Source: an uncultured Acidobacteriota bacterium (GTDB lineage: Bacteria > Acidobacteriota > Vicinamibacteria > Fen-336). Taken from it: a stretch of 64,000 nucleotides of DNA. The notes below the pieces were generated by a model, which worked only from the letters and a program-made list of their open reading frames with translations, made no database searches and was not told the origin of the DNA. The stretch lies in the NCBI GenBank assembly GCA_902826455.1, contig CADEEV010000001.1:1-64000 (forward strand), in the 5' to 3' direction. Below are positions 1 to 64,000 of the stretch, one piece after another. Each line of letters begins with the position of its first letter. Within the stretch, counting starts at the first letter, position 1. The position numbers and the translations under genes were made by a program.

Positions 1-337
1 GGCGGCCGGGCTGGCGACGGCAGGACTGCCGGCCCGCGGCCTGGCGCAGGCCGGCGTGGGTGACCTTGACGATCGGCTCCTCGCGCCAGCGATCGGGCGC
101 CGCCAGCATCGACAGCACCCACTCGACCGGGTCGAGGCCGAGGATCGACTCGCCGCCCGTGAACGGCTTCGCGCCGCCCACGCGCCGCGCCGTCTCACGG
201 GCGAACGTATCGAGGGGCTTGATGCGGCCCCCCTCCTGGATCGCGATCGTCCGGAGCGGATCGAGCTCAGGCCCTGCTTGAAGCGGGCTCGGCGCGAGAA
301 GCAGGAACAGCGGTATCAGTGCGAGGGTCGGCTTCAT
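1..337 (-). CDS. ccsA: Cytochrome c biogenesis CcsA/ResC-like protein, N-terminal part (runs off the window)
   Basis: Only the first 112 residues are visible. They begin with a Sec-type signal (MKPTLALIPLFLLLAPSPLQA) followed by a periplasmic stretch containing I-K-P-L-D-T-F-A-R-E-T and S-I-L-G-L-D-P-V-E-W. From family knowledge, this type of N-terminal extension precedes the multi-membrane-span CcsA/ResC haem-handling domain in many non-model bacteria; that domain itself lies outside the window, so the call rests on the N-terminus and on the neighbour. The start at 337 was chosen because it gives an intact signal peptide, although it overlaps the end of resB by 71 bases. With ResB the product would form the system II haem export and cytochrome c attachment complex in the cytoplasmic membrane. 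Confidence 0.65.
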   Translation of the reverse strand, partial: MKPTLALIPLFLLLAPSPLQAGPELDPLRTIAIQEGGRIKPLDTFARETARRVGGAKPFTGGESILGLDPVEWVLSMLAAPDRWREEPIVKVTHAGLRQAAGRQSCRRQPGR

Positions 338-1781
338 GCGATTTCTCCCGAAGGCGATGGGCCGCGAGGGCCCGCGCCGCCTGGCGTCGGGCCAGGTACG
401 GCTTGAGATAGAACATCCACGCGACGCCCAGGCCGATCAGCGTGACGCCGGCATACACGAGGGGCAGGCCCGGGGCACGCGCGACGGAAAAGATCGACAT
501 CATCGGCTCGCCTTCGACGAAGGAGGCCTGGAAGAAGATGTACCCGCGATAGTGGAGCGGGTGGTTCATGGAGATGTGGTGCTCGGAGACGCCGCGCTCG
601 GGGTCCTCGACGCGGACCCAGCTCTCGAAGGTGGCGGCCATGTTCGAGCCCGGGTACTTGTCCGAGTTGAACTTCAGCAGCGTGACCTTGAAGGGCACCT
701 GCATCTCGGGGGAGCGGTAGGCGACGGTCGCGCTGCCGTTCCCGAAGCGCACCGAACGGGCCTCGGTCCACAGCAGCCATTCCGAGGGCGTGCGTCCGCC
801 GGGACCCTCCAGGTGCAGCTTCACGGCCGGCATGCGTCGCTCGTCCTTCTCGGGGGGCTTCGCGGACGTGACCGTGCGCGCGAGGGTCGCGTGCTCGAGC
901 ACCTGGTCGACCAGGAGCGTCATGCCCATCCAGGGGGTCTGGATGGGCTCGCCGACCTTCACGACGCCGTTCGAGCCCGGGCCGCTCTTCTGGGTGAGCC
1001 CGTAGCGCAGGCTCCCGTCGGGCCCGCGGACGAACGACACGTGGTTCTGGCCCGGGCCGTGGGCCAGCAGCGACGTGGCTTCGGCGTCGCTCGCGGCCAC
1101 GTGATAGCCGAGCGAGGCGGGCCCGAAGTCCACGTGGCTGCGGGCCTCGTCCTGGGCCACGAGCCAGGCTTCCTGGGTCGCGAACGGCGCCTTCAGGACG
1201 AAGTGCAGCGCCGGGTTGGCCGTCGTGCCCTCGGTGAACGACTCCGTGACCGCGGCATGGGGGTAGAAGTCCTCGGCTACCAGCGTCACCTGGGTGCCGG
1301 GCACGGCATAGCGCCGTTCCTTGCCCGGGGCCGGAGCCGACTTCTCGAAGGCGACCGGGAAGTGGCCGTGGGCCGCGCTGTCCGGAAGAGCGACCTGCAG
1401 CGAGCGCTCGAGCAGCGTCACGCGGTCGGTGGACTCTCCCTCGAAGAGCGCCATGTTCGAGTCGAGGCCGTAGTGGAGCGAGATCAGAGAGCCGGCGAGC
1501 AGGGTCAGGATGCCGATGTGGGCCATCACGAAGCCGGCGTGATGACGCTTGAACGGGTAGCGCTTCATCATCGCGCAGAAGATGTTGCAGCCCAGGGTCA
1601 CGAGGATGAGGGCGAACCACCACGTCTTGTAGATCTCGCGCTGCACGGCCTCGGTGCCGTGGCTCATCTCGTAGAACGTCGCGTAGGCGCAGGTGCCGCC
1701 CAGGGTCAGCATCGTGGTGACGGCCAGGCCCAGGGAGGCCAAGGCCGAGAACACGCGATCGGGGAGGGAGGAAGCAGCCAC
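267..1781 (-). CDS. resB: ResB-like cytochrome c maturation protein
   Basis: This 504-residue membrane protein has the ResB layout: three closely spaced membrane segments near the N-terminus (about residues 11-36, 54-71 and 82-104), a large periplasmic domain, and a fourth span at about 440-459 followed by a short basic tail. The stretch N-H-P-L-H-Y-R-G-Y-I-F-F-Q-A-S before the last span is the typical ResB signature. ResB works with CcsA/ResC to deliver haem to apocytochrome c outside the cytoplasmic membrane (system II), and the partner gene follows directly. The start is a GTG; a CAGAAT -10-like element lies just upstream, so the mRNA leader may be very short. The gene is divergent from the FHA gene. 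Confidence 0.85.
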   Translation of the reverse strand: MAASSLPDRVFSALASLGLAVTTMLTLGGTCAYATFYEMSHGTEAVQREIYKTWWFALILVTLGCNIFCAMMKRYPFKRHHAGFVMAHIGILTLLAGSLISLHYGLDSNMALFEGESTDRVTLLERSLQVALPDSAAHGHFPVAFEKSAPAPGKERRYAVPGTQVTLVAEDFYPHAAVTESFTEGTTANPALHFVLKAPFATQEAWLVAQDEARSHVDFGPASLGYHVAASDAEATSLLAHGPGQNHVSFVRGPDGSLRYGLTQKSGPGSNGVVKVGEPIQTPWMGMTLLVDQVLEHATLARTVTSAKPPEKDERRMPAVKLHLEGPGGRTPSEWLLWTEARSVRFGNGSATVAYRSPEMQVPFKVTLLKFNSDKYPGSNMAATFESWVRVEDPERGVSEHHISMNHPLHYRGYIFFQASFVEGEPMMSIFSVARAPGLPLVYAGVTLIGLGVAWMFYLKPYLARRQAARALAAHRLREKSHEADPRTDTAVPASRAEPASSRA

Positions 1782-1845
1782 GGCGGTTTTCCATTCTGGG
1801 TGCTTCGCGCGGAGGAGTCAATGGTCTAGAATCGCGGCCACCAGC
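1782..1845. promoter_or_regulatory. Divergent promoter region between resB and the FHA gene
   Basis: This 64-base gap holds TAGAAT at 1827-1832, 13 bases before the ATG of the FHA gene, and on the minus strand CAGAAT (1797-1792), 10 bases before the GTG of resB. Both are read as -10 boxes of short-leader promoters; no convincing -35 is seen for either. Confidence 0.45.
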
Positions 1846-2805
1846 ATGGCAAAGCTCCGACTCATCCCGGCCTCCGGCGCGCCGCACTCGATCGAGCAGG
1901 ACGAAGCGGTGATCGGACGCGAACCCACGGTGGACGTGGTGGTTGCGGACGGCTCCGTGTCCCGGAAGCACGCCAAGATCCAGCGCCGCGGCGAAGGCTG
2001 GGCGGTCGTGGACCAGGGCAGCGCCAACGGCACCTTCATCGATTCCCACCGCGTGGCCGAGGCCGTGCTCCGCGACGGTCAGGAGCTGCGGGTCGGGGCC
2101 GTGGCGTTCCGGGTCGAGATCGAAACGCCCGCCGACGACGGCCGCACCCTCGGCGTCCCCGAGGACTCCGCCGAGGCCACGATCGTCCACGACGGGCCTC
2201 TCGACGTCCCGCCGCCGCCGCCTCCTCCTCCGCCCCCGGCCCGGGTCGCCGCCCCGCCCCCGCTTCCGCCCCGTGCCGCGAGCCCGCCCCCGCCGCCGAC
2301 CGGACCCCATGCCGGATCGCGCACGCCCGTCGTCTCGGGCCCCGGCCCGGGCTCCGGCCCGGCGCCCCGCAAGGGCAAGGGACCGCTGTTCTGGGCGTTC
2401 ATGGGCTGCGGCGGCTGCCTCACCATGGTGCTGCTGCTGGTCGCCGTGATCGCCGGCGGCCTGTACTTCATGACGAAGAGCGCCGTCGATGGCGTGCAGG
2501 CGCCTCTTGCGGCCCTGCGCTCCGGGTCCGTCGACGAGGCCTATGGGCACATGTCCTCGGAGTACCAGGCGCGCGTGTCGCGCGAGGACTTCGCGGCCCT
2601 GCTCGAGGCGCACCCCTCCCTGAAGGACAACGCGGACGCCAACTTCTGGCCGCCGAACGGCAGCGTCCAGGTGGTGAACGACCGGGCCCGGCTCACCGGG
2701 ACCCTGACCTCGCGCTCCGGTGTCAGCGAGAAGGTGTCGTTCGAGCTCGTGAAGGAGGGCGGGAGCTGGAAGATCTCGACGCTCGACGTCGAGGGAGGCT
2801 CTTGA
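1846..2805 (+). CDS. FHA-domain single-pass membrane protein
   Basis: The product has 319 residues. Residues 1-92 form an FHA domain with the phosphothreonine-binding residues visible (G24-R25, S37, R40-K41-H42, N61-G62). A linker of about 120-178 is proline-rich, then comes a membrane span at about 181-209 and a small extracytoplasmic domain at 215-319 that looks like an alpha+beta NTF2-like/DUF4878-type fold (E-A-Y-x-x-M-S-x-E-Y near its start). The FHA domain faces the cytoplasm, so the protein could pass a Ser/Thr-kinase phosphorylation signal to the envelope side; no kinase is encoded nearby. The ATG at 1846 was chosen over longer reading frames because it starts exactly at the FHA fold and has a -10 box just upstream. 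The stop overlaps the next start. Confidence 0.7.
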   Translation: MAKLRLIPASGAPHSIEQDEAVIGREPTVDVVVADGSVSRKHAKIQRRGEGWAVVDQGSANGTFIDSHRVAEAVLRDGQELRVGAVAFRVEIETPADDGRTLGVPEDSAEATIVHDGPLDVPPPPPPPPPPARVAAPPPLPPRAASPPPPPTGPHAGSRTPVVSGPGPGSGPAPRKGKGPLFWAFMGCGGCLTMVLLLVAVIAGGLYFMTKSAVDGVQAPLAALRSGSVDEAYGHMSSEYQARVSREDFAALLEAHPSLKDNADANFWPPNGSVQVVNDRARLTGTLTSRSGVSEKVSFELVKEGGSWKISTLDVEGGS

Positions 2806-3125
2806 GCGCTCCGCCGTACCCCGAGCCGATCGAGATCCGTCACGAGCGTGGAGCCCGCCGCCTGGTCGTCCAGTGGGACGACGGCCACGTGTCCACGTAC
2901 GGGCTCGACTACCTCCGCAGCTGGTGTCCTTGCGCCGGCTGCCAGGGCCATGCGCCGACGTCGCGCTACCTCGACCTGCACGACCAGGACCTGGCGCACC
3001 TCGAGGCGGTCGGGAACTACGCGATGGCTCCCACCTGGAGCGACGGGCACTCGACGGGCATCTTCAGCTTCCGCCTGCTCCGGGGCCTGTGCCCTTGCGA
3101 CGACTGCGGCGGGGAGCGGCGCTAG
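2802..3125 (+). CDS. DUF971 / gamma-butyrobetaine hydroxylase N-terminal-like protein
   Basis: The 107-residue product is a stand-alone DUF971 domain: an R-R-L-V-V-Q-W-D-D-G-H beta segment, an L-R-x-x-C-P-C-A-x-C motif, and a closing G-I-F-S-F motif. A second pair of closely spaced cysteines (C-P-C-D-D-C) sits at the C-terminus. In the family such domains are found alone or fused to Mrp-type Fe-S carriers and are thought to bind iron-sulphur or metal, but no activity is established. The start is a TTG whose last two bases lie in the TGA stop of the FHA gene, so the two genes are translationally coupled. The C-terminal cysteines could bind zinc or an Fe-S cluster; this is inference. Confidence 0.75.
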   Translation: MSAPPYPEPIEIRHERGARRLVVQWDDGHVSTYGLDYLRSWCPCAGCQGHAPTSRYLDLHDQDLAHLEAVGNYAMAPTWSDGHSTGIFSFRLLRGLCPCDDCGGERR

Positions 3126-3129
3126 CGCG

Positions 3130-3927
3130 CTAGTCGCGCAGCCGGAAGCGCACGCCGTCGCGGACGGCGGCGGCGGCCCGCGCCCACTCGACGCTTCCGA
3201 GATAGCGCCGCAGGGGCTCCGTGAGCGGGGTCGCCATCTCCGCGGCCTCCCACGTGAAGGGCCGGCCGTCGGGCTCCTCGGCCACGCGTCCCGCGTCGAG
3301 CGCGGCCGAGGCCGCGGCCACGTGGAGCGCGCCGAGGTCGCGCCGCAGCGCCTCGAAGCGGCCCTGGCGCGCGGGCGACACGAAGCGGTACACGGACGAG
3401 TAGAAGACGGCGTTGTGGAAGTACTCGGGGACGTTCAACACCGCGTCCTTGCCCCAGGCCGCGGCCCACGCGTGGATGCGCAGCATCAAGGGCCGCGTCA
3501 GCCGCAGCCCGGGGTGGCGCTGGCCCGGCAGCTGCGGCCGCTCGGGCGTGAAGGACGCACGGGGGTCCTGCATCTCGAGCCAGTGGATCGAGAGGACCGA
3601 GAGCGTGTCGAGGCCCGCGGGCCGCGGCGACAGCCTCGAGGTGAGGAGCGATTCCTCGGAGAGCCGCAGGTCGACGAGGGCTTCGGGCTCGCCTCTCGCC
3701 AGCACGCGCAGCCGATGCTCGCCGCTCTCGAAGGCGGTGCGCAGGACGAGGTCCGCGTAGCCGCGCGCGGCGAGCCCGGCGAAGAGCCCGGCGTCCTTCA
3801 GCTCCCGCTCGAGCCCCGGGCCATCGAAGCGGCGCAGGAAGAGCGGAGACTCCCGGGGCTCGTCCTCGGCGAGGTCGAGGGCGGTGAGGTCGAGGAAGTC
3901 GCGTCGCGCGTCGCGCTTGGGCTTCAA
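3130..3927 (-). CDS. Hypothetical protein, 265 aa
   Basis: I do not recognise this family. The protein is soluble-looking, without signal peptide or membrane span, and rich in arginine and leucine. The most conserved-looking part is the middle: Q-L-P-G-Q-R-H-P-G-L-R-L followed by H-A-W-A-A-A-W-G-K-D and P-E-Y-F-H-N-A-V-F-Y-S-S-V-Y-R-F, which has the density of His, Tyr and Trp expected around an active site. It starts with TTG 13 bases after the stop of the SDR-like gene on the same strand, so the two probably form an operon. No clear ribosome site precedes the TTG and the start could be a few codons off. The 3' end faces the DUF971 gene with 4 bases between. Confidence 0.6.
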   Translation of the reverse strand: MKPKRDARRDFLDLTALDLAEDEPRESPLFLRRFDGPGLERELKDAGLFAGLAARGYADLVLRTAFESGEHRLRVLARGEPEALVDLRLSEESLLTSRLSPRPAGLDTLSVLSIHWLEMQDPRASFTPERPQLPGQRHPGLRLTRPLMLRIHAWAAAWGKDAVLNVPEYFHNAVFYSSVYRFVSPARQGRFEALRRDLGALHVAAASAALDAGRVAEEPDGRPFTWEAAEMATPLTEPLRRYLGSVEWARAAAAVRDGVRFRLRD

Positions 3928-3940
3928 GGCGAAGCCGGCG

Positions 3941-5617
3941 CTATTTCATCCGCGCGCCCTTCTCCTCGGTCGCGAAGACCCAGCCCACGACCTTGCCGGG
4001 CTGGATCAGTCCCTCGGCGCTCCAGAACTGGCGGTCGCGAAGGAAGCGGGACGAGGAGTCGGACGGCGCAATCGACTGGATCTCGGCCTCGATCGCGTCG
4101 AAGCGGGCCTTCCAGCGCTGCATGTTCGCCTCGCGCAGGTCGACCCAGCCGGCCCAGGCCCAGCTCTCGAGGGACTCGGCGGTCACGGCGTGGGAGTCGC
4201 CGGGCGCCGCCACGGGCGGGATCTTGCACTCGGGTCCGCGCAGCAGGCCGCCGTCCGGGAGCAGGATCGGGATCCCGATCGAGACGATCTCGCGTCGCCG
4301 CAGCGGGTCGTCGAGCACCGCGAGGGCGCGCCTCGAGAGCTCCGCGGGCGCCGCCTCGCGCACGGCGGACATGGTGCCGAAGGCGCGCCGCAGCAGGTCG
4401 GCCTCGTGGAGCAGCTTGGAGAGCCGCGGCGGGCCCAGGTTCTCGAAGGCGACGCTGCGCACCTCGTGCTGCTTCTCGAGGTTGCGAAGCTTCTCGAGTG
4501 CCCAGTGCCGCATCAGCCCCGCGCGGTACGTGGGGCCCATGACGGCGTTGTCGAGGGCGTTGATGATGTCGTGGCCGGTGTTGCCGCCGGAGAGCTCGCG
4601 CGCCACCGTGTCGGCGATCTCCTCGGGCGTCACGAACTCCATCTGCTCGCCCGTGGTGATCGCCGAGAACTCCTCGAGGGAGAAGATGCCGTTCTCGCCG
4701 GTGTCGATGAAGACGCTCTTCAGCGTCTCGCCGGTGGCCGTGCCGTGGGCCGGGTCGACCGACCGGAAGCGCCCTCCCGGCGCCACGCGCTCGGGCGTGC
4801 CCGGATCGAACAGGGTCACGGGCCTGCCGGCCCGCAGGATCTCGCCGTAGCCGATGCGCTTCCACGCGATCGCCGCAGCGGGCTTGATCTCCTTGATGAT
4901 CGGGCCGTCGGGCGTGCGCGCCATGAGGAAGAGCAGCAGGGTGTGGGCGCCGGCGAGCGCGCTCTTCGAGAGCAGCACTCGCGAGGGCTTCTCTTCCGAG
5001 TGGGTGTACGGGATGTTGAGGCCCATGCCCCCGGTGCCCGAGGTGCCGATCTTGACGTAGGCCCCGGTGCCCGAGCGCACCATCGACTGGTACAGCACCT
5101 GGACGTGGCGGATCAGCTGCGGCACGTAGTCCGTGACGAGGAGCGTCTCGAGGCTCTCGCGCAGGTCGCGGCCCTCCTTGGCCGCGGTCCAGGCGAGCCG
5201 GCTCGTCTTGTAGATGTCCTGGTACGCGATCCCGGTCGCGGTGTTGACGGCGTCGATGATGATGTCGGGCTTCGCGGTCGCGATGAGCTGGTAGAGGTAG
5301 TATTCGGAGGCGGCCTGCTCCGAGAGGGGATCGAGCAGGCTCTCGATGAGGCGCGCCCGGTTCGCTGGATCGGCGTACACCTCGCGCCGCACCCTGTCTT
5401 TCCAGTCGCCGAAGGCGAACACGTCGCCCCAGGCCGGCTCGAGCGCGACGCCCGCGGCCTCGGAGGAGATGTTGCGCACGGCCTCCTCGGCCTCGTCGCG
5501 TCGCAGCGAGAGCAGGATCAGCTTGGCGGGACGCTCGGGAAGCAGGCGCCGGGCCACCGCCTGGCCGACGAGGCCGTAGCCGCCGAGGATCAGGACCGTC
5601 TTGCCGCGGATGTCCAT
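3941..5617 (-). CDS. Large SDR-like NAD(P)-binding protein (558 aa)
   Basis: The N-terminus carries a classic Rossmann loop, V-L-I-L-G-G-Y-G-L-V-G-Q-A-V-A-R-R-L-L (G-x-x-G-x-x-G), and later A-K-P-D-I-I-I-D-A-V-N-T-A-T-G as in extended short-chain dehydrogenases. At 558 residues it is about twice the usual SDR length; the C-terminal half is not recognised. A catalytic Y-x-x-x-K is not obvious, so the reaction is unknown. The ATG at 5617 starts directly before the Rossmann strand; an in-frame longer version would run through the likely promoter (TAAGAT on the minus strand, 5634-5629). The next gene downstream is the 265-residue hypothetical, probably co-transcribed. Confidence 0.65.
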   Translation of the reverse strand: MDIRGKTVLILGGYGLVGQAVARRLLPERPAKLILLSLRRDEAEEAVRNISSEAAGVALEPAWGDVFAFGDWKDRVRREVYADPANRARLIESLLDPLSEQAASEYYLYQLIATAKPDIIIDAVNTATGIAYQDIYKTSRLAWTAAKEGRDLRESLETLLVTDYVPQLIRHVQVLYQSMVRSGTGAYVKIGTSGTGGMGLNIPYTHSEEKPSRVLLSKSALAGAHTLLLFLMARTPDGPIIKEIKPAAAIAWKRIGYGEILRAGRPVTLFDPGTPERVAPGGRFRSVDPAHGTATGETLKSVFIDTGENGIFSLEEFSAITTGEQMEFVTPEEIADTVARELSGGNTGHDIINALDNAVMGPTYRAGLMRHWALEKLRNLEKQHEVRSVAFENLGPPRLSKLLHEADLLRRAFGTMSAVREAAPAELSRRALAVLDDPLRRREIVSIGIPILLPDGGLLRGPECKIPPVAAPGDSHAVTAESLESWAWAGWVDLREANMQRWKARFDAIEAEIQSIAPSDSSSRFLRDRQFWSAEGLIQPGKVVGWVFATEEKGARMK

Positions 5618-5673
5618 GCCGGGCCGGTATCTTATGCGAACGGCGCGGGAGGGACGATAATCCCGCACCCCCG
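5618..5673. promoter_or_regulatory. Divergent short-leader promoters (SDR-like gene / histidine kinase)
   Basis: In this 56-base gap GATAAT (5656-5661) lies 12 bases before the kinase ATG, and minus-strand TAAGAT (5634-5629) lies 11 bases before the SDR-like ATG. Both fit sigma-70 -10 boxes; -35 boxes are not evident. Confidence 0.4.
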
Positions 5674-7389
5674 ATGAACTGGCACTTCACGCCCCCGGCG
5701 GCGCCCCTCCTCGTGGGCGCGGCGGTGATGCTCCTGATCGCCGAGATCGTGAGGCGCCGCGGCCCGATGCGCGGCGCGGCGCCGTTCCGGCTCCTGTGCT
5801 ACGGCATCTGCGTCTACGTCGTCGGCTACGCCCTCGAGCTGGGCGTGTCGACGCCCGCCGAGGTCCTGCGCTGCCTCAAGATCGAGTACTTCGGCGTCGC
5901 GATGCTGCCGGGACTGACGCTGCTCACGGCACTCTCCTTCACGGGCCGCGTGCGCTACCTGACGCCGCTCAACGTCGCGCTGCTCTTCGTGATCCCCGCG
6001 ATCACCTGGCTCCTCGTCCTGACCAACGAGCGGCACCAGTGGATCTGGCGCGCGATCGACGTCGACACGAGCCTGGGCTTCACGCGCACCACGTTCCTGC
6101 GCGGGCCCTGGTACGTGGTCCACAACACGATCTACACACAGCTCACGCTGGTGCTGACCCTGGTCACCCTCTGGCGGGCGTTCCAGGCCGCGGAGGGCAC
6201 GTTCCGACGCCAGGTCGCGGTGCTGACGGTCGCCGTGGCCATCCCGATCGTCGTGCACTCCGTCTACCTCGCGACGCCGTGGTTCGTCGGCCTCGACCCG
6301 AACCCCTACGCCCTGCTGCTGACGGCGACCACGCTCGCCTGGGGCATGCTGGAGTCGGCGCTGCTGGACCTCGTGCCCGAGGCCCAGGAGCGCGTCTTCG
6401 CGAGCCTCGCGGACCCCGTCGTCGTCCTCGACGACCGGCGCCGCGTCGTCGCTCTCAACCCGGCCGCGGAGGGAGCCCTCGGCGTCGCCGCGGAGCGGGC
6501 GATCGGCCGCACCGTCTCCGACGTGCTGCCGGCCCTCGCGCCGCTCACCGAAGGGCGCCGCCTCGAGGAGGCGTTCCAGGCGTCCTTCGGCCTCGGGCGC
6601 GACGGCCACGAGCGCCAGTTCGAGGCGCGCGTGACCCCGCTCTCGCCGCGCCGCGGCCAAGTCGGGGGCCGCCTCGTCGTCTTGCAGGACGTGACCGAGC
6701 GGCGCCAGGTCGAGAAGCTGCGCGAGGACCTCGTGAACACCCTCGTCCACGACCTGCGCAACCCGCTGACCGTGGTGCGGGCGTCCACCGACCTGCTGGC
6801 GATCGACGAGCAGGCGGGGCAGCGCGTCCGCGACCTGGTCGAGCCGGCGCGTCTCGCCACGCGCCGGCTGCTCGATCTCGTGAGCCGGCTCCTCGAGGTC
6901 CACACGCTGCAGAGCGGGCGGCTGCCTCTCGAGCGCTCCCGGGTCCGGGTCGAGGCGCTGATCGCCGAGGCCGTCGAGATGCAGGCCCCGCTCGCCCGCG
7001 GCAAGGACCAGCGCCTCGCCGTCGAGATCGAGCCCGGGCTGCCGCCCCTCGACGTCGATCGCGAGCTCGTGGCGCGCGTCCTGCAGAACCTGATCGGCAA
7101 CGCGATCAAGTTCACCGGCGCCGGCGAGATCCGCATCGCCGCGCGGGCCGCCGCGGGCGCCGCTCTCGAGGTGAGCGTCCACGACGCGGGCCCCGGCATC
7201 CCTCACGAGCTGCAGGCGCGGCTGTTCCGCGAGTTCGCCCGCGGCACCCAGGCCGGCCGGGGCACGGGCCTGGGACTCGCCTTCTGCCACAGCGCGATCA
7301 CGGCCCACGGCGGCACGATCTCGGCCGAGAGCGATCCCGGGCGAGGCACGACCCTGGCCTTCCGGCTGCCGGTTACGCCTCCGTCATGA
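5674..7389 (+). CDS. Sensor histidine kinase with 7TM, PAS, HisKA and HATPase domains
   Basis: Residues 1-230 are a seven-span membrane sensor of the histidine-kinase N-terminal 7TM type, with no large periplasmic loop. A PAS domain follows (about 236-345), then HisKA with the phospho-accepting H359 in V-H-D-L-R-N-P-L, and a HATPase with the N box (Q-N-L-I-G-N-A-I-K-F-T), G1 (D-A-G-P-G-I) and G2 (G-R-G-T-G-L-G-L-A-F). All residues needed for autophosphorylation are present. No response regulator gene adjoins it, so it is an orphan kinase in this window. The ligand is unknown; 7TM sensors of this group usually detect membrane-soluble or small extracellular signals. Its last 17 bases overlap the convergent dehydrogenase gene. 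Confidence 0.85.
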   Translation: MNWHFTPPAAPLLVGAAVMLLIAEIVRRRGPMRGAAPFRLLCYGICVYVVGYALELGVSTPAEVLRCLKIEYFGVAMLPGLTLLTALSFTGRVRYLTPLNVALLFVIPAITWLLVLTNERHQWIWRAIDVDTSLGFTRTTFLRGPWYVVHNTIYTQLTLVLTLVTLWRAFQAAEGTFRRQVAVLTVAVAIPIVVHSVYLATPWFVGLDPNPYALLLTATTLAWGMLESALLDLVPEAQERVFASLADPVVVLDDRRRVVALNPAAEGALGVAAERAIGRTVSDVLPALAPLTEGRRLEEAFQASFGLGRDGHERQFEARVTPLSPRRGQVGGRLVVLQDVTERRQVEKLREDLVNTLVHDLRNPLTVVRASTDLLAIDEQAGQRVRDLVEPARLATRRLLDLVSRLLEVHTLQSGRLPLERSRVRVEALIAEAVEMQAPLARGKDQRLAVEIEPGLPPLDVDRELVARVLQNLIGNAIKFTGAGEIRIAARAAAGAALEVSVHDAGPGIPHELQARLFREFARGTQAGRGTGLGLAFCHSAITAHGGTISAESDPGRGTTLAFRLPVTPPS

Positions 7390-9025
7390 ACGGATAGCCG
7401 TACTCGCGCGGGGGCGCGAAGTTCTCCTTCATGGAGCGGGCGCTCACCCAGCGCAGCAGGTTCAGCACCGAGCCGGCCTTGTCGTTCGTGCCCGAGCCGC
7501 GCGCGCCGCCGAACGGCTGCTGGCCCACGACGGCCCCGGTGGGCTTGTCGTTCACGTAGAAGTTGCCGGCGGCATGACGCAGGCCGGAGATGGCCTCGCG
7601 CAGCGCGCGGCGGTCCTGGGCGAACACGGCGCCCGTGAGCGCGTAGGGCGACGTGGCATCGACGAGGTCCAGGGTCTCGTGCCAGCGCGCGTCGTCGTAG
7701 ATCCACAGGGTCACCACGGGCCCGAAGATCTCCTCGCACATGAGGCGGTAGTCCGGGCGCGGCGCCTCGACCAGCGTCGGCTCGATGAAGTAGCCACGCT
7801 CTCCGTGGCTGCCGCCGCCCGCGAGGACGCGGGCGTTCGCCTTCGCGTCGGCGATGTAGCCCGTGATGCGGTCGAAGGCCCGCTTGTCGATCACGGCGCC
7901 CATGAAGTTGCGGAAGTCGGAGACGTCCCCGACCTTGATCTCGCCCATCATTGCGGTCACGCGCTCGAGAACGTCCTTCGCGAGGGAGCGCGGCAGGTAG
8001 ACGCGGCTCGGGGCCGAGCACTTCTGGCCCTGGTACTCGAAGCCGCCGCGCACGATCGCGACCGCGAGAGCCGCCACGTCGGCCGAGGCGTGGGCGAGGA
8101 TGAAGTCCTTGCCGCCCGTCTCGCCCACGACCCGCGGGTACGAGCGATAGCGCGCCATGTTCTCGCCGATCGTCTTCCACATGGAGTTGAAGACCTCGGT
8201 CGAGCCCGTGAAGTGGACGCCGGCGAGGTCGGCATGGGACAACGCGACGCCCGAGACGGGGCCGGGATCGCCAGGCACGAAGTTGATGACGCCCGGCGGC
8301 ATGCCCGCCGCCTCGTAGATCTTCATGAGCTGGTACGCGCTCGGGATCGCGGACGAGGCCGGCTTCCACACCACCGTGTTGCCCATGAGGGCCGGGGCCG
8401 TCGGCAGGTTTCCGCCGATCGCGGTGAAGTTGAACGGCGTCACCGCGTAGACGAAGCCCTCGAGGGCTCGGTATTCGGCCTGGTTCCACATCGTGTGGTC
8501 GGAGATCGGCTGCTCCGCCATCAGCTGTTGCGCGTAGTGGGGATTGAAGCGCCAGAAGTCGATCAGCTCGCAGGCGGAGTCGATCTCCGCCTGGAACGCC
8601 GTCTTCGACTGGCCGAGCATCGTGGCGGCGTTCAGGGTAGCCCGCCAGGAGGTCGTCAGGAGCTCGGCGGCCTTCAGCATCACGGCCGCGCGATCCTCCC
8701 AGGGCCAGGCCGACCACTCGCGGTGGGCCTCGCGAGCGGCGGCGATCGCGGCCTCGACGTCGGCGGCGCCGGCCTTGTGGTAGTCGGCGAGGACGTGGCC
8801 GTGGTCGTGGGGCATCACGGCCTGGGCCGTGTTGCCGGTGCGCACCTCGCGTCCGCCGATGATCAGGGGCACGTCGAGGCGCTCCCGCGACATGCTGGCG
8901 AGGCGTGCCTTCAACTCGAGCTTCTCCGGCGAGCCCGGCGCGTAGCTGCGCACGGGATCGTTGACCGGTACCGGCACGCGGCGGGTGCCGCTCCAGGCGG
9001 CTCGAGGGCGCTCACTCTCTGACAC
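7373..9025 (-). CDS. pruA: Delta-1-pyrroline-5-carboxylate (glutamate semialdehyde) dehydrogenase
   Basis: An aldehyde dehydrogenase of the stand-alone P5CDH group: it oxidises glutamate-gamma-semialdehyde, the product of proline and ornithine breakdown, to glutamate with NAD+. Visible are the cofactor-binding V-T-P-F-N-F-T-A-I-G-G-N and F-T-G-S-T-E-V-F, the general-base glutamate in V-V-G-E-T-G-G-K-D-F and the nucleophilic cysteine in Y-Q-G-Q-K-C-S-A. Length (550 aa) fits the ALDH4/RocA type. A start at 9025 (GTG) was chosen because GGAGG lies five bases before it; a GTG four codons upstream would place that sequence inside the gene. No proline dehydrogenase is in the window. The methyltransferase gene ends 27 bases upstream on the same strand, so it may be the tail of that operon. 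Confidence 0.9.
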   Translation of the reverse strand: MSESERPRAAWSGTRRVPVPVNDPVRSYAPGSPEKLELKARLASMSRERLDVPLIIGGREVRTGNTAQAVMPHDHGHVLADYHKAGAADVEAAIAAAREAHREWSAWPWEDRAAVMLKAAELLTTSWRATLNAATMLGQSKTAFQAEIDSACELIDFWRFNPHYAQQLMAEQPISDHTMWNQAEYRALEGFVYAVTPFNFTAIGGNLPTAPALMGNTVVWKPASSAIPSAYQLMKIYEAAGMPPGVINFVPGDPGPVSGVALSHADLAGVHFTGSTEVFNSMWKTIGENMARYRSYPRVVGETGGKDFILAHASADVAALAVAIVRGGFEYQGQKCSAPSRVYLPRSLAKDVLERVTAMMGEIKVGDVSDFRNFMGAVIDKRAFDRITGYIADAKANARVLAGGGSHGERGYFIEPTLVEAPRPDYRLMCEEIFGPVVTLWIYDDARWHETLDLVDATSPYALTGAVFAQDRRALREAISGLRHAAGNFYVNDKPTGAVVGQQPFGGARGSGTNDKAGSVLNLLRWVSARSMKENFAPPREYGYPFMTEA

Positions 9026-9052
9026 GGGAACCTCCACGAAGACCTGGAAATC

Positions 9053-9757
9053 TTACTCGCACACGACGAAGATCTCCGCCGCGTTGCGGGGGAAGTCGAG
9101 ACCCAGGCGGTAGAAGCCCTCGAGCATGGCCTCGCTCCAGTGCGCGTCGATCTGGGCGGCCGAGAGCGGCTTCAGGAACACGCCGCCCTCGTGCACGATC
9201 CGGAGCCCGGCCGCCGACGCCTCGGCGCGCAGCGTCTCGGGCGTGTACACCCGGCGGTGGCCCACCTCGCGGTCGCGGTCGTTGAGCTCGGTCGGCGTGG
9301 CGAGCAGCCGCATGTGGACGGCCGCGAGCCTGTGGAAGGACCAGGCGTTCGGCACCCCGGCGACGAGCCGGGCCCCCGGGCGCATCCAGCCCCGGGCCCG
9401 TTCGAGCATGGCGCGCGGGTCGGCCACGTGCTCGAGCACGTGATCCATCACGACGGCATCGAAGGGCGCTTCCGGAACGAAGTCCTCGAACAGGCAGCGG
9501 ATCTTGCGCAGCCGGGGATGATCCGGGACCTGGGCCAGGAGCTCCGCCGCCCCGTCGACGATCGTGAGCGTCTCGAAGTCGTCGAGCAGCGGCAGCGTCA
9601 TCAGCCCCTCGGCCGATCCGAGCTCGAGCCCGTGACCGCTTCCGAGCCAGGGGCGGATCGCGCGGTGCCGGAAGGCCACCAGGCGCCGGTCGAATCCCAG
9701 CTGGCCCTCGCGATACCAGGCGGCGGCCGCGTCCAGCCGCCGGGTCTCGTCAGTCAC
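9053..9757 (-). CDS. Class I SAM-dependent methyltransferase
   Basis: A 234-residue methyltransferase of the Methyltransf_11/UbiE-like type. The SAM-binding motif I is G-H-G-L-E-L-G-S-A-E-G-L, and motif IV is V-V-M-D-H-V-L-E-H-V-A-D-P, the form common in enzymes acting on sugars or small metabolites. The GTG start at 9757 overlaps the TGA stop of the epimerase gene (GTGA), giving coupling; an upstream in-frame extension is only non-coding read-through. In context (ATP-grasp enzyme, NAD-dependent epimerase, and facing glycosyltransferases) it most likely methylates a nucleotide sugar or a glycan building block; the substrate cannot be read from sequence. Confidence 0.75.
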   Translation of the reverse strand: MTDETRRLDAAAAWYREGQLGFDRRLVAFRHRAIRPWLGSGHGLELGSAEGLMTLPLLDDFETLTIVDGAAELLAQVPDHPRLRKIRCLFEDFVPEAPFDAVVMDHVLEHVADPRAMLERARGWMRPGARLVAGVPNAWSFHRLAAVHMRLLATPTELNDRDREVGHRRVYTPETLRAEASAAGLRIVHEGGVFLKPLSAAQIDAHWSEAMLEGFYRLGLDFPRNAAEIFVVCE

Positions 9758-10647
9758 GAGGGGCCGCTTCGAAAGGCGTCGATTTCCGCGCGCAGGCCCT
9801 CGACGAGGGTCGTCGTCGTCGTGGCGCCCAGCTCCCGGCGCATCCGTGCAACGTCGAAGCGATAGGAGCGCTGCGGGGTCGTCGAGGCAGCGTCGAAGGC
9901 GAGCACCGCGCCGGGAACGAGAGAGCCGATCGTGCGGGCCACCTCGTGCACCGGGACCGATCGGCCGCTCGCGACGTTGACCGTGTCGAGCGAGCCGCCC
10001 GCGAGGCGCCGCCACGCGGCGACGAAGGACTCGGCCACGTCCGTGACGTAGGCGAAGTCGCGCAGCGCCGACCCGTCGCCCGAGACCCGGATCGGCAGAC
10101 CCGCAAGGGCGCGCTCGATCGCCACCGGGATCAGCTTGCGGTAGTGGTGCTCCCCGGGACCATACACGTGGGTCAAACGCAGGATCGCGAAGCGAACGTC
10201 GTGACGGGCCGCCCAGGCCCGCAGCATCGTCTCGCCCAGGATCTTGGAGGCGCCGTAGACCGTGGCCGGCCCCAGCGGGCTCTTCTCGTCGAGCGCGACG
10301 TCGTCGTCCGGCGGCCGGTAGACGTCGAGGGTCGACGCGAAGACGACGCGCTGGCAACGGCCGGCCAGCGCGTCGAGCAACGCCTCGAGGCCGATCACGT
10401 TCGCGTCGATCACCGCGCGCACGGAAGCCGCGTCTTCGGGCCCGGAGCCGTGCGGTGTCCGGGCGGCGAGGTGGAAGGCGCCGTCGAAGCGCTCGTCGAA
10501 CGGCGCGACGCCGGCCCGCGCGTCGCCGAGCCGGCCCGAGAGCGTGCGCAGCGTGGCATCGGGGAAATGGCGGCGCAGGGCGCCGACGAGGTGCCGGCCG
10601 ATGAAGCCGGAGGCGCCGGTTACGAGGAGCGTCGGGCCGCTAGCCAC
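9754..10647 (-). CDS. NAD-dependent epimerase/dehydratase (extended SDR)
   Basis: The 297-residue protein starts with the NAD-binding loop L-V-T-G-A-S-G-F-I-G (G11-G14-G17) and has the extended-SDR catalytic set: S105/T106 and Y131-x-x-x-K135 in V-Y-G-A-S-K. R-L-T-H-V-Y-G-P-G and the D-F-A-Y-V-T-D-V-A motif are typical of nucleotide-sugar epimerases, dehydratases and reductases. Its substrate is probably an NDP-sugar. Its ATG lies 8 bases inside the 3' end of the ATP-grasp gene, and its stop overlaps the methyltransferase start, so the three genes form one operon. Confidence 0.8.
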   Translation of the reverse strand: MASGPTLLVTGASGFIGRHLVGALRRHFPDATLRTLSGRLGDARAGVAPFDERFDGAFHLAARTPHGSGPEDAASVRAVIDANVIGLEALLDALAGRCQRVVFASTLDVYRPPDDDVALDEKSPLGPATVYGASKILGETMLRAWAARHDVRFAILRLTHVYGPGEHHYRKLIPVAIERALAGLPIRVSGDGSALRDFAYVTDVAESFVAAWRRLAGGSLDTVNVASGRSVPVHEVARTIGSLVPGAVLAFDAASTTPQRSYRFDVARMRRELGATTTTTLVEGLRAEIDAFRSGPS

Positions 10648-11695
10648 GCGCCTCGAGCGTCGCCAAGGCCGCGACGGTCGTCAGCAGCGGCTCCACGTCC
10701 ATGCCCCGGATCCACAGCAGGCCGTCGGGCAGCGGGTTGATGGTGCGGGCGAGGGACGGCAGGCGGCCGTCGAGCGCGAGGTCCCGGTAGATCTTGGGGA
10801 AGTTGACGCCGGCCGCGGTGAAGAAGTGCACGGTGGTGAAGAAGCGGCCGATGTTGATCTCCGTCGGGTTGGGCCGGCCGCGGTCGTCGTAGGTCATGTC
10901 GACCGCGAAGATGCCGTGGGGACGCGCATCGATGGCGGCGATCGCCGCCCGGGCGACCTCCGTGACCTCCGGATCCGAGCACGTCTCGCCGACCCGCGTG
11001 ATGCCCGTGACGCCCGACAGCGTACGGCCGGCGAAGCTCCAGCCGCGGCGGCGCCGGGCCTGGGCCACGACGAGCCGGCTTTCGTACCAGATCGAGAGCC
11101 ACGTGACCGAGTCCGCCGTCAGGCAGGCGGCCGCGGTGAAGCGGCCCCAACCCTGGTGCTCGTCGATCCACAGGCGCGCGAAATCGAGGCTCGAGGTGGG
11201 AAGAGCGCCGGTGCCGCCGCCGCCCTCGGTGGCGCGCAGCCAGACGCGCCCGCCCAGCTCGTCGAAGGCGCGCTGCAGGTCGCCGGGGCTTGCGATCGGG
11301 AGCGTCTCGGGCACCGTGAGCCCCGCGTCCTTCCAGACCCGGTACGAGCGCTCCTTGTCGACACACGCCTCGATCGTCGCCGCGTCGGGCAACAGCAGCC
11401 GCACGCCGAGAGCCTGGAGGCGCCCGCGCTCCCGCGAGACGCGCCGCACCTCGAAATCGTGCTGCGCGTGGAGCAGGTCGGGCTGCGTGCGCCCCACGAG
11501 GGCCGCGAGCCGATCCATGTACGAGGCCTCGCTGGCGGCGGGGATCACGTGGCGCTCGTCCACGTCGGCCAGGAGCAGGTCGCTGGGGATCGAGCACATG
11601 CCGATCAGGTGATCGCCGTCGCCCGAGGCGCGCCACGAGCGGATCACGTTGTTGGAGGGCGCCCCGCCCGCGCCACCGATGAGGATCCTGGCCAC
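10640..11695 (-). CDS. ATP-grasp ligase-like protein
   Basis: The 351-residue protein has an N-terminal Rossmann-like segment (V-A-R-I-L-I-G-G-A-G-G-A-P) and an ATP-grasp core like that of carbamoyl-phosphate synthase: D-K-E-R-S-Y-R-V-W-K-D-A-G-L, a phosphate-binding glycine loop (T-E-G-G-G-G-T-G), and the metal ligands in P-N-P-T-E-I-N-I-G. ATP-grasp enzymes join a carboxylate to an amine or thiol through an acyl phosphate; proteins of this shape next to epimerases and glycosyltransferases often add amino-acid-like groups to sugars. The substrate here is unknown. GTG at 11695 was chosen because it begins the Rossmann strand and lies 10 bases after a TAGGCT -10-like box on the minus strand. 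Confidence 0.7.
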   Translation of the reverse strand: MARILIGGAGGAPSNNVIRSWRASGDGDHLIGMCSIPSDLLLADVDERHVIPAASEASYMDRLAALVGRTQPDLLHAQHDFEVRRVSRERGRLQALGVRLLLPDAATIEACVDKERSYRVWKDAGLTVPETLPIASPGDLQRAFDELGGRVWLRATEGGGGTGALPTSSLDFARLWIDEHQGWGRFTAAACLTADSVTWLSIWYESRLVVAQARRRRGWSFAGRTLSGVTGITRVGETCSDPEVTEVARAAIAAIDARPHGIFAVDMTYDDRGRPNPTEINIGRFFTTVHFFTAAGVNFPKIYRDLALDGRLPSLARTINPLPDGLLWIRGMDVEPLLTTVAALATLEARG

Positions 11696-11749
11696 GCTGC
11701 GCGCTAGCCTAACAGCCCGGCCCGGTTTTTGGCGGTAGATTAGGGCCCC
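11696..11749. promoter_or_regulatory. Divergent short-leader promoters (ATP-grasp operon / GT2 operon)
   Basis: The 54-base gap has TAGATT at 11736-11741, eight bases before the GTG of the glycosyltransferase gene, and on the minus strand TAGGCT (11711-11706), ten bases before the GTG of the ATP-grasp gene. One control region therefore probably drives both halves of the carbohydrate locus. Confidence 0.4.
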
Positions 11750-12700
11750 GTGGATCCCGCACCGCTCCCGTCGCTGACGATCGTCGTGCCGGTGTTCGGC
11801 AACGCGGCGACGCTCGGAGAGCTGCTCGAACGCCTGCGGCGGGCCTGCGCGGACCTGCCGGCGCCGGGCCCCGAGATCGTCTTCGTCGACGACGGATCGC
11901 CGGACGACTCCTTCCTCGTGCTGAGCGCGATGGCGGCCGCGGACAAGCGCGTCGTCGTGATCCAGCTCTCGCGCAACTTCGGGTCGAACGCGGCCGTGCT
12001 GGCCGGCGTCAGCCACGCGCGCGGCCCGGCCGTGTGCGTGATCGCGGCCGACCTCCAGGATCCCCCGGAGCTGATCCCGGAGCTCGTGGCGCGCTGGCGC
12101 GAGGGCGCCCAGGTCGTGATGGCCGCGCGCCGCAAGCGCGACGATCCCTTCCTCATGCGTCTGCCGTCCGCCGTCTTCAACCGGCTGTTCAGGCGCTTCG
12201 TGTTCCGCGACTTTCCGGCCGGGGGCTTCGACTTCGTGCTGCTCGACCGGCAGGTGGTGGACAGCCTCCGACGCATGCCCGAGACCCACTCGTACTTCTA
12301 CGGACAGGTGTTCTGGCTCGGCTTCCGCCGCGCGGTCGTTCCCTACGACCGTGCCAGGCGTCCCTCGGGGCGCTCGGCCTGGACCTTCGCGAGGCGCGTC
12401 AAGTACTTCATCGACGCCTTCACGGCGTTCTCCTACCTGCCCGTGCGCGCGGCCTCGTTCGCGGGCCTCGTACTGGCCGGTCTCGGCTTCGCCTACGCGG
12501 CCGTCGTGCTCTGGCAGCGCCTGGCCGGCAACATTCCCGAGCGCGGCTTCTCCGCGCTGATGGTGGTGCTCCTGGTGGTGTCGGGCACGCAGCTCCTGGT
12601 GACCGGCATCATGGGCGAGTACCTCTGGCGCGCCCTCGAGGAGATCCGCGCGCGCCCGCCCTTCGTGGTCGCGCGCTCCATCAACCTGCCGGATCCGTGA
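11750..12700 (+). CDS. GT2 glycosyltransferase of the polyprenyl-phosphate sugar type (DPM1/ArnC-like)
   Basis: The 316-residue enzyme has the GT-A fold at the N-terminus with I-V-V-P-V-F-G-N, the nucleotide-binding F-V-D-D-G-S-P-D-D (D47, D48) and the A-A-D-L-Q-D-P-P motif diagnostic for dolichyl/undecaprenyl-phosphate glycosyltransferases (metal-binding D101, D104). Two membrane spans follow in the C-terminal third (about 231-255 and 262-285), as in ArnC and GtrB. It should transfer a sugar from an NDP donor to undecaprenyl phosphate at the inner face of the membrane. The next gene, coupled by a GTGA overlap, encodes a lipid-linked-sugar-using transferase, the natural consumer of this product. 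Confidence 0.85.
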   Translation: MDPAPLPSLTIVVPVFGNAATLGELLERLRRACADLPAPGPEIVFVDDGSPDDSFLVLSAMAAADKRVVVIQLSRNFGSNAAVLAGVSHARGPAVCVIAADLQDPPELIPELVARWREGAQVVMAARRKRDDPFLMRLPSAVFNRLFRRFVFRDFPAGGFDFVLLDRQVVDSLRRMPETHSYFYGQVFWLGFRRAVVPYDRARRPSGRSAWTFARRVKYFIDAFTAFSYLPVRAASFAGLVLAGLGFAYAAVVLWQRLAGNIPERGFSALMVVLLVVSGTQLLVTGIMGEYLWRALEEIRARPPFVVARSINLPDP

Positions 12701-15309
12701 AGCTCGCGTTCGATCGCGGGCTCGAATCGCTGCGGCTCGTGCTCGAGCAACCCGAGCCGCTGCGCGACGGGGTCCTGCGCTGGGGCTGCGCGCTCTTCCT
12801 GCTCGCCGTGTACCTGCTGGGGCCGTGGCTCACCCTGCGCGATCGCGCGGCGACTCCCGAGCCGTCGCCCGAGCCGCCTCCCGACGCGCCCGGGTGGATC
12901 GGCGCGGCCTACGCCCTCGCCCTGGCGGCATTGGTCGCGGCGTTTCCCCTCGCCTTCCCGCGCGGGCTCCACCTCCTCCTGGCGCCCGCCGCCCTCGCGC
13001 TGACGCTCGCCGCCGGCTCCGCTGGCAGCCCGCGGCTCAGCATGCAGCGGCCGCGCGCCTTGCGGCGAGCGGAGTGCCTCGCGCTGCTCGGGCTGGGCGC
13101 GACTGTCGCAGTCCTGACGTTGTGGCGCTGGAAGGAGATGCCCGTGGGCCTCCACGGCGACGAAGCGAAGTGCGGGCTCACGGCGCTGCAGCTGTTTCGT
13201 GACGGCCGCCACCCGTTCTTCCTCAACGAGGCCGGCGTCCCGGCCTTCCTGCAGAGCCTCGACGGGTTGGCGTTCCTGTGGATCGACGACCGGGTGCTGG
13301 CGCTGCGCATGGTGCCGCTGCTGTGCGCCGTGATGGCGCCGCTCGTGTTGTTTCGTTGGCTGCGGCTCATCGGGCCGCCGGCGCTCGCCTGGCTCGCGAG
13401 CCTCGCGCTCGTCGGGATGCCCTTCTTCGAGCACTACAGCCGCACCCCCACGGGCACGACGCTGGTGCTCGCCCAGCTCCTGTTCCTCTACGGACTCACG
13501 CGGAGCCTCGTGGCTCCGGGAGCGCTCGGTCCGCTGCTCGGAGGCCTCGGGCTCGGTATCGCCCAGTGGGACTACTACGCGTCGCGCATGCTGATCGGGC
13601 TCGTGGCTCTCGCCCCGATCCTGTTGGCGCCCTATGCGCGCCAGCTCGCGGCCGGCTGGTGGAAGCGCGTCGCGCTCCTGGGGCTGGTGGCGGTTCCCAT
13701 CGCCTCCTGCTTCGTGCTGATGAGCAACTACTCCAGCCACGGCTGGACGTTCTACCTGCTGCCCCGCTCGGATCCGCTGCCGCCCAGCGACACGCCCCTC
13801 GTGCTCGCCCTGTGGAAGCGCCTGGCCCTGCACGCTCCGATGTGGTTCTCGGACGAGGGGAACAAGGTCGGAGCCATCACGGTCCCCGGGTCGCCCGTGC
13901 TTCCGTTCCCGCAAGGCGCCTTGGCACTCGTCGGCGCGGGAGTCCTGATCGCGTCGGCGCTGCGCGCCCCGGCCGCGCTCGTCGCCTCGATGCTGTTGCT
14001 GGGCCTCGTGCCGTCCCTCGTGACGGACGGCCCGCCCAACGGCCACCGGGTCCTGACGGCGGAGATCCCCGTCGCTGTGCTGCTGGGGCTCGGCCTTCAC
14101 GCTCTCTGGCCGGGCGCGGCGAACGGCCCGCGCGGGGCGTCGCGCATGCGCCGCGGCCTGGCCGTGGCGGCGCTCCTGGCCTCGTCGGTCGCGGGGCTTG
14201 CATACTTCCATGGCCACATGCGCCAGTCGGGCGGCTATGCGTGGTCGCAGGAGATCGCCGCGAACCTGCGCGCGCGGCGGCTGCTCGACGAGGGTGCGCG
14301 CTTCGATCGACGCCTCGTCACGCCCATCCACCCGGTCGAGCGCTTCCTGCTGGACGAGGTCGAGCTCCCCGTCCTGAATTTCGGCCATTGGCTTCCGACC
14401 AACTGGTCCCGCCGCCCTCTCTCCGTGAACAGCCTGGTGGAGCGCCAGGCGCTCGTGGGCCTCGCGCGGAGCGCCTTGCGCCCTGGAGACTGGGAGGAGT
14501 ACGTGGCCGTCGACGGCGAGGCCGCGGGATGGCGCTACCGGACCGACGGCCAGCCCCTGGGGGCTGCCGCCGTGGCCGAGCAGTGGCGCGCGCAGCGCGC
14601 GATCCGTGGCACGTGGATGCTGCCGTCGGCCGGAATCGTGGAGCTGCGCTGCCCCGGATATCGCGTCGCCTACCGGACGCCGCTGCTGTCGGCGAGCGTC
14701 GACGGTGACGGGCGCTTCCGCGTCCACCGGGGTCTGGCCGAGGTCCGGATCGAACCGCTCCACGGCCGGGAACTCCCGCCCGAGGCGATCGACATCGCCT
14801 ACACGCCCGACGGAGCTCCGACCGAGAACCATCGCCTGCAGCCCGGCGACCTGTTCGCGATCCCGGTGCACGGTTGGCTGCGACAGACCTTCGCCGCGGG
14901 CGACGCGGGCGAGACCCGCATCGAGTCGGCGATCCTGCCGACGCTGTTCGCCTGGTGGGGCGTCGAGGAGGAGTGGCCCAAGCCGACCTCGGAGCGGCGG
15001 CGCACCGTCTATTCCGCACTCGTGGCGGTCCCCGAAGGCGTACATCCCTTCCTCGCCTACGTCACTCCGCCGCGCCAGCTCTGGATCCGCGTGGGCGGCC
15101 GAGACGTCGTTCGGGTCACACCGGACGAGGCGCGAGAGGCCCACGAGTTTAGCCTCGACGCGCGCCACCACGGCCAGCTCATCGAGATCTCGCGCCTCGA
15201 CGACGGCGGCACACACGAGGTCTCGCGCTTCTCGCTGCAGACCCGGCTGCCGAATGGCCACGACGAGGTGCCGCCCTACGCGTGGTTCGTGCCCGCCGCC
15301 CCGCGCTAG
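12697..15309 (+). CDS. Large polytopic glycosyltransferase, PMT/ArnT-like (GT39/GT83 type)
   Basis: The 870-residue protein has about a dozen hydrophobic segments through residue 500 or so and a long soluble C-terminal part. The first external loop carries G-L-H-G-D-E-A-K-C-G (D155, E156), the acidic motif that in ArnT, PMT and related GT-C enzymes binds metal and the lipid-phosphate sugar donor. It should transfer a sugar from undecaprenyl phosphate to an acceptor on the outer side of the cytoplasmic membrane. GTG at 12697 overlaps the stop of the GT2 gene; the long upstream in-frame extension is out-of-frame shadow of that gene. The acceptor is unknown. The C-terminal 370 residues are not recognised and may be an acceptor- or carbohydrate-binding domain. 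Confidence 0.75.
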   Translation: MKLAFDRGLESLRLVLEQPEPLRDGVLRWGCALFLLAVYLLGPWLTLRDRAATPEPSPEPPPDAPGWIGAAYALALAALVAAFPLAFPRGLHLLLAPAALALTLAAGSAGSPRLSMQRPRALRRAECLALLGLGATVAVLTLWRWKEMPVGLHGDEAKCGLTALQLFRDGRHPFFLNEAGVPAFLQSLDGLAFLWIDDRVLALRMVPLLCAVMAPLVLFRWLRLIGPPALAWLASLALVGMPFFEHYSRTPTGTTLVLAQLLFLYGLTRSLVAPGALGPLLGGLGLGIAQWDYYASRMLIGLVALAPILLAPYARQLAAGWWKRVALLGLVAVPIASCFVLMSNYSSHGWTFYLLPRSDPLPPSDTPLVLALWKRLALHAPMWFSDEGNKVGAITVPGSPVLPFPQGALALVGAGVLIASALRAPAALVASMLLLGLVPSLVTDGPPNGHRVLTAEIPVAVLLGLGLHALWPGAANGPRGASRMRRGLAVAALLASSVAGLAYFHGHMRQSGGYAWSQEIAANLRARRLLDEGARFDRRLVTPIHPVERFLLDEVELPVLNFGHWLPTNWSRRPLSVNSLVERQALVGLARSALRPGDWEEYVAVDGEAAGWRYRTDGQPLGAAAVAEQWRAQRAIRGTWMLPSAGIVELRCPGYRVAYRTPLLSASVDGDGRFRVHRGLAEVRIEPLHGRELPPEAIDIAYTPDGAPTENHRLQPGDLFAIPVHGWLRQTFAAGDAGETRIESAILPTLFAWWGVEEEWPKPTSERRRTVYSALVAVPEGVHPFLAYVTPPRQLWIRVGGRDVVRVTPDEAREAHEFSLDARHHGQLIEISRLDDGGTHEVSRFSLQTRLPNGHDEVPPYAWFVPAAPR

Positions 15310-15318
15310 ACTCCATCC

Positions 15319-16449
15319 GTGAAGCGGCCGGCCCTCGACCTCTGGTTCGAGCGCGTCTTCGGCGACGCCGACACCGGCGCCTTCGGTTCCGGCTGGATGA
15401 GCGGCGTCGCGAGCGTGTTCCTCGGCGCGACCGGCGTCGGCGGCGTGTGCGTCTTCGCCTTTCCGGAGTGGCTCTCGACCGAGCGCTTCCGGGCCCTCTA
15501 TCCGGTGGCGATCCTGCGCAGCGGCCTCGAGGTCGTGATCGGCCTCGCCTTCGTGCTGGGCGCCATCAGCCTCCTTCTGCGGCGGCGCAAGGTGCTGGGT
15601 CTGACGGGCGTGGGCCTCGCCGTCGTCGCGTCGCTCCTCGGTGGCGGCCGCGTCGCGGTTCCCGGCGTCCGGGACCGGTCGCTGGAGCTGGGCCTCGACT
15701 GGTTCCTGCTCAACCTGCTGCTGCTGACCCTGGTGTTCGTGCCGATCGAGCGTCTGTTCCCGAGGCGCCCGGAGCAGGGCGTGTTCCGGGCCGGCTGGAC
15801 GACCGACGGCCTGCATTTCCTGATCAGCCACGTCGCGGTCCAGGCGCTCACGTTCCTGATCCTCTTCCCGGCCACGACCCTCGCGCGGCTCTGGCAACCG
15901 GAGGCGCTCCAGGCGGCCCTGCGCAGCCAGCCGGTCGTCGTGCAGTTCCTCGAGATCGTGTTCGTGGCCGATCTCACCCAGTACCTCGTGCACCGCGCCT
16001 TTCACCGCGTGCCGCGCCTGTGGCGTTTCCACGCCGTGCACCACTCGAGCCGCGACCTCGATTGGATCGCAGGCTCGCGGCTTCACCTCGTCGACATCCT
16101 GGCCACCCGGAGCCTCGTCTTCCTGCCGCTCTTCCTGCTCGGATTTCGAGAGAGCGCCTTGAACGCCTACCTCGCGTTCGTGTCGTTCCACGCCGTCTTC
16201 ATCCACGCGAACCTGCGCTTCCGCTTCCGCGCCCTGGAGCCCTTCCTGGTGATGCCACGCTTCCATCACTGGCATCACGCCGCGGCGGACGAGGCACGGG
16301 ACCGCAACTTCGCGGTGCACCTGCCGTGGCTCGACCGCGCCTTCGGGACCGCGTACCTGCCCGAGGAGCGTTGGCCCGAGAGCTACGGGATCGCCGGCGA
16401 TCCCGTACCCGAAGGGTACGTCTCGCAGATGGCGTACCCGTTCCGATGA
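15319..16449 (+). CDS. Sterol desaturase / fatty acid hydroxylase family membrane protein
   Basis: The 376-residue protein has several membrane spans and the three histidine clusters that bind the di-iron centre of this superfamily: H225-R-A-F-H229, H238-A-V-H-H242 and H316-H-W-H-H320. A preceding N-terminal pair of spans (about 29-49 and 66-110) is an addition to the core domain. The family uses O2 to hydroxylate or desaturate lipids; acting on fatty acids, hopanoid-like lipids or ether lipids is possible, and sequence alone does not decide. The GTG start at 15319 lies six bases after a TAGACT box made partly from the previous stop codon. It overlaps the next gene by ATGA. Confidence 0.8.
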   Translation: MKRPALDLWFERVFGDADTGAFGSGWMSGVASVFLGATGVGGVCVFAFPEWLSTERFRALYPVAILRSGLEVVIGLAFVLGAISLLLRRRKVLGLTGVGLAVVASLLGGGRVAVPGVRDRSLELGLDWFLLNLLLLTLVFVPIERLFPRRPEQGVFRAGWTTDGLHFLISHVAVQALTFLILFPATTLARLWQPEALQAALRSQPVVVQFLEIVFVADLTQYLVHRAFHRVPRLWRFHAVHHSSRDLDWIAGSRLHLVDILATRSLVFLPLFLLGFRESALNAYLAFVSFHAVFIHANLRFRFRALEPFLVMPRFHHWHHAAADEARDRNFAVHLPWLDRAFGTAYLPEERWPESYGIAGDPVPEGYVSQMAYPFR

Positions 16450-17102
16450 ACCCGCTCACGCGCGACACGTTCGCCTTCCTGCGCGACCTGGCCCGGAACA
16501 ACCGCAGGGCGTGGATGGACGCGAACCGTGAGCGCTACGAGACCCACGTCGTCGGGGCGCTGCGCGGGCTGGTGGCCGGGCTCGCGCCGGCCCTCGCCGC
16601 CCTCGACCCGGGCTTCGAGACGAGCGGCCGCTTCGGCACGAACCTGTCGCGCATCAATCGCGACACCCGCTTCGCGAAGGACAAGACGCCCTACCGCACG
16701 CGCGTGTACGTGACGTTCGCGCGGCGCGGCGTGCAGGATGGCGCCCAGTACTTCATCGGCATCGGCGCGGACGTGAGCCTGGGCTTCCGTTGCTACGGAG
16801 GGGCGAAGCACTCGATCCTGCGCACCCTGGGTCCGGTCCGCGCGGCCGACAATCCCGAGTTCCTCCGGGAGGCGCGCACGCATCTGCGGCGTCGCTACGA
16901 GAGCTACTGGTACAAGGGGGGCTCGTGGACGAAGGTCCCGGGTTTTCCGGTCGAGGTCGAGGAGTGGCGCGCCCTGAAAGGCATCGTCGTGCGCCGTCGG
17001 CTCACGGCAAGCGAGGCGCAACGGCCAGGCTTCGTGAAGAGCGTCGCGAGGGCCTTCGAGGATCTCTACCCGCTGCACCGCTTCACGGCGCTGGCCGAGT
17101 AG
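16446..17102 (+). CDS. DUF2461 family protein (TIGR02453)
   Basis: A 218-residue soluble protein that matches DUF2461 throughout: F-A-F-L-R-D-L-A-R-N-N-R-R-A-W-M near the start, S-R-I-N-R-D-T-R-F-A-K-D-K-T-P-Y-R-T in the first third, then an F-I-G-I-G-A-D-V stretch and G-F-V-K-S at the end. Its function is unknown in every organism in which it occurs. The ATG overlaps the TGA of the preceding hydroxylase gene (ATGA), so the two are co-translated, but a joint role is only a guess. The 3' end faces the cellulose-synthase-like gene with a 10-base gap. Confidence 0.85.
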   Translation: MNPLTRDTFAFLRDLARNNRRAWMDANRERYETHVVGALRGLVAGLAPALAALDPGFETSGRFGTNLSRINRDTRFAKDKTPYRTRVYVTFARRGVQDGAQYFIGIGADVSLGFRCYGGAKHSILRTLGPVRAADNPEFLREARTHLRRRYESYWYKGGSWTKVPGFPVEVEEWRALKGIVVRRRLTASEAQRPGFVKSVARAFEDLYPLHRFTALAE

Positions 17103-17112
17103 GGCGGCCGGC

Positions 17113-18600
17113 TCAGGCTTCCTGTTCCCTCACGAACAGGAGCTTGCCGACGTTCTGGAAGAGCGACATGACGCCGGCGTAGAGGAAGCCGAACTGGAAG
17201 ATGAAGATGAACGGCAGCGTCGCGTAGATCTCGTTGGAGATCGCGTACACCGCCATCACGCCGAAGTAGAAGCCGAGCAGCACCTCGGCGAAGGGCACGA
17301 AGTTGAGGGCGCCCTTGTAGCGCTTCTGCTTCCACTCGTCGCCCGCGCCTTCGACGGCGTACTTGGGCGTGCGCGTGAACTCCGACTCCATGCCCAGGAG
17401 CGCCTCGATGACGGCCTTCGCGTTGTTCACCGACAGGCCGATGCCGACGGCCAGCACGGCCGGCAGGTACTTGATGCGCGAGCGCCAGCTCTCGCCGAAG
17501 ATCTCGCGCTGGCTCATCAGGTAGAACGAGCAGACGCTCATGGTGGCGCCCAGGAACAGCGGCACGTCCACGATCATCATCTCGTACCAGCCCATGTTGT
17601 AGCGGATCACCATGGCCGGGAACATCAGGATCGAGAGCAGCACCATCAGCGGATAGGCGAAGTTCGCGGTGAGGTGGAACGTCGCCTCGACCTTGATCGG
17701 GAGCGGCAGGTCGGACGCCAGGATGCGCGGCAGCAGCTTCTTGCACGTCTGGATCGAGCCCTTGGCCCAGCGGTGCTGCTGGCTCTTGAACGCGTTCATC
17801 TCGACGGGGATCTCGGCGGGGGAGACCACGTCCTGGACGAACACGAAACGCCAGCCCTTCATCTGCGCCCGGTAGGACAGGTCGAGGTCCTCGGTGAGCG
17901 TGTCGTGCTGCCAGCCGCCCGCGTCGTCGATCACCGAGCGGCGCCAGATGCCGGCGGTGCCGTTGAAGTTGAAGAAGCGCCCGGCGCGGTTGCGGCCGCC
18001 GTGCTCGAGGATGAAGTGGCCGTCGAGGAGCACCGACTGGACCTGGGTGAGCAGGGAGTACGCGCGGTTCACGTGTCCCCAGCGCACTTGCACCATACCG
18101 ACGCCGGCATCCTGGAAGTGGCCGATCGTCTTCTCGAGGATGTCGACGGGCGCCAGGAAGTCGGCGTCGAAGATCAGGACGAACTCGCCCTTCGCGACCT
18201 TGAGCCCGGCGTCGAGGGCGCCCGCCTTGTAGCCGGTGCGGTCGTCGCGATGCAGGTACTGGATGTCGAAGCCCTGCTCCCGATAGTGCTCGACGGCCGC
18301 TTCCGCGATCGTCACGGTCTCGTCCGTCGAATCGTCGAGGACCTGGATCTCGAGGAGCTCGCGCGGGTAGGCGATCTTCGTGACGGATTCGAGGAGCCGG
18401 TCGACGACGTACATCTCGTTGTAGAGCGGGAGCTGGACGGTGACCCGGGGCAGGCTTTCCGGGCGCGGCGCCGGCAGGGCGCGGTGCTGCTTATTCCGGA
18501 AGTAGTGATACACCATGATGTAGCGGTGGAAGCCGAACACCGCCAGGATCACCAGGGTGAGGAAGTAGAGGCCCAGGATGGCCAGCTCGACAGGACTCAT
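17113..18600 (-). CDS. Processive GT2 glycosyltransferase, cellulose/mannan synthase-like
   Basis: The 495-residue membrane enzyme has one N-terminal span (about 5-25), a cytosolic GT-A domain and four or so C-terminal spans. All processive-polymerase signatures are present: L-D-D-S-T-D-E (D89, D90), F-D-A-D-F (D145, D147), T-E-D-L-D (catalytic base D238) and Q274-Q-H-R-W278. That set is shared by cellulose, glucomannan and related beta-glycan synthases. No PilZ domain, BcsB, cellulase or c-di-GMP gene is adjacent, so the polymer is not known; the CslA-like glucomannan group is a closer match by eye than BcsA, which is much longer. Transcribed alone, with its best promoter about 200 bases upstream. 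Confidence 0.85.
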   Translation of the reverse strand: MSPVELAILGLYFLTLVILAVFGFHRYIMVYHYFRNKQHRALPAPRPESLPRVTVQLPLYNEMYVVDRLLESVTKIAYPRELLEIQVLDDSTDETVTIAEAAVEHYREQGFDIQYLHRDDRTGYKAGALDAGLKVAKGEFVLIFDADFLAPVDILEKTIGHFQDAGVGMVQVRWGHVNRAYSLLTQVQSVLLDGHFILEHGGRNRAGRFFNFNGTAGIWRRSVIDDAGGWQHDTLTEDLDLSYRAQMKGWRFVFVQDVVSPAEIPVEMNAFKSQQHRWAKGSIQTCKKLLPRILASDLPLPIKVEATFHLTANFAYPLMVLLSILMFPAMVIRYNMGWYEMMIVDVPLFLGATMSVCSFYLMSQREIFGESWRSRIKYLPAVLAVGIGLSVNNAKAVIEALLGMESEFTRTPKYAVEGAGDEWKQKRYKGALNFVPFAEVLLGFYFGVMAVYAISNEIYATLPFIFIFQFGFLYAGVMSLFQNVGKLLFVREQEA

Positions 18601-18852
18601 AGGCTCCGGACGACCCTCTTGCGCGCGCTTCCCCTTCCGGCCGCCTTCCGGTCGGGGACCGATTCCACCCTCGCTCAGGTCGGTAGCGGCCGCTCAACCT
18701 TGACAGCCCGGAAGGCGTCAAGGAGCATGACCACAGGAGCGCTGCGACTCTCGCGATCCTGGGTCGTCTCAGGAGCGCGCCAGCCGCGCGGGCACAAACT
18801 CACGATTGTAAGCAAATCCTTTGCCAAGTCAACGTTGGGAGGGTTCTGAGGG
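18601..18852. promoter_or_regulatory. Divergent intergenic region between the processive GT2 and larB
   Basis: The best promoter in this 252-base gap is on the minus strand: TTGACT (18832-18827), 16-base spacer, TACAAT (18810-18805), which would give the GT2 gene a leader of about 195 bases. Within that leader CCTTGAC (18698-18704) and GTCAAGG (18717-18723) form a 7-bp stem with a 12-base loop. A GGGAGGG/GAGGG ribosome site precedes the larB ATG at 18853. I saw no match to a known riboswitch. Confidence 0.5.
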
Positions 18853-19614
18853 ATGGATCCGCGCGATCTCGAGACGCTACTCCGGCAGGTCCGCGACGGG
18901 AGCGTCAGCCCATCGGGGGCCGCCGAACGCCTGAAGACCCTCCCTTTCGAGGATCTGGGCTTCGCGAAGGTCGACCACCACAGGGCTTTACGGCGAGGAT
19001 TCGCGGAAGCGATCTTCGGCGCCGGCAAGGAGCCCGGCCAGATCGTGGCCATCGTGGACCGGATCGTCGAACGCCAACAGAACGCCCTCGTGACGCGTAC
19101 GGGCAGCGACGTGCACGATTTGGTGAAGGCAAAACACCCGTCGGCCGTGTTCCATCGGGCCGCTCGCTGTGTCACGGTGACCGTTCGCGAGCCCGAGCGT
19201 CTCCACGGCCGGATCGCGGTGGTCTGCGCGGGCACCTCCGACATCCCGGTGGCCGAAGAGGCCGCGATCACGGCCGAATTCCACGGCGCGACGGTCGACC
19301 GCGTTCACGACGTCGGCGTCGCCGGCCTGCACCGGCTTCTCGATCGCGCCGCGACCCTGAGGGAGGCCGACGTCGTGGTCGTGGTGGCGGGCATGGAAGG
19401 TGCTCTGCCGTCCGTCGTGGGTGGTCTCGTGGACGCTCCCGTCGTGGCGGTCCCCACGAGCATCGGATACGGCGCCTCGTTCCAGGGTCTGGCGGCGCTC
19501 CTGGCGATGCTGAATTCGTGCGCGTCCGGCATCTCGGTGGTCAACATCGACAACGGCTTCGGAGCGGGCTTCCTGGCCAGTCTGATCCTCAGAAAATCGA
19601 CCCCTCGAGGTTGA
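18853..19614 (+). CDS. larB: LarB, nickel-pincer cofactor biosynthesis carboxylase
   Basis: The 253-residue protein matches LarB over its length: an N-terminal helical part and a C-terminal AIR-carboxylase-like (PurE) domain with A-V-V-C-A-G-T-S-D-I-P-V-A-E-E-A, V-V-V-A-G-M-E-G-A-L-P-S-V-V-G-G-L and P-T-S-I-G-Y-G-A-S. LarB carboxylates nicotinic acid adenine dinucleotide at C5 and releases AMP, the first step towards the nickel-pincer nucleotide of lactate racemase-type enzymes. LarC and LarE, needed for sulphur and nickel insertion, are not in this window, so they must lie elsewhere if the pathway is complete. It precedes mutS2 by 145 bases on the same strand. Confidence 0.9.
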   Translation: MDPRDLETLLRQVRDGSVSPSGAAERLKTLPFEDLGFAKVDHHRALRRGFAEAIFGAGKEPGQIVAIVDRIVERQQNALVTRTGSDVHDLVKAKHPSAVFHRAARCVTVTVREPERLHGRIAVVCAGTSDIPVAEEAAITAEFHGATVDRVHDVGVAGLHRLLDRAATLREADVVVVVAGMEGALPSVVGGLVDAPVVAVPTSIGYGASFQGLAALLAMLNSCASGISVVNIDNGFGAGFLASLILRKSTPRG

Positions 19615-19759
19615 CAAACCTGTTGATCCTTCTCATCTTGTAGGAAGTCCTGTCCAGGCCCGGCGTTCCCGGTGACGGCGACGGACCCCAACTTTTCAGC
19701 CTGACAGGATTCCTACGGGTGTTCCTGTCCCTAAAGCATAGATAGGCGGTCGCTTAGCT
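19615..19759 (+). promoter_or_regulatory. Upstream region of mutS2 with inverted and direct repeats
   Basis: A 145-base gap. TTGACA (19611-19616, overlapping the larB stop) could be a -35. The heptamer TCCTGTC occurs at 19648-19654 and 19723-19729, and its complement GACAGGA at 19703-19709; the flanks extend one pair into an almost perfect inverted repeat (19640-19654 with 19703-19716, one base inserted). ATAGAT (19738-19743) could be a -10 close to the TTG start. This looks like an operator, but the regulator is unknown. Confidence 0.35.
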
Positions 19760-22183
19760 TTGAACGGGAACACGTTCAGAACCCTCGAGTTCGACAAGAT
19801 CCGTACGCTTCTCCTGGCGCATGCCGGGTCGGCGGAGGGTCGCGCCCGGATCGAGGCACTCCGTCCGCTCACCGACGCCGGCCGCGTCCAGGCCGCGCTG
19901 CGCCTGACCAGCGAGGCCGTGCGTCTGGTCGAGTCGCCGGGCCGCCAGCCGTATCACGACCTCCCGGACCTCGCGTTGACCCTGGCCTCGAGCCGCGTCG
20001 AAGGGGTGCATCTCGAGCCCGGCGCCCTGCTCGACGTGGCGTCGTTCATCGAGGGCAGCGTCGAGATCGCGAAGAGCGTCGGAGCCGCGGAGAACGCGCC
20101 CACGCTGTCGCGACGCGCCGCCGGCATCGCCGACGCGACGGACGTCGCGCTCGCCATCCGCGCCGCGATCCTGCCGTCGCGCGAGGTGGCCGACCACGCC
20201 TCGCCGCGACTCGGCCAGATCCGGCGCCAGATCGCGAACCTGCGCGCCTCGCTCCAGTCGGTCCTGGACGGGTTGCTGCGCGGGAAGGATGCCGACCGCA
20301 TCCTGCAGGACAAGCTGGTCACCACCCGCAACGATCGCTACGTGCTCCTGCTCAAGGCCGAGCACCGCGGCCAGCTGCCGGGCATCATCCACGGCAGCTC
20401 GGGCTCCGGTGCCTCGCTCTTCGTGGAGCCGCTGCCGGCCGTCGAGCTCAACAACGACATCGTGGCGCTCCAGGACGACGAGCGGAACGAGGTGATCCGC
20501 ATCCTGCGCGAGCTGACGTCGCGCGTGGGGTTCCGGGCGGACGACCTCGCGGCCGCCTCCGAGATCCTGGGCGAGCTCGACGCCCTCCAGGCCCAGGCCC
20601 TGCTGGCGCGGGAGATGAAGGCGATCGAGCCGGAGATCGCACACGGCCTCGAGCTCGACCTGTTGCGCGCCCGCCATCCGATGCTGATGCCGGCCCTCGC
20701 CGAGCGTCTCGGCGTGCCGCGCCGCACGTCCCGCGAGCCGGTTCCCGTGAGCCTGCGCGTGGGTTTCGGCGAGCCCGTGCTCATCATCAGCGGACCCAAC
20801 ACCGGCGGGAAGACGGTCGCCCTCAAGACCGTAGGCCTCCTGGCGATGATGGCGCAGAGCGGCCTCCACGTGCCCGCCGAGCCCGGCAGCCGTCTGCCGG
20901 TGTTCCGCCGCATCTACGCGGACATCGGCGACGACCAGTCGATCGCCGAGAACCTCTCGACGTTCTCGGCCCATCTCGCGTCGATCGTGGAGATGACGCG
21001 GGACCTCACGGCTCCGTCCCTCGTGCTCCTCGACGAGGTCGGGGCCGGCACGGATCCCACCGAAGGCGGCGGCCTCGGTGTCGCGATCGTGGACCACTTT
21101 CGCGCGGCCGGCGCCATGGTCGTCGCGACCACGCACCACGGCCTGATGAAGGCCTACGCCCAGTCGACGCCGGGCGTGAGCTGCGCGTCGTTCAGCTACG
21201 ACCCCGCGACCTACGAGCCCACCTACCGCCTCGTCCAGGGAGTGCCCGGCCGCAGCCTGGCTCTCGAGATGGCCGAGCGCCTGGGTCTGCCCGCTGACGT
21301 CGTGGCCGACGCGCGCTCGCGCTTGTCGCTGAAGGAGGCCCAGGCCGAGGTCCTGCTGAAGGAGCTCGAGGAGCAGCGCGCCGCCCTCGCGATCGAGGCC
21401 GAGAGCCTGCGCGCGCAGCGCGACGAGATCACGGCCGAGGCGGAGCTGCAGCGCGAGGCGTCGCGGAAGCTGGCCGATCGCAAGCGCAGCGAGGTCGAAA
21501 GCTTCGCGCGCGAGCTGCGCAAGCGCGGTGAGGACGCGGCGCGCAAGGCGGCCGACGCGATCCGGGAGGCCGTGCAGCGCGTCGAGAGCACGCGTCAGTC
21601 GGCGCAGAACGCCGGCGCGCGCGCCCGCACGGAGGTGGTCCAGCAGATCCGCGCGGCCCAGGAGGAAGTGCTGCGCGAGATCGCGCCGGAGGCCGCGGAG
21701 CCCGAGCTCGCGGCGGCGCCGATCGCCGTGGGCAGCCGCGTGCGTGTGAAGGCGCTGGGCGTGATCGGCGAGGTGATGTCGCTGTCGGCCGGCGATGCCG
21801 AGCTCGCCGTCGGCGGCAAACGGATGCAGGTGCCGCGAGCCGAGCTCGTGGTGATCGGCGGCCCGAAGCCCGCCGTGGCTCCCGGCCGCATTGCGACGAA
21901 CTATTCGCCCGCGGCACGAGTCCAAGGGAACGACTTGACGCCGGCCGAGATCAACGTCGTAGGCTTGACCGTCGACGAGGCGCTGCCGAAGGTCGACAAG
22001 TTCCTGGACGAGGCCGCGATGGCCGAACGCCACGAGGTGCGCGTGGTCCACGGCTTCGGCCAGGGCACGCTGCGCAAGGCGGTCGCGGGCCTGCTCGACG
22101 GGCATCCCCACGTCGCCGCGTTCCGTCTGGGCGAAGGCCGCGAGGGCGGCGGCGGCGCCACGGTCGTGGAGCTCAAGGACTAA
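19760..22183 (+). CDS. mutS2: MutS2, endonuclease/ribosome-rescue type MutS homologue
   Basis: The 807-residue protein lacks the mismatch-recognition domain of MutS and has the MutS2 order: clamp/lever core, ATPase with Walker A G-P-N-T-G-G-K-T (about 346-353) and Walker B L-V-L-L-D-E-V-G-A-G-T-D-P, a coiled coil rich in Glu/Arg (about 515-640), a KOW-like segment and a C-terminal Smr nuclease domain with V-V-H-G-F-G-Q-G-T-L-R. The usual Smr L-D-L-H-G motif reads I-N-V-V-G-L, so nuclease activity is less certain. MutS2 proteins suppress recombination or split collided ribosomes. TTG start chosen because it begins the conserved L-E-F-D-K-I segment. Followed one base later by dnaG. Confidence 0.92.
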   Translation: MNGNTFRTLEFDKIRTLLLAHAGSAEGRARIEALRPLTDAGRVQAALRLTSEAVRLVESPGRQPYHDLPDLALTLASSRVEGVHLEPGALLDVASFIEGSVEIAKSVGAAENAPTLSRRAAGIADATDVALAIRAAILPSREVADHASPRLGQIRRQIANLRASLQSVLDGLLRGKDADRILQDKLVTTRNDRYVLLLKAEHRGQLPGIIHGSSGSGASLFVEPLPAVELNNDIVALQDDERNEVIRILRELTSRVGFRADDLAAASEILGELDALQAQALLAREMKAIEPEIAHGLELDLLRARHPMLMPALAERLGVPRRTSREPVPVSLRVGFGEPVLIISGPNTGGKTVALKTVGLLAMMAQSGLHVPAEPGSRLPVFRRIYADIGDDQSIAENLSTFSAHLASIVEMTRDLTAPSLVLLDEVGAGTDPTEGGGLGVAIVDHFRAAGAMVVATTHHGLMKAYAQSTPGVSCASFSYDPATYEPTYRLVQGVPGRSLALEMAERLGLPADVVADARSRLSLKEAQAEVLLKELEEQRAALAIEAESLRAQRDEITAEAELQREASRKLADRKRSEVESFARELRKRGEDAARKAADAIREAVQRVESTRQSAQNAGARARTEVVQQIRAAQEEVLREIAPEAAEPELAAAPIAVGSRVRVKALGVIGEVMSLSAGDAELAVGGKRMQVPRAELVVIGGPKPAVAPGRIATNYSPAARVQGNDLTPAEINVVGLTVDEALPKVDKFLDEAAMAERHEVRVVHGFGQGTLRKAVAGLLDGHPHVAAFRLGEGREGGGGATVVELKD

Positions 22184-22184
22184 C

Positions 22185-23996
22185 GTGGCCTTTCCCGAAG
22201 GGTTCATCGACGAGGTGCGGCGCACGGCGGACATCGTGCGCCTCGTCTCGGACCACGTCGGGCTCAAGAAGATGGGCCAGTCCTGGAAGGGGCTGTGCCC
22301 GTTCCACGACGAGAAGACGCCCTCGTTCAACGTGCGCCAGGAGCCGCCGCTGTTCCACTGTTTCGGCTGCGGGGAGGGCGGCGACGTCTTCAAGTTCGTG
22401 ATGCTCCGCGAGCGCGCGAGCTTCCCGGAGGCCGTCGAGACCGTGGCGCGCCGCTTCGGCATTCCGGTGCCGGAGAACCGCTACGAGCCGGGTCCGGATC
22501 GCAAGGAGAAGGACGAGCTCTTCGCCGTCATGGAAGCGGCCGCCGACCACTTCACGAAGGTGCTGTGGACGCCGCCGGGCACGAAGGCGCGCGAGTACCT
22601 GCTGGGCCGCGGGTTCAAGAAGGAGACCCTCGAGCGCGTCCGCGCCGGAGCGGCGCCCGACTCGTGGAGCGACCTGCTCGACGGGCTGCGCCGCCGGTTC
22701 CCGATCGCGGCGATCGTGAAGGCGGGCCTGGTCCTCGAAAAGCAGGGCGGCGGCGGCCACTACGACCGCTTCCGCAATCGCGCGGTGTTCCCGATCGCGA
22801 ACGAGTCCGGCAAGGTCGTGGCCTTCGGCGCGCGCAGCCTGGATGGCAGCGAGCCGAAGTACCTGAACTCGCCCGAGACGCCGATCTACCAGAAGAGCCG
22901 CACGCTCTACGGCCTCGCCTGGGCGAAGGAAGCGTCTCGGAAGGAAAACCGTCTCGTGCTGATGGAGGGCTACCTCGACGTCGCCCGCGCCCTCGAGGGC
23001 GGCACGGGCGAAGCGGTCGCGACGTGCGGCACGGCCCTGACGCCCGCCCATGCCCGGCTGATCCGCCGCTTTGCCGAGAAGGTGGTCGTGAACTTCGACC
23101 AGGACGAGGCGGGACAGAAGGCGGCGCTCAAGAGCCTCGACTTGCTCGCGGGCGAGGGTCTCGCCGTCAGCGTCGTCACGCTGCCCGCGGGCCACGACCC
23201 CGACTCGTTCGTGAAGGCCGAGGGCGGAAAGGCGTACCGCGACCGGCTCGAGGCGGCGTTGCCGTGGATGGAGTGGCTGATCCGCAAGGCGGCCGCCGAG
23301 AACGACACGAAGACGCCCGGCGGCAAGGCCGCGTACTTCGAAGCGATCCTCCCGTCGCTCGCGAAGGTCGAGAGCGCCGTCGAGCGCTCGGCGTGGCTGT
23401 CCGTGGTCGTGGAGAAGGGCCGTCTCGACGGCGCCGCGGCGTTGTCCGAGCTGAAGCGCGCGCTCGCGACCGGACACGTGCCGGTGGCGGTGCCGGCGGC
23501 GCCGCCCGTCGCCCGCGCCAAGGCGCTGCAGCCGGCCGAGAAGTACCTGCTGACGCTGCTCCTGCAGGAGTGCCCCGGCGTCGACGAAGCCATGGCCGAG
23601 CTCGGCGAGGCGCACCTCGAAGCGCTCGCGTCGGCCGATGTCTTGCGGGCGGCCAAGGCGCTCCAGCGCCGCGGCCAGAAGATCACGGCGTCGGCACTCG
23701 CGGCCGAGGTCGGAGACGAATCCGCGCACCGGCTCATCACCGAGATGGCCGTGAACCCTGCACCCACGGGCAACGCGTCGCCCCTGGCGTGCGCGCGGGA
23801 GATCCAGTGCTGGCCCCTCGAAGCCCGTCTCGAGGAGATCCAGAAGGCGCTGCGCAGCTCCACGGGGGACGAGCTGACGCTGCGCCAGGAACAGGTCCAG
23901 TTGAGACGGCAGATCAACGACCTCTCCCGCCCCGTGGCGGGAGTGGTGAACGCGGCGGTGCCGGACGCGCCCGCCGCGGAGAGCCGGATTGTTTAA
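22185..23996 (+). CDS. dnaG: DNA primase DnaG
   Basis: A full-length 603-residue bacterial primase. The CHC2 zinc finger is complete (C38, H41, C59, C62 in C-P-F-H and F-H-C-F-G-C-G), the RNA-polymerase core follows, and the TOPRIM domain shows the metal-binding glutamate in L-M-E-G-Y-L-D and the aspartates in N-F-D-Q-D-E-A-G. The C-terminal 170 residues form the helical helicase-interaction domain. GTG start one base after the mutS2 stop; rpoD follows after 18 bases. The dnaG-rpoD pair is the core of the classic macromolecular-synthesis operon; rpsU is missing and mutS2 stands in its place. Confidence 0.96.
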   Translation: MAFPEGFIDEVRRTADIVRLVSDHVGLKKMGQSWKGLCPFHDEKTPSFNVRQEPPLFHCFGCGEGGDVFKFVMLRERASFPEAVETVARRFGIPVPENRYEPGPDRKEKDELFAVMEAAADHFTKVLWTPPGTKAREYLLGRGFKKETLERVRAGAAPDSWSDLLDGLRRRFPIAAIVKAGLVLEKQGGGGHYDRFRNRAVFPIANESGKVVAFGARSLDGSEPKYLNSPETPIYQKSRTLYGLAWAKEASRKENRLVLMEGYLDVARALEGGTGEAVATCGTALTPAHARLIRRFAEKVVVNFDQDEAGQKAALKSLDLLAGEGLAVSVVTLPAGHDPDSFVKAEGGKAYRDRLEAALPWMEWLIRKAAAENDTKTPGGKAAYFEAILPSLAKVESAVERSAWLSVVVEKGRLDGAAALSELKRALATGHVPVAVPAAPPVARAKALQPAEKYLLTLLLQECPGVDEAMAELGEAHLEALASADVLRAAKALQRRGQKITASALAAEVGDESAHRLITEMAVNPAPTGNASPLACAREIQCWPLEARLEEIQKALRSSTGDELTLRQEQVQLRRQINDLSRPVAGVVNAAVPDAPAAESRIV

Positions 23997-24014
23997 GGGG
24001 TAACGAGAAAAGCA

Positions 24015-25685
<1,671 letters not shown>

Positions 25686-25695
25686 CGGCCGGCCT

Positions 25696-26604
25696 GTGAT
25701 CCGCCCCGCCGTGTTCCCGGAAGGGGAGCCTCCGAAGGCGCTCGCCGAGCTTCTGGCTCGGGTGGGCGCCGACGGAGGACACGTCCTCGCGGCGTACCGG
25801 GAGCCGGTGGGGGATCACTGGCAGGCGTTCGTGCTGCTGCCCATCGATCGCGTGGAGCCCACGCCGTACCAGCGCGACTTGTCACCCACCCACGCGAAGC
25901 GCCTCCAGGACGTCGTCAAGAAGATCGATCGCTTCGTCGATCCCATCGTGGCAGTCTCGCCGGAGCCGGGCGTCTACTGGACGCCCAACGGCCACCACCG
26001 GCTGACCGCCCTGCGCAAGCTCAAGGCCGAGTGGGTCCCGGCGATCCTCATCCCCGAGGCGGAGGTCGCGTTCCAGATCCTCGCCCTCAACACCGAGAAG
26101 GCCCACAACCTCAAGGAGAAATCCCTCGAGGTCGTGCGCATGTACCGCGGCCTCCTCGAGCAGCGCCCGCGGGACGGCGAGAGCGACTACGCCTTCCAGT
26201 TCGAGGCCCCGCACCTGATCACCCTCGGCATGCTCTACGAGGAGAACAAGCGCTTCGCCGGCGGCGCCTTCGCGCCGATCCTGAAGCGCGTCGACAAGTT
26301 CCTGGACGGCTCCTTCGCGAAGTCGAAGCCGACGCGGGAAGGGCGAGCGGAGTCCGTGAAGGCGGCCGACGCCGCGCTCGGGACCGCCGTGGCGGCTCTC
26401 AAGAAGCGCGGGATCAACCATCCCTTCGTGAAGAACTACGTGCTCGCGCGCACGACGCCGCTCACGCGTCAGCGCAAGACGCTGCCCTCGTTCGACCAGG
26501 CCTTCGCGAAGCTCAAGGCCAACATCGAGGCCTTCGACGTCGCGAAGGTGCGCTACGAGGACGTGCAGCGCGCGGGCATCGCGGCGGTGCCGGCGGGGGA
26601 CTAG
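25696..26604 (+). CDS. ParB/Srx-fold (ParB-N domain) protein
   Basis: A 302-residue protein whose residues about 45-140 form a ParB-N/sulfiredoxin-like domain: [14 protein letters not shown], then [12 protein letters not shown] in place of the chromosomal-ParB G-E-R-R box. The remainder is helical and lacks the helix-turn-helix and dimer domains of a chromosome-partition ParB, and no parA is near. So it is a ParB-related nucleotide-binding or nuclease-like protein of unknown role, not the segregation protein. The GTG start lies 10 bases after rpoD. Its stop TAG and the stop of the convergent amidase share one CTAG. Confidence 0.7.
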
Positions 26605-28052
26605 GCGCCGAGCGCGGGCCGGCGCTCGTGCCACGGCGTCGACCGTTCGTAGGCCAGCGCCAGGGCGAGGAGGCGCGGCTCCGAGAACGGCGGGCCTCCG
26701 AGCAGCAACCCGATCGGCAGGCCGCCGCGCGTGAAACCGCACGGCACCGAGAGCGCCGGCCAGCCACCGACGCTGAAGGCGAAGGTGCACGAGTCCACAG
26801 CGAAGGGCTTCGTGGCCTCGCGGATCCGCTCGGGCGGCCGAGGGATCGTGGGCACCGCCACGACGTCGACACGCGCGAACGTCGCCGCCGGCGTCGCGCG
26901 ATGGCGCGCCAGGGCGCCGCGGAGACGGGTCAGCTCCTCCGGCGTCACGCCACGTCCCTCGAGGATCGACTCGCGCGTGCGGGCGTCGTAGAGCTCCGGG
27001 TGGGCGGCCAGGGTCGCCGCGTGGCGGCCCCAGGTCTCAGCGGCGATGAGGAGGCCGAGCTCGTTGGGCGACGGCAGCGTCTCGGCATGCACCTCGGCCA
27101 CGAGGCTGCGCAGCACGTCCACGGCGGCATCGAAGGCGGCCTGCACCTCTGGATCAGCGGTCGTCTCGCACAGATCGCGGATCGGCAGCGTGCCCACGCG
27201 CAGGCGCGACACGTCGGCGGGCCGGTCGGGATCGAATTCACGTGCGATCGGATGGTCCGTGAGGGCGCGGAAGAGACGCGCCGTGTCCGAGACGGTCCGG
27301 CACATCGGCCCCGCGTGGTCGAACTCCTCGGACAGGAGAACGACGCCCTCGGTGCTGACGACGCCGAAGGTCGGCTTCAGGCCAACGATGCCGCAGGCCG
27401 AGGCGGGCACCCGGATCGAGCCGCCCGTGTCGGTTCCGACCGCGCCGAGGCAGAACCCTGCGGCGACGGCCGCTCCGCTGCCGCCCGACGAACCCCCGGG
27501 AGTGCGCTCGAGGTCCCAGGGGTTGTGGACGGCGCCGAAGTGGCTGATCGCCGAGGTCGTTCCGAGTGCGAGCTCGTGCATGTTGAGCTTGCCGACCAGG
27601 ACGGCGCCGGCCTCGCGGAGGTGCGTCACGAGAGGCGCGTCGCGCGCGGGGACACGATCGGCGAACACCGCGGACGCGGCGGTGGTGCGCACGCCCGCCG
27701 TGTCGACGTTGTCCTTGATCCCGATCGGGATGCCGTGGAGCGCCCCGCGCGAGCGGCCGTGGGCGAGCTCGTCCTCCGCACGGCGCGCGTCGGCGAGGGC
27801 CTGCTCCGCCGTGACCGTGACGAAGGCGTTGACGCGCCCGTCGAGGCGCGTGATGCGCTCGAGACAGTGGCGCGTCAGGTCGACGGGGGAGAGCTTCCGG
27901 GCGGCGATCGCCGCGGCCGCGGCCGTGAGGTCGAGGGCGTCGAGGGACGTGGGGGAAGGGGCGCCCGCCGCGCGACGCGTCCACCCGAGGCCCGTGAGGG
28001 CGCCGAGGCCGAGGCGCGCGGCGAAGGCGCGACGGGAGAGACGCGGGCGCAC
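26601..28052 (-). CDS. Exported amidase (amidase-signature family)
   Basis: The 483-residue enzyme begins with a probable Tat signal (L-S-R-R-A-F-A-A-R followed by a hydrophobic stretch and A-A-G-A) and carries a complete amidase-signature domain with its Ser-cisSer-Lys triad: K113 in G-I-K-D-N-V-D, the G-G-S-S-G-G loop at 186-191 and S212 in G-T-D-T-G-G-S-I-R-V-P-A. It hydrolyses amides; substrate unknown. It is not GatA, because there is a signal sequence and no gatB/gatC near. GTG start with the Tat motif immediately after. Divergent from the tRNA gene 47 bases away. Confidence 0.8.
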   Translation of the reverse strand: MRPRLSRRAFAARLGLGALTGLGWTRRAAGAPSPTSLDALDLTAAAAAIAARKLSPVDLTRHCLERITRLDGRVNAFVTVTAEQALADARRAEDELAHGRSRGALHGIPIGIKDNVDTAGVRTTAASAVFADRVPARDAPLVTHLREAGAVLVGKLNMHELALGTTSAISHFGAVHNPWDLERTPGGSSGGSGAAVAAGFCLGAVGTDTGGSIRVPASACGIVGLKPTFGVVSTEGVVLLSEEFDHAGPMCRTVSDTARLFRALTDHPIAREFDPDRPADVSRLRVGTLPIRDLCETTADPEVQAAFDAAVDVLRSLVAEVHAETLPSPNELGLLIAAETWGRHAATLAAHPELYDARTRESILEGRGVTPEELTRLRGALARHRATPAATFARVDVVAVPTIPRPPERIREATKPFAVDSCTFAFSVGGWPALSVPCGFTRGGLPIGLLLGGPPFSEPRLLALALAYERSTPWHERRPALGA

Positions 28053-28099
28053 GACACGATCATATGGCGCCCGTGCCCGAAGGTTGCTACCCTTTGCAC
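28053..28099 (+). promoter_or_regulatory. Short gap upstream of the tRNA gene
   Basis: A 47-base gap that must hold the tRNA promoter. TACCCT at 28088-28093 is a possible -10 about 7 bases before the mature 5' end; no good -35 is seen. Confidence 0.25.
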
Positions 28100-28173
28100 G
28101 GGCCTGTAGTTCAGATGGTCAGAACAGCCGGCTCATAACCGGACAGTCGAAGGTTCGAGTCCTTCCAGGCCCA
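28100..28173 (+). tRNA. tRNA with CAU anticodon, probably tRNA-Ile2 (lysidine type)
   Basis: A 74-base cloverleaf: acceptor GGGCCTG paired with CAGGCCC, D stem GTTC/GAAC, anticodon loop CTCATAA (anticodon CAT), T stem GAAGG/CCTTC with loop TTCGAGT, discriminator A; CCA is not encoded. The anticodon stem has four pairs plus a G-A mismatch at 27-43. It is not an initiator tRNA, since the acceptor begins with a normal G-C pair and the anticodon stem lacks three G-C pairs in a row. The G-G-R-C-C-T acceptor start and C-G-G-C-T-C-A-T-A-A-C-C-G context resemble tRNA-Ile2 of other bacteria more than elongator tRNA-Met, but elongator Met is possible. Confidence 0.85.
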
Positions 28174-29007
28174 CTAGCGCTCGACGCGCGCGAACACTCC
28201 GCCCGAGACCCATTCCCGGAACCAGCCGAACAACGACTCGGCCGAAGGCGCGCGCTTCCCACGTTTGCCGGCGGCCTCGATCGCCGCGCCCAGGGTCAGG
28301 CCTGCCGCGAGATCGGTGAGCAGCGCGTAGGCTTCGCGGGTGAGGGAGAGGCGCCAGACCTTGAAGTCGCGCCGGTAGATGGCGACCCACTCGCCCTTCA
28401 GCCGTGCCTTCGGGTGGTCGTGATCGTCTTCGCGGACCGTCTGGAGATAGGCGTTCACCGGGTAGCGGAACGCCAGCAGCCGGAAGGCCGGGATCGTGCG
28501 CAGTCGGGCGTTCTCCCAGGCGTCGGGCGGCACTGCCGCGATCTGCGCCTCGCTCAGCGGCGGCACCTCCTCCGCGTCGAAGACCTGCGCCATCGCGCAC
28601 TCGAGCCGCGCGAGGTCGTGGCAGAAGTCGCGCCGCTTCAGATCCGCGGCGCGTCCGACGAACTCCGGCAGGTGGTCGCCGAGCCGGTTGAGGCTGTAGC
28701 TGCGCGAGGGATGGGCCTGCACGTAGTCGCGCACGAGGTGGAAGAAGGCGTGATCGCCGAGGAAGTGCTTGAGCGCCTCGTAGTCGTTGGCGAGGGCGTC
28801 GTGCATCCGGAGCAGGTACATCGAGTGATAGATGCCGACGCGCTCGGCGGAGGTGAGGGCTTCGGTGGGCAGGATCACGTCGCCGACCCGCTCGCGCGGA
28901 ACCTCGGCCGCAGCACCGGGGGCTGCGAGCGCCTCGTCGATCTCTCCCGGGTGCACGACCACGGCCTGCATCCAGCGCTGGAGGTTCTCGAGGCCGGGAC
29001 TGCTCAT
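28174..29007 (-). CDS. DUF2063 (HvfC/BufC-like) RiPP maturation partner
   Basis: The 277-residue protein has the DUF2063 signature in its N-terminal half, T-S-A-E-R-V-G-I-Y-H-S-M-Y-L-L-R (about 51-66), followed by L-A-N-D-Y-E-A-L-K-H-F-L-G-D and H-P-S-R-S-Y-S-L-N. In MNIO gene clusters (HvfC, BufC, TglI-like partners) this protein escorts the precursor to the iron enzyme. Its ATG overlaps the stop of the DUF692 gene (ATGA), which fits a fixed complex between the two. The stop codon directly abuts the 3' end of the tRNA gene on the other strand. The function is inferred from family and context. Confidence 0.8.
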   Translation of the reverse strand: MSSPGLENLQRWMQAVVVHPGEIDEALAAPGAAAEVPRERVGDVILPTEALTSAERVGIYHSMYLLRMHDALANDYEALKHFLGDHAFFHLVRDYVQAHPSRSYSLNRLGDHLPEFVGRAADLKRRDFCHDLARLECAMAQVFDAEEVPPLSEAQIAAVPPDAWENARLRTIPAFRLLAFRYPVNAYLQTVREDDHDHPKARLKGEWVAIYRRDFKVWRLSLTREAYALLTDLAAGLTLGAAIEAAGKRGKRAPSAESLFGWFREWVSGGVFARVER

Positions 29008-29864
29008 CGGACGGCGGCGCTCAGGGTCGCTTCCGTCGCGAGGGCGTCCCGGAACGGCTTCGCCTTCATCGCTTCGGCATGGACCACGTCGAGCTCGGGG
29101 ACGTTCTCGTCCCACTCGTAGAGCGTCGAGACGAGACCCGTGCGCGCGATCGAGCGGCGGTAGAGCTCCCACACGGGATCGACGGCGTGGTCGCTGTGGG
29201 TGTCGAGGATGTGGGTTCCCTTGTTCGTGTGGCCGGCGAGGTGGTACTGCACCACGCGGTCGGCGGGGATCGCGTCGACGTAGAGGGCCGGGTCGAAGCG
29301 ATGGTTGAACGAGCTCACGTAGACGTTGTTCACGTCGAGGAGCAGGCCGATGTCGGCGTCTTCCGCGAGGCGCGCCAGGAACTCCCACTCCGGCATCTGG
29401 GAGGCGACGAACTCGACGTAGGACGACGGGTTCTCGAGGACGAGGGGCCGCTCGAGGAAGTCCGACACGGCCCGCGCGCGCTCGACGGTGTGGCGCAGGG
29501 CCTCTTCGGTGTAGGGCATCGGCAGGAGATCGTGGGTGTTGCGGCCGAGGATGCCCGTCCAGCACAGGTGGTCGGACACCCAGCGCGCGTTCGTGCGCTT
29601 CGCGAGATCCTTCAGCTTGCCGAGATGGGTCAAGTCGATCGGGTCCTTGTTCCCGATCCCGAGGGACACGCCGTGGAGCGCCACCGGGTAGCGCTCGGCG
29701 ATCTGGTCGAGCACCCACATGGGCCGTCCGCCCGTGTCCATGAAGTTCTCGGAGAGCACCTCGAACCAGTCGATCGCGGGCTTGCGCCCGAGGATCTCGC
29801 CGAAATGGACGGTCCGAAGACCGATTCCGATGCCGAGGTCCTCGAAGCCCCAACGGTTGCTCAT
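29004..29864 (-). CDS. DUF692 multinuclear non-heme iron oxidase (MNIO), RiPP-modifying
   Basis: A 286-residue TIM-barrel protein of the DUF692/MNIO family (relatives MbnB, TglH, BufB, HvfB). Candidate metal ligands in the conserved places are H64 (A-L-H-G-V), H99 (S-D-H-L-C-W), E144 (L-E-N-P-S-S), D177 (L-L-D-V-N-N), H188, H208 and H212 (Q-Y-H-L-A-G-H), D221/H223 (D-T-H-S-D-H) and E250 (Y-E-W-D-E-N). These enzymes use two or three iron ions and O2 to rework cysteines or neighbouring backbone of a precursor peptide, for example into oxazolone-thioamide or thiooxazole groups. GGAGAG lies eight bases before the ATG. It follows the Cys-rich precursor gene across a 73-base gap with a hairpin, and is coupled to the DUF2063 gene. 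Confidence 0.9.
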   Translation of the reverse strand: MSNRWGFEDLGIGIGLRTVHFGEILGRKPAIDWFEVLSENFMDTGGRPMWVLDQIAERYPVALHGVSLGIGNKDPIDLTHLGKLKDLAKRTNARWVSDHLCWTGILGRNTHDLLPMPYTEEALRHTVERARAVSDFLERPLVLENPSSYVEFVASQMPEWEFLARLAEDADIGLLLDVNNVYVSSFNHRFDPALYVDAIPADRVVQYHLAGHTNKGTHILDTHSDHAVDPVWELYRRSIARTGLVSTLYEWDENVPELDVVHAEAMKAKPFRDALATEATLSAAVR

Positions 29865-29898
29865 GCGGCGCGCGCTCTCCAGGGTTCAGAAATGAAGA

Positions 29899-29925
29899 GG
29901 GACCACGGCGTTGAGCCGTGGTCCC
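29899..29925 (-). terminator. Hairpin between RiPP precursor and MNIO genes (partial terminator/attenuator)
   Basis: A perfect 11-bp inverted repeat, GGGACCACGGC and GCCGTGGTCCC, around a 5-base loop. It starts 12 bases after the precursor stop. On the minus strand it is followed by TCTTCATTTCT, a broken U tract, so it may act as a leaky terminator or a 3' stabiliser that keeps precursor mRNA in excess over enzyme mRNA. Confidence 0.65.
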
Positions 29926-29937
29926 GGTGAGGAGTCG

Positions 29938-30303
29938 TTACTTCTTCGGTTCCTTCTTCACGGGAACGGCGCAACCACCCTTGCCCTTGCAAGAGTTCTT
30001 GCCGGCGCAACCGTTGTCGCCGGACTTGCAGCCGCCCTGGCCCTTGCACTCGTTGTGGCCCTTGCAGTCGTGCTTCGAGGCCGTGGCGCAGCCACCCTTG
30101 CCCTTACACGAGTTCTTGCCCGCGCAGCCGCCGTCGCCCGTCTTGCAGCCGCCCGTGCCCTTGCAACCGTTGAGGCCCGCGCAGGCGTGCTTGTCGGCGC
30201 TGGCGCCCGCGGCCTTCTTCTCTTCACCGGCGAAGGCCTTGGTGCCGGCCGCCATGCCGGCCACGACCGCGCCCATGATCTTCGTGAATTCTCTACGATC
30301 CAT
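29938..30303 (-). CDS. Cys-rich Tat-exported RiPP precursor, putative metallophore (MNIO substrate)
   Basis: A 121-residue peptide. Residues 1-25 form a twin-arginine signal: D-R3-R4-E-F-T-K, a hydrophobic core at 9-20 and an A-F-A cleavage motif at 23-25. The mature part has two tandem 39-residue repeats (about 39-77 and 78-116), each holding six cysteines in C-x-G-x-N-x-C-K-G-x-G-G-C-K-x-G-D-x-G-C-A-G-K-N-S-C units. The twelve Cys (41, 47, 53, 60, 66, 72, 80, 86, 92, 99, 105, 111) are spaced 6-6-7-6-6 within each repeat. The rest is nearly all Gly, Lys, Asn, Ser. AAGGAG lies nine bases before the ATG. With the MNIO and DUF2063 genes downstream it should be a modified, exported copper- or other metal-binding peptide. 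It is not of the DUF2282 bufferin or EGKCG HvfA sequence type by eye. Confidence 0.8.
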   Translation of the reverse strand: MDRREFTKIMGAVVAGMAAGTKAFAGEEKKAAGASADKHACAGLNGCKGTGGCKTGDGGCAGKNSCKGKGGCATASKHDCKGHNECKGQGGCKSGDNGCAGKNSCKGKGGCAVPVKKEPKK

Positions 30304-30652
30304 GTTCTTCTTCTCCTTAGTGACGAACGGAAGTGACGACCAACTTCCCGCCGACCAAGGCTCCCCGAAGAAGCCGCAGAGGGCCGACGGGTGCGTCGCA
30401 GCGACACCGTGACGACACGACAACGAGGCTACGAGCGCTCCCCGTCGGGTGGATGTCGGCTACGTGAGCGTCAACGTCTCGATGGACAAGCCTATTCCAG
30501 CAAGCCCAGTGCCACTAGTAAATTCACGTCACGGGCGGGATTTGCGCAGGGCGCCTGTGCCGCAGCCCGCGCCCGGATGCCCCGAGTCGGGCAATCGCCT
30601 TGCCCCATTTCGGGCAGGCGAGGCGTGTCCCGCGATGCTAGAATTCCGACCG
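30304..30652. promoter_or_regulatory. Divergent region between the RiPP operon and the zinc-ribbon gene
   Basis: A 349-base stretch without a supported gene. It holds the sigma-54-like promoter listed separately, a strong AAGGAG ribosome site (30311-30316, minus) for the precursor, and on the plus strand TAGAAT (30639-30644, in the context TGCTAGAAT, an extended -10) eight bases before the zinc-ribbon ATG. The remaining bases show no repeat that I could recognise. Confidence 0.5.
30499..30514 (-). promoter_or_regulatory. Putative sigma-54 (-24/-12) promoter of the RiPP operon
   Basis: Read on the minus strand the sequence is TGGCAC, five bases (TGGGC), then TTGCT: an exact match to the TGGCAC-N5-TTGC(A/T) core. 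It points towards the precursor gene and would give a leader of roughly 185 bases. Ten fixed positions would be expected by chance about 0.1 times in this window on both strands, so placement here is suggestive, not proof. Confidence 0.5.
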
Positions 30653-31375
30653 ATGCACGCCGACCTCGAGAAGCTCATCCAGTTGCAGCACGCCGAGAGC
30701 GAACTCCGCCAGGTCGAGACCGAGCTCGCCGAGGTCCCCCGCCACAAGGAAGAATCGGACAAGCGCCTCAAAGAGGAGCGCTCGCGCCTCGACGGTGCCA
30801 AGGAGGGCCTCGCGGCTTGCCAGAAGACCCGGCGCCAGCTCGAATCGGAGCTGCAGGATCTCGAGACGAAGCGGTCCAAGTACAAGGGCCAGCTCATGGA
30901 CGTCAAGACCAACAAGGAATACACGGCGATGCTCCACGAGATCGAGAGCGTCGAGCGTGAGGTCCGCGGACGCGAGGACCTGATCCTGGTCGAGATGGAG
31001 AAGGCCGAGACGCTCGCCGCCGAGGTGAAGCGGGAGGAAGCGGCGTTCAAGTCGGTGGAGGAATCCTTCCGCAGCGAATCGAAGACCCTCGACGAGAAGG
31101 CGGCCGTCCTCCAGCGCAAGGCCGCGGCCCTGGGCGCCGATCGCGATGCCGTGGCCGCCACCGTCTCGCCCGAGGCCCTCGAGTTGTTCCACCGGATCGC
31201 GAAGAAGCGCGGCTCCGCCGTGGCCGAGGTGAAGGACTCCACCTGCCAGCTCTGCCACCTGAAGCTGCGCCTGCAGATGTTCGTGGAGCTGCGCCACAAC
31301 GAGGCGATCATCCAGTGCCCGTCGTGCAGCCGCATCCTCTACTACGAGCCGACCCCGACACTCGTCGTCCCGTGA
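30653..31375 (+). CDS. Coiled-coil C4 zinc-ribbon protein (DUF164/HP0958-like)
   Basis: The 240-residue protein is a long alpha-helical coiled coil (about 1-165, rich in Glu/Lys/Arg/Leu) ending in a C4 zinc ribbon with C198-x-x-C201 and C222-x-x-C225 (C-Q-L-C and C-P-S-C). This is the layout of the DUF164 family, whose best-known member, HP0958/FlgZ, handles flagellar sigma-54 and mRNA; in non-flagellated bacteria the role is unknown. The ATG at 30653 lies eight bases after an extended -10 (TGCTAGAAT), so the transcript has a very short leader or none; a longer in-frame start would lie upstream of the promoter. Coupled by GTGA to the RNase H gene. Confidence 0.8.
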   Translation: MHADLEKLIQLQHAESELRQVETELAEVPRHKEESDKRLKEERSRLDGAKEGLAACQKTRRQLESELQDLETKRSKYKGQLMDVKTNKEYTAMLHEIESVEREVRGREDLILVEMEKAETLAAEVKREEAAFKSVEESFRSESKTLDEKAAVLQRKAAALGADRDAVAATVSPEALELFHRIAKKRGSAVAEVKDSTCQLCHLKLRLQMFVELRHNEAIIQCPSCSRILYYEPTPTLVVP

Positions 31376-31800
31376 GCGCGGGCCCCGACTCCCTCCTGAT
31401 CCACATCGACGGAGCCAGCCGGGGCAACCCGGGCGAAGCTTCCTTTGGCGTCCACGTGACGCGTCCCGACGGCGCCGAGGTCGCAGGCCTCTACGGCTAT
31501 CTCGGGCGCGCGACCAACAACGTCGCCGAGTACCAGGCCCTGCTCCACGCCCTGCGCTACGCCCTCGAGCACGGCTGCCGCCGCGTCCGCGTGTTCTCCG
31601 ACTCCGAGCTGGTCGTGAAGCAGGTCGCGGGCGCCTACAAGGTGAAGCATCCCGACATGATCCCGCTGCACCGCGAGGCCACGGGCCTGCTACGGCGCTT
31701 CGAGTCGGCGAGCCTCAGTCACGTCCGGCGCGAGAAGAACCGCGAAGCCGACGCCCTCGCCAACCGCGCCCTCGACGAGAAGCAGTCGAAGCTCGACTGA
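31372..31800 (+). CDS. RNase HI family protein
   Basis: A compact 142-residue RNase H fold with all four catalytic acids: D13 (I-H-I-D-G-A-S-R-G-N-P-G), E53 (N-V-A-E-Y-Q-A-L), D77 (V-F-S-D-S-E-L-V) and D127 (R-E-K-N-R-E-A-D-A-L-A-N). It belongs to the short RnhA-like group that lacks the basic handle region of E. coli RNase HI. It should cleave RNA in RNA-DNA hybrids. GTG start overlaps the stop of the zinc-ribbon gene, the usual pairing for this family. The stop directly abuts the stop of the convergent pgeF gene. Confidence 0.9.
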   Translation: MSAGPDSLLIHIDGASRGNPGEASFGVHVTRPDGAEVAGLYGYLGRATNNVAEYQALLHALRYALEHGCRRVRVFSDSELVVKQVAGAYKVKHPDMIPLHREATGLLRRFESASLSHVRREKNREADALANRALDEKQSKLD

Positions 31801-32502
31801 CTAGGCGCCCCAGCCGACGAAGTTGATCATCCGGCCGGCGCCCCTGCCGTCGCGACGGTAGGAATGGTAGAGGTCCGGCGAGCAGTGCGTGCACTCCTCG
31901 ACGCGATGGATGTTCTCGGGGCGCAGCCCGAGCCGCGCGAGCTGCAGCGCGTTCGCGAGGGGCACGTCGAGGTGCGCCTTGCCGCGTGGCCCGGGGGCGA
32001 AGACGAGGTCCGCATCGGAGCCGAACGCCGGCCGGAGCTCGTCGCCGACCTCGTAGCAGCAGGGCCCGATCGCGGGACCGAGTCCGGCGAGGAGCTCCTC
32101 CGGAGGCGAGCCCGCGGCCACCAGGGCGAGCACGGCCTGTTCGGCGATACCCAGAGAAGTGCCACGCCAACCCGCATGGACGGCCACGGCTTGCCGGCGC
32201 TTCGGATCCACGAGCAGGATCGGCAGGCAATCGGCGGTCTCGACGCCCGCGATGTCGCCGGCGCGCCGGACCATGCCCGCGTCCGCCTCGGGGACGCCCT
32301 CCCAGGGCGCCGTCTCGACGCGTCGCCCGTGGACCTGGGTCAGGAGCAGGAGGCGGCCTTCCCCCGCGAGCGCCGCGCCGACGCGGGCGCGACTCGCGTC
32401 GCGGGTTTCGTGGCCGGCGGGGCCCGTGCGTCTTTCGAAGCCGTGGACCAGGCCTGGAATCGCGGCAAGGGCAGGAAGCGTCGCGACGCGGAGCGCGGTC
32501 AT
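31801..32502 (-). CDS. pgeF: Multicopper-type purine nucleoside phosphorylase / PgeF (YfiH, LACC1 family)
   Basis: The 233-residue protein matches the YfiH/LACC1 family, with the zinc ligands H58 (Q-V-H-G), C92 (A-D-C-L-P) and H109 (V-H-A-G-W-R-G-T), and conserved G-P-A-I-G-P-C-C-Y-E-V-G and C-T-H-C ending in G-R-M-I-N-F-V. Family members cleave purine nucleosides and some remove wrongly inserted residues from peptidoglycan precursors, which would tie it to the dcw genes further on. The ATG at 32502 is preferred to a GTG five codons upstream, because that GTG sits in the probable divergent -10 region. Confidence 0.88.
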   Translation of the reverse strand: MTALRVATLPALAAIPGLVHGFERRTGPAGHETRDASRARVGAALAGEGRLLLLTQVHGRRVETAPWEGVPEADAGMVRRAGDIAGVETADCLPILLVDPKRRQAVAVHAGWRGTSLGIAEQAVLALVAAGSPPEELLAGLGPAIGPCCYEVGDELRPAFGSDADLVFAPGPRGKAHLDVPLANALQLARLGLRPENIHRVEECTHCSPDLYHSYRRDGRGAGRMINFVGWGA

Positions 32503-32531
32503 CCCTTCATGATCCACGCTAGACTCGCGCC
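32503..32531 (+). promoter_or_regulatory. Short-leader promoter region between pgeF and the AcpS-like gene
   Basis: TAGACT at 32520-32525 lies six bases before the GTG of the AcpS-like gene; the complementary TCTAGC could serve pgeF. There is no room for a ribosome site before the GTG. Confidence 0.35.
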
Positions 32532-32894
32532 GTGCAAAGCGCCGGCGTGATCGCCCGTGCCCTCGAGGTCCTCGAGATCGCGGTCGTGGGGGAGGAGCCC
32601 GACGGCACCTTCACCGACGCCGAGCGGCGCTACGCCGCCTCGAAATCGGATCCCCAGCGGCGGCTCGCGGCGCGCCTCGCCGCCAAGCGTGCCGCGGCCC
32701 GCCTGCTGGGAGCGGACACGGCAGTATCCGAGATCGAGGTCCGGCCCGCCCGCGGTGGGCCGCCAGGCCTGGTCCTGAGCGACGCCGCAACGGCGCGGCT
32801 GCGGGCCCTGGGCGCCGAACGCGCGCTCGTGAGCCTCACGCACGGGCGCGCCCATGCCGCGGCCGTCGTCCTGTTCCTGGGGCCGGGCGCGTGA
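32532..32894 (+). CDS. AcpS-like (4'-phosphopantetheinyl transferase fold) protein lacking metal ligands
   Basis: A 120-residue protein with the landmarks of holo-ACP synthase: F-T-D-A-E-R-R-Y (27-34), R-L-A-A-R-L-A-A-K-R-A-A-A-R-L-L-G (44-60) and S-L-T-H-G-R-A-H-A-A-A-V-V (101-113). However, the N-terminal G-x-D Mg-binding aspartate is absent (A-G-V-I-A-R-A instead), and the glutamate of the A-A-K-E motif is R53. Both Mg ligands of the family are therefore missing, so it may have lost transferase activity or may belong to a divergent subgroup. GTG start six bases after a TAGACT box; its end overlaps the GH18-like gene by GTGA. Confidence 0.6.
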   Translation: MQSAGVIARALEVLEIAVVGEEPDGTFTDAERRYAASKSDPQRRLAARLAAKRAAARLLGADTAVSEIEVRPARGGPPGLVLSDAATARLRALGAERALVSLTHGRAHAAAVVLFLGPGA

Positions 32895-33919
32895 GGCTGT
32901 TGCGCCGCGTCCTCGGCGCCCTCGTCGTCCTGGCCGTGCTGGGCGCGGCCGGCCTCGCGTACCTCAACTACACGCCGGTCGGCGACAGCGCCGCCCACCC
33001 GTTCAACCAGGACCGCAACGCCGTGTGGCTGGAGCACCGCTGGCTCGAGCGCGAGCACCCCGTCGAGGAGATGGAGACCCTGTTCGCGAGCCTCGAGGCC
33101 CACGGCATCCGCTACGTCTTCCCGCACCTCATCCCCTTCAACGCCGCCGGCCGGCTGCCCGTCCACAGCCGCGAGCAGATGCGCGCCTTCATCGCGACGG
33201 CGCGCCGCGTCGCGCCCGAGATCAAGATCCTGCCGTGGGTCGGGGGCCTCCGCCTGGGCTACAAGCGCCAGCGGGTCGGCACCCTGGACCTGGCCGACCT
33301 CGGCCAGCGCCAGCGCATCGTCGCCGAGTGCCGCGGGCTCGTGGACGAGGGCTTCGACGGCATCCACGTGAACGTCGAGCCGGTCAACGACGGCAACGTG
33401 GACTTCCTCGCGTTGCTCCGGGCGCTGCGCACCGCGATCGGCCCCGATCGCATGCTGTCGATCTCGGCGATCCGCCCCGGGCCCGTCGCCCTGCCGATGG
33501 CGCCCAACTTCTTCTGGACCCCCGCGTACTACGGGCGGGTCGGCGGCGTCGTGGACCAGATCGCGGTGATGGCCTACGACACCGGGCTGCCGACGGCGCC
33601 GCTCTACCAGCGCTACGTGTCCTGGGCGTCCCGCACGACGACGCGCGCCCTCGTGGGGGCGGGCCCCAGCGTCCGGGTGCTGATCGGCGTGCCGACCTAC
33701 GATCCGAGCGGTCTCATGCACCGCGCGGGCGTCGAGACCCCCGAGAACGCCATTCTCGGAATCGTCTCCGGGCTGCGGGGCGTCGGTGGAGGAGGCACGT
33801 TCGAGGGCATCGCCCTGTACGCGGAGTGGACTACCGACGACGCCGAATGGGCCGAGTACGAGCGCTTCTGGAGAGGCGGCGCGCCGCCGCGGGTCGCGCC
33901 GGCCGCGCCCCAGGACTAG
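32891..33919 (+). CDS. Membrane-anchored GH18-like TIM-barrel protein
   Basis: The 342-residue protein has an N-terminal membrane anchor or uncleaved signal (about 5-25) and an extracytoplasmic TIM barrel with glycoside hydrolase family 18 features. The active-site strand reads [11 protein letters not shown], compared with the GH18 D-G-x-D-x-D-x-E: the first Asp and the catalytic Glu are present, while the two middle aspartates are His and Asn. Y-D-T-G-L-P after Q-I-A-V-M-A is the usual Y/M-x-Y-D strand. It may bind or slowly hydrolyse a glycan such as peptidoglycan or chitin-like material; weak or changed activity is likely. It ends in a CTAG shared with the convergent ABC gene. Confidence 0.6.
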
Positions 33920-34626
33920 GCCGCGACCGTGCGGTCCTCGGTGATCTGACCGTCGCGGATCTGCACCACGCGTCGGGCCAGCTTCGCGACCGCCGAGTCG
34001 TGGGTGATCATGACGATGGTCTGGCCGTTCGCATGGAGATCGCCGAAGAGGCCGACGATCCCCTTGCCCGAGCCCGAGTCCAGGTTGCCCGTGGGCTCGT
34101 CCGCCAGGATGATCGCCGGCTCGTTGACGAGGGCGCGGGCGATCGCGACGCGCTGCATCTGGCCGCCCGAGAGCTCCGTCGGCTTGTGCTCCATGCGGTC
34201 CTGGAGCTCGACCTTCTCCAGCATGGCCGCCGCGCGCTCGCGCCGCTCCCGGGCCGAGACGCCGGCGAAGAGCAGGGGCAGCTCGACGTTCTCGAGGGCG
34301 CTCGCGTAGGGCAGCAGGTTGAAGTTCTGGAACACGAACCCGATGTGGCGGTTGCGGATCTCGGCCAGGCGGTTGCGGTCGAGGCCGCCCACGGTCTCGC
34401 CCGAGAGCACGTACTCCCCCGACGACGGCGTGTCGAGACAGCCGATGATGTTCATCAGCGTCGACTTTCCCGAGCCCGAGGGACCCACGATCGCCACGTA
34501 CTCGTTGCGCGGGATGTCGAGGTCGATGCCGCGCAGCGCCTCGACTTCGACGCGGCCGGTCGAGTACACCTTGCGGATCTGCCGCATGCGGATCATCTGG
34601 CCGTCCCGGCCCTTGTCGTCGCTCAC
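33916..34626 (-). CDS. ABC transporter ATP-binding protein, MacB/LolD type
   Basis: A 236-residue stand-alone ATPase with Walker A G-P-S-G-S-G-K-S, signature L-S-G-G-Q-M-Q-R, Walker [14 protein letters not shown] and H-loop M-I-T-H-D. The T-G-N-L-D-S segment is typical of the LolD/MacB/FtsE group that drives mechanotransmission and not transport through its own pore. It is the last gene of an operon of adaptor, two permeases and ATPase (37-34 kb), with which it should form a tripartite exporter or lipoprotein/antibiotic pump. The stop codon shares CTAG with the GH18-like gene. Confidence 0.92.
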
Positions 34627-34647
34627 CGATTTCGTCGCTCCTCTTCG

Positions 34648-35925
34648 CTACTCGTAGCGCAGCGAGACCGCGGGGTTGACCGAGGCCGCCCGGCGCGCGG
34701 GGAAGTAACCGGCGAGGGCACCGATCGTCCCCAGGATGAAGGACGTCGCCGCCGCGATCGCGGGGGAGAACGTGGGCCTCCCTAGGAAATCGAAGGCCGC
34801 GTCCTTGAGGGGCAGCAGCGAGACGCCCACGATGAGCATCAGGGCCAGCGCCGTGCCCATGAGCCCGCCCACGACCGTCATCAGCAGCGCCTCGAGGATG
34901 AAGGGCGTCATCACCTGGCGCATCTTGGCGCCGAGCGCCATCTTCACCCCGATCTCCCGGGTGCGCTCCTTGACGACGGCGTACATGATGTTCGCGACGC
35001 CCATGCCTCCCACGAACAGCGTCAGCGTGCCGATCACGCCCAGGAACATCTGGATGCCGAGGCCGATGTTCGCGACGATGCGCTGGTCCTCGCGGGTGTC
35101 CCAGACCGAGAGCGCGCGCTCGTCCTCGGGGTCGAATCGGTACTTGGCGGCGAGGGTCCGGTAGATCTGCCACTTGGCCTGGTCGGCGAGCTCCAGGCTC
35201 ACGGGCCGGTAGACGATGTCCTCGATCTTGCTGTCCGTGAACATCGACTTGAAGGTGGCCGACGGGATCGACGCCTGGTTCTTGTCGGGCCCGCTGTACA
35301 TCCCCATCATCGTCTTGGGCTGCATCACGCCGATCACGAGGAACGTGGACTGGTTGATCTGCAGCGTACGGCCCACGACCTCCTGGCTGCCGAACAGATC
35401 GTCGGCGAGCTCCTCGCCGAGCACGATCACGCGGCGCTTCTCCGACATGTCGGCTTCGTCGATGAAGCGGCCGCCGGCCTGCGGAATGATGTTGCGCAGC
35501 TGGCCGAAGGTCGGATCGACGCCCCGGATCCGCGCGTTCACGGTTTTGGCTCCGACCGTCAGGCCGCGCCGGATCGCATACTCCCGCGACAGCGACGCGA
35601 TCTCCGGGATGCGCTGGGCCAGCAGGTCGGCATCCTCGTCACGGAACGCGATCGCGCGCCCCGAAGGCAGGCCGTTGTAGGCGCGGGTCGTGGAGCCGCC
35701 CCAGAGCACGCCGATGCCCCCTTCGCCCATGCCGCGCTTGCCCTTGTTGAAGGCGCGCTTCAGCCCTTCGCCGAAGGACAGCAGCAGCACGATCGAGAGC
35801 GTGCCCCAGGCGATCGCGAGGACCGTGAGGGCGATGCGCTTCGTCTGGCGCGCGGCGTCCGTCCGGAACAGCCTCCAGACGAGGAGCAGCTCGGCCCGCA
35901 GCACCTCGAAGCGCCTGGCGCTCAC
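34648..35925 (-). CDS. FtsX/MacB-type ABC permease (second)
   Basis: The 425-residue protein has the MacB permease layout: one span at about 20-42, a large periplasmic MacB-PCD domain and three C-terminal spans (about 290-420) including the R-T-R-E-I-G-V-K-M-A-L-G-A coupling-helix motif. It ends in F-P-A-R-R-A-A-S-V-N-P, the usual C-terminal hallmark. A GTG at 35925 overlaps the stop of the first permease gene (GTGA). An upstream in-frame extension lies inside that gene and is not coding. The two permeases are similar in length and plan but not identical, so the pump probably contains a permease heterodimer. Confidence 0.88.
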   Translation of the reverse strand: MSARRFEVLRAELLLVWRLFRTDAARQTKRIALTVLAIAWGTLSIVLLLSFGEGLKRAFNKGKRGMGEGGIGVLWGGSTTRAYNGLPSGRAIAFRDEDADLLAQRIPEIASLSREYAIRRGLTVGAKTVNARIRGVDPTFGQLRNIIPQAGGRFIDEADMSEKRRVIVLGEELADDLFGSQEVVGRTLQINQSTFLVIGVMQPKTMMGMYSGPDKNQASIPSATFKSMFTDSKIEDIVYRPVSLELADQAKWQIYRTLAAKYRFDPEDERALSVWDTREDQRIVANIGLGIQMFLGVIGTLTLFVGGMGVANIMYAVVKERTREIGVKMALGAKMRQVMTPFILEALLMTVVGGLMGTALALMLIVGVSLLPLKDAAFDFLGRPTFSPAIAAATSFILGTIGALAGYFPARRAASVNPAVSLRYE

Positions 35926-37151
35926 GAGAGCTTCAGGGCCACGACGGGGTCGAGGAGCGACGCGCGCCGGGCGGGGAAGTAGCCGGCCACTCCGCCGATC
36001 AGGCCCAGAAGCAGCGTCGTGGTGAGCAGCACGACCGGCGACGCTTCCGGCGTGCCGACGTACTCGTCGAGGGACGCCGGGAAGACGGCCATGACGCCCA
36101 GCGTGATCGCGAACCCGATGAGGCCGCCGACCGCGGTGAGGGTGAGCGTCTCGGCCAGGAACTGACGCAGGATGAAGCCGGGCTTGGCGCCCACGGCGAG
36201 CTTCACGCCGATCTCGCGGGTGCGCTCCTCGACCACGACGTACATGATGTTGGAGACGCCGATCCCGCCCACCATGAGGGTGAACGAGCCGATGATCGCG
36301 AGGAACGCCCGGAAGACGCCGAAGAACGTGCGGAAGAATTTCTCGCCCTCGGTCGTGTCCCACATGCCGATCGCTTCCTTGTCGGCGGGGTCGAAGTTCT
36401 TGCGCCGGGCCAGCACCTCGTAGACCTGGCGCGTCACCGCCGGGACGTCGGCCATGGTCTTCGCCTGGAAGACGAAGTTGCTCACGTAGCGCTCGCTGAA
36501 GAGCCCCTGGAACGTGGCGCCGGGAATGAAGGCCTTGTCCTTGTCGCGGCCGCTGTAGCTCGAGTCCTGGGCCTTCGCCTCCATCACGCCGATCACGAGG
36601 AACGGGATGTTGTCGATCATGACCGTCTTGCCGACGGCGTCCTGCTCGCCGAACAGGTCGGTCTTGAGCTTGTCGCCCAGGAACACCACGCGCCGGCGCC
36701 GGTCCACGTCGAGGTCGTTCACGTAGCGCCCGCCGGCCGCGGGGATGATGTTGCGCATGACCGCGAAGACGGGGTTGTTCGCGGAGATCTCGGGGGTGAG
36801 CCGCACCCGCTCACGCCGGAAGGCCTTGGTCGACTCCGAGTACTCTCCCGAGAACACCGCGTTGGGGATCTCGCGGCGCAGCGCGTCGATGTCCTCCTCG
36901 TTCACCTTGATCGGGCGGCCCTTGCCGAGGCCCTGCCACGGGATCGACGTGCGGGCCGGCCAGGCGATCACGATGCCGTCGCCGAGCCCCGCCTGGTTCT
37001 TGCGGATGCGCTTCTCGAGGGCCTCGCCGAAGGACACCAGGAGCGAGACCGACACGGTGCCCCAGGTGATCCCGAACAGCGTGAGGAGCGTGCGCATCTT
37101 CTGGTGGCGCACGTCCTGCAGCATCTGCCGGATGAAGGCGAGGGACGTCAT
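35922..37151 (-). CDS. FtsX/MacB-type ABC permease (first)
   Basis: A 409-residue permease of the MacB-PCD/FtsX family: one N-terminal span (R-T-L-L-T-L-F-G-I-T-W-G-T-V), a periplasmic domain, and three C-terminal spans with E-E-R-T-R-E-I-G-V-K-L-A-V-G-A-K and a terminal F-P-A-R-R-A-S-L-L-D-P-V. There is no fused ATPase domain, unlike E. coli MacB; the ATPase is the third gene after it. It begins 3 bases after the adaptor stop, giving an adaptor-permease-permease-ATPase operon. Confidence 0.88.
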   Translation of the reverse strand: MTSLAFIRQMLQDVRHQKMRTLLTLFGITWGTVSVSLLVSFGEALEKRIRKNQAGLGDGIVIAWPARTSIPWQGLGKGRPIKVNEEDIDALRREIPNAVFSGEYSESTKAFRRERVRLTPEISANNPVFAVMRNIIPAAGGRYVNDLDVDRRRRVVFLGDKLKTDLFGEQDAVGKTVMIDNIPFLVIGVMEAKAQDSSYSGRDKDKAFIPGATFQGLFSERYVSNFVFQAKTMADVPAVTRQVYEVLARRKNFDPADKEAIGMWDTTEGEKFFRTFFGVFRAFLAIIGSFTLMVGGIGVSNIMYVVVEERTREIGVKLAVGAKPGFILRQFLAETLTLTAVGGLIGFAITLGVMAVFPASLDEYVGTPEASPVVLLTTTLLLGLIGGVAGYFPARRASLLDPVVALKLS

Positions 37152-37154
37152 GGC

Positions 37155-38249
37155 CTACTCGATCTTCTTCGGCGGCCGCTCGACGACCGGGTCGTTCTGC
37201 TTCAGCCCCTCGACGACCTCGACGTTGATGCCGTCGGAGAGCCCCGCCTTGATCTCCTTCTTCACCGGCTCGGCGTCGGGCGTCGCGCCCGGCAGCTCGA
37301 CGGTGGCCTTCCCGTCGACGAAGGTCACGAGCCGCTCCGGCACCAGCAGCACGTCGGTCTTCTCGCGCACCACGATGTCCGCGTTCGCGGAGTAGCCGGC
37401 TCTCAGCACCGTGCCGGCCCCCGGGACCAGCTCGATCTCCACGTCGAACAGCGTGGCGCCCTCGGCCGTCTTGGACTTCGGAGCGATCTTGTAGACCTTG
37501 CCGTCCACCTTGGCGTCCGGCAAGGCGCCCACCTTGATGCGCGCCGGCATCTGCTCGTGGAGCTTGCCCACGTCGATCTCGTCGACGGTGCCCTTGAACA
37601 CCAGCGTGCTCATGTCGGCGAGGTTCGTGAGGGCCGTGCCGGCCTGGTAGGAGGTGAGGGGAACCACCGGATCGCCCTCGTTCACGAGCAGCTCGAGCAC
37701 CGTGCCGTCGATCGGGGCGCGGATGATCGACTCGACGTCCATGCGCGCGGTCTTCACGCGACCCTTCTCGACGAGGGCGAGACGCTCGGTGGAGAGGCCG
37801 AGGCGGATCTTGGCGTCCTGGATCTCCTTGTCGGCGACTTCCCAGTCCTGGCTGGCCAGGATGCCCTCGCTCTTCAGGGCCTGGGAGCGGTCGTACTTCT
37901 TCTTGGCCTGGTCGTAGATGTTCTGGGCGATCTCGACCTCGCGCCGGGCCTCGGTCAGCTCCATCGGCGTCGGGTCGGGCAGGATCTCGAACAGGGGATC
38001 GCCCGCGCGCACCCGGTCGCCGACCTCGCGATAGGACCGCTTCACGATGCCCGAGATCTTGCTCTTGACCGCGATCTCGCGCTTCGGCCGGATCGAGCCC
38101 ACGGCCAGGGCCTTCTCCACCACGGGGCCCCGGGAGACGGCGACCGTCTTGAAGGCCTTGTCCTTCTGAGAGATGGACCGGCTGTACAGGGCCGCCGCGG
38201 CTCCGCCAGCCAGCACCAGAACGCCGACGACTATAGCCCCCTTGCGCAT
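37155..38249 (-). CDS. Periplasmic adaptor (membrane fusion) protein, MacA/HlyD-like
   Basis: The 364-residue protein has an N-terminal anchor (about 5-24) and the HlyD-family order: beta-barrel/lipoyl halves around an alpha-helical hairpin (coiled coil at about 100-165 with A-R-R-E-V-E-I-A-Q-N-I-Y-D-Q-A-K-K-K), then beta-barrel and membrane-proximal domains. It would bridge the ABC permeases to an outer-membrane channel, of which none is encoded here. It is the first gene of the export operon; AAGGAAGGGG lies about ten bases before its ATG. Substrate unknown: macrolides, peptides or lipids are all possible, and the RiPP locus is only 7 kb away on the same strand. Confidence 0.88.
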   Translation of the reverse strand: MRKGAIVVGVLVLAGGAAAALYSRSISQKDKAFKTVAVSRGPVVEKALAVGSIRPKREIAVKSKISGIVKRSYREVGDRVRAGDPLFEILPDPTPMELTEARREVEIAQNIYDQAKKKYDRSQALKSEGILASQDWEVADKEIQDAKIRLGLSTERLALVEKGRVKTARMDVESIIRAPIDGTVLELLVNEGDPVVPLTSYQAGTALTNLADMSTLVFKGTVDEIDVGKLHEQMPARIKVGALPDAKVDGKVYKIAPKSKTAEGATLFDVEIELVPGAGTVLRAGYSANADIVVREKTDVLLVPERLVTFVDGKATVELPGATPDAEPVKKEIKAGLSDGINVEVVEGLKQNDPVVERPPKKIE

Positions 38250-38334
38250 TTTTCCCGGACCCCTTCCTTATGGCGATGAGACACCGTATGAGACGCACGA
38301 AACCTGTGAAGGGTTCGGAAATCCCGCGGACGGG

Positions 38335-39366
38335 CTACTTCCAGATGATCTGGTTCTTGTACACGTCGCCCCGGTCGGTGGTGACCGTGACGTCCAGGGC
38401 CCAGGCCGTGGTGGAGTCGCGCCAGACGTCGCTCAACGCTCCCAGCAGGACCCGGGCCTTGGGCGCCACCTGGTCCGACTGGGACACCATCGGGGCGCTC
38501 GAGAGCCGTCCGTTCACGCTGGTCGCGACGAACACCTGCTTGATCCCGATGGGCCGTGAGCCGTCGTTGATGAGGAAGACGTTGACCGTGTAGCGCTCGC
38601 CCGGCTTGACCTGGGCCGGCGCCACGTCGAAGGTGACGCGCCCCAGCACGTCCGGAGCGCGCTTCAGGTCGACGCTGCTGGAATCGAAGCCGTCGAGGCC
38701 GCCGCTGACCCGCTTCCGGCTCTCCGCCGCCGTGCGCTCGAGGACGAAGCGGCGCGCGGCCGGGGCCGTCACCGGTTCGGCGGGCACGGGTCGGGCCGGC
38801 TCGGGGGCGGCGGTGACCGGGGGCGGGACGGGGGTCGGAGAGGGCCGCGGCACCGCGGCGCGCGCCGGCCGGGGCGAGCGTTCTGGGATCGCTTCGGGCG
38901 CCTGGGTCGCGGGCGGCGCGGCCGCCACGCTCTCGGGCTCGGGTGTGGGTTCGGCGACCGGCTCTTCGCTGGGGGGCGGCAGGACCGGAGCCGCATCCTT
39001 GAACACGGCGAGGTCCAGGGTCGCGGACGCCGTGCGGCCCACGAGCACCCGCAGCCCCACGTTCTGGGTCACGCCCTCGGCCACCGGCAGCTCGGGGACC
39101 TCGACGCGCAGCTCCGTGACGGTCGCGCTGATGACGCGGCCGGTCCGGTCCCCGAACAGGACCACGTTGCCCTGGGGGGTCGGCGCGAAGCCCCGGCCCC
39201 GGACCGTGATCGCGTCGCCGGCACGCACCCGGCCCGGGTCGACGCCCGACAGCGTGGGGCCCAGGCCGCGCAGGAACACGTAGGCCAGCATCCCCGTGCC
39301 GCCCAGGAACAGCAGCGCGGCCAATACGAGGACGAGCGTCGAGCCGCCCGACCGCTGTTCATTCAT
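38335..39366 (-). CDS. Membrane-anchored IPT/TIG-domain protein
   Basis: The 343-residue protein has one N-terminal span (about 10-33), an IPT/TIG immunoglobulin-like domain at about 37-115 with A-G-D-A-I-T-V-R-G-R-G-F-A-P, a linker of about 125-205 made mainly of Pro, Ala and Glu, and a C-terminal beta-rich domain at about 230-343 (C-terminal N-V-F-L-I-N-D-G-S-R-P-I-G-I-K). It is an extracytoplasmic binding or structural protein; I cannot name a partner. A TAGAAT -10 box (39390-39385, minus) lies 18 bases before the ATG, so the gene has its own promoter. It ends 85 bases before the adaptor gene, and might be co-transcribed with the exporter. Confidence 0.6.
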   Translation of the reverse strand: MNEQRSGGSTLVLVLAALLFLGGTGMLAYVFLRGLGPTLSGVDPGRVRAGDAITVRGRGFAPTPQGNVVLFGDRTGRVISATVTELRVEVPELPVAEGVTQNVGLRVLVGRTASATLDLAVFKDAAPVLPPPSEEPVAEPTPEPESVAAAPPATQAPEAIPERSPRPARAAVPRPSPTPVPPPVTAAPEPARPVPAEPVTAPAARRFVLERTAAESRKRVSGGLDGFDSSSVDLKRAPDVLGRVTFDVAPAQVKPGERYTVNVFLINDGSRPIGIKQVFVATSVNGRLSSAPMVSQSDQVAPKARVLLGALSDVWRDSTTAWALDVTVTTDRGDVYKNQIIWK

Positions 39367-39410
39367 GATCGACGAAGTGGGCCGATTCTAGGCGCGGCCG
39401 GAGAAGGGGG

Positions 39411-39824
39411 TCAAGGGCGCGTGACGGTGAGGCGGACGCGATAGTCGGCGGCGGGGATGGGGTCGGGGGCCGCGGGATACGGCTGCAGCGTGTCGAGCTT
39501 CACGACGAAGCCTTCGAAGCTTCCCCTGGAATCGGCGATGGGATCGGTCTTGAGGGTCAGGTGCCTCGAAGTCGACGGCAGGCGCCGCAACGCGAGCTCG
39601 ACCACACCCTCGCCGGCGCGGATGCAGACCACGTTCGAGGGGCAGCGCGAGTCCGAGCTTACGCCCTCGAAGGTCACGACGAGCAGTTCGTCGGCGATCG
39701 CCGCCGCCTCGCCGGGCCGCAGCTCGAAGGCTTCGCCCAGGCGCGCGCTGCGCGACGGCGTGGTCGCGGAATCGCACGCGGAGAGGCCCAGCACCAGCGC
39801 GACGGCAAGGAGTGTTCTCTTCAT
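39411..39824 (-). CDS. Small lipoprotein with a D-S-R-C-P-x-x-V-x-C motif
   Basis: A 137-residue secreted lipoprotein: the lipobox L-S-A-C is at 14-17 with C17 as the lipidated residue. The mature part has D-S-R-C-P-S-N-V-V-C-I-R-A-G-E-G, a disulphide-loop motif that occurs in many small predicted lipoproteins of Gram-negative soil bacteria; no function is established. The protein is mainly beta strand. The gene lies 13 bases after the radical SAM gene stop, on the same strand, and ahead of the IPT/TIG gene, so the three may be co-transcribed. Confidence 0.7.
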   Translation of the reverse strand: MKRTLLAVALVLGLSACDSATTPSRSARLGEAFELRPGEAAAIADELLVVTFEGVSSDSRCPSNVVCIRAGEGVVELALRRLPSTSRHLTLKTDPIADSRGSFEGFVVKLDTLQPYPAAPDPIPAADYRVRLTVTRP

Positions 39825-39837
39825 GAATCCTCTCGAA

Positions 39838-41643
39838 TCAGGCCCCCGCCATCTTCAAGTAGTACGGCGACGTTCCCATGGCCTTCCATTTGTCCGGCAG
39901 CTTGTAGCCCGGGTTGGGCGTCTCGATGCAGACCCCGCATCGGATGCAGCCCTGGATCTCGGGGCAGTGGGGCGAGAGCCGCTCGGCGGCGCTCTTGTCG
40001 AGCTCGCGCAGGTAGTAGCTCTTGGCGACGCCGTTGTCCACGATGTCCCAGGGCAGGATCTCTTCGCGGCCGCGGCCGCGGAACAGGTAGAAGCCGGGAT
40101 CGAGACCGACGGCCTTCATCCCGCGCTTCATGTCGACGCCGTTCAGGGCCGCGTGCTCGAGGGCGGCGTCGACGCGGCGGTCGGCCAGCGCCAGGATCGA
40201 CTGGTAGACGCCGGTGCGCGCGCTCTTGATGATGGCGTCGACGTTCGGCATCTTCCCGAAGGCCTTGCGCAGGTACTGGAGCTTCTGGTCGGTCTGCTTC
40301 GGGTCTTCCATCGGGAGCCACTGGTACGGCGTGCCCGGCTTCGGGACGAACGGGTTCACCGAGGGGTGGATGCGGCCGATGCGCCCGCGCTTCTTGCCCA
40401 CGGCCAGCATGCGCTGGCGGATCTGCTCGGTGAGCGTCACGATCGCCTCGACGTCCGAGTGCTCTTCCCAGGGCAGCCCCACCATGTAGTAGAGCTTCAG
40501 GTTCTGGATGCCGTTCTCGAAGATCCAGGTGGCCTTCTCGAGGATCTCGGCGTTCGTGAACTGCTTGTTGAGGATGTGGCGCATGCGGTCGGAGCCGCAC
40601 TCCGGCGCGAGGGTCAGGCCCTGGACGCCCGTGTCGGCGAGCTTGAACACGAACTCGGGCGTCAGGTCGTCGAGGCGCAAGGACGCGACCGACACCTCGT
40701 AGTCCATGGCGGCCAGATCGTCGACGATGTCGTTGATCTCGGGGTGGTCGCAGACGGCCGTCGACACCAGGCCGATCTTCGAGGCGTGGCCGCGCACCTC
40801 GCGGGCCCGGCCCACGATCTCGCTGCGCGAGAAGCCGCGCACCGGCAGGTAGTTGTAGCCGGCCCAGCAGAAGCGGCACATGCACGGGCAGCCCCGCGAG
40901 ATCTCGACCATGAACTTCATCGACATCTCGGTGTGGGGCGTGAGGATCACCGACTGCGGCAGCGCCATCTGCTTGCCCGGCCATGCGCGCTGGCGGATCG
41001 CCGCGCCGGGGCCGTCGTAGCCCGCGACCGTGCCGTCGTCGTGATAGCGGACTTCGTGGCGCGAGGGCACGTAGAAGCCGTCCTTCTCGAGGAGCGTCGC
41101 GAGGCTGCCGCGGCGGCTGGGGGAGCCCAGGAGCGCGTTCATCATCTTCGGCACGAGCGTCTCGCCCTCGCCCACGGCCACGATGTCGGCGAAGGCCGCG
41201 AGCGGCTCCGGGTTGAGGAACATCGCCGAGCCGCCCATCAGCACCAGCGGGTCGCGATCGGTGCGGTCCTTCGAGCGCAGCGGGATGCCGGCGAGCCGCA
41301 GCATCTGCAGCACGTGGAGGTAGTCGTTCTCGAAGGAGACCGAGAACGCGATGACGTCGAAGTCCCGGAGCGGGGTCGAGGTCTCGAAGCTGGTCAGGGG
41401 TGCGCCGGAGCGCTCCAGGTCTTCCTTGTCGACGTCGTCGGGCAGGAAGGCTCGCTCGCACAGCACGTCGTCGTAGCCGTTGAAGAGCTGGTAGACGCCC
41501 TGGAAGCCCAGGTTCGACATGCCCACGAAGTACAGGTTCGGATAGGCGAGAGCGATCCGGAACGAGCCCTGCCGCTTGATGTCGGCGAGGTACACCTCCG
41601 CCTCGCGAAGTGTGCGGTGGCGTTCGTGGAGGCGGCGGCTCAT
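39838..41643 (-). CDS. B12-binding-domain radical SAM protein, TIGR03960 type
   Basis: A 601-residue radical SAM protein. The N-terminal part has a B12-binding-like fold (about 20-190), and the core has the [4Fe-4S] motif C-P-C-M-C-R-F-C (C-x3-C-x2-C with one extra Cys) in E-I-S-R-G, followed by an elongator-like barrel with G-L-T-L-A-P-E and N-L-K-L-Y-Y-M-V-G-L-P. The C-terminus has a second cysteine cluster, C-P-E-I-Q-G-C-I-R-C-G-V-C, a likely extra Fe-S site. It matches the TIGR03960 family of unknown function, usually next to a TIGR03936-type gene or to ribosome/cell-wall genes. The TIGR03936 partner is not present here. A TAGAAT box (41680-41675, minus) lies 31 bases before the ATG. Confidence 0.85.
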   Translation of the reverse strand: MSRRLHERHRTLREAEVYLADIKRQGSFRIALAYPNLYFVGMSNLGFQGVYQLFNGYDDVLCERAFLPDDVDKEDLERSGAPLTSFETSTPLRDFDVIAFSVSFENDYLHVLQMLRLAGIPLRSKDRTDRDPLVLMGGSAMFLNPEPLAAFADIVAVGEGETLVPKMMNALLGSPSRRGSLATLLEKDGFYVPSRHEVRYHDDGTVAGYDGPGAAIRQRAWPGKQMALPQSVILTPHTEMSMKFMVEISRGCPCMCRFCWAGYNYLPVRGFSRSEIVGRAREVRGHASKIGLVSTAVCDHPEINDIVDDLAAMDYEVSVASLRLDDLTPEFVFKLADTGVQGLTLAPECGSDRMRHILNKQFTNAEILEKATWIFENGIQNLKLYYMVGLPWEEHSDVEAIVTLTEQIRQRMLAVGKKRGRIGRIHPSVNPFVPKPGTPYQWLPMEDPKQTDQKLQYLRKAFGKMPNVDAIIKSARTGVYQSILALADRRVDAALEHAALNGVDMKRGMKAVGLDPGFYLFRGRGREEILPWDIVDNGVAKSYYLRELDKSAAERLSPHCPEIQGCIRCGVCIETPNPGYKLPDKWKAMGTSPYYLKMAGA

Positions 41644-41688
41644 GTCAGGCGGTCCCGTGCTTCGGGAACCCCCTATTCTAGCGCCCTT
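41644..41688 (-). promoter_or_regulatory. Promoter and leader hairpin of the radical SAM gene
   Basis: TAGAAT is read on the minus strand at 41680-41675. Between it and the ATG lies a near-palindrome, GGTTCCCG-AAGCA-CGGGACC (41670-41651), that could form a leader stem. Confidence 0.35.
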
Positions 41689-42483
41689 CTAGAAATCGAC
41701 CGAGAACCCCACCCCGACGCCCCCGCCCGAGGGAGCGAAGGAGGGCCCCAGGCTGAAGCGCTTCCGCCCCCGCAGGGGCTCGCCATCCTCGCGGGTCGCC
41801 GTGCGGCCCACGATCACGCCCAGAGCGGCCCCGGCCACGACGTCGGACAGGTAGTGCTTGTCGCGCTCGATCCGAGAGACGCCCACGAGCCCGGCGAGGG
41901 CGTAGGCGGCGACGCCGGCTTTCCTCCCGTAGTGGGAGCTCACGACGGTGGCGAGCGCGAATGCGTTCGAGGTGTGGCCGGACGGAAAGGACTTGCTGTT
42001 CGAGAGGTCGGGTCGGGTGCGGCTCGCGGCCCGCTTCAGGATCTCCGTGTAGGCAGCGGTCACCACGAACGCCTGGCCCATGTCGTACGTCGCGGCGCGG
42101 AAGCGCGTGTCGTTGGCGAAGCGGCCCGCGGCGAAGGCGGTCAAGGCCAGCGGAGCCATGACGGTCACCCCGCCGAAGCTCTGGCCGGCCTCGCCGAACT
42201 CCTCCGCCCGGCCCTGGAAACGAGCCTTCAAGGTGTCGTCGAGGAGGGATCCGGCGCCCGCGGCGGCGAGGCCCACTGCGAACGGCCTCAGGTTGTCCTT
42301 GGAAAACACGCCGACGAAGTTGCGGCCCAGGTTCGGGACGAAGCGCCCCAACGTGCGGCGGCCGTCGCCGCGCGGAGCGTCGAGACCGGGAGCCTGCTGC
42401 GCGCTGGAAGGAGTCGTGAAGACCAGCAGGGACACGACGCAGAGCGCGCCGGGAACGAAGGACCGTGGACGTCGCAAGAACAC
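41689..42483 (-). CDS. PAP2-family phosphatase with signal peptide
   Basis: A 264-residue exported phosphatase with a signal peptide (about 1-28, ending S-S-A-Q-Q). All three PAP2 motifs are present: K-R-A-A-S-R-T-R-P (motif 1, K and R), S-F-P-S-G-H-T-S (motif 2, H) and G-V-S-R-I-E-R-D-K-H-Y-L-S-D (motif 3, R and H). It could dephosphorylate undecaprenyl pyrophosphate, or lipid or inositol phosphates; the proximity of dcw genes makes recycling of undecaprenyl carrier attractive but unproven. The GTG start has GAGGAG five bases upstream, in the last part of the ftsZ terminator region. The C-terminus ends with a Gly-rich beta strand and F, as in outer-membrane-linked proteins. Confidence 0.8.
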   Translation of the reverse strand: MFLRRPRSFVPGALCVVSLLVFTTPSSAQQAPGLDAPRGDGRRTLGRFVPNLGRNFVGVFSKDNLRPFAVGLAAAGAGSLLDDTLKARFQGRAEEFGEAGQSFGGVTVMAPLALTAFAAGRFANDTRFRAATYDMGQAFVVTAAYTEILKRAASRTRPDLSNSKSFPSGHTSNAFALATVVSSHYGRKAGVAAYALAGLVGVSRIERDKHYLSDVVAGAALGVIVGRTATREDGEPLRGRKRFSLGPSFAPSGGGVGVGFSVDF

Positions 42484-42498
42484 CTCTCCTCAAAACGA

Positions 42499-42524
42499 CA
42501 ACGGCCGCCCCCAGGCGGCCGTTG
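42499..42524 (-). terminator. Rho-independent terminator of the dcw/ftsZ operon
   Basis: CAACGGCCGCC and GGCGGCCGTTG form an 11-bp stem with a 4-base loop, 42 bases after the ftsZ stop. On the minus strand it is followed by TCGTTTTGA, a short U-rich run. Confidence 0.75.
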
Positions 42525-42566
42525 CCGAACCGAAGAAAGATGTTAACCCGGGGTCTTCGAAACGAC

Positions 42567-43775
42567 CTACTCCTGGCCGCCGCCCTGCTTGCGCAGGAAC
42601 GCCGGCACGTCGAGGTCGAGCCGGCCGCCGCCGCCCGCCGCCGCGGCCTTGGGGTTCGGGGTCTTGCGATAGAAGCCGCCCGCAGCCGCCTCCTGGACCG
42701 CGGCCTGCGCCGCGGCGGCCGCCGGCCCCACGTAGTTCGCGAGATCGACCGGCGTCGCGGCCGACTTCCGGGCGCCACGTGAGAAGCCCGTCGCGATCAC
42801 GGTGACCTTGACCGCGTCGCCCATCGACTCGTCGGTCACGATGCCATAGATGACGTTGGCGTCCGGATCGGCCACCTTGGTGATGAGGGCCGTGGCTTCG
42901 GCCGCCTCGGCCAGCGACAGGTCGAGACCGCCCGTGATGTTGACGATGACGCCCTTCGCGCCCTCGATCGAGCTGTCCTCGAGGAGCGGGTTCGAGACGG
43001 CGCGCTGCGCGGCTTCCACCGCGCGGTTCTCGCCCTCGCCGATGCCCGTGCCCATCACGGCCTGGCCCATGCCCTTCATCACCGCGCGCACGTCCGCGAA
43101 ATCGAGGTTGATCTGGCCGGGGACGGTGATGATGTCGCTGATGCCCTGCACGGCCTGCCGGAGCACGTCGTCGGCGACGCGGAACGCCTCGTTGACCGGG
43201 GTGTTGCGCGCGACGGTCTGGAGCAGCCGGTCGTTCGGGATCGCGATCACGGAGTCGACGCAGTCCTTGAGCTGGGCGAGGCCCTCGATGGCCTGGGCCA
43301 TGCGGTGCTTGCCCTCGAGCGCGAAGGGCAGCGTGACCACGGCCACGGTGAGGACGTTGCCGCTCTCGCCGCCGAGCTGGCCCGCGATCGACGCCACGAC
43401 GGGCGCCGCGCCCGTGCCCGTGCCGCCGCCGAGGCCGGTCGTGATGAAGACCATGTCGGCGCCTTCGAGGGCGTCGCAGATCTTCTCGGTGTCCTCGACC
43501 GCGGCCTGCCGCCCCATGTCGGGATTGGCGCCGGCGCCGAGGCCCTTCGTGAGCTTCCCGCCGATCTGGATCTTCACCGGCGCGCGGTTGCCGCGCAGCG
43601 CCTGCAGGTCGGTGTTGACGGCGATGAACTCGACGCCCTGGACGCCGGCGGCGATCATCCGGCTGATGGCGTTGCCGCCTCCGCCGCCCACGCCCACGAC
43701 CTTGATCTTCGCCCCGCGCGTCTCGTCGTCGGCGAACGTGATCCGGCCGGGCCCTTCGTTGTTGATAATTGCCAT
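42567..43775 (-). CDS. ftsZ: FtsZ, tubulin-like division protein
   Basis: The 402-residue GTPase has the G-box G-L-G-G-G-T-G-T-G at about 114-122, the N-terminal nucleotide loop [10 protein letters not shown], the T7 synergy loop (Q-I-N-L-D-F-A-D-V), and a flexible Ala-rich linker ending in the C-terminal peptide L-D-V-P-A-F-L-R-K, which binds FtsA/ZipA-type partners. The ATG at 43775 is preceded by AGGAGG (six bases), the best ribosome site of the dcw cluster; a longer in-frame reading runs into the small zinc-ribbon gene. It is the last gene of the cluster. Confidence 0.97.
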
Positions 43776-43783
43776 CGGTCCTC

Positions 43784-43987
43784 CTAAATGCCCTCGGAGC
43801 AGCCGGTCATAAAGCCGCATCTTAGACAAATTCGTTTGCAATGGCTCGCAATAACGACGGAGCCGCACATTTCGCAGCGCGGCTCGCCGTCGGGAAGGAG
43901 CCGGCCCGCCCGTCCTGCCGCCTCACGCGGCAGTCCGAGGGTGAGCGGAACCGGCGGGAACGCCACGCCTTCGCGCTTTCCTTCCAA
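43784..43987 (-). CDS. Small zinc-ribbon protein between ftsA and ftsZ (67 aa)
   Basis: A 67-residue protein whose C-terminal half has six cysteines and one histidine: C38-x-x-C41, H49-C50, C54-x-x-C57 and C63, in [23 protein letters not shown] and C-S-E-G. This is a zinc-ribbon-like pattern. The N-terminal half is basic and has no visible fold. Its TTG start lies five bases after AGGAGG, which overlaps the ftsA stop, so it is translated after ftsA, and its stop lies eight bases before the ftsZ ATG. I do not know a function; it may be a regulator of ftsZ translation or a division factor. The reading frame is not the frame of ftsA or ftsZ. Confidence 0.65.
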
Positions 43988-43996
43988 TCGAGCCTC

Positions 43997-45244
43997 CTAG
44001 AAAAGATCCGAAAACCAGCCCATGAGGCGTCCGGTGACCTTGCCGAAGGTCCCCGTCGCCGCCGGCCTCGATGCCGCGATGCCGCGGCCCTGCCGGCTGC
44101 GATAGCCGGCCAGGACCAGGCCCACGGCGGTGGAGTACACGGGGCTCGCCACCACGTCGACGAGCCCTCCGATCCCGGCCGGCGTCCCGCGCCGTACCGG
44201 CATGTCGAAGATCTGCTCGGCGATCTCGGGCATCCCCTCGAGGATCGCCCCGCCGCCCGTGAGGACGACGCCGCTGTTCAGGCTGCGGTCGAAGCCGGCG
44301 CGACGGATCTCCGTCAGCACCATCTGGCAGATCTCCTCGGCGCGGGCCTGGATCACGTCGCCCAGCACCTGGCGCGCCATGATCCGGGGCTTGCGGCCAC
44401 CGACGCTCGGAACCTCGATCGAGTCCTCCTCGGGGACCATCGACGTGAGCGCGCAGCCGTGCTTCTTCTTGATCTTCTCGGCTTCGTTCACCGGCGTGCG
44501 CAGCGCCACCGCCACGTCGTTCGTGAAGTGCTCGCCGCCCACCTGCAGCACCGCCGTGTGCCACAGGGCGCCCTTCTCGAAGATCGCGATGTCCGTCGTG
44601 CCGCCGCCCACGTCCACGATCGCGACGCCCAGCTCCTTCTCGTCGGGCGTCAGGCAGGCCTCGGCCGCGGCCAGTTGAGTGAGTACCGTGTCCGTGACCT
44701 CGAGGCCCGCGCGGTTCACGCACGTCACGGTGTTCTGGGCCGAAGTGGACGCGCACGTGACGACGTGGACGTTCACCTCGAGGCGCGTGCCGGTCATGCC
44801 CGAGGGATCGCCGATGCCGTCCTGGTCGTCGACCACGAACTCCTGGGGCAGCACGTGGAGGATCTCGCGGTCCATGGGGATCGAGACGGCCTTCGCGGCC
44901 TCGATGGCCCGGGCCACGTCCTCGCGCTCGATCAGGCGGTTCTTGCCCGAGACCGCGATCACACCGCGGGAGTTGAAGCCCCGGATGTGGGTGCCCGCGA
45001 TGCCGACGTAGGCCGAGCCGATCTCGACCCCGGCCATGAGCTCCGCCTCCTCGACGACGCGCTTGATCGACTCGACCGTGGCCTCGAGGTTGATGACGAC
45101 GCCCTTGCGCAGGCCCTTCGACTCGGTCTGGCCGATGCCGATCACGTCGAGGCGGCCCTCGTCGGTGATCTCGGCGACGATCGCGCAGACCTTGTGGGTC
45201 CCGATGTCGAGGCCGACGATGTAGCGATCCTTCTTCTTCGACAA
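43997..45244 (-). CDS. ftsA: FtsA, actin-like division protein
   Basis: The 415-residue actin-fold ATPase has phosphate loop I-V-G-L-D-I-G-T-H-K-V near the N-terminus, the second loop I-V-D-V-G-G-G-T-T-D-I-A, the adenosine motif L-T-G-G-G-A and a C-terminal amphipathic membrane anchor (G-K-V-T-G-R-L-M-G-W-F-S-D-L-F). It tethers FtsZ to the membrane. The TTG at 45244 was chosen because GGGAGG lies seven bases before it and it starts the K-K-K-D-R-Y-I-V-G-L-D segment; the longer in-frame reading overlaps all of ftsQ. Starts 5 bases after the ftsQ stop. Confidence 0.95.
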   Translation of the reverse strand: MSKKKDRYIVGLDIGTHKVCAIVAEITDEGRLDVIGIGQTESKGLRKGVVINLEATVESIKRVVEEAELMAGVEIGSAYVGIAGTHIRGFNSRGVIAVSGKNRLIEREDVARAIEAAKAVSIPMDREILHVLPQEFVVDDQDGIGDPSGMTGTRLEVNVHVVTCASTSAQNTVTCVNRAGLEVTDTVLTQLAAAEACLTPDEKELGVAIVDVGGGTTDIAIFEKGALWHTAVLQVGGEHFTNDVAVALRTPVNEAEKIKKKHGCALTSMVPEEDSIEVPSVGGRKPRIMARQVLGDVIQARAEEICQMVLTEIRRAGFDRSLNSGVVLTGGGAILEGMPEIAEQIFDMPVRRGTPAGIGGLVDVVASPVYSTAVGLVLAGYRSRQGRGIAASRPAATGTFGKVTGRLMGWFSDLF

Positions 45245-45249
45245 AGCGG

Positions 45250-46149
45250 CTACCTCCCTGTGGCCATGGCGACGAGCCCCGCGACGGGGAGCGTGTCGGC
45301 TGGCTGCTTCGCGTAGATCCGGTCGTGGAACCGGAGATCGAAATACTCGGCCCGCGGCATGCGCTGCGCGAGCTCGCTGCGCAGGCTGAGGAACGTCAGG
45401 AATTGCTTGCGGCAGGGCGGCGCCCCCACCTTGAGGACCTCGCCGCGCCCCTTCAGCACGAGGCGGATGTCCCCGTTCTCGTCGAGGAGCACCTCGGAGA
45501 CCTCGCCCGCCAGGTCGCCGAGGTCGTCCAGGATGGCTCCCGCGCGCTGGGCGCGCTCGCGCCGCGCGTCGCCCGTGGTGCGGGCGAGGCCCCGCACGAT
45601 CGGCAGGTCGAAGCCGGCCGTGCGCGGACCGTAGACCTCGATCAGCGTGCCCTCGGCGTCCATGAGGTACAAGCCGTCGGCCTCGGCGAGGGCCAGCGGC
45701 ACGCGCTCGCGGATCTTCACCTCGAGGGTGTCGGGCAGCGTGCGCCTCACCGTGGCGTCCGCGACCCAGGGCGACTGGCGCAGGCTCGTCTTGAGCGCCT
45801 CCAGGTCCAGGCCCAGGATGTTCTCGCCGACGGCCGGTCCCATGAGCTGGCGGATCTCGCCCTCGGACAGGAAGTGGCTGCCCCGCACGTCGACGCGACC
45901 CACCTTGAGGCGATCGCTCGCCATCACCTTCGAGTAGCCCGCCCACAGCCCGACGATCCCGAGCACCGCGACGGTGCCGACCTGCAGGGCCAGGAGCGTG
46001 CGCGCCGGGGTTCCCCGGCGGCTGCGCTTGATGATCCGCGTCCGGTTCTTCGGGCGGAGGAACGGCCCCTCCTGCTCCTGAAGCACCGAGAGCGGCAGGT
46101 CGGGAGGCGGCACCGGCAGGCCGCGCCGCGGACCCGTGGTCTCGCTCAT
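45250..46149 (-). CDS. ftsQ: FtsQ/DivIB division protein
   Basis: The 299-residue protein has a proline-rich basic cytoplasmic N-terminus of about 55 residues, one span (about 59-78, L-A-L-Q-V-G-T-V-A-V-L-G), then a POTRA domain (about 87-155: L-K-V-G-R-V-D-V-R-G-S-H-F-L-S-E-G-E-I) and a beta domain. FtsQ scaffolds FtsL/FtsB/FtsI assembly. ATG at 46149 overlaps the stop of murB (ATGA); an M five codons upstream is less likely. FtsB was not seen in this window. Confidence 0.88.
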   Translation of the reverse strand: MSETTGPRRGLPVPPPDLPLSVLQEQEGPFLRPKNRTRIIKRSRRGTPARTLLALQVGTVAVLGIVGLWAGYSKVMASDRLKVGRVDVRGSHFLSEGEIRQLMGPAVGENILGLDLEALKTSLRQSPWVADATVRRTLPDTLEVKIRERVPLALAEADGLYLMDAEGTLIEVYGPRTAGFDLPIVRGLARTTGDARRERAQRAGAILDDLGDLAGEVSEVLLDENGDIRLVLKGRGEVLKVGAPPCRKQFLTFLSLRSELAQRMPRAEYFDLRFHDRIYAKQPADTLPVAGLVAMATGR

Positions 46150-47045
46150 GCGCGCGGCCTCCACACCTTGACCTCGAGCTCGAGCTCGACCCCGGCTTCG
46201 CGCGCCACGCGCTCGCGCACCAGGTCGAGGATCTCGATCACGTCGCTCGCCCGGGCGCCGCCTTCGTTGACCACGAAGTTCGCGTGCTTCTCGGAGACCA
46301 CGGCCGCGCCGCGCCGCGTGCCCTTCAGGCCGAGCTCGTCGATGATCCGTCCGGCGTGGCCGCCCGGCGGGTTCTTGAACACGCAGCCGGCGTTGCGGCC
46401 GGGGGGCTGGCTGCGCACGCGGTGCATCTGCAGCTCCCGGATCTCCTCGCCGAGCTTCGGCGCGTCGCCCGGCTGCAGCGCCACGCTCACGCTCGCGACG
46501 GCCGAGCCCTCGGGAATCGACGAGCCGCGGTAGTGGAAGCGCCAGCCCTCGGGGGGCTGCTGGCGCGCGCCGTTCTCGTCGAAGACCACGATCTCGCGCA
46601 TCACGTCGCTGATCGAGAAGCCGTACGCCCCGGCGTTCATCACCGCGGCGCCGCCCACCGAGCCCGGGATGCCCACGGCGCTCTGCAGCCCGCTCCAGCC
46701 CGCCCGGCAGCAGCGCACGACGGTGCGGACAAGGTTGGCGCCGCCCTCGGCCGTGACGGTGCCGTCGTCGGCCACGTCGACGTGGTCGAGGTCCTGTGTG
46801 TTGATCACGAGCTCGTCGAGCCCCTCGTCGGCGACCACGAGGTTCGAGCCGCCGCCCAGCACGCGGTGGGGTGCCTTTGTCTCCGCGCGGACCTCGAGGG
46901 TGCGCTTGAGCTCCGCGGCCGAGCGCGGGAACGCCATGACGGCCGCGGGCCCGCCGACGCCCATGGAGGTGTGCTTCGAGAACGGCTCGTTCTCGCGGAA
47001 CGGCACGCCGGCCTCCGTGAGGGCCGCCATCAGTCGAGGGTCCAC
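46146..47045 (-). CDS. murB: UDP-N-acetylenolpyruvoylglucosamine reductase MurB (type II)
   Basis: The 299-residue flavoprotein has the FAD-binding segment V-L-G-G-G-S-N-L-V-V, the I-P-G-S-V-G-G-A loop and the catalytic-loop N-A-G-C-V-F-K-N-P. In MurB the proton donor in that position is usually Ser; here it is C221, as in a minority of type II enzymes. The C-terminal substrate glutamate lies in H-A-N-F-V-V-N-E. It reduces UDP-GlcNAc-enolpyruvate to UDP-MurNAc with NADPH. GTG start 23 bases after murC. Confidence 0.93.
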   Translation of the reverse strand: MDPRLMAALTEAGVPFRENEPFSKHTSMGVGGPAAVMAFPRSAAELKRTLEVRAETKAPHRVLGGGSNLVVADEGLDELVINTQDLDHVDVADDGTVTAEGGANLVRTVVRCCRAGWSGLQSAVGIPGSVGGAAVMNAGAYGFSISDVMREIVVFDENGARQQPPEGWRFHYRGSSIPEGSAVASVSVALQPGDAPKLGEEIRELQMHRVRSQPPGRNAGCVFKNPPGGHAGRIIDELGLKGTRRGAAVVSEKHANFVVNEGGARASDVIEILDLVRERVAREAGVELELEVKVWRPRA

Positions 47046-47068
47046 GTAGCGCGGTCAGCCATGAGCGA

Positions 47069-48439
47069 TCAGCCGAGCCTCCTCAACAGTTCCTCGCCGG
47101 CGGTCCACACGCTGCCGGCGCCCAGGGTCAGCACGACGTCGCCGTCGCGGGCCTCGGCCGCGAGCCGCTCGGTCGCGGCCTTCAAGTCGCCGGCGTACAC
47201 GACGCCGCGATGGCCCTTCTCGGCCATGGCCTTCGCGAGGGCCTCGGACGTGACGCCGTCGATGGGCTCCTCGCTGGCCGCGTAGATGTCCGAGAGCAGC
47301 AGCACGTCGGCCTGGTGGAAGGCGCGGCAGAACTCGTGCCACAGGGCCTGGGTGCGCGTGTAGCGATGCGGCTGGAAGAGCACCACCGTGCGTTGGGAGC
47401 CGGCGCGGGTGCGCAGGGTCTCGAGGGTCGCCTTCACCTCGGTCGGGTGGTGACCATAGTCGTCGATGACCGTGATCCCTCCTGCCGTGCCGCGCAGCTG
47501 GAAGCGCCGATCGACGCCCGTGAACGACTCGAGGCCGTCCTTCACGGCGGCGAAGGGGATGCCGAGGTCGAGGCCGACCGCCAGGGCCGCCAGGGAGTTG
47601 AGGACGTTGTGGGCGCCGGGCACGGCGAGGGTCAGCTCGCCCAGGGCGTCGCCACCCTCGACCGCCACGTAGCTCGAGCTCGTGGGCCCGATCCGGACGT
47701 CGCGGGCGGAGACGTAGGCCTGGGTCGAGACGCCGTAGCTGATCACCCGACGCTCGATGCGCGGCAGGATGTCCTGGACGGGCGCGTCGTCGAGGCAGAC
47801 GACCGCGGCGCCGTAGAACGGCACCTTGTTGACGAACCCGACGAAGGCGTCCTGGATGTCCGCGAGGTCGCGGTACGCGTCGAGGTGCTCGCGGTCGATG
47901 TTCGTGACGACGGCGACGGCGGGGGAGAGCTTCAGGAACGAGCGGTCGGACTCGTCGGCCTCGGCGACCATGAAGTCGCCCTTGCCGAGGCGCGCCCCCG
48001 AGCCGAGCACGCCCAGGCGCCCGCCGACGACGACCGTCGGATCGAGGCCGCCCTTGTCGAGGACGAGCGCCACCATCGAGGTGGTCGTGGTCTTGCCGTG
48101 GCTGCCGGCCACCGCGACGCCGTACTTGAGGCGCATCAGCTCCGCCAGCATCTCGGCCCGCGGGATGACCGGCGTGCCCGTGCGTCGTGCCTCGACGACC
48201 TCGGGGTTGTCGGCGCGCACGGCGGTGGACGTCACCACGACGTGGGCGCTGCCGACGTTCTCGGTCCGGTGCCCCACGAAGATGCGGGCGCCGAGGGCCG
48301 CGAGCCGGTCCGTGACGCCCGAGCGCCGGAGGTCGGAGCCCGAGACGGTGTAGCCGAGGTTCAGCAGCACCTCGGCGATGCCGCTCATGCCCGAGCCCCC
48401 GATGCCGACGAAGTGGATCTGCTGGATCTTGCGAAACAC
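47069..48439 (-). CDS. murC: UDP-MurNAc-L-alanine ligase MurC
   Basis: The 456-residue ligase begins with the UDP-binding loop [13 protein letters not shown] and has the ATP loop [10 protein letters not shown] (111-120), A-E-A-D-E-S-D and the C-terminal D-D-Y-G-H-H-P-T-E. It adds L-Ala to UDP-MurNAc. The GTG at 48439 lies one base after the murG stop; the longer in-frame reading is a shadow of murG. Confidence 0.95.
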
Positions 48440-48440
48440 G

Positions 48441-49508
48441 TCACGCCACCCTGCCTTCGACGAGGTCCGCCACGCGGGCCGCGGCGTCGGCGCGTCCCAG
48501 GGCTCGCGAGGCGGTCTCCAGGGCCTCGAGCCGGGACGACTCGCCGAGCGTCGCGACCGCTGCGGCGAGGGACGCGCCCGACAAGTCCTTCTCCTCGAGC
48601 ATGAGCGCCGCGCCCGCGTCGCGCAGGGCCCGGGCGTTGACGCGCTGATGGTCGTCGGCCGCCGCGGCGAAGGGCACGAGGATCGCGGCCTTGCCGGCGA
48701 CCGTGAGCTCGGCGCAGGTCGTGGCGCCGCTCCGCGCCACCACGAAGTCGGCCTTCGCGAACTGCGTTTCCATGTCGTCGAGGAACGCCACCACCTCCGC
48801 CGCGCGCCCGGCCTTCGCGTAGGCTGCCGCCACGCCTGGCTGTGCGGTGGGGCCCGTCTGGTGCACGATCTCGAGCGCTTCCGGTCCGGGCAGGTGGGGC
48901 AGGGCCGCAACCATGGCTTCGTTGAGGACGCGCGAGCCCTGGCTGCCGCCGAAGACGAGGATCTGCAGCGGCGCCACGTGGCGCTTCGGCGCGATCGCCG
49001 CGAACCCGCCGCGCACCGGGTTGCCCGTGAGCACGCCCTTGGCGCCGTACAGCACCCGCGCCTCCTCGTAGGCGCAGGCGGCGCGCGACACGAAGGGCCG
49101 TAGCACGCGGTTCGTGAACCCCGGCGTCGCGTTGGGCTCGAGGATCACCGTGCGCACTCCCAGGAGAGCGGCGACGAGCACGACGGGCCCGCCGGCATAA
49201 CCGCCGACGCCGAGCACGGCCTCGGGCCGGAGACGACGCACGAGGAGCGCCGCACGCAGGAGCGCCAGGGGAAGCGCGAGCAGGCCGCGGAGCGCGCGCC
49301 ACGCGCCGACGCCGTTGAGCGGGAGGATCGGAAGCAGCACGAGCTCGTGGCCCGCCCTCGGCACGAGCCGCGATTCGAGACCGCGCGGCGTCCCCACGAA
49401 GACGATGCGGAGCGCCGGATCCCGGCGCCGCAGCTCGTCGGCCACGGCGATGCCGGGAAAGAGATGGCCGCCGGTGCCGCCCGCCGCGATGAGGATGACC
49501 CGTGCCAT
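48441..49508 (-). CDS. murG: MurG, lipid II-forming N-acetylglucosaminyltransferase
   Basis: A 355-residue GT28 enzyme with the membrane/lipid-binding loop [12 protein letters not shown] at the N-terminus, G-V-G-G-Y-A-G-G-P in the middle, and [11 protein letters not shown] and S-G-A-T-T-C-A-E in the C-terminal UDP-GlcNAc-binding half. It transfers GlcNAc to lipid I on the cytoplasmic face of the membrane. ATG start 6 bases after ftsW. Confidence 0.95.
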
Positions 49509-49514
49509 GTCATT

Positions 49515-50606
49515 TCAATCCGCATGCTGTGAGACGTTGAGGACGAGGCCCACGCTGAGCAGGGTCATGACGAGGGACGAGCCGCCCGCGCTGATGAACG
49601 GCAGGGGGATGCCCTTGGTCGGCAGCAGGCCGATCACGACGCTGATGTTGATGAGCGCCTGGAGGACGATCTCCATGGTGAGCCCGGCGGCCAGGTAGCG
49701 GCTGAAGTCGTCGGGCGCCTTCCAGGACGCGCGGATGCCGCGCCACAGGAACAGCAAGAAGCCGGCGATCACCGCGGTCGCCCCGATCAGCCCCAGCTCC
49801 TCGCCGATCACCGCGAAGATGAAGTCGCTGTACGGATAGGGAAGGTAGAAGAGCTTCTGGTGGCCCTCCATGAGGCCGACGCCGGTGACGCCGCCCGTCC
49901 CCACGGCGATCAGGCTCTGGATGATCTGGTAGCCCGAGCCGCGGGCGTCGGACCACGGGTTGAGGAAGGCCTCGATGCGGTCGCGCCGGTAGGCGGCGCC
50001 CATCACGGCCTGGTAGAGCACCGGGATCGCGAGGAGGCCCAGCACCGCGAAGTAGCGCAGGCGCAGGCCCGCGACGAACAGCAGGGCCATCCCTATCAGG
50101 CACAGCGTCGCCGCGCTGCCCAGGTCGGGCTGGATGAAGATCAGGAACGCGAACCATCCGAGGAGCATCAGGGCCGGGAACAGCGTCGGGATGAACTCGT
50201 TGATGCGGCCGCTCTTGCGCTCCAGGTGGTAGGCGAGGAACACGACCATCGCGAGCTTCGCGAACTCGGCCGGCTGGAACGAGAGCCCGCCGAGGCGGAT
50301 CCAGCGGTGCGTGTCGTTGAGGGTGGGCAGGAACAGCACCACGATCAGCATCAGCGTCGCGGCGCCCATCAGGCCGAACACCACCGAGCGCTGCCGCAGC
50401 TTCCGGTAGTCGACGCGGATCGCCGCCAGCATGATGACGAGGCCGAGGCTCGCCCACAGCATCTGCTTCACGAGGAAGTGGTAGGCGCTCCCGTGGTTCT
50501 CCTGGGCGAGCGCCGACGACGCGCTCCAGACCATGACGAGGCCGATGCCCAGAAGCGCGGCGGTGACCGCGAACAGGGTCCGGTCCGAGGAGAGCTTGCG
50601 GGCCAT
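49515..50606 (-). CDS. ftsW: FtsW, septal peptidoglycan polymerase (SEDS)
   Basis: The 363-residue polytopic protein shows about ten spans and the SEDS signature: R-W-I-R-L-G-G-L-S-F-Q-P-A-E, N-P-W-S-D-A-R-G-S-G-Y-Q, Y-S-D-F-I-F-A-V-I-G-E-E-L-G and G-I-P-L-P-F-I-S-A-G-G-S-S. With FtsI it polymerises septal peptidoglycan from lipid II. ATG overlaps the murD stop by one base (TAATG). The longer in-frame reading runs into murD and is not used. Confidence 0.95.
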   Translation of the reverse strand: MARKLSSDRTLFAVTAALLGIGLVMVWSASSALAQENHGSAYHFLVKQMLWASLGLVIMLAAIRVDYRKLRQRSVVFGLMGAATLMLIVVLFLPTLNDTHRWIRLGGLSFQPAEFAKLAMVVFLAYHLERKSGRINEFIPTLFPALMLLGWFAFLIFIQPDLGSAATLCLIGMALLFVAGLRLRYFAVLGLLAIPVLYQAVMGAAYRRDRIEAFLNPWSDARGSGYQIIQSLIAVGTGGVTGVGLMEGHQKLFYLPYPYSDFIFAVIGEELGLIGATAVIAGFLLFLWRGIRASWKAPDDFSRYLAAGLTMEIVLQALINISVVIGLLPTKGIPLPFISAGGSSLVMTLLSVGLVLNVSQHAD

Positions 50607-52000
50607 TAGGCCTGGACCTCCTGGCTCAGTTTCCCGACCTCGCTCTTGAACGCGTTGCCGCGGTCGGCATAGTCCCGGAACATGTCGAAGGAGGAGCAGG
50701 CGGGCGCCAGCAGCACCGCGTCGCCCGGCTCCGCGGCGGCGTAGGCGCGCACCACGGCCTCGTGGAGGCTGTCGCACCCGAAGACCGGAACGACGCCTGA
50801 GAACGCGGACACGATGCGCTCGCGGGCCTCGCCGATGGCGAAGATCGCCTTCACGTGGCGCTTCGCCGCTCCCCCGAGGCTCGCGAAGTCGCCGCCCTTG
50901 TAGCGGCCCCCGAGGATCGCGAGGACCGGCCGGTCGAAGGCCGTGAGGCTCTTCTCCGCCGCGTCGACGTTCGTGGCCTTCGAGTCGTTGAAGAACACGA
51001 CCCCGCCGATCTCGGCGACGCGCTCCAGCACGTGCTCGACGCCGTCGAAGCGCGCGACCGCATTCGCGATGGCCTCGGCGGACGCCCCCAGCAGCCGAGC
51101 CGAGGCGGCGGCCGCGAGCAGATCGCCCGCGAGATGGGCGCCCGGCAGCCGCACCGACGCGAGGCTGAAGAGCGCCTCGGGCTTCGCCTCGAGGCGCACC
51201 CACGCCCAGCCGTCCTCGAAGTAGGCGACGCGTCCCCGCTCGCGCTCCGCGAGGGGGCTGCGATCGTGGCCCTGGGCCGCGCTGAACAGCAGGCGTCGCG
51301 CCGCAGAGGCCGCGGCGAGGCGCATCACGCTGGCGTCGTCGGCGTTCAGCACCGCCCAGTCCTCGGACGTCTGGTTCCTGAAGATGCGCGCCTTCGCGTT
51401 CTCGTACTCGGCGAGCGTCGCGTGACGGTCGAGGTGGTCGGCGCTGAAGTTCAGGAAGACCGCGACGTGGGGCCGGAACAGCTCAGTGCCTTCGAGCTGG
51501 AAGCTCGACACCTCGAGCACGAACAGCGTCTCGCGCCCGGCGCCCTCGAGCAGTCCCGTGACGGCGTGGCCGATGTTGCCTCCGACCCGCACGTCCTCGC
51601 CCGTCTGCTTCAGCATCGCGCCGAGGGCGGCGGTGGTCGTGGACTTGCCCTTCGTGCCCGTGACCGCGGCGACCGTGCCCGTGATCTGCCGGAAGCCGAG
51701 CTCGAGCTCGGCGATCACCGGCACGCCCGCGCGGCGCGCCGCCTCGAGCTCGGGCAGGTTCCAGGGCACGCCCGGGGACACGACGATCAGCGACGCGCCG
51801 GTGAAGGTGCCCTGCTGGTGCTCTCCGACCTCGAGCTTCACGCCGCTGTCTTCAAGCTTCAGTGCCTCCGTCTCCAGTTCCCGCGCCGGCTTCCGGTCGG
51901 TGGCCACGACACGCGCCCCGCGCCCCGCGAGGAAGCGCGCCGCCGCAACCCCCGAGCGCGCGAGGCCGACGACGACGACCGATTGCCCCTCCAGCTCCAA
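50606..52000 (-). CDS. murD: UDP-MurNAc-L-Ala:D-Glu ligase MurD
   Basis: The 464-residue ligase has the UDP loop V-V-G-L-A-R-S-G, the ATP loop T-G-T-K-G-K-S-T-T-T, the domain-3 motif F-F-N-D-S-K-A-T-N and the C-terminal L-L-A-P-A-C-S-S-F-D-M-F. The usual H-R-x-E before domain 3 reads H-V-L-E. It adds D-Glu to UDP-MurNAc-L-Ala. TTG start 18 bases after the mraY stop, behind GGGAG. Confidence 0.93.
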   Translation of the reverse strand: MELEGQSVVVVGLARSGVAAARFLAGRGARVVATDRKPARELETEALKLEDSGVKLEVGEHQQGTFTGASLIVVSPGVPWNLPELEAARRAGVPVIAELELGFRQITGTVAAVTGTKGKSTTTAALGAMLKQTGEDVRVGGNIGHAVTGLLEGAGRETLFVLEVSSFQLEGTELFRPHVAVFLNFSADHLDRHATLAEYENAKARIFRNQTSEDWAVLNADDASVMRLAAASAARRLLFSAAQGHDRSPLAERERGRVAYFEDGWAWVRLEAKPEALFSLASVRLPGAHLAGDLLAAAASARLLGASAEAIANAVARFDGVEHVLERVAEIGGVVFFNDSKATNVDAAEKSLTAFDRPVLAILGGRYKGGDFASLGGAAKRHVKAIFAIGEARERIVSAFSGVVPVFGCDSLHEAVVRAYAAAEPGDAVLLAPACSSFDMFRDYADRGNAFKSEVGKLSQEVQA

Positions 52001-52018
52001 GGCGACTTCAATCTCCCT

Positions 52019-53110
52019 TCACCGCAGCTTCAATGTCGTGAGACTGAAGAGCGCGAACACGAAGGCCACGATCCAGAAGCGGATGATGATCTGCGGCTCC
52101 TTCCAGCCCACGAGCTCGAAGTGGTGGTGCAGCGGCGCCATGCGGAAGATGCGCTTGCCGCGCAGCTTGAAGGAGCCGACCTGCAGGATCACCGAGAGGG
52201 CTTCGAGCACGAAGAGGCCGCCCACCGAGAACAGAAGCAGCTCCTGCTTGATGAGGATCGCCACCGTGCCCAGGGCCCCGCCCAGGGCGAGGCTGCCCAC
52301 GTCGCCCATGAACACCTGGGCCGGATAGCAGTTCCACCACAGGAAGCCCATCGAGGCCCCGACCATCGCGCCGCAGAAGACCGTGATCTCGCCCGCCCCC
52401 GGCAGGTACAGGAGGTCCAGGTAGGCGGAGAAGACACGGTGGCCCGAGACGTAGGCGAGCACCGTGAAGGCCGCCGCCGCGATCAGCGTCGAGCCGATCG
52501 CGAGGCCGTCGAGGCCGTCCGTCAGGTTCACCGCGTTCGAGGCGCCCACCAGGACCAGGACGGCGAAGAGGATGTAGAAGGCCGACAGGTCCGGCATGAG
52601 CATCTTGAAGAACGGGAAGATGACGCGGGTCGAGTACTGGTTGGGCTCCACGTGCGACAACAGGTAGAGGGCCGTTCCCACCGCGAGACCCACGCCCACC
52701 TGGCCGCGGAACTTGAGGCGCGCCGAGAGCCCCAGGCTCTGCTTCTTGACGACCTTCAGGTAGTCGTCCATGAAGCCGATGGCGCCGAAGGCCAACGTCG
52801 AGAGCACCAGGATCCAGACGTTGCGGTTCGAGAGGTCGGCCCACAGGAGCGTCGGCACCACGATCCCGGCCAGGATCAGGATGCCGCCCATCGTGGGCGT
52901 GCCCGCCTTGGCCTTGTGGGCCTGAGGTCCTTCCTCCCGGATGTACTGGCCGATCTGGAACGCCCGCAGCCGCTCGATCATCCACGGGCCCAGGACCAGC
53001 ACCAGGAACAGCGCTGTCAGGCTCGCCACGGCGGTCCGGAACGTGATGTAGCGGACCACGTTCAGGCCCGGCACCTCGTGGCGGAAGTACGACAGCAGGT
53101 GGAAGAGCAT
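52019..53110 (-). CDS. mraY: MraY, phospho-MurNAc-pentapeptide translocase
   Basis: A 363-residue protein with ten spans and the MraY signatures: the [12 protein letters not shown] loop, F-M-D-D-Y-L-K-V (catalytic Asp pair), [13 protein letters not shown], and M-A-P-L-H-H-H-F-E. It makes lipid I from undecaprenyl phosphate and UDP-MurNAc-pentapeptide. ATG overlaps the murF stop by one base (TGATG). Confidence 0.96.
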
Positions 53111-54522
53111 CAGCGCGCTCCATCCACTCGCCCGTAGCGCTCGACGAGCGCGTCCACGACCCGCTCCATCTGCATGCCGCGCGAGCCCTTGACGAGCACG
53201 GCGTCGCCCTCGCGCAGGAGGGCGGGGGCGGCCACGGCGGCGTCCTTGGAGGTGGCGAAGCGCTGGACGGAGACGCCCGCGCGGGCGAGCGAGTCCGCCA
53301 GGTGCGTCGAGAGAGGCCCGACGGCGACGACCGCATCGACGCTGCGCGCGATGCGCTCGCCGGTCTCGCGATGCAGCTCGCCTCCGCGCGGTCCCAGCTC
53401 GAGCATGTCGCCGAGGAACGCGACCTTGCGCCGGCCCCCGGCGAGGCCCAGGGCGCCGACGGCCGCCTCGACGGCGACCGGGTTCGAGTTGTAGCAGTCG
53501 TCGAGGAGCGTGATGCCGCCGCCCAGCCGCACGACCTCGCCCCGGTGGGGAGTCGCCTTGAGCCGCGTCGCGGCCTCCGCGATCGCCTCGGCGGGCATCC
53601 CGAGACGATGGGCGGCCGCGGCGGCGGCGAGGAAGTTGGAGACGAAGTGGGCGCCCGCGAGTGGCAGCGCCACGTCGTGCTTGCGCCCCTCGATCACGAG
53701 GTCGAAGCGCATGCCGAAGGCGGTGCCACGCCAGTTCTCGGCCGACACGTCGAAGCGGCGATCGCGGCCGAACCACACCACGCGCCCCGGGTGGCGCTCG
53801 CCCACGGCGCGCAGGCGCGGGTCGTCGCCGTTCAGGACGGCGACGCCGTCCGGGGCCAGGCCCACGAGGATCTCGGCCTTGGCGGCCGCGATGGCGTCGA
53901 CCGACTCGAAGAACTCCAGGTGCACCGCCGCCACGTTCGTGATCACGGCCACGTCGGGCAAGGCGATCCGCGACAGTGTCGTGAGCTCGCCCGCCGCCGA
54001 CATGCCGAGCTCCAGGACCGCCGCGCGCTGGCGGCCGTCGAGGCGCAACAGCATGAGGCTCATGCCGTACCGGTTGTTGAGGTTGCCCTCGGTCTTCAGC
54101 ACGGGGCCGCGCGTCCACAGGAGCGCCGCCGTCATGTCCTTGGTCGTGGTCTTGCCGGCCGACCCGGTGATGGCCACGACCGGGATCGCCGCGCTGCGCC
54201 GGACGTGGCGCGCGAGATCGCCGAGGGCCACGGTGGTGTCGCTCACGCGCACGAGGGGCAGGCCGGCGAGGGCGGCCACGTCGGCATGCACCAGGGCCCC
54301 GGCGGCGCCGCGCGCCTTGGCGTCGGCCAGGAACGCGTGTCCGTCGAAGCGCGGTCCCTCGATCGCGACGAACAACTGGCCGGGCTCCACGGTGCGCGAG
54401 TCGATCGAGACGCCGGAGTAGGACGCTTCCGGCGCCCCCGCCACCACGCGCCCGCCCGTCGCCGTCGCCGTCTCGCCGAGTGTGAGCGTCGCGCTGGAGG
54501 TAGCCAGGAGTGCCCCTCTCAT
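53110..54522 (-). CDS. murF: UDP-MurNAc-tripeptide D-Ala-D-Ala ligase MurF
   Basis: The 470-residue ligase has an N-terminal UDP-binding domain ([15 protein letters not shown]), the ATP loop [10 protein letters not shown] at about 119-128, N-L-N-N-R-Y-G, and D-D-C-Y-N-S-N-P at the start of domain 3. It adds D-Ala-D-Ala. ATG overlaps the murE stop by ATGA. No ddl gene is present in the cluster. Confidence 0.95.
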
Positions 54523-55991
54523 GCCTTTCCCTTGAGGGCCAGGCGGCCGAGGACGTCGCGGGCCACCTGGCGGTCGTCGAAGGGCACGGTGCGGTCGCGC
54601 AGCACCTGGGAGGTCTCGTGGCCCTTGCCGGCGATCACGACGACGTCGCCGGTTCCCGCCATCTCCAGGGCCTTCGCGATCGCGTCGCGGCGATCCACGA
54701 TCACGTGGCGCTCCGCCTTGCGGTAGCCGTTGATGCCGCGCTGGATGTCCTCGACGATCGCTTCGGGCGGCTCGCTGCGCGGGTTGTCCGAGGTGATCAC
54801 GACGACGTCGGACAGGCGCGCCGCCACGGCGCCCATGAGCGGGCGCTTGGTCCGGTCGCGATCGCCGCCGCAGCCGAACACCGTGAGGATGCGGCGCGGC
54901 TGCAGCTCGCGCACGGTCTCGAGGAGGTTCTTGAGGGCGTCGTCGGTGTGGGCGTAGTCCACCACGACCGTGAAGTCCTGGCCGGCGTCGACGCGCTCCA
55001 TGCGCCCCGAGACGCCCTTGAGGCTCGCGAGGCCGCGGACCGCCGTGGCGGGATCGAGGCCCAGGGCGAGGCAGGCCCCGAGGGCGCCCAGCAGGTTCTG
55101 GACGTTGAAGCGCCCGAGCAGCGGCGTGCGCATCTCGAGCACGCCGTCCCGCGTCCGGACCCGGAACGACGTGCCCGAGAGCGAGAGCGCGATGGCCTCC
55201 GCCCTCAGGTCGGCGTCGTGGTCGATCGCGTAGGTCGTGACGCGCCCACGGCTGGTGGCGGCGAGCTCGGCGCAGCGATCGTCGTCGGCGTTCAGGATCG
55301 CGTGTCCGTCCTCCCGCAGCAGTGTGTCGAAGAGGACTCGCTTGGCCGCGAAGTAGCGGTCCATGTCGCCGTGGAAATCCAGGTGGTCGCGGGTCAGGTT
55401 CGTGAAGACGGCGACCGTGAAGGCGCAGCCGTGGACGCGCTTCAGGGCGAGGGAGTGGGACGAGACCTCGAGCACGGCGTGGGAGCAGCGCTCGTCGACC
55501 ATCTCGCGGAAGAGCTTCTGGAGATCCGAGGACTCCGGCGTCGTGCGCACGGCCTCGGCCAGGCGGTCGCCGATGCGGTACTGCACCGTGCCGAGCAGTC
55601 CGACGCGCTCGCCCGCCGCCCGCAGCGCGGCGTCGACCAGGTAGGCCGTGGTGGTCTTGCCGTTCGTGCCCGTTACGCCCACGAGCCGCAGGGCGTCCGC
55701 AGGTCGGCCCAGGAGTGTTGCCGAGAGCGTCGCCAGGGCCTCCCGGGCGTCGACGACCTGCAGCCAGGGGATGCCCGGTCGCGGCGGCTCCTCGGAAGCG
55801 ATCGCGACGGCGCCCTTCTTGCGGGCCGACTCCACGAACTGGTTGCCGTCGTTCGCGAGGCCGCGGATCGCCACGAACAGCGTGCCCGGCTGCACCTTGC
55901 GCGAGTCGTAGGCGACGTCGGTCACGTCGAGGTCCTGTCCCGTCTCCAGGCGAGCGCCGCGGATGCCGGCCACGAGGTCGCCCAGCCTCAT
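54519..55991 (-). CDS. murE: UDP-MurNAc-tripeptide synthetase MurE (meso-DAP type)
   Basis: The 490-residue ligase has the UDP-binding Y-D-S-R-K-V-Q-P-G, the ATP loop T-G-T-N-G-K-T-T-T at about 107-115, the carbamylated-lysine region and D-Y-A-H-T. The amino-acid-selecting motif is T-S-D-N-P-R-S-E, with the D-N-P-R that binds meso-diaminopimelate, so the peptidoglycan is predicted to be mDAP-type. ATG overlaps the ftsI stop (ATGA). Confidence 0.95.
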
Positions 55992-58012
55992 GGCTCGCGC
56001 CCCAGGGTGAGGACGCAGGTGATGCCTGTTTCAATCTCCGTGCCGGGCTCCGGCGTCTGCGCCACGACTTGTCCCGAGCCCTTGAGCTCGACGATCAGGC
56101 CCCGCCGTGCCGCCGTGATCGCGGCCTCGCGAGCCGAGCGGCCCCGCAGGTCCGGCATCAGCCGCGGGTCACCGCTCGCGTCCTCGGCCTTCTGGACCGC
56201 GAAGTCGTCGTCGGGGCGGTAGGACGCCGGCGTCACGTGTCCCGGCCGGTAGGGCACCATGCGCAGCACGCGCTCCGTGTCGTCGGGCGGCACCGCGAGG
56301 TATTGGAGGGACTGCTCCATGACCCGGGCGAACAGGGGCGCCGCGACGTCGCCGCCTTCGTTGCGATCGCCCTTGGGCGTGTCGAGGGACGCGAGGACCA
56401 CAAGGGCAGGCCGCGCCGCGGGAGCGAAGCCCACGAATGACGCCACGTGGTCGATCATCGAGTAGCGGCCCTGGGCATCCACCTTCTGCGCCGTGCCGGT
56501 CTTGCCGGCCACCGCGTAGCCGGGGATCGCGGCGCGCCTGCCCGTTCCCGACGTCACGACCGATCGCAACAGGTCCGTGAGGGTGTCGACGGTCTCGGGC
56601 TCGAGCACGCGCCGCACTGCCTCGGGCTTGGCGCTCTTCAGGACGCTGCCTTCGCTGTCCTCGACCTGGCGGACGATCAACGGCCGCATCAGGTAGCCGC
56701 CGTTCGCAACCGCCGCGACCGCCGTCGTCATCTGCAGCGCCGTGACGCCGATCTCCTGGCCGAAGGAGAGCGTGGGCAGCGAGAGCGCGCTCCACTTGTT
56801 GGTCGGGCGCAGCAGGCCGTTCGACTCTCCGGGCAGCTCGACGCGCGTCGGCACGCCGAAGCCGAAGTCGCGCATGTAGCGGTAGAAGTTCTCGCGGCCC
56901 AGGCGCTGCGCGACGCGGATCACGCCCACGTCGCTCGAGTGGGCGATGACGTCGCGGAACGAGAGGTTGAAGAAGACGTGGTGGTCGTTGATGCGCGTGC
57001 CGGCGATCTCGATCGAGCCGCCGCCGCAGTCGATCACCTCGTCGGGGCTCACGACCTTCTCCTGCAGCCCCGCCGCGGCCGTGAAGATCTTGAACATGCT
57101 GCCGGGCTCGTAGGCGTCGGTCACGGCCCGGTTGCGCCAGCGCGACGATGAGAAGGACGCGAAGCGATTGGGGTTGAAGGTCGGCCGGTTCGCGATCGCC
57201 AGGATCTCGCCCGTTCGAGGATCCATCACGACGACCATTCCCGAGATCGACTGGGTCTCGTTGACGGCCTTCTCGAGCTCGGTTTCCGCGGCGTGCTGGA
57301 TCGCTTCGTCGATGCTGAGGACCACGGTCTGGCCGTCCGTCGAGGGCCGCTCCGTGTGGCTCACGGGCCGGCGCCGGGCGTCCGTCTCGACGAGCACCTT
57401 CGCGGGCCGGCCCTTGATGACGTCCTCGAAGGCGTACTCGATGCCGCTCATGCCCGTGTTGTCCATGCCCACGTAGCCCAGGACCTGGGACGCGAGCTCG
57501 CGCTTCGGGTAGTAGCGGCGGTTCTCGGAGACGAAGCCGATGCCCGGCAGCGACAGGTCGCGCACGGCGCGGGCGGTGGCCGGGTCCACCTTGCGCTTCA
57601 CCCAGACGAAGGCGCGGTTCTTCTGCAGCTGCGTCAGCAGGTCCTTGCGTCCGGCCGTGTCGAGGCCGAGGGCGCGCGAGAGGGCCGCCGCCGTGCGCGC
57701 GGGGCTCTCGAGATCCTGGGGCACGGCGTAGACGCTCTCGGCGTCCACGGAGACCGCGAGCGGCCGGCCGTTGCGGTCGAGGATGGCGCCGCGGCGCGGA
57801 TCGAGGTTGATCGTGCGCTCGCTCTGGCGGGCCGCCATGCGCTCGAAGGAGGCGCGGTTCAGCACCTGCAGCTGGAGCAGGCGGACGCCGATGCCGAGGG
57901 CCCACAGGGAGATCGCGAGGCCCACGATCATCAGCCGCAGCCGCACGTCGCGCTCGCGGGAGCGGTGCGTCCCGTCGGCCGTCGTGGCGGGCGTGAGCGG
58001 TGTCGGCTCCAC
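55988..58012 (-). CDS. ftsI: FtsI-type transpeptidase (PBP3) with C-terminal PASTA domain
   Basis: The 674-residue class B PBP has a cytoplasmic tail, one span (about 25-48), a pedestal and the transpeptidase domain: S305-M-F-K308, S359-S-D361 and K-T-G in A-G-K-T-G-T-A-Q-K. The second motif is S-S-D where E. coli FtsI has S-S-N. A single PASTA domain closes the protein (about 615-674, M-P-D-L-R-G-R-S-A). It cross-links septal peptidoglycan with FtsW. The GTG start lies one base after ftsL. Confidence 0.94.
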   Translation of the reverse strand: MEPTPLTPATTADGTHRSRERDVRLRLMIVGLAISLWALGIGVRLLQLQVLNRASFERMAARQSERTINLDPRRGAILDRNGRPLAVSVDAESVYAVPQDLESPARTAAALSRALGLDTAGRKDLLTQLQKNRAFVWVKRKVDPATARAVRDLSLPGIGFVSENRRYYPKRELASQVLGYVGMDNTGMSGIEYAFEDVIKGRPAKVLVETDARRRPVSHTERPSTDGQTVVLSIDEAIQHAAETELEKAVNETQSISGMVVVMDPRTGEILAIANRPTFNPNRFASFSSSRWRNRAVTDAYEPGSMFKIFTAAAGLQEKVVSPDEVIDCGGGSIEIAGTRINDHHVFFNLSFRDVIAHSSDVGVIRVAQRLGRENFYRYMRDFGFGVPTRVELPGESNGLLRPTNKWSALSLPTLSFGQEIGVTALQMTTAVAAVANGGYLMRPLIVRQVEDSEGSVLKSAKPEAVRRVLEPETVDTLTDLLRSVVTSGTGRRAAIPGYAVAGKTGTAQKVDAQGRYSMIDHVASFVGFAPAARPALVVLASLDTPKGDRNEGGDVAAPLFARVMEQSLQYLAVPPDDTERVLRMVPYRPGHVTPASYRPDDDFAVQKAEDASGDPRLMPDLRGRSAREAAITAARRGLIVELKGSGQVVAQTPEPGTEIETGITCVLTLGREP

Positions 58013-58013
58013 G

Positions 58014-58391
58014 CTAGTTCCTCTCCGCCCCGGTGGTCTTGACGCTCGCGACCTTGGCGCTGTCCACGACCGGCGCCGGCGCTTCCACGATGTAGACGTT
58101 CTCCGCGGGCGGTCGCTCGAGGCGCAGGTTGCGGGTCGCGATGGACTCGACCCGCTCGAGGTTCTCGAGGCTGGCCTTCTCGAGGCGCAGCTTCCGGTTC
58201 TCCTCGACGAGGCGATCCCGCTCGCGCTGCATCTGCTCGGTCACGATGCCGGTCTGGCGCATCTCGAGGTGGGGCCAGGCGTAGAGCACCGCGCCGCAGA
58301 CCAGCACCGCGACACCCACGAGCAGGAAGACCAGGTCGCGGTTGGCGCGCGGGTCGCGTTCCCGGACGATCTGGGAGTTGTCGAGCTTCAC
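58014..58391 (-). CDS. ftsL: FtsL-like division protein
   Basis: A 125-residue bitopic protein: 18 cytoplasmic residues, a span at about 19-40, then a periplasmic leucine/heptad coiled coil (about 50-90, M-Q-R-E-R-D-R-L-V-E-E-N) and a short tail. Its place between rsmH and ftsI is the standard ftsL position. It would join FtsQ and FtsB. GTG start overlaps the rsmH stop (GTGA). Confidence 0.85.
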   Translation of the reverse strand: MKLDNSQIVRERDPRANRDLVFLLVGVAVLVCGAVLYAWPHLEMRQTGIVTEQMQRERDRLVEENRKLRLEKASLENLERVESIATRNLRLERPPAENVYIVEAPAPVVDSAKVASVKTTGAERN

Positions 58392-59257
58392 GCGGCCCGC
58401 TCGAGGACCCGCAGCTTCGCGCTGCGCGCCCGGGGATTCCGGCGCACTTCCTCGTCGCCCGGCCGCAGGGCCTTCTTCGTGACGAGGCGGAAGCCTTCCC
58501 GCGCGAGGCCGCGGAAGGCCTGCTTCACCTCGCGGTCCTCGAGGCTGTGGAAGGCGATCACCGCGAAGCGTCCGCCCTGGGCGAGGCAGAGCGCGATGCG
58601 CCGCAGCGCGTCGCCCAGCGCGTCGAGCTCCTGGTTCACGAAGATCCGTAGCGCCTGGAACGTGCGCGTGGCCGGGTCGAGGCCCGGCCGTCCGTGGGCC
58701 GCGCGTCGCACGATCGCGGCGAGCTCGGTCGTGGTCGTGATCTCGCCGCGACGCCGTGCGTCCACGATCGCGCGCGCCACCTGCCGTGACGCGTGCTCTT
58801 CGCCGAAGCGGTAGATCACGTCGGCGAGGTCGCGCTCGCGCATCCGGTTCACGACGTCGGCCGCGGTCTCGCCGCGGCTGCGGTCGAGACGCATGTCGAG
58901 CGGTCCCTCGGCCTGGAAGCTGAACCCGCGCTCGGCCGTGTCGATCTGCACGGAGCTCACGCCGAGATCGAGCAGGATGCCGTCGGCGCGCAGCGCCCCC
59001 AGCACCTCGGGGATGCTGCGGAAGTCGGCGTGGACGAAGCGCACGGCGTCGCCGGCCTGCAGGGCGGCGCGCGCTTCCGCGAGGGTTTCCGCGTCGCGGT
59101 CGAAGGCCACGAGCCGACCGCCCGGGGCGCTGCGGCCGAGGATCGCGCGCGAGTGGCCGCCGAGGCCCAGCGTGCCGTCCACGTAGAGACCTCCGGGCTT
59201 CACCGCGAGGGCCTCCAGGCTTTCCGCGAGCAGTACCGGCTCGTGGCGCGCGCGCAC
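58388..59257 (-). CDS. rsmH: RsmH (MraW), 16S rRNA C1402 N4-methyltransferase
   Basis: The 289-residue methyltransferase begins R-H-E-P-V-L-L-A-E and has the SAM motif Y-V-D-G-T-L-G-L-G-G-H-S-R, the catalytic-region L-L-D-L-G-V-S-S-V-Q-I-D, G-F-S-F and the end-motif F-H-S-L-E-D-R-x-V-K. It methylates C1402 of 16S rRNA. GTG at 59257 is used; an ATG two bases upstream is in another frame. Directly after mraZ. Confidence 0.95.
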   Translation of the reverse strand: MRARHEPVLLAESLEALAVKPGGLYVDGTLGLGGHSRAILGRSAPGGRLVAFDRDAETLAEARAALQAGDAVRFVHADFRSIPEVLGALRADGILLDLGVSSVQIDTAERGFSFQAEGPLDMRLDRSRGETAADVVNRMRERDLADVIYRFGEEHASRQVARAIVDARRRGEITTTTELAAIVRRAAHGRPGLDPATRTFQALRIFVNQELDALGDALRRIALCLAQGGRFAVIAFHSLEDREVKQAFRGLAREGFRLVTKKALRPGDEEVRRNPRARSAKLRVLERAA

Positions 59258-59258
59258 A

Positions 59259-59702
59259 TCAGATCCCGAACTCCGAGAGAGCCTTGCCGTCCTCGTCGGT
59301 GAAGGGCTCCTTCTTGAACAGGCGCTCGTGGAGCCGCTTCTGGTTCCACACCGCGAGCTGGTTCTGCAAGCCGAGGACACTGACTTCGCCCGCCATGGCC
59401 GCGGCTTCGCGCAGCAGGGTCGGGATCAGGATGCGGCCCTGCTTGTCGAGGGTGAGGACCTGGCCGAAGAAATTCACGCGATCGAGGAAGCGCTGCTTCG
59501 ACGGGTTCGCGGAAGGAACCGCCGCGAGCTTGCGCTCGATCTCGAGCCACACCGCCATCGGGTACACGCGCACGTACTCCCCGGTCACGCTGGTGACGAA
59601 GAGCTCGGGTCCGTACTGCGTCTCGACGAGCGAGCGGAACCCGTTCGGGATCTTGAGCCGCCCCTTGTCGTCGACGCGCGCCGGATGGTTACCGCGCAGC
59701 AC
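59259..59702 (-). CDS. mraZ: MraZ, transcriptional regulator of the dcw cluster
   Basis: A 147-residue protein with two AbrB-like swapped-hairpin repeats, marked by V-D-D-K-G-R-L-K-I-P and L-D-K-Q-G-R-I-L-I-P, as in E. coli MraZ. It binds tandem GTGGG-type repeats upstream of itself; such repeats are present (next entry). GTG start with GGGGGAG four bases upstream. It differs clearly in sequence from the second paralogue that precedes it. Confidence 0.93.
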   Translation of the reverse strand: MLRGNHPARVDDKGRLKIPNGFRSLVETQYGPELFVTSVTGEYVRVYPMAVWLEIERKLAAVPSANPSKQRFLDRVNFFGQVLTLDKQGRILIPTLLREAAAMAGEVSVLGLQNQLAVWNQKRLHERLFKKEPFTDEDGKALSEFGI

Positions 59703-59815
59703 TGCTCCCCCGTGGCGATTGCCCGGACAACTTCAGCCCACTTCCGCCCACAAATTTCCACCGGGAGCATAGACCCCTGGTAGGGGGGTGTGTCAAGGCG
59801 AAAATACGGCTACGT
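59703..59815 (-). promoter_or_regulatory. dcw promoter upstream of mraZ
   Basis: On the minus strand TTGACA (59796-59791) and TATGCT (59771-59766) are separated by 19 bases. The predicted start falls within or next to the MraZ box, so MraZ binding would block it. The rest of the gap has GC-rich sequence and no ORF. Confidence 0.6.
59737..59761 (-). promoter_or_regulatory. MraZ box: three GTGGG-type repeats
   Basis: Read on the minus strand: GTGGA, five bases, GTGGG, five bases, GTGGG, starting at a 10-bp period (plus-strand CCCAC at 59737 and 59747, TCCAC at 59757). This is the E. coli MraZ operator layout (TGGG-N5 repeats). Confidence 0.75.
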
Positions 59816-60286
59816 CTAGGGTTTGCCTGTGGACGGAGGGGCGCCGGGGGGGAGCGGCCACCGGACGTCGAGGCTCACGTCGTCGAGGAGCCGGTCCGAG
59901 TCCCGCAGGAAATCGTCCCAGCTCTCGGGTCGCCAGACCTCGAAGCGGTTGAGGACGCCGATCACGACGGCCTCGCGGGTCAGGCCGGTGGCCTGGCGCA
60001 GGCCCGGCGGCAGCAGGATGCGGCCCTGCACGTCCAGCCCGCAATCCACGGCCCTGCTGGCCAGGACGCGGGTGAGGGCCTTGACCTCCCGACTGAAGGC
60101 CGGGAGCTGAGCGAGTTGCGTCTCGAGACGCCCCCATTCGGCAGGCGGGTAAGCCGCGAGGCACTGGTCGAGGACCGTCACCACCAGGTGGCGAGCATCA
60201 GCCTCCTGGAGGTCCTTCCGGAAGGCCGCAGGCACCGGAAGGCGTCCTTTCGGGTCGATACGGTAGCGATAAGTCCCTTTGAACAC
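59816..60286 (-). CDS. Second MraZ paralogue (MraZ-like, 156 aa)
   Basis: The 156-residue protein has the same double swapped-hairpin plan as MraZ: I-D-P-K-G-R-L-P-V-P and L-D-V-Q-G-R-I-L-L-P, preceded by F-K-G-T-Y-R-Y-R. It has a C-terminal extension of about 20 residues rich in Pro. Otherwise it is well diverged from the first MraZ. It is separated from mraZ by a promoter, so it has its own transcript or reads through into the cluster. GTG start; no good ribosome site. Function as a second regulator of the cluster, or of folC divergent to it, is inferred. Confidence 0.85.
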   Translation of the reverse strand: MFKGTYRYRIDPKGRLPVPAAFRKDLQEADARHLVVTVLDQCLAAYPPAEWGRLETQLAQLPAFSREVKALTRVLASRAVDCGLDVQGRILLPPGLRQATGLTREAVVIGVLNRFEVWRPESWDDFLRDSDRLLDDVSLDVRWPLPPGAPPSTGKP

Positions 60287-60356
60287 AGCGAGCTAGGAGT
60301 ATTCCACACTTTCTTCCACTTTTCCACACCCCAGGGATGGACTAGACTTCCGTCGC
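60287..60356. promoter_or_regulatory. Divergent region mraZ2 / folC with TTCCAC repeats
   Basis: TTCCAC occurs at 60302-60307, 60314-60319 and 60322-60327 (minus GTGGAA), 12 and 8 bases apart, a probable MraZ-family operator. TAGACT (60343-60348) lies eight bases before the folC ATG. One regulator could therefore act on both genes. Confidence 0.55.
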
Positions 60357-61634
60357 ATGAGCGCGCCGGGTCTCGCGTATCTCGCGTCACGCGTGCGATT
60401 CGGCATGAAGTTCGGCCTCGGCACGAGCCACGCCCTCGCGGAGTCCCTGGGTCGCCCCGAGCGGGCCTATGCGACCGTGCTCATCGCCGGCACGAACGGA
60501 AAAGGATCGGTCGCGGCGTACGTCGACGCCGTGCTGCGGGCTTCCGGGCTGCGCGTGGGGCGCTACACCTCACCGCACCTGGTGCGGGTCCACGAGCGCA
60601 TCGTGGTCGACGGCCGGGAGATCATGGGCGCGGCCCTCGAGCGCGCCGTGTCCCGGGTGCGCTCGGCCGCGAAGCGCCTGGTGGCGGCACGTCTCATTCC
60701 CGCGCATCCGACGTACTTCGAGGTCCTCACGCTGGCCGCCTTCGACCATTTCCGCCGCGCCCACGTCGACGTGGCGGTCCTCGAGGTCGGGCTCGGGGGC
60801 CGTCTCGACGCGACCAACATCTCGGAGCCGCTGGTGTCCGCCATCGTGAGCATCGATCGCGATCACGAGGCGTACCTGGGGACGACCCTCGCCGCCATCG
60901 CGAAGGAGAAGGCGGGCGTGCTCCGAGCCGGTCGTCCCGTGGTCGTGGGGCCGTTGGCGCGGCCCGCGGCCCTCGCCGTGACCCGGGAGGCGCAGCGCCT
61001 CGGAGCTCGCCTCGTGCCCGCACGACTCGGCGCGCGCGCCTCCGCCGGAGACGGAGACGACGGGCCCTTCGACGTCGTCACGCGCCGGCGTCGCTACGCC
61101 GGCATCGTCGCGCTCCCCGGCCGCCACCAGCGCGACAACGCGCTCGTGGCGATCCGCGTGCTCGAGGAGCTGCGCGACGCCGGTGTCGGCGTCGACCTTC
61201 GGACGGTGCCCCGAGCCCTCGCCGACACGGCGTGGCCGGGACGCCTGCAGCGCCTTCCCGGCGACCTGCTCCTCGACGGCGCCCACAACCCCGCGGGCGC
61301 CCGGGCCCTCGCGATCTATCTGCGCCCGCGCCGGCCGTTCGTCCTGGTCTTCGGAGCCATGAGCGACAAGGCCGTCGGAGCCATGGCGCGCGCCCTGTTC
61401 CCCCTCGCGAGCCACGTGATCCTCACGCGCGCTCCCGGGCGCCGCGCGGCGTCGCCAGGGCAGATCGCGGCTCTCGCCGGCATCCACGGCCGCCGCGCGC
61501 GCCTCGAGCCGTCCCTCGGACGCGCCCTGCGCGTCGCGCGCCGCCTCGCTCCTCCGGGCGCACCGGTCGTGGTCGCCGGCAGCCTCTACCTGATCGGCGC
61601 GGTGCTGGCCTTGCGCAGCAGGTCGCGGAAGTGA
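60357..61634 (+). CDS. folC: FolC, dihydrofolate/folylpolyglutamate synthase
   Basis: The 425-residue Mur-ligase-fold enzyme has the ATP loop A-G-T-N-G-K-G-S (44-51), the S-P-H-L loop, E-V-G-L-G-G-R-L-D-A-T-N and, in the C-terminal domain, L-L-D-G-A-H-N-P-A-G. It adds glutamate to folates and, in most bacteria, makes dihydrofolate from dihydropteroate. ATG start after a TAGACT box with a very short leader. The 3' end overlaps the convergent tlpA-like gene by 49 bases. Confidence 0.93.
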   Translation: MSAPGLAYLASRVRFGMKFGLGTSHALAESLGRPERAYATVLIAGTNGKGSVAAYVDAVLRASGLRVGRYTSPHLVRVHERIVVDGREIMGAALERAVSRVRSAAKRLVAARLIPAHPTYFEVLTLAAFDHFRRAHVDVAVLEVGLGGRLDATNISEPLVSAIVSIDRDHEAYLGTTLAAIAKEKAGVLRAGRPVVVGPLARPAALAVTREAQRLGARLVPARLGARASAGDGDDGPFDVVTRRRRYAGIVALPGRHQRDNALVAIRVLEELRDAGVGVDLRTVPRALADTAWPGRLQRLPGDLLLDGAHNPAGARALAIYLRPRRPFVLVFGAMSDKAVGAMARALFPLASHVILTRAPGRRAASPGQIAALAGIHGRRARLEPSLGRALRVARRLAPPGAPVVVAGSLYLIGAVLALRSRSRK

Positions 61635-62131
61635 TCGATGGCGCCGGGCGAGGCCCATTCGGACGGGCCGATGAAGCTCTCGTGGAGGACGCCGGCCCGG
61701 TCCACGACGAACGTCTCGGGGTAGCCCGTGGTGTGATAGCGCCGGGCTGCGTCACGGCCACCGGGGTCGCGCAGGATCGCGAACGTGACGCCGGTGCGCT
61801 GCACGAACTGCCGCAACGCCGCCTCGTCCTCGTCACCTGAGACGCCGAGCACGACGAGGCCCTCGGGCCCCAGGGCGCGGTGCAGTTTCTCGAGCGACGG
61901 CATCTCCTCGACGCACGGCGGGCACCAGGTGGCCCAGAAGTTCACGACCACGACCTGTCCCCGGAAGGACGCGAGGTCGACGACGCGGCCGTCGAGGGCC
62001 GGCAGGCGGAAGCCCGGAGCCTCGCTCCCGGAGCGCAGCGCATAGCCCTTCGCACCGCGCAGGCTGGTGAAGGCGTACGCGACGACGACCGCGATCGCGA
62101 TCAGGATCGCGGCCTTCCACCAGTCCTTCAC
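61586..62131 (-). CDS. Membrane-anchored thioredoxin-fold protein, TlpA/ResA-like (CPPC)
   Basis: The 181-residue protein has an N-terminal anchor (about 7-22) and a TlpA-like domain with W-A-T-W-C-P-P-C (C70, C73), G-V-S-G-D-E and the cis-Pro loop G-Y-P-E-T-F. It likely keeps thiols of exported proteins reduced, for instance apocytochrome c for the CcsA/ResB system at the start of the window. GTG start overlaps the stop of the upstream paralogue (GTGA); longer in-frame codons overlap that gene. Confidence 0.85.
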   Translation of the reverse strand: MKDWWKAAILIAIAVVVAYAFTSLRGAKGYALRSGSEAPGFRLPALDGRVVDLASFRGQVVVVNFWATWCPPCVEEMPSLEKLHRALGPEGLVVLGVSGDEDEAALRQFVQRTGVTFAILRDPGGRDAARRYHTTGYPETFVVDRAGVLHESFIGPSEWASPGAIDHFRDLLRKASTAPIR

Positions 62132-62676
62132 TTGCGCGGCAGGAGCCCGACGATCCGGTCCCGGACGTCCTCGCTGCGCCACTGGACCTTGCCCAGCCAC
62201 ACCGCGGCCACCTGGCCCATGGGATCGATGAGATAGGCCTCGGGCAGGCGGTAGGAGCCGAAGGACTGCTGGATGCGCACGGCGCCGGGATCGCGGTACA
62301 TGCCGAAGGTCAGCTGGTTCTTCACGATGAAGCTCTTGTAGGCGGTGAACTCGGCGTCGACGTTGACGCCCAGCACGACGAGGCCACGGGCGCGGAACTC
62401 GCGGTTCACCAGCTCGAGCTGGGGTATGTCCTCCTGGCAGATCTCGCAGTCCGACATGAAGAAGACCAGCAGAACGGGGTGCCCGCGCCAGCTCGAGAGG
62501 CGCTGGGAGGCGCCCGTCTCGGTCACGAGCTCGAGCTCGGGGGCGGTCATCCCCACCCTCACCTGGCTCGACTCGGGGGCGTTCAGGTACCAGACGCCCA
62601 GGATCACGGCGAGCGCCGTCAGGGCGCCCAGCAGCGGTGTCAGCCAGCGTCGTTTCGGCGTCGCGGCGTCGCTCAT
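62128..62676 (-). CDS. Membrane-anchored thioredoxin-fold protein (CEIC)
   Basis: The 182-residue protein has an N-terminal span (about 12-30) and an AhpC/TSA- or TlpA-like domain with F-M-S-D-C-E-I-C (C77, C80), and G-V-N-V-D-A-E. The C-x-x-C lacks the usual Pro and has Glu-Ile, and the cis-Pro region is L-P-E-A-Y-L-I. It resembles the other protein in length and plan, so the pair looks like an old duplication, perhaps one oxidising and one reducing. ATG at 62676; an ATG at 62685 lies on the -10 box and is rejected. Confidence 0.8.
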   Translation of the reverse strand: MSDAATPKRRWLTPLLGALTALAVILGVWYLNAPESSQVRVGMTAPELELVTETGASQRLSSWRGHPVLLVFFMSDCEICQEDIPQLELVNREFRARGLVVLGVNVDAEFTAYKSFIVKNQLTFGMYRDPGAVRIQQSFGSYRLPEAYLIDPMGQVAAVWLGKVQWRSEDVRDRIVGLLPRK

Positions 62677-62702
62677 CGCAGCCATTCTATTAGAATCCCG
62701 CC
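62677..62702. promoter_or_regulatory. Face-to-face -10 boxes in a perfect palindrome
   Basis: ATTCTATTAGAAT (62684-62696) contains TAGAAT for the M20 gene (62691-62696, six bases before ATG 62703) and, on the minus strand, TAGAAT (62689-62684, seven bases before ATG 62676). Confidence 0.5.
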
Positions 62703-63860
62703 ATGCCCCAGTTCTCTCCCGACGTGCAGGCCCTAGAAACCGAGCTGATCGCCTTGCGCCGCGATCTCCACCAGCATCCGGAGCTCGCCTTCCGCGAGAG
62801 CCGGACCGCGGGCCAGGCCGCGGCCTTCCTCGAAGGCCACGGCTTCCGGATCCGGACCGGCGTCGGGGGCACCGGCGTCATCGCCGACGTGAGCGGCGCC
62901 CCGGGCCGCACCGTGCTGCTGCGGGCGGACATGGACGGCCTGCCGATCCAGGAGGCGAACGACACGCCCTACGCGTCCCAGGAGAAGGGCCGCATGCACG
63001 CCTGCGGCCACGACGGCCACGTCGCGATGGCGGCGGTCGCAGGCCGGGTGCTGGCGTCGCGGCGCCCCGCGGGCACGATCCGGATGCTGTTCCAGCCGGC
63101 CGAGGAAGGCGAGGCCGGAGCGCAGACCATGATCGCGGAAGGAGCGATGGACGGCGTCGACGTGGCGCTCGGGGTGCACCTGTGGAACGAGCTGCCCGTC
63201 GGCACCCTCGGCGTCAAGGCGGGGCCGCTCATGGCGTCGGTGGACCGCCTGCGCATCGTGATCCATGGCCGGGGCGGCCACGGCGCCAAGCCCCACCGTT
63301 CCGCGGACCCGATCGTGGCGGCCGCCTACGTGGTGACGGCGCTCCAGACCATCGTCTCGCGGGAGGTGGCGCCGGTCCACGCGGCCGTCGTGACGATCGC
63401 CTCGATCCACGCCGGCGAGGCCTTCAACGTGATCCCGGACGAAGTCGTCCTGACCGGGACGATCCGCACCTTCGATCCGGCCCTGCGGCGCTCGATGCCC
63501 GAGCGCGTCACGCGCCTCGCCACCGGCGTCGCTGCGGGCCTGCAGTGCCGGGCCGAGGTCGAGGTGCGCCCCGGCAACCCGGCCGTCCTCAACGACGCCG
63601 ACGTCGCGGCTCTCGCGCGGCGCGCCGCGATCCGCGTCGTCGGCGAGGCCCAGGTCGTCGAGCCCGAGCCCACGATGGGCGGCGAGGACATGGCCTGCTA
63701 CTTCGAGAAGGCGCCCGGTTGCTTCGTCTTCGTGGGCTCCTCGAACGCGGCCCGCGGCCTCGACCAGCCCCACCACAGCCCGCGCTTCGACTTCGACGAG
63801 GCGGCGCTGCTGATCGGCGCCGAGTTCCTCGTGGCCGCGGCGACCGAGGCGCTCGCGTGA
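62703..63860 (+). CDS. M20 family amidohydrolase (IAA-amino acid hydrolase/hippurate type)
   Basis: The 385-residue metallopeptidase has D-L-H-Q-H-P-E-L, the ligands in M-H-A-C101-G-H103-D-G-H, E134-E135 in Q-P-A-E-E-G, H159 in G-V-H-L-W and the C-terminal H in P-H-H-S-P-R-F-D. The cysteine ligand places it with the M20D amidohydrolases, which release an acyl group from N-acyl amino acids (hippurate, N-acetyl-diaminopimelate, IAA conjugates). Substrate unknown. ATG start six bases after a -10 box. The following gene starts within 5 bases. Confidence 0.88.
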   Translation: MPQFSPDVQALETELIALRRDLHQHPELAFRESRTAGQAAAFLEGHGFRIRTGVGGTGVIADVSGAPGRTVLLRADMDGLPIQEANDTPYASQEKGRMHACGHDGHVAMAAVAGRVLASRRPAGTIRMLFQPAEEGEAGAQTMIAEGAMDGVDVALGVHLWNELPVGTLGVKAGPLMASVDRLRIVIHGRGGHGAKPHRSADPIVAAAYVVTALQTIVSREVAPVHAAVVTIASIHAGEAFNVIPDEVVLTGTIRTFDPALRRSMPERVTRLATGVAAGLQCRAEVEVRPGNPAVLNDADVAALARRAAIRVVGEAQVVEPEPTMGGEDMACYFEKAPGCFVFVGSSNAARGLDQPHHSPRFDFDEAALLIGAEFLVAAATEALA

Positions 63861-63864
63861 GGCG

Positions 63865-64000
63865 TTGAGCGCCGCGGCCCGCGGCTTCCTGGCCTTCTCG
63901 GTCTTCGGCCTGGTGGAGTCGCTCTTCGGCGTCCTGCTGCCCCGCGTGCTCGGGGCGCGCTGCGGCTCCCTCGCGGAGCCGGCCTGGCTGCCGCTCGCCC
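63865..64000 (+). CDS. Hydrophobic protein, start only (possible transporter)
   Basis: A TTG four bases after the M20 stop opens a frame to the window end (45 codons). It begins L-S-A-A-R-G-F-L-A-F-S-V-F-G-L-V-E-S-L-F-G-V-L-L-P-R-V-L-G, a membrane-span-like segment typical of the first helix of an MFS-type permease. Too little is visible to name it. Confidence 0.4.
   Translation, partial: MSAAARGFLAFSVFGLVESLFGVLLPRVLGARCGSLAEPAWLPLA

Follow-up and report, generated by a model that had tools for sequence, protein, structure and literature searches.

How does a peptide that is modified in the cytoplasm and works outside it avoid being exported too early? The published bufferins have been described as Sec-exported, and a mechanism that prevents Sec export before modification must exist, the nature of which was stated as open (PMC12452194). 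The question is raised again by an operon in the window, which is the whole stretch of 64,000 nucleotides analysed here, taken from a contig of an uncultured Acidobacteriota bacterium. The reading we propose, and consider quite likely, is that the operon produces a BufA2 bufferin that would receive thiooxazoles from BufB with the help of BufC, would be exported by the twin-arginine (Tat) system, and would chelate copper outside the cytoplasmic membrane.

Data Set and Labels

The comparison covered the 80 top-ranking loci among at least 576, ordered by similarity to the window enzyme, so the frequencies given do not describe bufferins as a whole. The tree of 93 enzymes was built by a quick method and carries SH-aLRT support only. 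The label "Tat" is the RRxF pattern itself, so that its presence in 47/47 leaders with this label follows from the labelling and carries no weight as evidence, while "Sec" denotes a signal-like leader without RRxF and the 22 "no signal" rows carry a default label for loci without a chosen leader-bearing precursor, with sequences read by eye. L077 and L109 were labelled by hand, L137 was relabelled from lipoprotein to Sec and L101 from Tat to Tat-lipoprotein; no recognisable precursor was seen in the same-strand frames before the MNIO of L077. The hydropathy comparison left out L055, L062, L056, L059, and L060, and the sister-family alignment left out L092, a near copy of L090.

Organization and Conservation of the Operon

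All three genes are read from the minus strand, the precursor first, followed by the MNIO and the DUF2063 partner (Table 1). The bufB and bufC genes overlap in the sequence ATGA, and the final base of the operon is shared with a convergent tRNA-Met gene (28100-28174). An earlier, sequence-only reading of the window had placed these genes in one operon, which their coordinates and profile matches confirmed. Sixteen stretches with a 12-Cys precursor of this kind were compared in related genomes, and in 13 of them the precursor is followed by an MNIO and a DUF2063 protein in the same order; one of the remaining three is cut by a contig end, and L051 and L054 are without a BufB-like ORF. This recurrence indicates that the operon is not a chance arrangement. 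The lack of a DoxX-type gene, remarked upon in the same reading, also stands, since the six DoxX matches of the genome all lie elsewhere, with none in the operon or on its contig.

Table 1. Positions of the operon features in the window and the basis of each assignment.
Feature	Position	Strand	Description and basis
bufA2-type precursor gene	29938-30303	-	121 aa, 12 Cys; NF050166.1 Cu_RiPP_BufA2, 65.2 bits (cut-off 60); translation
Shine-Dalgarno AAGGAG of precursor gene, before ATG	30313-30318	-	sequence
Putative Tat-type signal peptide, residues 1-25	30229-30303	-	sequence; RRxF in 16/16 readable 12-Cys precursors of this type in the window's taxonomic order
First 6-Cys block, residues 41-72	30088-30183	-	sequence
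Second 6-Cys block, residues 80-111	29971-30066	-	sequence; 26/32 identical to first block
bufA-bufB intergenic hairpin	29899-29925	-	11-bp perfect stem, 5-nt loop, then TCTTCATTTC; z -3.39
bufB, MNIO (DUF692) maturase	29004-29864	-	286 aa; NF050167.1 MNIO_BufB, 341.3 bits (cut-off 310); PF05114, 342.1 bits
bufC, DUF2063 + RRE-type partner (PME-type 1)	28174-29007	-	277 aa; PF09836, 67.7 bits; AlphaFold2 pLDDT 95.8; Foldseek

The hairpin between bufA and bufB, probably a leaky terminator, recurs in the related loci. With the bufB start set at the nearest Met, 67 gaps were placed and the 57 of 40-400 bases were used, of which 45 reached z<-2, compared with 1/57 and 5/57 in the controls. Upstream of the operons, a shared-motif search of 19 regions of 300 bases identified no copper regulator site; the shared motifs were mostly GC-rich 8-mers, and GCTAGAAT (six regions) and CTTGACAG (five regions) look like the -10 and -35 parts of a promoter, which may be that of the divergent gene. 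A lone GGAAGT-N8-ACTTCC repeat lies 45 bases before the start codon in the window.

The Precursor Belongs to the BufA2 Family

The cysteines of the precursor occupy positions 41, 47, 53, 60, 66, and 72 and positions 80, 86, 92, 99, 105, and 111, giving a spacing of 6-6-7-6-6, then 8, then 6-6-7-6-6, and the two 32-residue blocks start 39 residues apart. Length, cysteine number, and the regular spacing in each repeat agree with the counts first made from the letters. The mature part had been described as almost only Gly, Lys, Cys, Asn, and Ser, which was an overstatement: these residues account for 67% of the 95 beyond position 26, and Ala for another 12%. AlphaFold2 predicted the unmodified precursor to be unstructured (mean pLDDT 45).

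Besides exceeding the curated cut-off of the NCBIfam BufA2 model itself, the precursor has 25 relatives in the 12-Cys alignment that all match this model at E<=10. The sequence-only reading had seen no known precursor signature. It was right about DUF2282, for which the Pfam search gave no match (only DUF7640, below its cut-off), and about EGKCG, which does not occur in the precursor sequence, but the BufA2 match places the gene in an already described family, an outcome that the reading had itself named as counting against it. A novel precursor family is thus ruled out by the score. Membership of the Buf1 type was rejected for lack of a DUF2282 match, and that of the HvfA type for lack of EGKCG repeats and because the enzyme (239.1 against a cut-off of 360 bits for HvfB) and the partner (47.6 against 142 for HvfC) fell short. 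Nor are the 12 cysteines a novelty, as the accessible text of PMC12452194 already gives the duplicated form for about 10% of Buf2 bufferins.

The precursor fits both the "Buf2 / Buf_6/12Cys" family (PMC12452194) and the "Cys-Lys" group (PMC13097082), and by its sequence the operon encodes a bufferin of the BufA2 (Buf2, 12-Cys) type. The proposal of a metallo-RiPP modified by an MNIO and a DUF2063 protein on the bufferin plan was therefore sound, with the BufA2 and BufB cut-offs passed and DUF2063 matched. The family and its 12-Cys form are known, and what would be new is the Tat-type export route that the leaders suggest.

A Putative Tat-type Leader

Tat signals are marked by the consensus S-R-R-x-F-L-K, lower hydrophobicity, and basic residues in the c-region, according to the available part of a review (PMC6708511). 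The window leader (MDRREFTK...AFA) combines an RRxF n-region at residues 3-6, a weakly hydrophobic core, Lys22, and an AxA cleavage site (A-F-A). RRxF was found in all 16 readable 12-Cys precursors of this type in the window's taxonomic order, the window included, and in 44 of the 70 signal-bearing precursors on the tree of 93 enzymes, compared with 0.9% of shuffled leaders. On the tree it marks the 12-Cys BufA2 precursors of Acidobacteriota and a "CRGLN" type in Planctomycetota, Verrucomicrobiota, and Hydrogenedentota, and a Lys or Arg stands at +5 from the first Arg (position 0) in 36/47 RRxF leaders. In the Planctomycete-type sister family the motif is invariant (25/25 aligned, with S-R-R-D-F-[SG]-K in four), and the Tat models TIGR01409, TIGR02811, and PF10399 gave 8, 10, and 10 matches among these 25 sequences at E<=10, with best E values of 0.0048, 0.00017, and 0.00096, respectively. 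Moreover, TatC is present in the window's genome and in 13/13 relatives with such precursors.

The same leaders could belong to an ordinary Sec-exported BufA2 bufferin that differs in nothing from the published ones, RRxF being a mere positive n-region. Sec export is what has been described for bufferins (PMC12452194), the window leader, in which Asp rather than Ser or Thr precedes the arginines, had no match to the Tat models at E<=10, and some related precursors have leaders without RRxF, one of them with RR but without Phe (L075). In a Sec n-region, however, net charge alone suffices, whereas the arginine pair and the Phe two residues on are kept in 16/16 12-Cys precursors of the taxonomic order and 25/25 aligned members of the sister family, and 22 of the 23 compared leaders without RRxF have no RR pair at all. 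The hydrophobic core is also weaker than in those 23 leaders (maximal KD hydropathy 1.68 versus 2.04, p 2e-7, the rows not being independent), and we regard Sec export of this precursor as unlikely. The leader looks like a Tat signal, and from its motif we infer use of Tat rather than Sec, in line with the earlier description of the peptide as Tat-exported.

The signal is fainter in the 12-Cys group than in the sister family, as the three Tat models matched only 1, 3, and 1 of the 25 aligned 12-Cys precursors (19 with RRxF; best E 0.095-0.14). Close to the Tat 12-Cys group, the tree places eight related precursors whose leaders lack RRxF, five of which carry a lipobox-like pattern, and these systems with a similar core indicate that the mature peptide does not require Tat. 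RRxF is likewise missing from eight further bufferin-like precursors in the same genomes (L055, L056, L057, L058, L059, L060, and two in L062); one of the eight is a BufA2-like gene with 13 Cys that the window's genome carries on contig 19 (leader MKRRDAGVL). L075 (NRRVV), L055 (SRRLL), and L062a (SRRIL) show RR without Phe and could be Tat leaders too. As to the cargo, the available part of the review reports that Tat tolerates hydrophilic unstructured segments of 100-120 residues, and cites a study in which cargo with an unstructured tail was rejected (PMC6708511).

Maturation Enzyme and Partner Protein

Many His, Asp, and Glu residues are invariant in the MNIO alignment, and in the window enzyme Glu253 directly follows the proposed catalytic Asp252. 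The residue at the site of FonB-F250 is Phe in Lys-Cys enzymes and Asp in Cys-Lys enzymes (PMC13097082). It is acidic in 17/19 enzymes of the Tat 12-Cys group and in 12/12 of the Bradyrhizobium-type Sec Buf2 group; among eight related enzymes beside leaders without RRxF it is A, Q, Q, and D in four, the search pattern having missed the other four.

Foldseek matched the predicted bufC structure to chain A of the TglHI entries 8hci/8hi7 (E 4e-7), taken as TglI because chain D is the DUF692 protein, and to NGO1945 (3dee, E 6e-5). DUF2063 was matched in 33 of 34 proteins encoded after MNIO genes (33 of 56 next ORFs plus that of the window). The one protein without a match probably comes from L079, where the ORF after the MNIO gene stands apart from the others (17% identity; one member has TPR matches).

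These partners bear on the idea that RRxF is kept as a recognition sequence for BufC or BufB and not for Tat. Preliminary data do make the signal peptide part of BufB-BufC recognition in the Buf1 model (PMC12452194). Related BufB proteins nevertheless occur beside leaders without RRxF (L067, L073, L074, L075, L076, L103, L107, and L134), and L067, L073, and L076 are among the 34 loci scanned for the DUF2063 partner. Besides, no single leader position was strictly needed in FonA, according to the accessible part of PMC13097082, and the motif fits the Tat consensus rather than an arbitrary one, which makes a role in recognition alone highly improbable and favors the Tat reading.

Comparison With Known Systems

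With BufA2/Buf2 (NF050166/NF050167; Caulobacter vibrioides Buf2) the window shares scores above both cut-offs, the bufA-bufB-bufC order, the DUF2063-RRE partner, the 6-Cys unit, and the duplicated 12-Cys form, but it differs in a Tat-type instead of a Sec-type leader, in having no DoxX gene, and in Glu instead of Asp beside the proposed catalytic Asp. The Cys-Lys group of captophorins (NACKG-type, PMC13097082) has in common Cys-Lys motifs (NSCKG/NECKG here), an MNIO with PME1, an acidic residue at the FonB-F250 site, and no second Arg; that survey was centred on Pseudomonadota genomes, and neither "signal peptide" nor "Tat" occurs in its main text. HvfA/oxazolin and fontiphorin (EGKCG, Lys-Cys group) share the MNIO, DUF2063, and copper, whereas the window has no EGKCG repeats and misses the HvfB and HvfC cut-offs.

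The Tat-exported CopA and CueO resemble the proposed system in their twin-arginine signal and periplasmic copper handling, as given in the available part of PMC10304878, but they are multicopper oxidases that fold at least in part before export, while the window encodes a short peptide predicted to be modified. The DAG-RiPPs, which are lipoprotein RiPPs, share the lipoboxes seen in the signal peptides of some relatives here, eight of which differ in combining a lipobox with RRxF; "Tat" and "twin-arginine" do not occur in the accessible text of PMC12636315. As far as literature searches reach, a Tat route for bufferins was not found in print.

Proposed Mechanism and Biological Role

In the mechanism that we propose, modification would take place in the cytoplasm, where BufC (DUF2063-RRE) would hand the precursor to BufB, an iron enzyme that, by analogy with characterised systems, would turn several cysteines at C-K/C-A sites into 5-thiooxazoles. 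The modified, Gly/Lys-rich, and positively charged peptide of about 95 residues would leave through the Tat translocon, with the signal removed after AFA, and would chelate copper outside the cytoplasmic membrane, thereby protecting the cell from excess copper. The hairpin that follows bufA probably keeps the expression of bufBC below that of the precursor gene.

The thiooxazole chemistry, copper binding, and protection are suggested by relatives, the copper role of which is given in the papers on bufferins (PMC12452194) and captophorins (PMC13097082). One bufferin operon, gig (PMC12452194), is copper-induced according to the available part of PMC10304878. The peptide might instead buffer another metal or thiol stress (Zn, Au, or Hg), as gold-induced bufferin operons and MerC fusions would allow (PMC12452194), and nothing identified in the neighbourhood indicates copper with certainty. 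Copper is, however, what the characterised MNIO-PME1 products bind, and Caulobacter Buf2 is said, on preliminary data, to act like Buf1 (PMC12452194), which leaves another metal a small chance and copper the preferred ligand.

A bolder and rather doubtful extension is that in Acidobacteriota, Planctomycetota, and Verrucomicrobiota Tat is the missing bufferin checkpoint. In this view the DUF2063-RRE partner would act on the signal peptide in the manner of a Tat maturation chaperone, and export would be limited to thiooxazole-converted, possibly copper-loaded peptide. The peptide would then carry copper out in one direction, besides serving as a periplasmic sponge.

Overall, the Tat-type leaders in a large set of precursors suggest a natural answer to the problem of premature export. 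If the Tat reading is true, these would be, as far as literature searches reach, the first Tat-routed MNIO-modified RiPPs, and they would allow the sequence of events to be tested. A further outcome is a Planctomycete-type precursor family, so far unnamed, that has BufB partners, and the conserved bufA-bufB hairpin may set the ratio of substrate to enzyme.

The operon and its family

A three-gene system of precursor, MNIO and DUF2063 protein had been proposed from the sequence-only reading, and the genes were found as described (see table). Pfam profile searches identified the second gene as an MNIO (PF05114, 342 bits) and the third as a DUF2063 protein (67.7 bits); a Shine-Dalgarno sequence lies 5' of bufA, and bufB and bufC overlap at ATGA. 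The two 6-Cys blocks of the precursor start 39 residues apart, share the Cys spacing 6-6-7-6-6 and are identical at 26 of 32 positions. The divergent gene on the operon's other side encodes a CT398-like zinc-ribbon protein. A Cu-oxidase_4 family protein also lies near the operon (PF02578, 178 bits); it is probably unrelated to copper, since we take this family to be regarded now as a peptidoglycan-editing factor.

Features of the bufferin operon, its surroundings and other loci of the same genome
Feature	Position	Strand	Remarks
Operon bufA-bufB-bufC	30303 to 28174	minus	genes consecutive
bufA precursor	29938-30303	minus	121 aa; leader MDRREFTKIMGAVVAGMAAGTKAFA, short linker, then two 6-Cys blocks (translation)
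Hairpin in bufA-bufB gap	29899-29925		11-bp perfect stem
tRNA-Met	28100-28174		convergent; abuts operon end
Cu-oxidase_4 family protein	31804-32517	minus	PF02578
Second bufB-bufC with two precursors	L062 3824-6093		contig 56 of the window's genome
Bufferin-like precursors	L059 4661-5062; L060 4817-5182		window's genome, other contigs

The claim that the precursor lacks a known signature did not hold, as it scored above the curated cut-off of the NCBIfam BufA2 model (NF050166, 65.2 against 60 bits). The enzyme exceeded that of the BufB model (NF050167, 341 against 310 bits), and enzyme and partner both fell under the cut-offs of the HvfB and HvfC models. In a structure search, the predicted structure of the partner, BufC (pLDDT 95.8), matched NGO1945 (3dee) and, in the TglHI entries 8hci and 8hi7, chain A, which is taken to be TglI because chain D is the DUF692 protein. 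According to passages of PMC12452194, Buf2 bufferins occur in bufABC operons and contain 6 Cys in 90% of cases and a duplicated set of 12 in the rest, and preliminary data indicate that the Caulobacter Buf2 functions similarly to Buf1. Passages of PMC13097082 describe a group of Cys-Lys-motif precursors, with NACKG tested among the common motifs, and enzymes of this kind with Asp in place of FonB-Phe250; the window enzyme has Glu253 at that site, as placed by alignment with 3bww and not with the FonB sequence itself. Based on the profile scores, the partner fold, the comparison with these two papers and the specificity-site residue, the three genes constitute a bufferin operon of the BufA2 type; the family is already known and the observation is confirmed.

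The same genome carries on contig 56 a second bufB-bufC pair (BufB, 363.7 bits) with two precursors of 6 and 7 Cys downstream (65.4 and 59.5 bits, cut-off 60). Two more bufferin-like precursors lie on contigs 19 and 18 (46.6 and 27 bits); the 10 kb examined around each contained no BufB-like ORF. Contig 13 encodes a third, distant MNIO. The nearest named relatives among the fetched loci were Acidobacteria, Vicinamibacteria and Thermoanaerobaculia MAGs.

Twin-arginine leaders in the window's order and beyond

The window leader contains R-R-E-F-T-K, with a weak hydrophobic core and a Lys ahead of the A-F-A site. Within the family and order of the window, 16/16 12-Cys-type precursors with a readable N-terminus carry the RRxF motif; besides the window's own, these are 15 precursors from 13 genomes. 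One further precursor, in G009, is truncated by the contig end and was not counted. BufB lies 3' of 14 of the 16, and no BufB-like ORF was present in the fetched stretches of loci L051 and L054. Eight other bufferin-like precursors in the same genomes, left out of the 16, all lack RRxF, including the 13-Cys gene on contig 19, which has RR without Phe (MKRRDAGVL). TatC was found in the window genome and in 13/13 relatives with RRxF precursors. Published bufferins have Sec signals, and about 16% of Buf2 members carry lipoprotein signals, according to passages of PMC12452194, whose main text contains neither "Tat" nor "twin-arginine".

Searching genome contigs with a BufB alignment gave at least 576 related loci, of which the best 80 were fetched. 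Among these 80, 33 carry an RRxF leader and 24 a leader that resembles a signal peptide but lacks RRxF; 22 were read as having no leader-bearing precursor, and one has no recognisable precursor. A tree of the 80 and 13 further loci (11 with RRxF, including the window, and two without) comprised 93 rows, labelled Tat (44), Sec (26), none (22) and unknown (1). On this tree the Tat label required 5 changes, whereas shuffled labels needed 30.9 on average; with only signal-bearing rows counted, it required 3. The rows labelled Tat fell into two groups. The first, of the 12-Cys BufA2 type, includes 19 rows from Acidobacteriota, one with 6 Cys; near it are eight rows from Planctomycetota, Myxococcota and Acidobacteriota with precursors of 7-15 Cys and leaders without RRxF, five of which show a lipobox-like pattern. 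The second includes 25 rows from Planctomycetota, Verrucomicrobiota and Hydrogenedentota (one without taxon name) with a CRGLN-type precursor, in which RRxF is invariant (25/25 aligned, L078-L106) and accompanied by a lipobox in 8 rows; its member L078 reached only 26 bits with the BufA2 model (cut-off 60). At the specificity site, the 19 enzymes of the first group have E (15), D (2) or A (2), the Planctomycete-type enzymes A in 24/25, the Bradyrhizobium-type group D in 12/12, and the eight related enzymes beside non-RRxF leaders A, Q, Q and D in the four that were read. The Tat-type leader appears to be a new variant across several phyla, well supported by sequence.

The CRGLN-type family beside BufB, Tat-signalled and partly lipoprotein, also has a C-terminal W..R..E segment. 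Bacteroidota and Actinomycetota MNIOs that resemble BufB closely (L110, L113-L117, L122, L123, L131, L132, L136 and others) accompany larger Cys-rich precursors, read by eye as lacking a signal peptide. In L087, L104 and L112 an ORF of ~500 aa carries a Cys-rich CxGL segment as its C-terminal part, and in L118 and L127 such a segment lies 3' of a long ORF; these long ORFs may be ferritin-like.

Intergenic hairpin and upstream motifs

The bufA-bufB gap of the window (73 bases) contains a perfect hairpin followed by TCTTCATTTC. Among 57 such gaps of 40-400 bases in related loci, 45 had a folding stability of z<-2 relative to shuffled sequences (median -3.04), compared with 1/57 inside bufB and 5/57 upstream of bufA, and perfect stems of >=7 occurred in 24 against 3.0 expected. 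The hairpin accompanies both Tat and Sec types, and the main text of PMC12452194 uses none of the terms hairpin, stem-loop, terminator or attenuation. In the simplest reading, it would be a leaky terminator raising the precursor-to-enzyme ratio. In the 300 bases upstream of bufA, GCTAGAAT is common to L039, L040, L041, L042, L046 and L047, and CTTGACAG to L039, L040, L041, L044 and L046; both are promoter-like and possibly belong to the divergent gene.

Probable export by Tat and its possible role

Passages of the review PMC6708511 give the Tat motif as S-R-R-x-F-L-K. Counting the first Arg as 0, with Phe at +3 fixed by the selection of RRxF, Lys or Arg occupies +5 in 36/47 RRxF leaders, and the hydropathy of these leaders is below that of 23 leaders without the motif (p 2e-7, the rows being related). 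RRxF arose by chance in 0.9% of shuffled leaders. The Tat models TIGR01409, TIGR02811 and PF10399 weakly matched 8, 10 and 10 of 25 leaders of the second group. In the 12-Cys alignment, by comparison, they matched only 1, 3 and 1 of 25, and none of the three matched the window leader. These sparse matches count against Tat, as does the fact that related systems do without RRxF. The same review passages report that Tat tolerates hydrophilic unstructured segments of 100-120 residues, which suits the mature peptide of ~95 residues, predicted to be unstructured before modification, and that Tat rejected a cargo with an unstructured tail. Taken together, the precursor is likely exported by Tat. A literature search, mainly of open-access coverage, returned no paper joining MNIO/DUF692 with Tat or twin-arginine; no Tat-exported bufferin appeared in the part of the matches checked for "bufferin" and "twin-arginine", the former term also catching "buffering", and the word start "Tat" has 0 occurrences in PMC13097082, PMC12538549 and PMC12636315.

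In the proposed mechanism, BufC would present the precursor, BufB would oxidise its Cys to 5-thiooxazoles in the cytoplasm, the modified product would leave the cytoplasm through Tat, and the exported peptide would buffer copper. Passages of PMC12452194 state that some mechanism must prevent premature Sec export, and a Tat signal would be a simple way of delaying export. The boldest reading, in which Tat exports only the folded, copper-loaded peptide, is improbable: close relatives with a similar core use leaders without RRxF, so that the mature peptide can use Tat but does not require it.

Follow-up and report, generated by a model that had tools for sequence, protein, structure and literature searches.

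Tandem, diverged mraZ genes with differently spaced predicted operators at the head of the dcw cluster in an order of soil Acidobacteria

MraZ is among the most widespread of bacterial regulators, and most bacteria carry one copy. Experimental precedent describes a repressor acting on 10-bp GTG repeats that overlap the transcription start site (PMC7761207, PMC8475190). In B. cenocepacia, binding of MraZ to GTG repeats with a 10-bp period, located after the -10 element and over the transcription start, was demonstrated by EMSA (PMC7761207), while the MraZ boxes of the Mollicutes take the form of AAAGTG[T/G] repeats (PMC8475190). In E. coli (NC_000913, b0081) the dcw cluster begins with the gene for an MraZ of two repeats, and three GTGGG boxes at 10/10 bp immediately precede it. 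Literature searches for a second MraZ yielded nothing relevant.

The window, that is, the whole stretch of 64,000 nucleotides analysed, carries at its end a minus-strand dcw cluster in the order mraZ2, mraZ1, rsmH, ftsL, ftsI, murE, murF, mraY, murD and ftsW, the genes from murE to ftsW being named from ORF translations (Table 1). As is characteristic of the MraZ family, the two mraZ genes stand at the head of the cluster and adjoin rsmH (mraZ2-mraZ1-rsmH-ftsL). This layout recalls that of E. coli, but there one gene is accompanied by one operator, whereas the window locus has two of each, with operator 2 at 8/12 bp. Repeat placement at operator 1 is as in PmraBc of B. cenocepacia, although that species has a single MraZ with four regular repeats and no counterpart of operator 2 (PMC7761207). 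Part of operator 2 is similar to the AAAGTG[T/G] boxes, but M. pneumoniae and other Mollicutes have a single MraZ and a different box register.

Table 1. Coordinates of genes and predicted regulatory features at the mraZ locus of the window
Feature	Position	Strand	Description
folC	60357..61634	+	TIGR01499 340 bits; divergent neighbour of mraZ2
Operator 2 (predicted)	60302..60328	-	TGTGGAAAAGTGGAAGAAAGTGTGGAA; TGTGGAA-N2-GTGG-N7-TGTGGAA, GTGG cores at 8/12 bp
Candidate mraZ2 promoter	60298..60326	-	inside operator 2; TGGAAA (60326-60321), 17 bp, AANACT (60303-60298)
mraZ2	59816..60286	-	156 aa, GTG start; foreign-type; Pro-rich C-terminal tail
mraZ1 promoter (predicted)	59766..59796	-	TTGACA (59796-59791), TATGCT (59771-59766), 19-bp spacer
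Operator 1 (predicted)	59738..59761	-	GTGGAAATTTGTGGGCGGAAGTGG; GTGG triple spaced 10/10 bp, immediately past mraZ1 -10
mraZ1	59259..59702	-	147 aa; native acidobacterial MraZ; stop codon adjoins rsmH start
rsmH (mraW)	58388..59257	-	TIGR00006 316 bits; followed by ftsL (PF04999)

The sequence-only reading had described two MraZ in tandem, each with both swapped-hairpin repeats and of very different sequence. Both points were borne out, and both genes are intact: PF02381 matched each protein as two repeats (105 bits for MraZ2 against a cut-off of 23, and 70.7 bits for MraZ1), and the two were 33% identical over 138 amino acids. A search of the genome found no further MraZ. The score of MraZ2 against TIGR00242 was 124.8 bits, above the cut-off of 98.35, and that of MraZ1 was 75.5 bits, below it; all mraZ1-like MraZ of the class matched this model weakly (best E 7e-24). 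Judged by model score, the more typical MraZ of the pair is MraZ2. It is approximately 37% identical to E. coli MraZ over the matched 79%, and its residues 1-133 matched the structure of M. pneumoniae MraZ (PDB 1n0e, E 1e-12) as well as 9qlr, 9sx6 and 9qlg (about 4e-10). The closest sequences found outside the phylum were the MraZ of Bacillota (Listeria, Bacillus velezensis and Paenibacillus; 41-44% over 123 amino acids), which have in common with MraZ2 an MF-starting N-terminus and the motifs DxKGR and DxQGR, but are encoded by a single gene with 10/10 boxes and lack the Pro-rich C-terminal tail.

The DxxGR motifs of both proteins were invariant in alignments of the order (D11, G14, R15 with D85, G88, R89 in MraZ2; D11, G14, R15 with D86, G89, R90 in MraZ1), while the C-terminal tail of MraZ2 was variable, Pro-rich and often basic. 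Identity to the copies in the window was, across the order, 64-85% for MraZ1 and 42-74% for MraZ2. A simple counting method put dN/dS for pairs with any amino-acid change at 0.06-0.25 for mraZ2 and 0.04-0.26 over both genes; each gene is under purifying selection. AlphaFold single-chain models of the two proteins from two-row alignments were of low confidence, with mean pLDDT values of 46 and 53.

A survey for a second MraZ, proposed with the sequence-only reading, found the pair in 16 of 17 genomes of the order, as four MraZ repeats making up two adjacent genes, and retained across two families; the 17th genome, which is 63% complete, had no MraZ match. Gene order was folC-mraZ2-mraZ1-rsmH-ftsL in every MraZ-bearing genome of the order within contig reach, with folC beside mraZ2 in 15 of 16, i.e. 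wherever the contig was long enough. After checking of three-match cases, none of 107 genomes of the same class outside the order had a second MraZ, and in the phylum outside the order a second full MraZ was present in 3 of 294 genomes (G143, G271 and G298, the last 7% contaminated), with a doubtful divergent copy in G212. Other genomes outside the order with three or four MraZ domain matches mostly had weak one-domain matches on other contigs, which were taken as AbrB-like. The mraZ pair thus characterises a whole order, in which it is fixed, and is no peculiarity of a single genome; the expectation that MraZ is nearly always a single gene holds for the phylum outside the order but fails within it, where the pair is the rule.

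The second copy is in tandem in G143, a genome of another class, and on another contig in G271 and G298. In G143 (L052, G143:C51; gene starts at 5289 and 4633, minus strand) a Bacillota-like MraZ lies directly upstream of the native one, as in the window order, but the sequence upstream of the genes has GTGG pairs at 10 bp (and one at 11 bp) without the 8/12 triple. G271 and G298 belong to one family and also have a native MraZ; the extra copies (L054, G271:C16; L055, G298:C182) are very divergent, and about 5 kb around them gave no match to rsmH. Several near-complete genomes of genus g107, family f35 (G156, G209 and G216 among them), had no MraZ match, which looks like a lineage-wide loss.

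The term paralogues, in the sense of a local duplication, did not survive phylogenetic analysis. In a tree of 80 MraZ, mraZ1 branched as the sister of the single-copy MraZ found in the rest of the class; mraZ2 was placed outside the acidobacterial clade. A second tree, to which nine sequences from Bacillota, Actinomycetota and Pseudomonadota were added, placed mraZ2 within a Bacillota/Actinomycetota MraZ group with support of 99/92. The grouping of mraZ1 and mraZ2 as sisters was rejected by the AU test on the extended set (p-AU 0.00035; 0.045 with the smaller outgroup set), ruling out local duplication within the order as the source of the pair. From its position in these trees, mraZ1 is the native MraZ of the order, and mraZ2 is probably an old horizontal acquisition in the ancestor of the order; the outgroups are few (10 sequences) and do not pin down the donor, and the deep branches of so short an alignment (149 columns) are to be read with care. 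The upstream copy of G143 pairs with Subdoligranulum (94/75) and is not sister to mraZ2; by this placement G143 is a separate second case of a Bacillota-like MraZ set upstream of a native copy.

Alternatively, the two genes may be ancient paralogues from a duplication before or early in the Acidobacteriota, with the mraZ2 lineage since lost except in this order and perhaps in G143. Uniting all acidobacterial MraZ, mraZ2 included, in one clade costs just 7.45 log units (p-AU 0.056), and G143, where a Bacillota-like MraZ immediately precedes the native copy, would suit such a history in a second class. It would nevertheless require loss in nearly all of the 294 genomes sampled from the phylum beyond this order, the best tree puts mraZ2 with Bacillota/Actinomycetota, and the upstream copy of G143 does not pair with it; ancient paralogy is considered rather unlikely.

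Operator 1 was the sole exact match to its pattern, both within the window and genome-wide, and its window count was reached in none of 100 shuffles. It has the 10-bp period of known MraZ operators, and a loose NTGG 10/10 triple was present at this position in 16/16 genomes of the order. In all three genomes of the second family (L049-L051) the middle box reads TTGG and not GTGG. The promoter of mraZ1 in the other 15 genomes takes the form TTGACA-17/18-TAGACT or TAGAGT. A location directly after the -10 element is the classical position of a repressor, demonstrated experimentally in B. cenocepacia (PMC7761207). Among 57 other MraZ upstream regions, a GTGG 10/10 triple was found in 32 under strict and 45 under loose matching, and a GTGG triple at 8/12 in none. 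Upstream of Listeria mraZ (L120) the boxes are spaced 10/10/8, so that an 8-bp step also ends a regular array.

Operator 2 occurred as a single copy in the window. Its pattern was found exactly once per genome, with 0 mismatches and always just before mraZ2, in 16/16 genomes of the order, and allowing 2 mismatches revealed no second site in any of the 16. Within the sampled class, exact matches were confined to the 12 genomes of the order, with none among 107 genomes of the other orders; the four 2-mismatch matches elsewhere in the class did not exceed the level of a reversed-pattern control. Positional conservation over the 16 genomes was 0.94 inside operator 2 versus 0.44 in the 40 bp upstream. 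On this pattern of conservation, operator 2 is real and unusual. The claim that each gene has its own operator with distinct spacing was upheld across the order, 8/12 before mraZ2 versus 10/10 before mraZ1, and from the box spacing it is reasonable to suppose that MraZ1 and MraZ2 may differ in binding specificity.

The 8/12 spacing (12/8 on the forward strand) might be a mis-registered 10/10 array. The 16-genome alignment refuted this as regards the GTGG cores, which lie at offsets 2, 10 and 22 and were invariant in 48/48 boxes, so that operator 2 departs from the 10-bp period of GTGG/TGGG boxes in 16/16 genomes; in the GTG register 0/10/20 the first G was present in 10/16 genomes at offset 0 and 12/16 at offset 20. 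TG steps at 10/10 (offsets 1, 11 and 21) were likewise invariant, satisfying a relaxed, TG-only register, and may provide 10-bp contacts. A rival explanation follows this lead and regards operator 2 as a Mollicutes-type 10/10 array, bound by MraZ2 as by any MraZ, the 8/12 appearance arising from TGTGG in the outer boxes. Besides the TG steps, it can draw on two AAAGTG[G/T] boxes 10 bp apart in most copies of operator 2 and on the repeats reported for Mollicutes (PMC8475190). Against it stand the invariant GTGG boxes at 8/12, the inconstant first G and the 10/10 GTGG cores of other acidobacterial operators, which together make it a somewhat improbable account. A leader ORF was also considered, as offsets 0-2 read NTG; by eye, a stop codon follows immediately in L042 (TAA) and in two of the three second-family genomes (TGA), and this candidate was rejected.

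No conserved promoter element was seen upstream of operator 2 in the 16-genome alignment. The candidate mraZ2 promoter would be embedded in the operator itself: positions 2 (A) and 6 (T) of its -10 element were invariant (16/16), although TGGAAA and AANACT are weak matches to consensus. A generic sigma-70 scan of the window called neither the mraZ2 nor the mraZ1 promoter. The distance from the candidate -10 to the start codon was 7 nt in L041 and in the second family, 8 nt in L042 and 11 nt in the rest, and no Shine-Dalgarno-like sequence was evident by eye before mraZ2 in most of the 16 genomes. We infer an mRNA that would be leaderless or nearly so, and the arrangement suggests that mraZ2 is an autorepressed, near-leaderless gene.

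The best explanation, and one held to be rather probable, is that a foreign mraZ2 was gained and kept upstream of native mraZ1-rsmH-ftsL, giving two self-repressing MraZ with two predicted operators. The ancestor of the order would have acquired the gene horizontally, and its descendants would have kept it directly upstream of the native dcw operon. From the sequence, uniqueness and conservation of the operators, we infer that MraZ1 would bind the standard 10/10 GTGG operator overlapping the transcription start and repress its own promoter, while MraZ2 would repress the promoter inside the 8/12 operator, a bound ring covering both -35 and -10. A scan of the window found no terminator-like site in the gap that separates mraZ2 from mraZ1, and so transcription of the dcw operon would start from two promoters in tandem, each controlled by its own MraZ. 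With operators spaced differently, the two ring repressors would be prevented from binding each other's sites in full.

A single copy of operator 2 per genome, before mraZ2 only, would also be expected if mraZ2 were a self-limiting leftover with its own promoter as sole target and the dcw cluster no longer regulated. Purifying selection on mraZ2 and its retention across two families argue otherwise, as does the possibility that, with no terminator-like site intervening, the mraZ2 promoter could read into the operon; this is thought quite unlikely. Mixed MraZ1-MraZ2 rings, or binding of each protein to the other's operator, such that the 8/12 site would reflect the relative amounts of MraZ1 and MraZ2, would be consistent with the DNA-binding repeats kept in each protein, the GTGG core common to both operators and the production of both proteins from one locus. 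Yet the proteins share only a third of their residues and their respective operators conserve different spacings, and cross-wired control of this kind is deemed unlikely.

To return to two self-repressing MraZ, the order would appear to operate with two versions of the regulator, each tuned differently. A tentative extension, put at somewhat less than an even chance, is that the foreign MraZ was built into dcw control and its operator re-spaced from 10/10 to 8/12, insulating two ring repressors with the same box core. The division and cell-wall operon would then receive two separate inputs, with specificity set by spacing and not by base sequence. An order with two diverged MraZ, the same box and different spacing offers a natural experiment in which to learn how the distance between repeats is read by a ring repressor, and what the cell gains from adding a second input to the control of division genes. 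It would also indicate that a regulator of foreign type can be taken in at the start of the dcw cluster, which in this phylum apparently happened on at least two occasions.

In several genomes of the order, a TTTTCGCC-like stretch lies directly before the TTGACA of the mraZ1 promoter. An element like GGCGAAAA...GCGTAAC precedes the single-mraZ promoter, upstream of the -35, in many genomes of the class (L019-L036, other orders). The GGCGAAAA/TTTTCGCC-like element is possibly the site of a further regulator.
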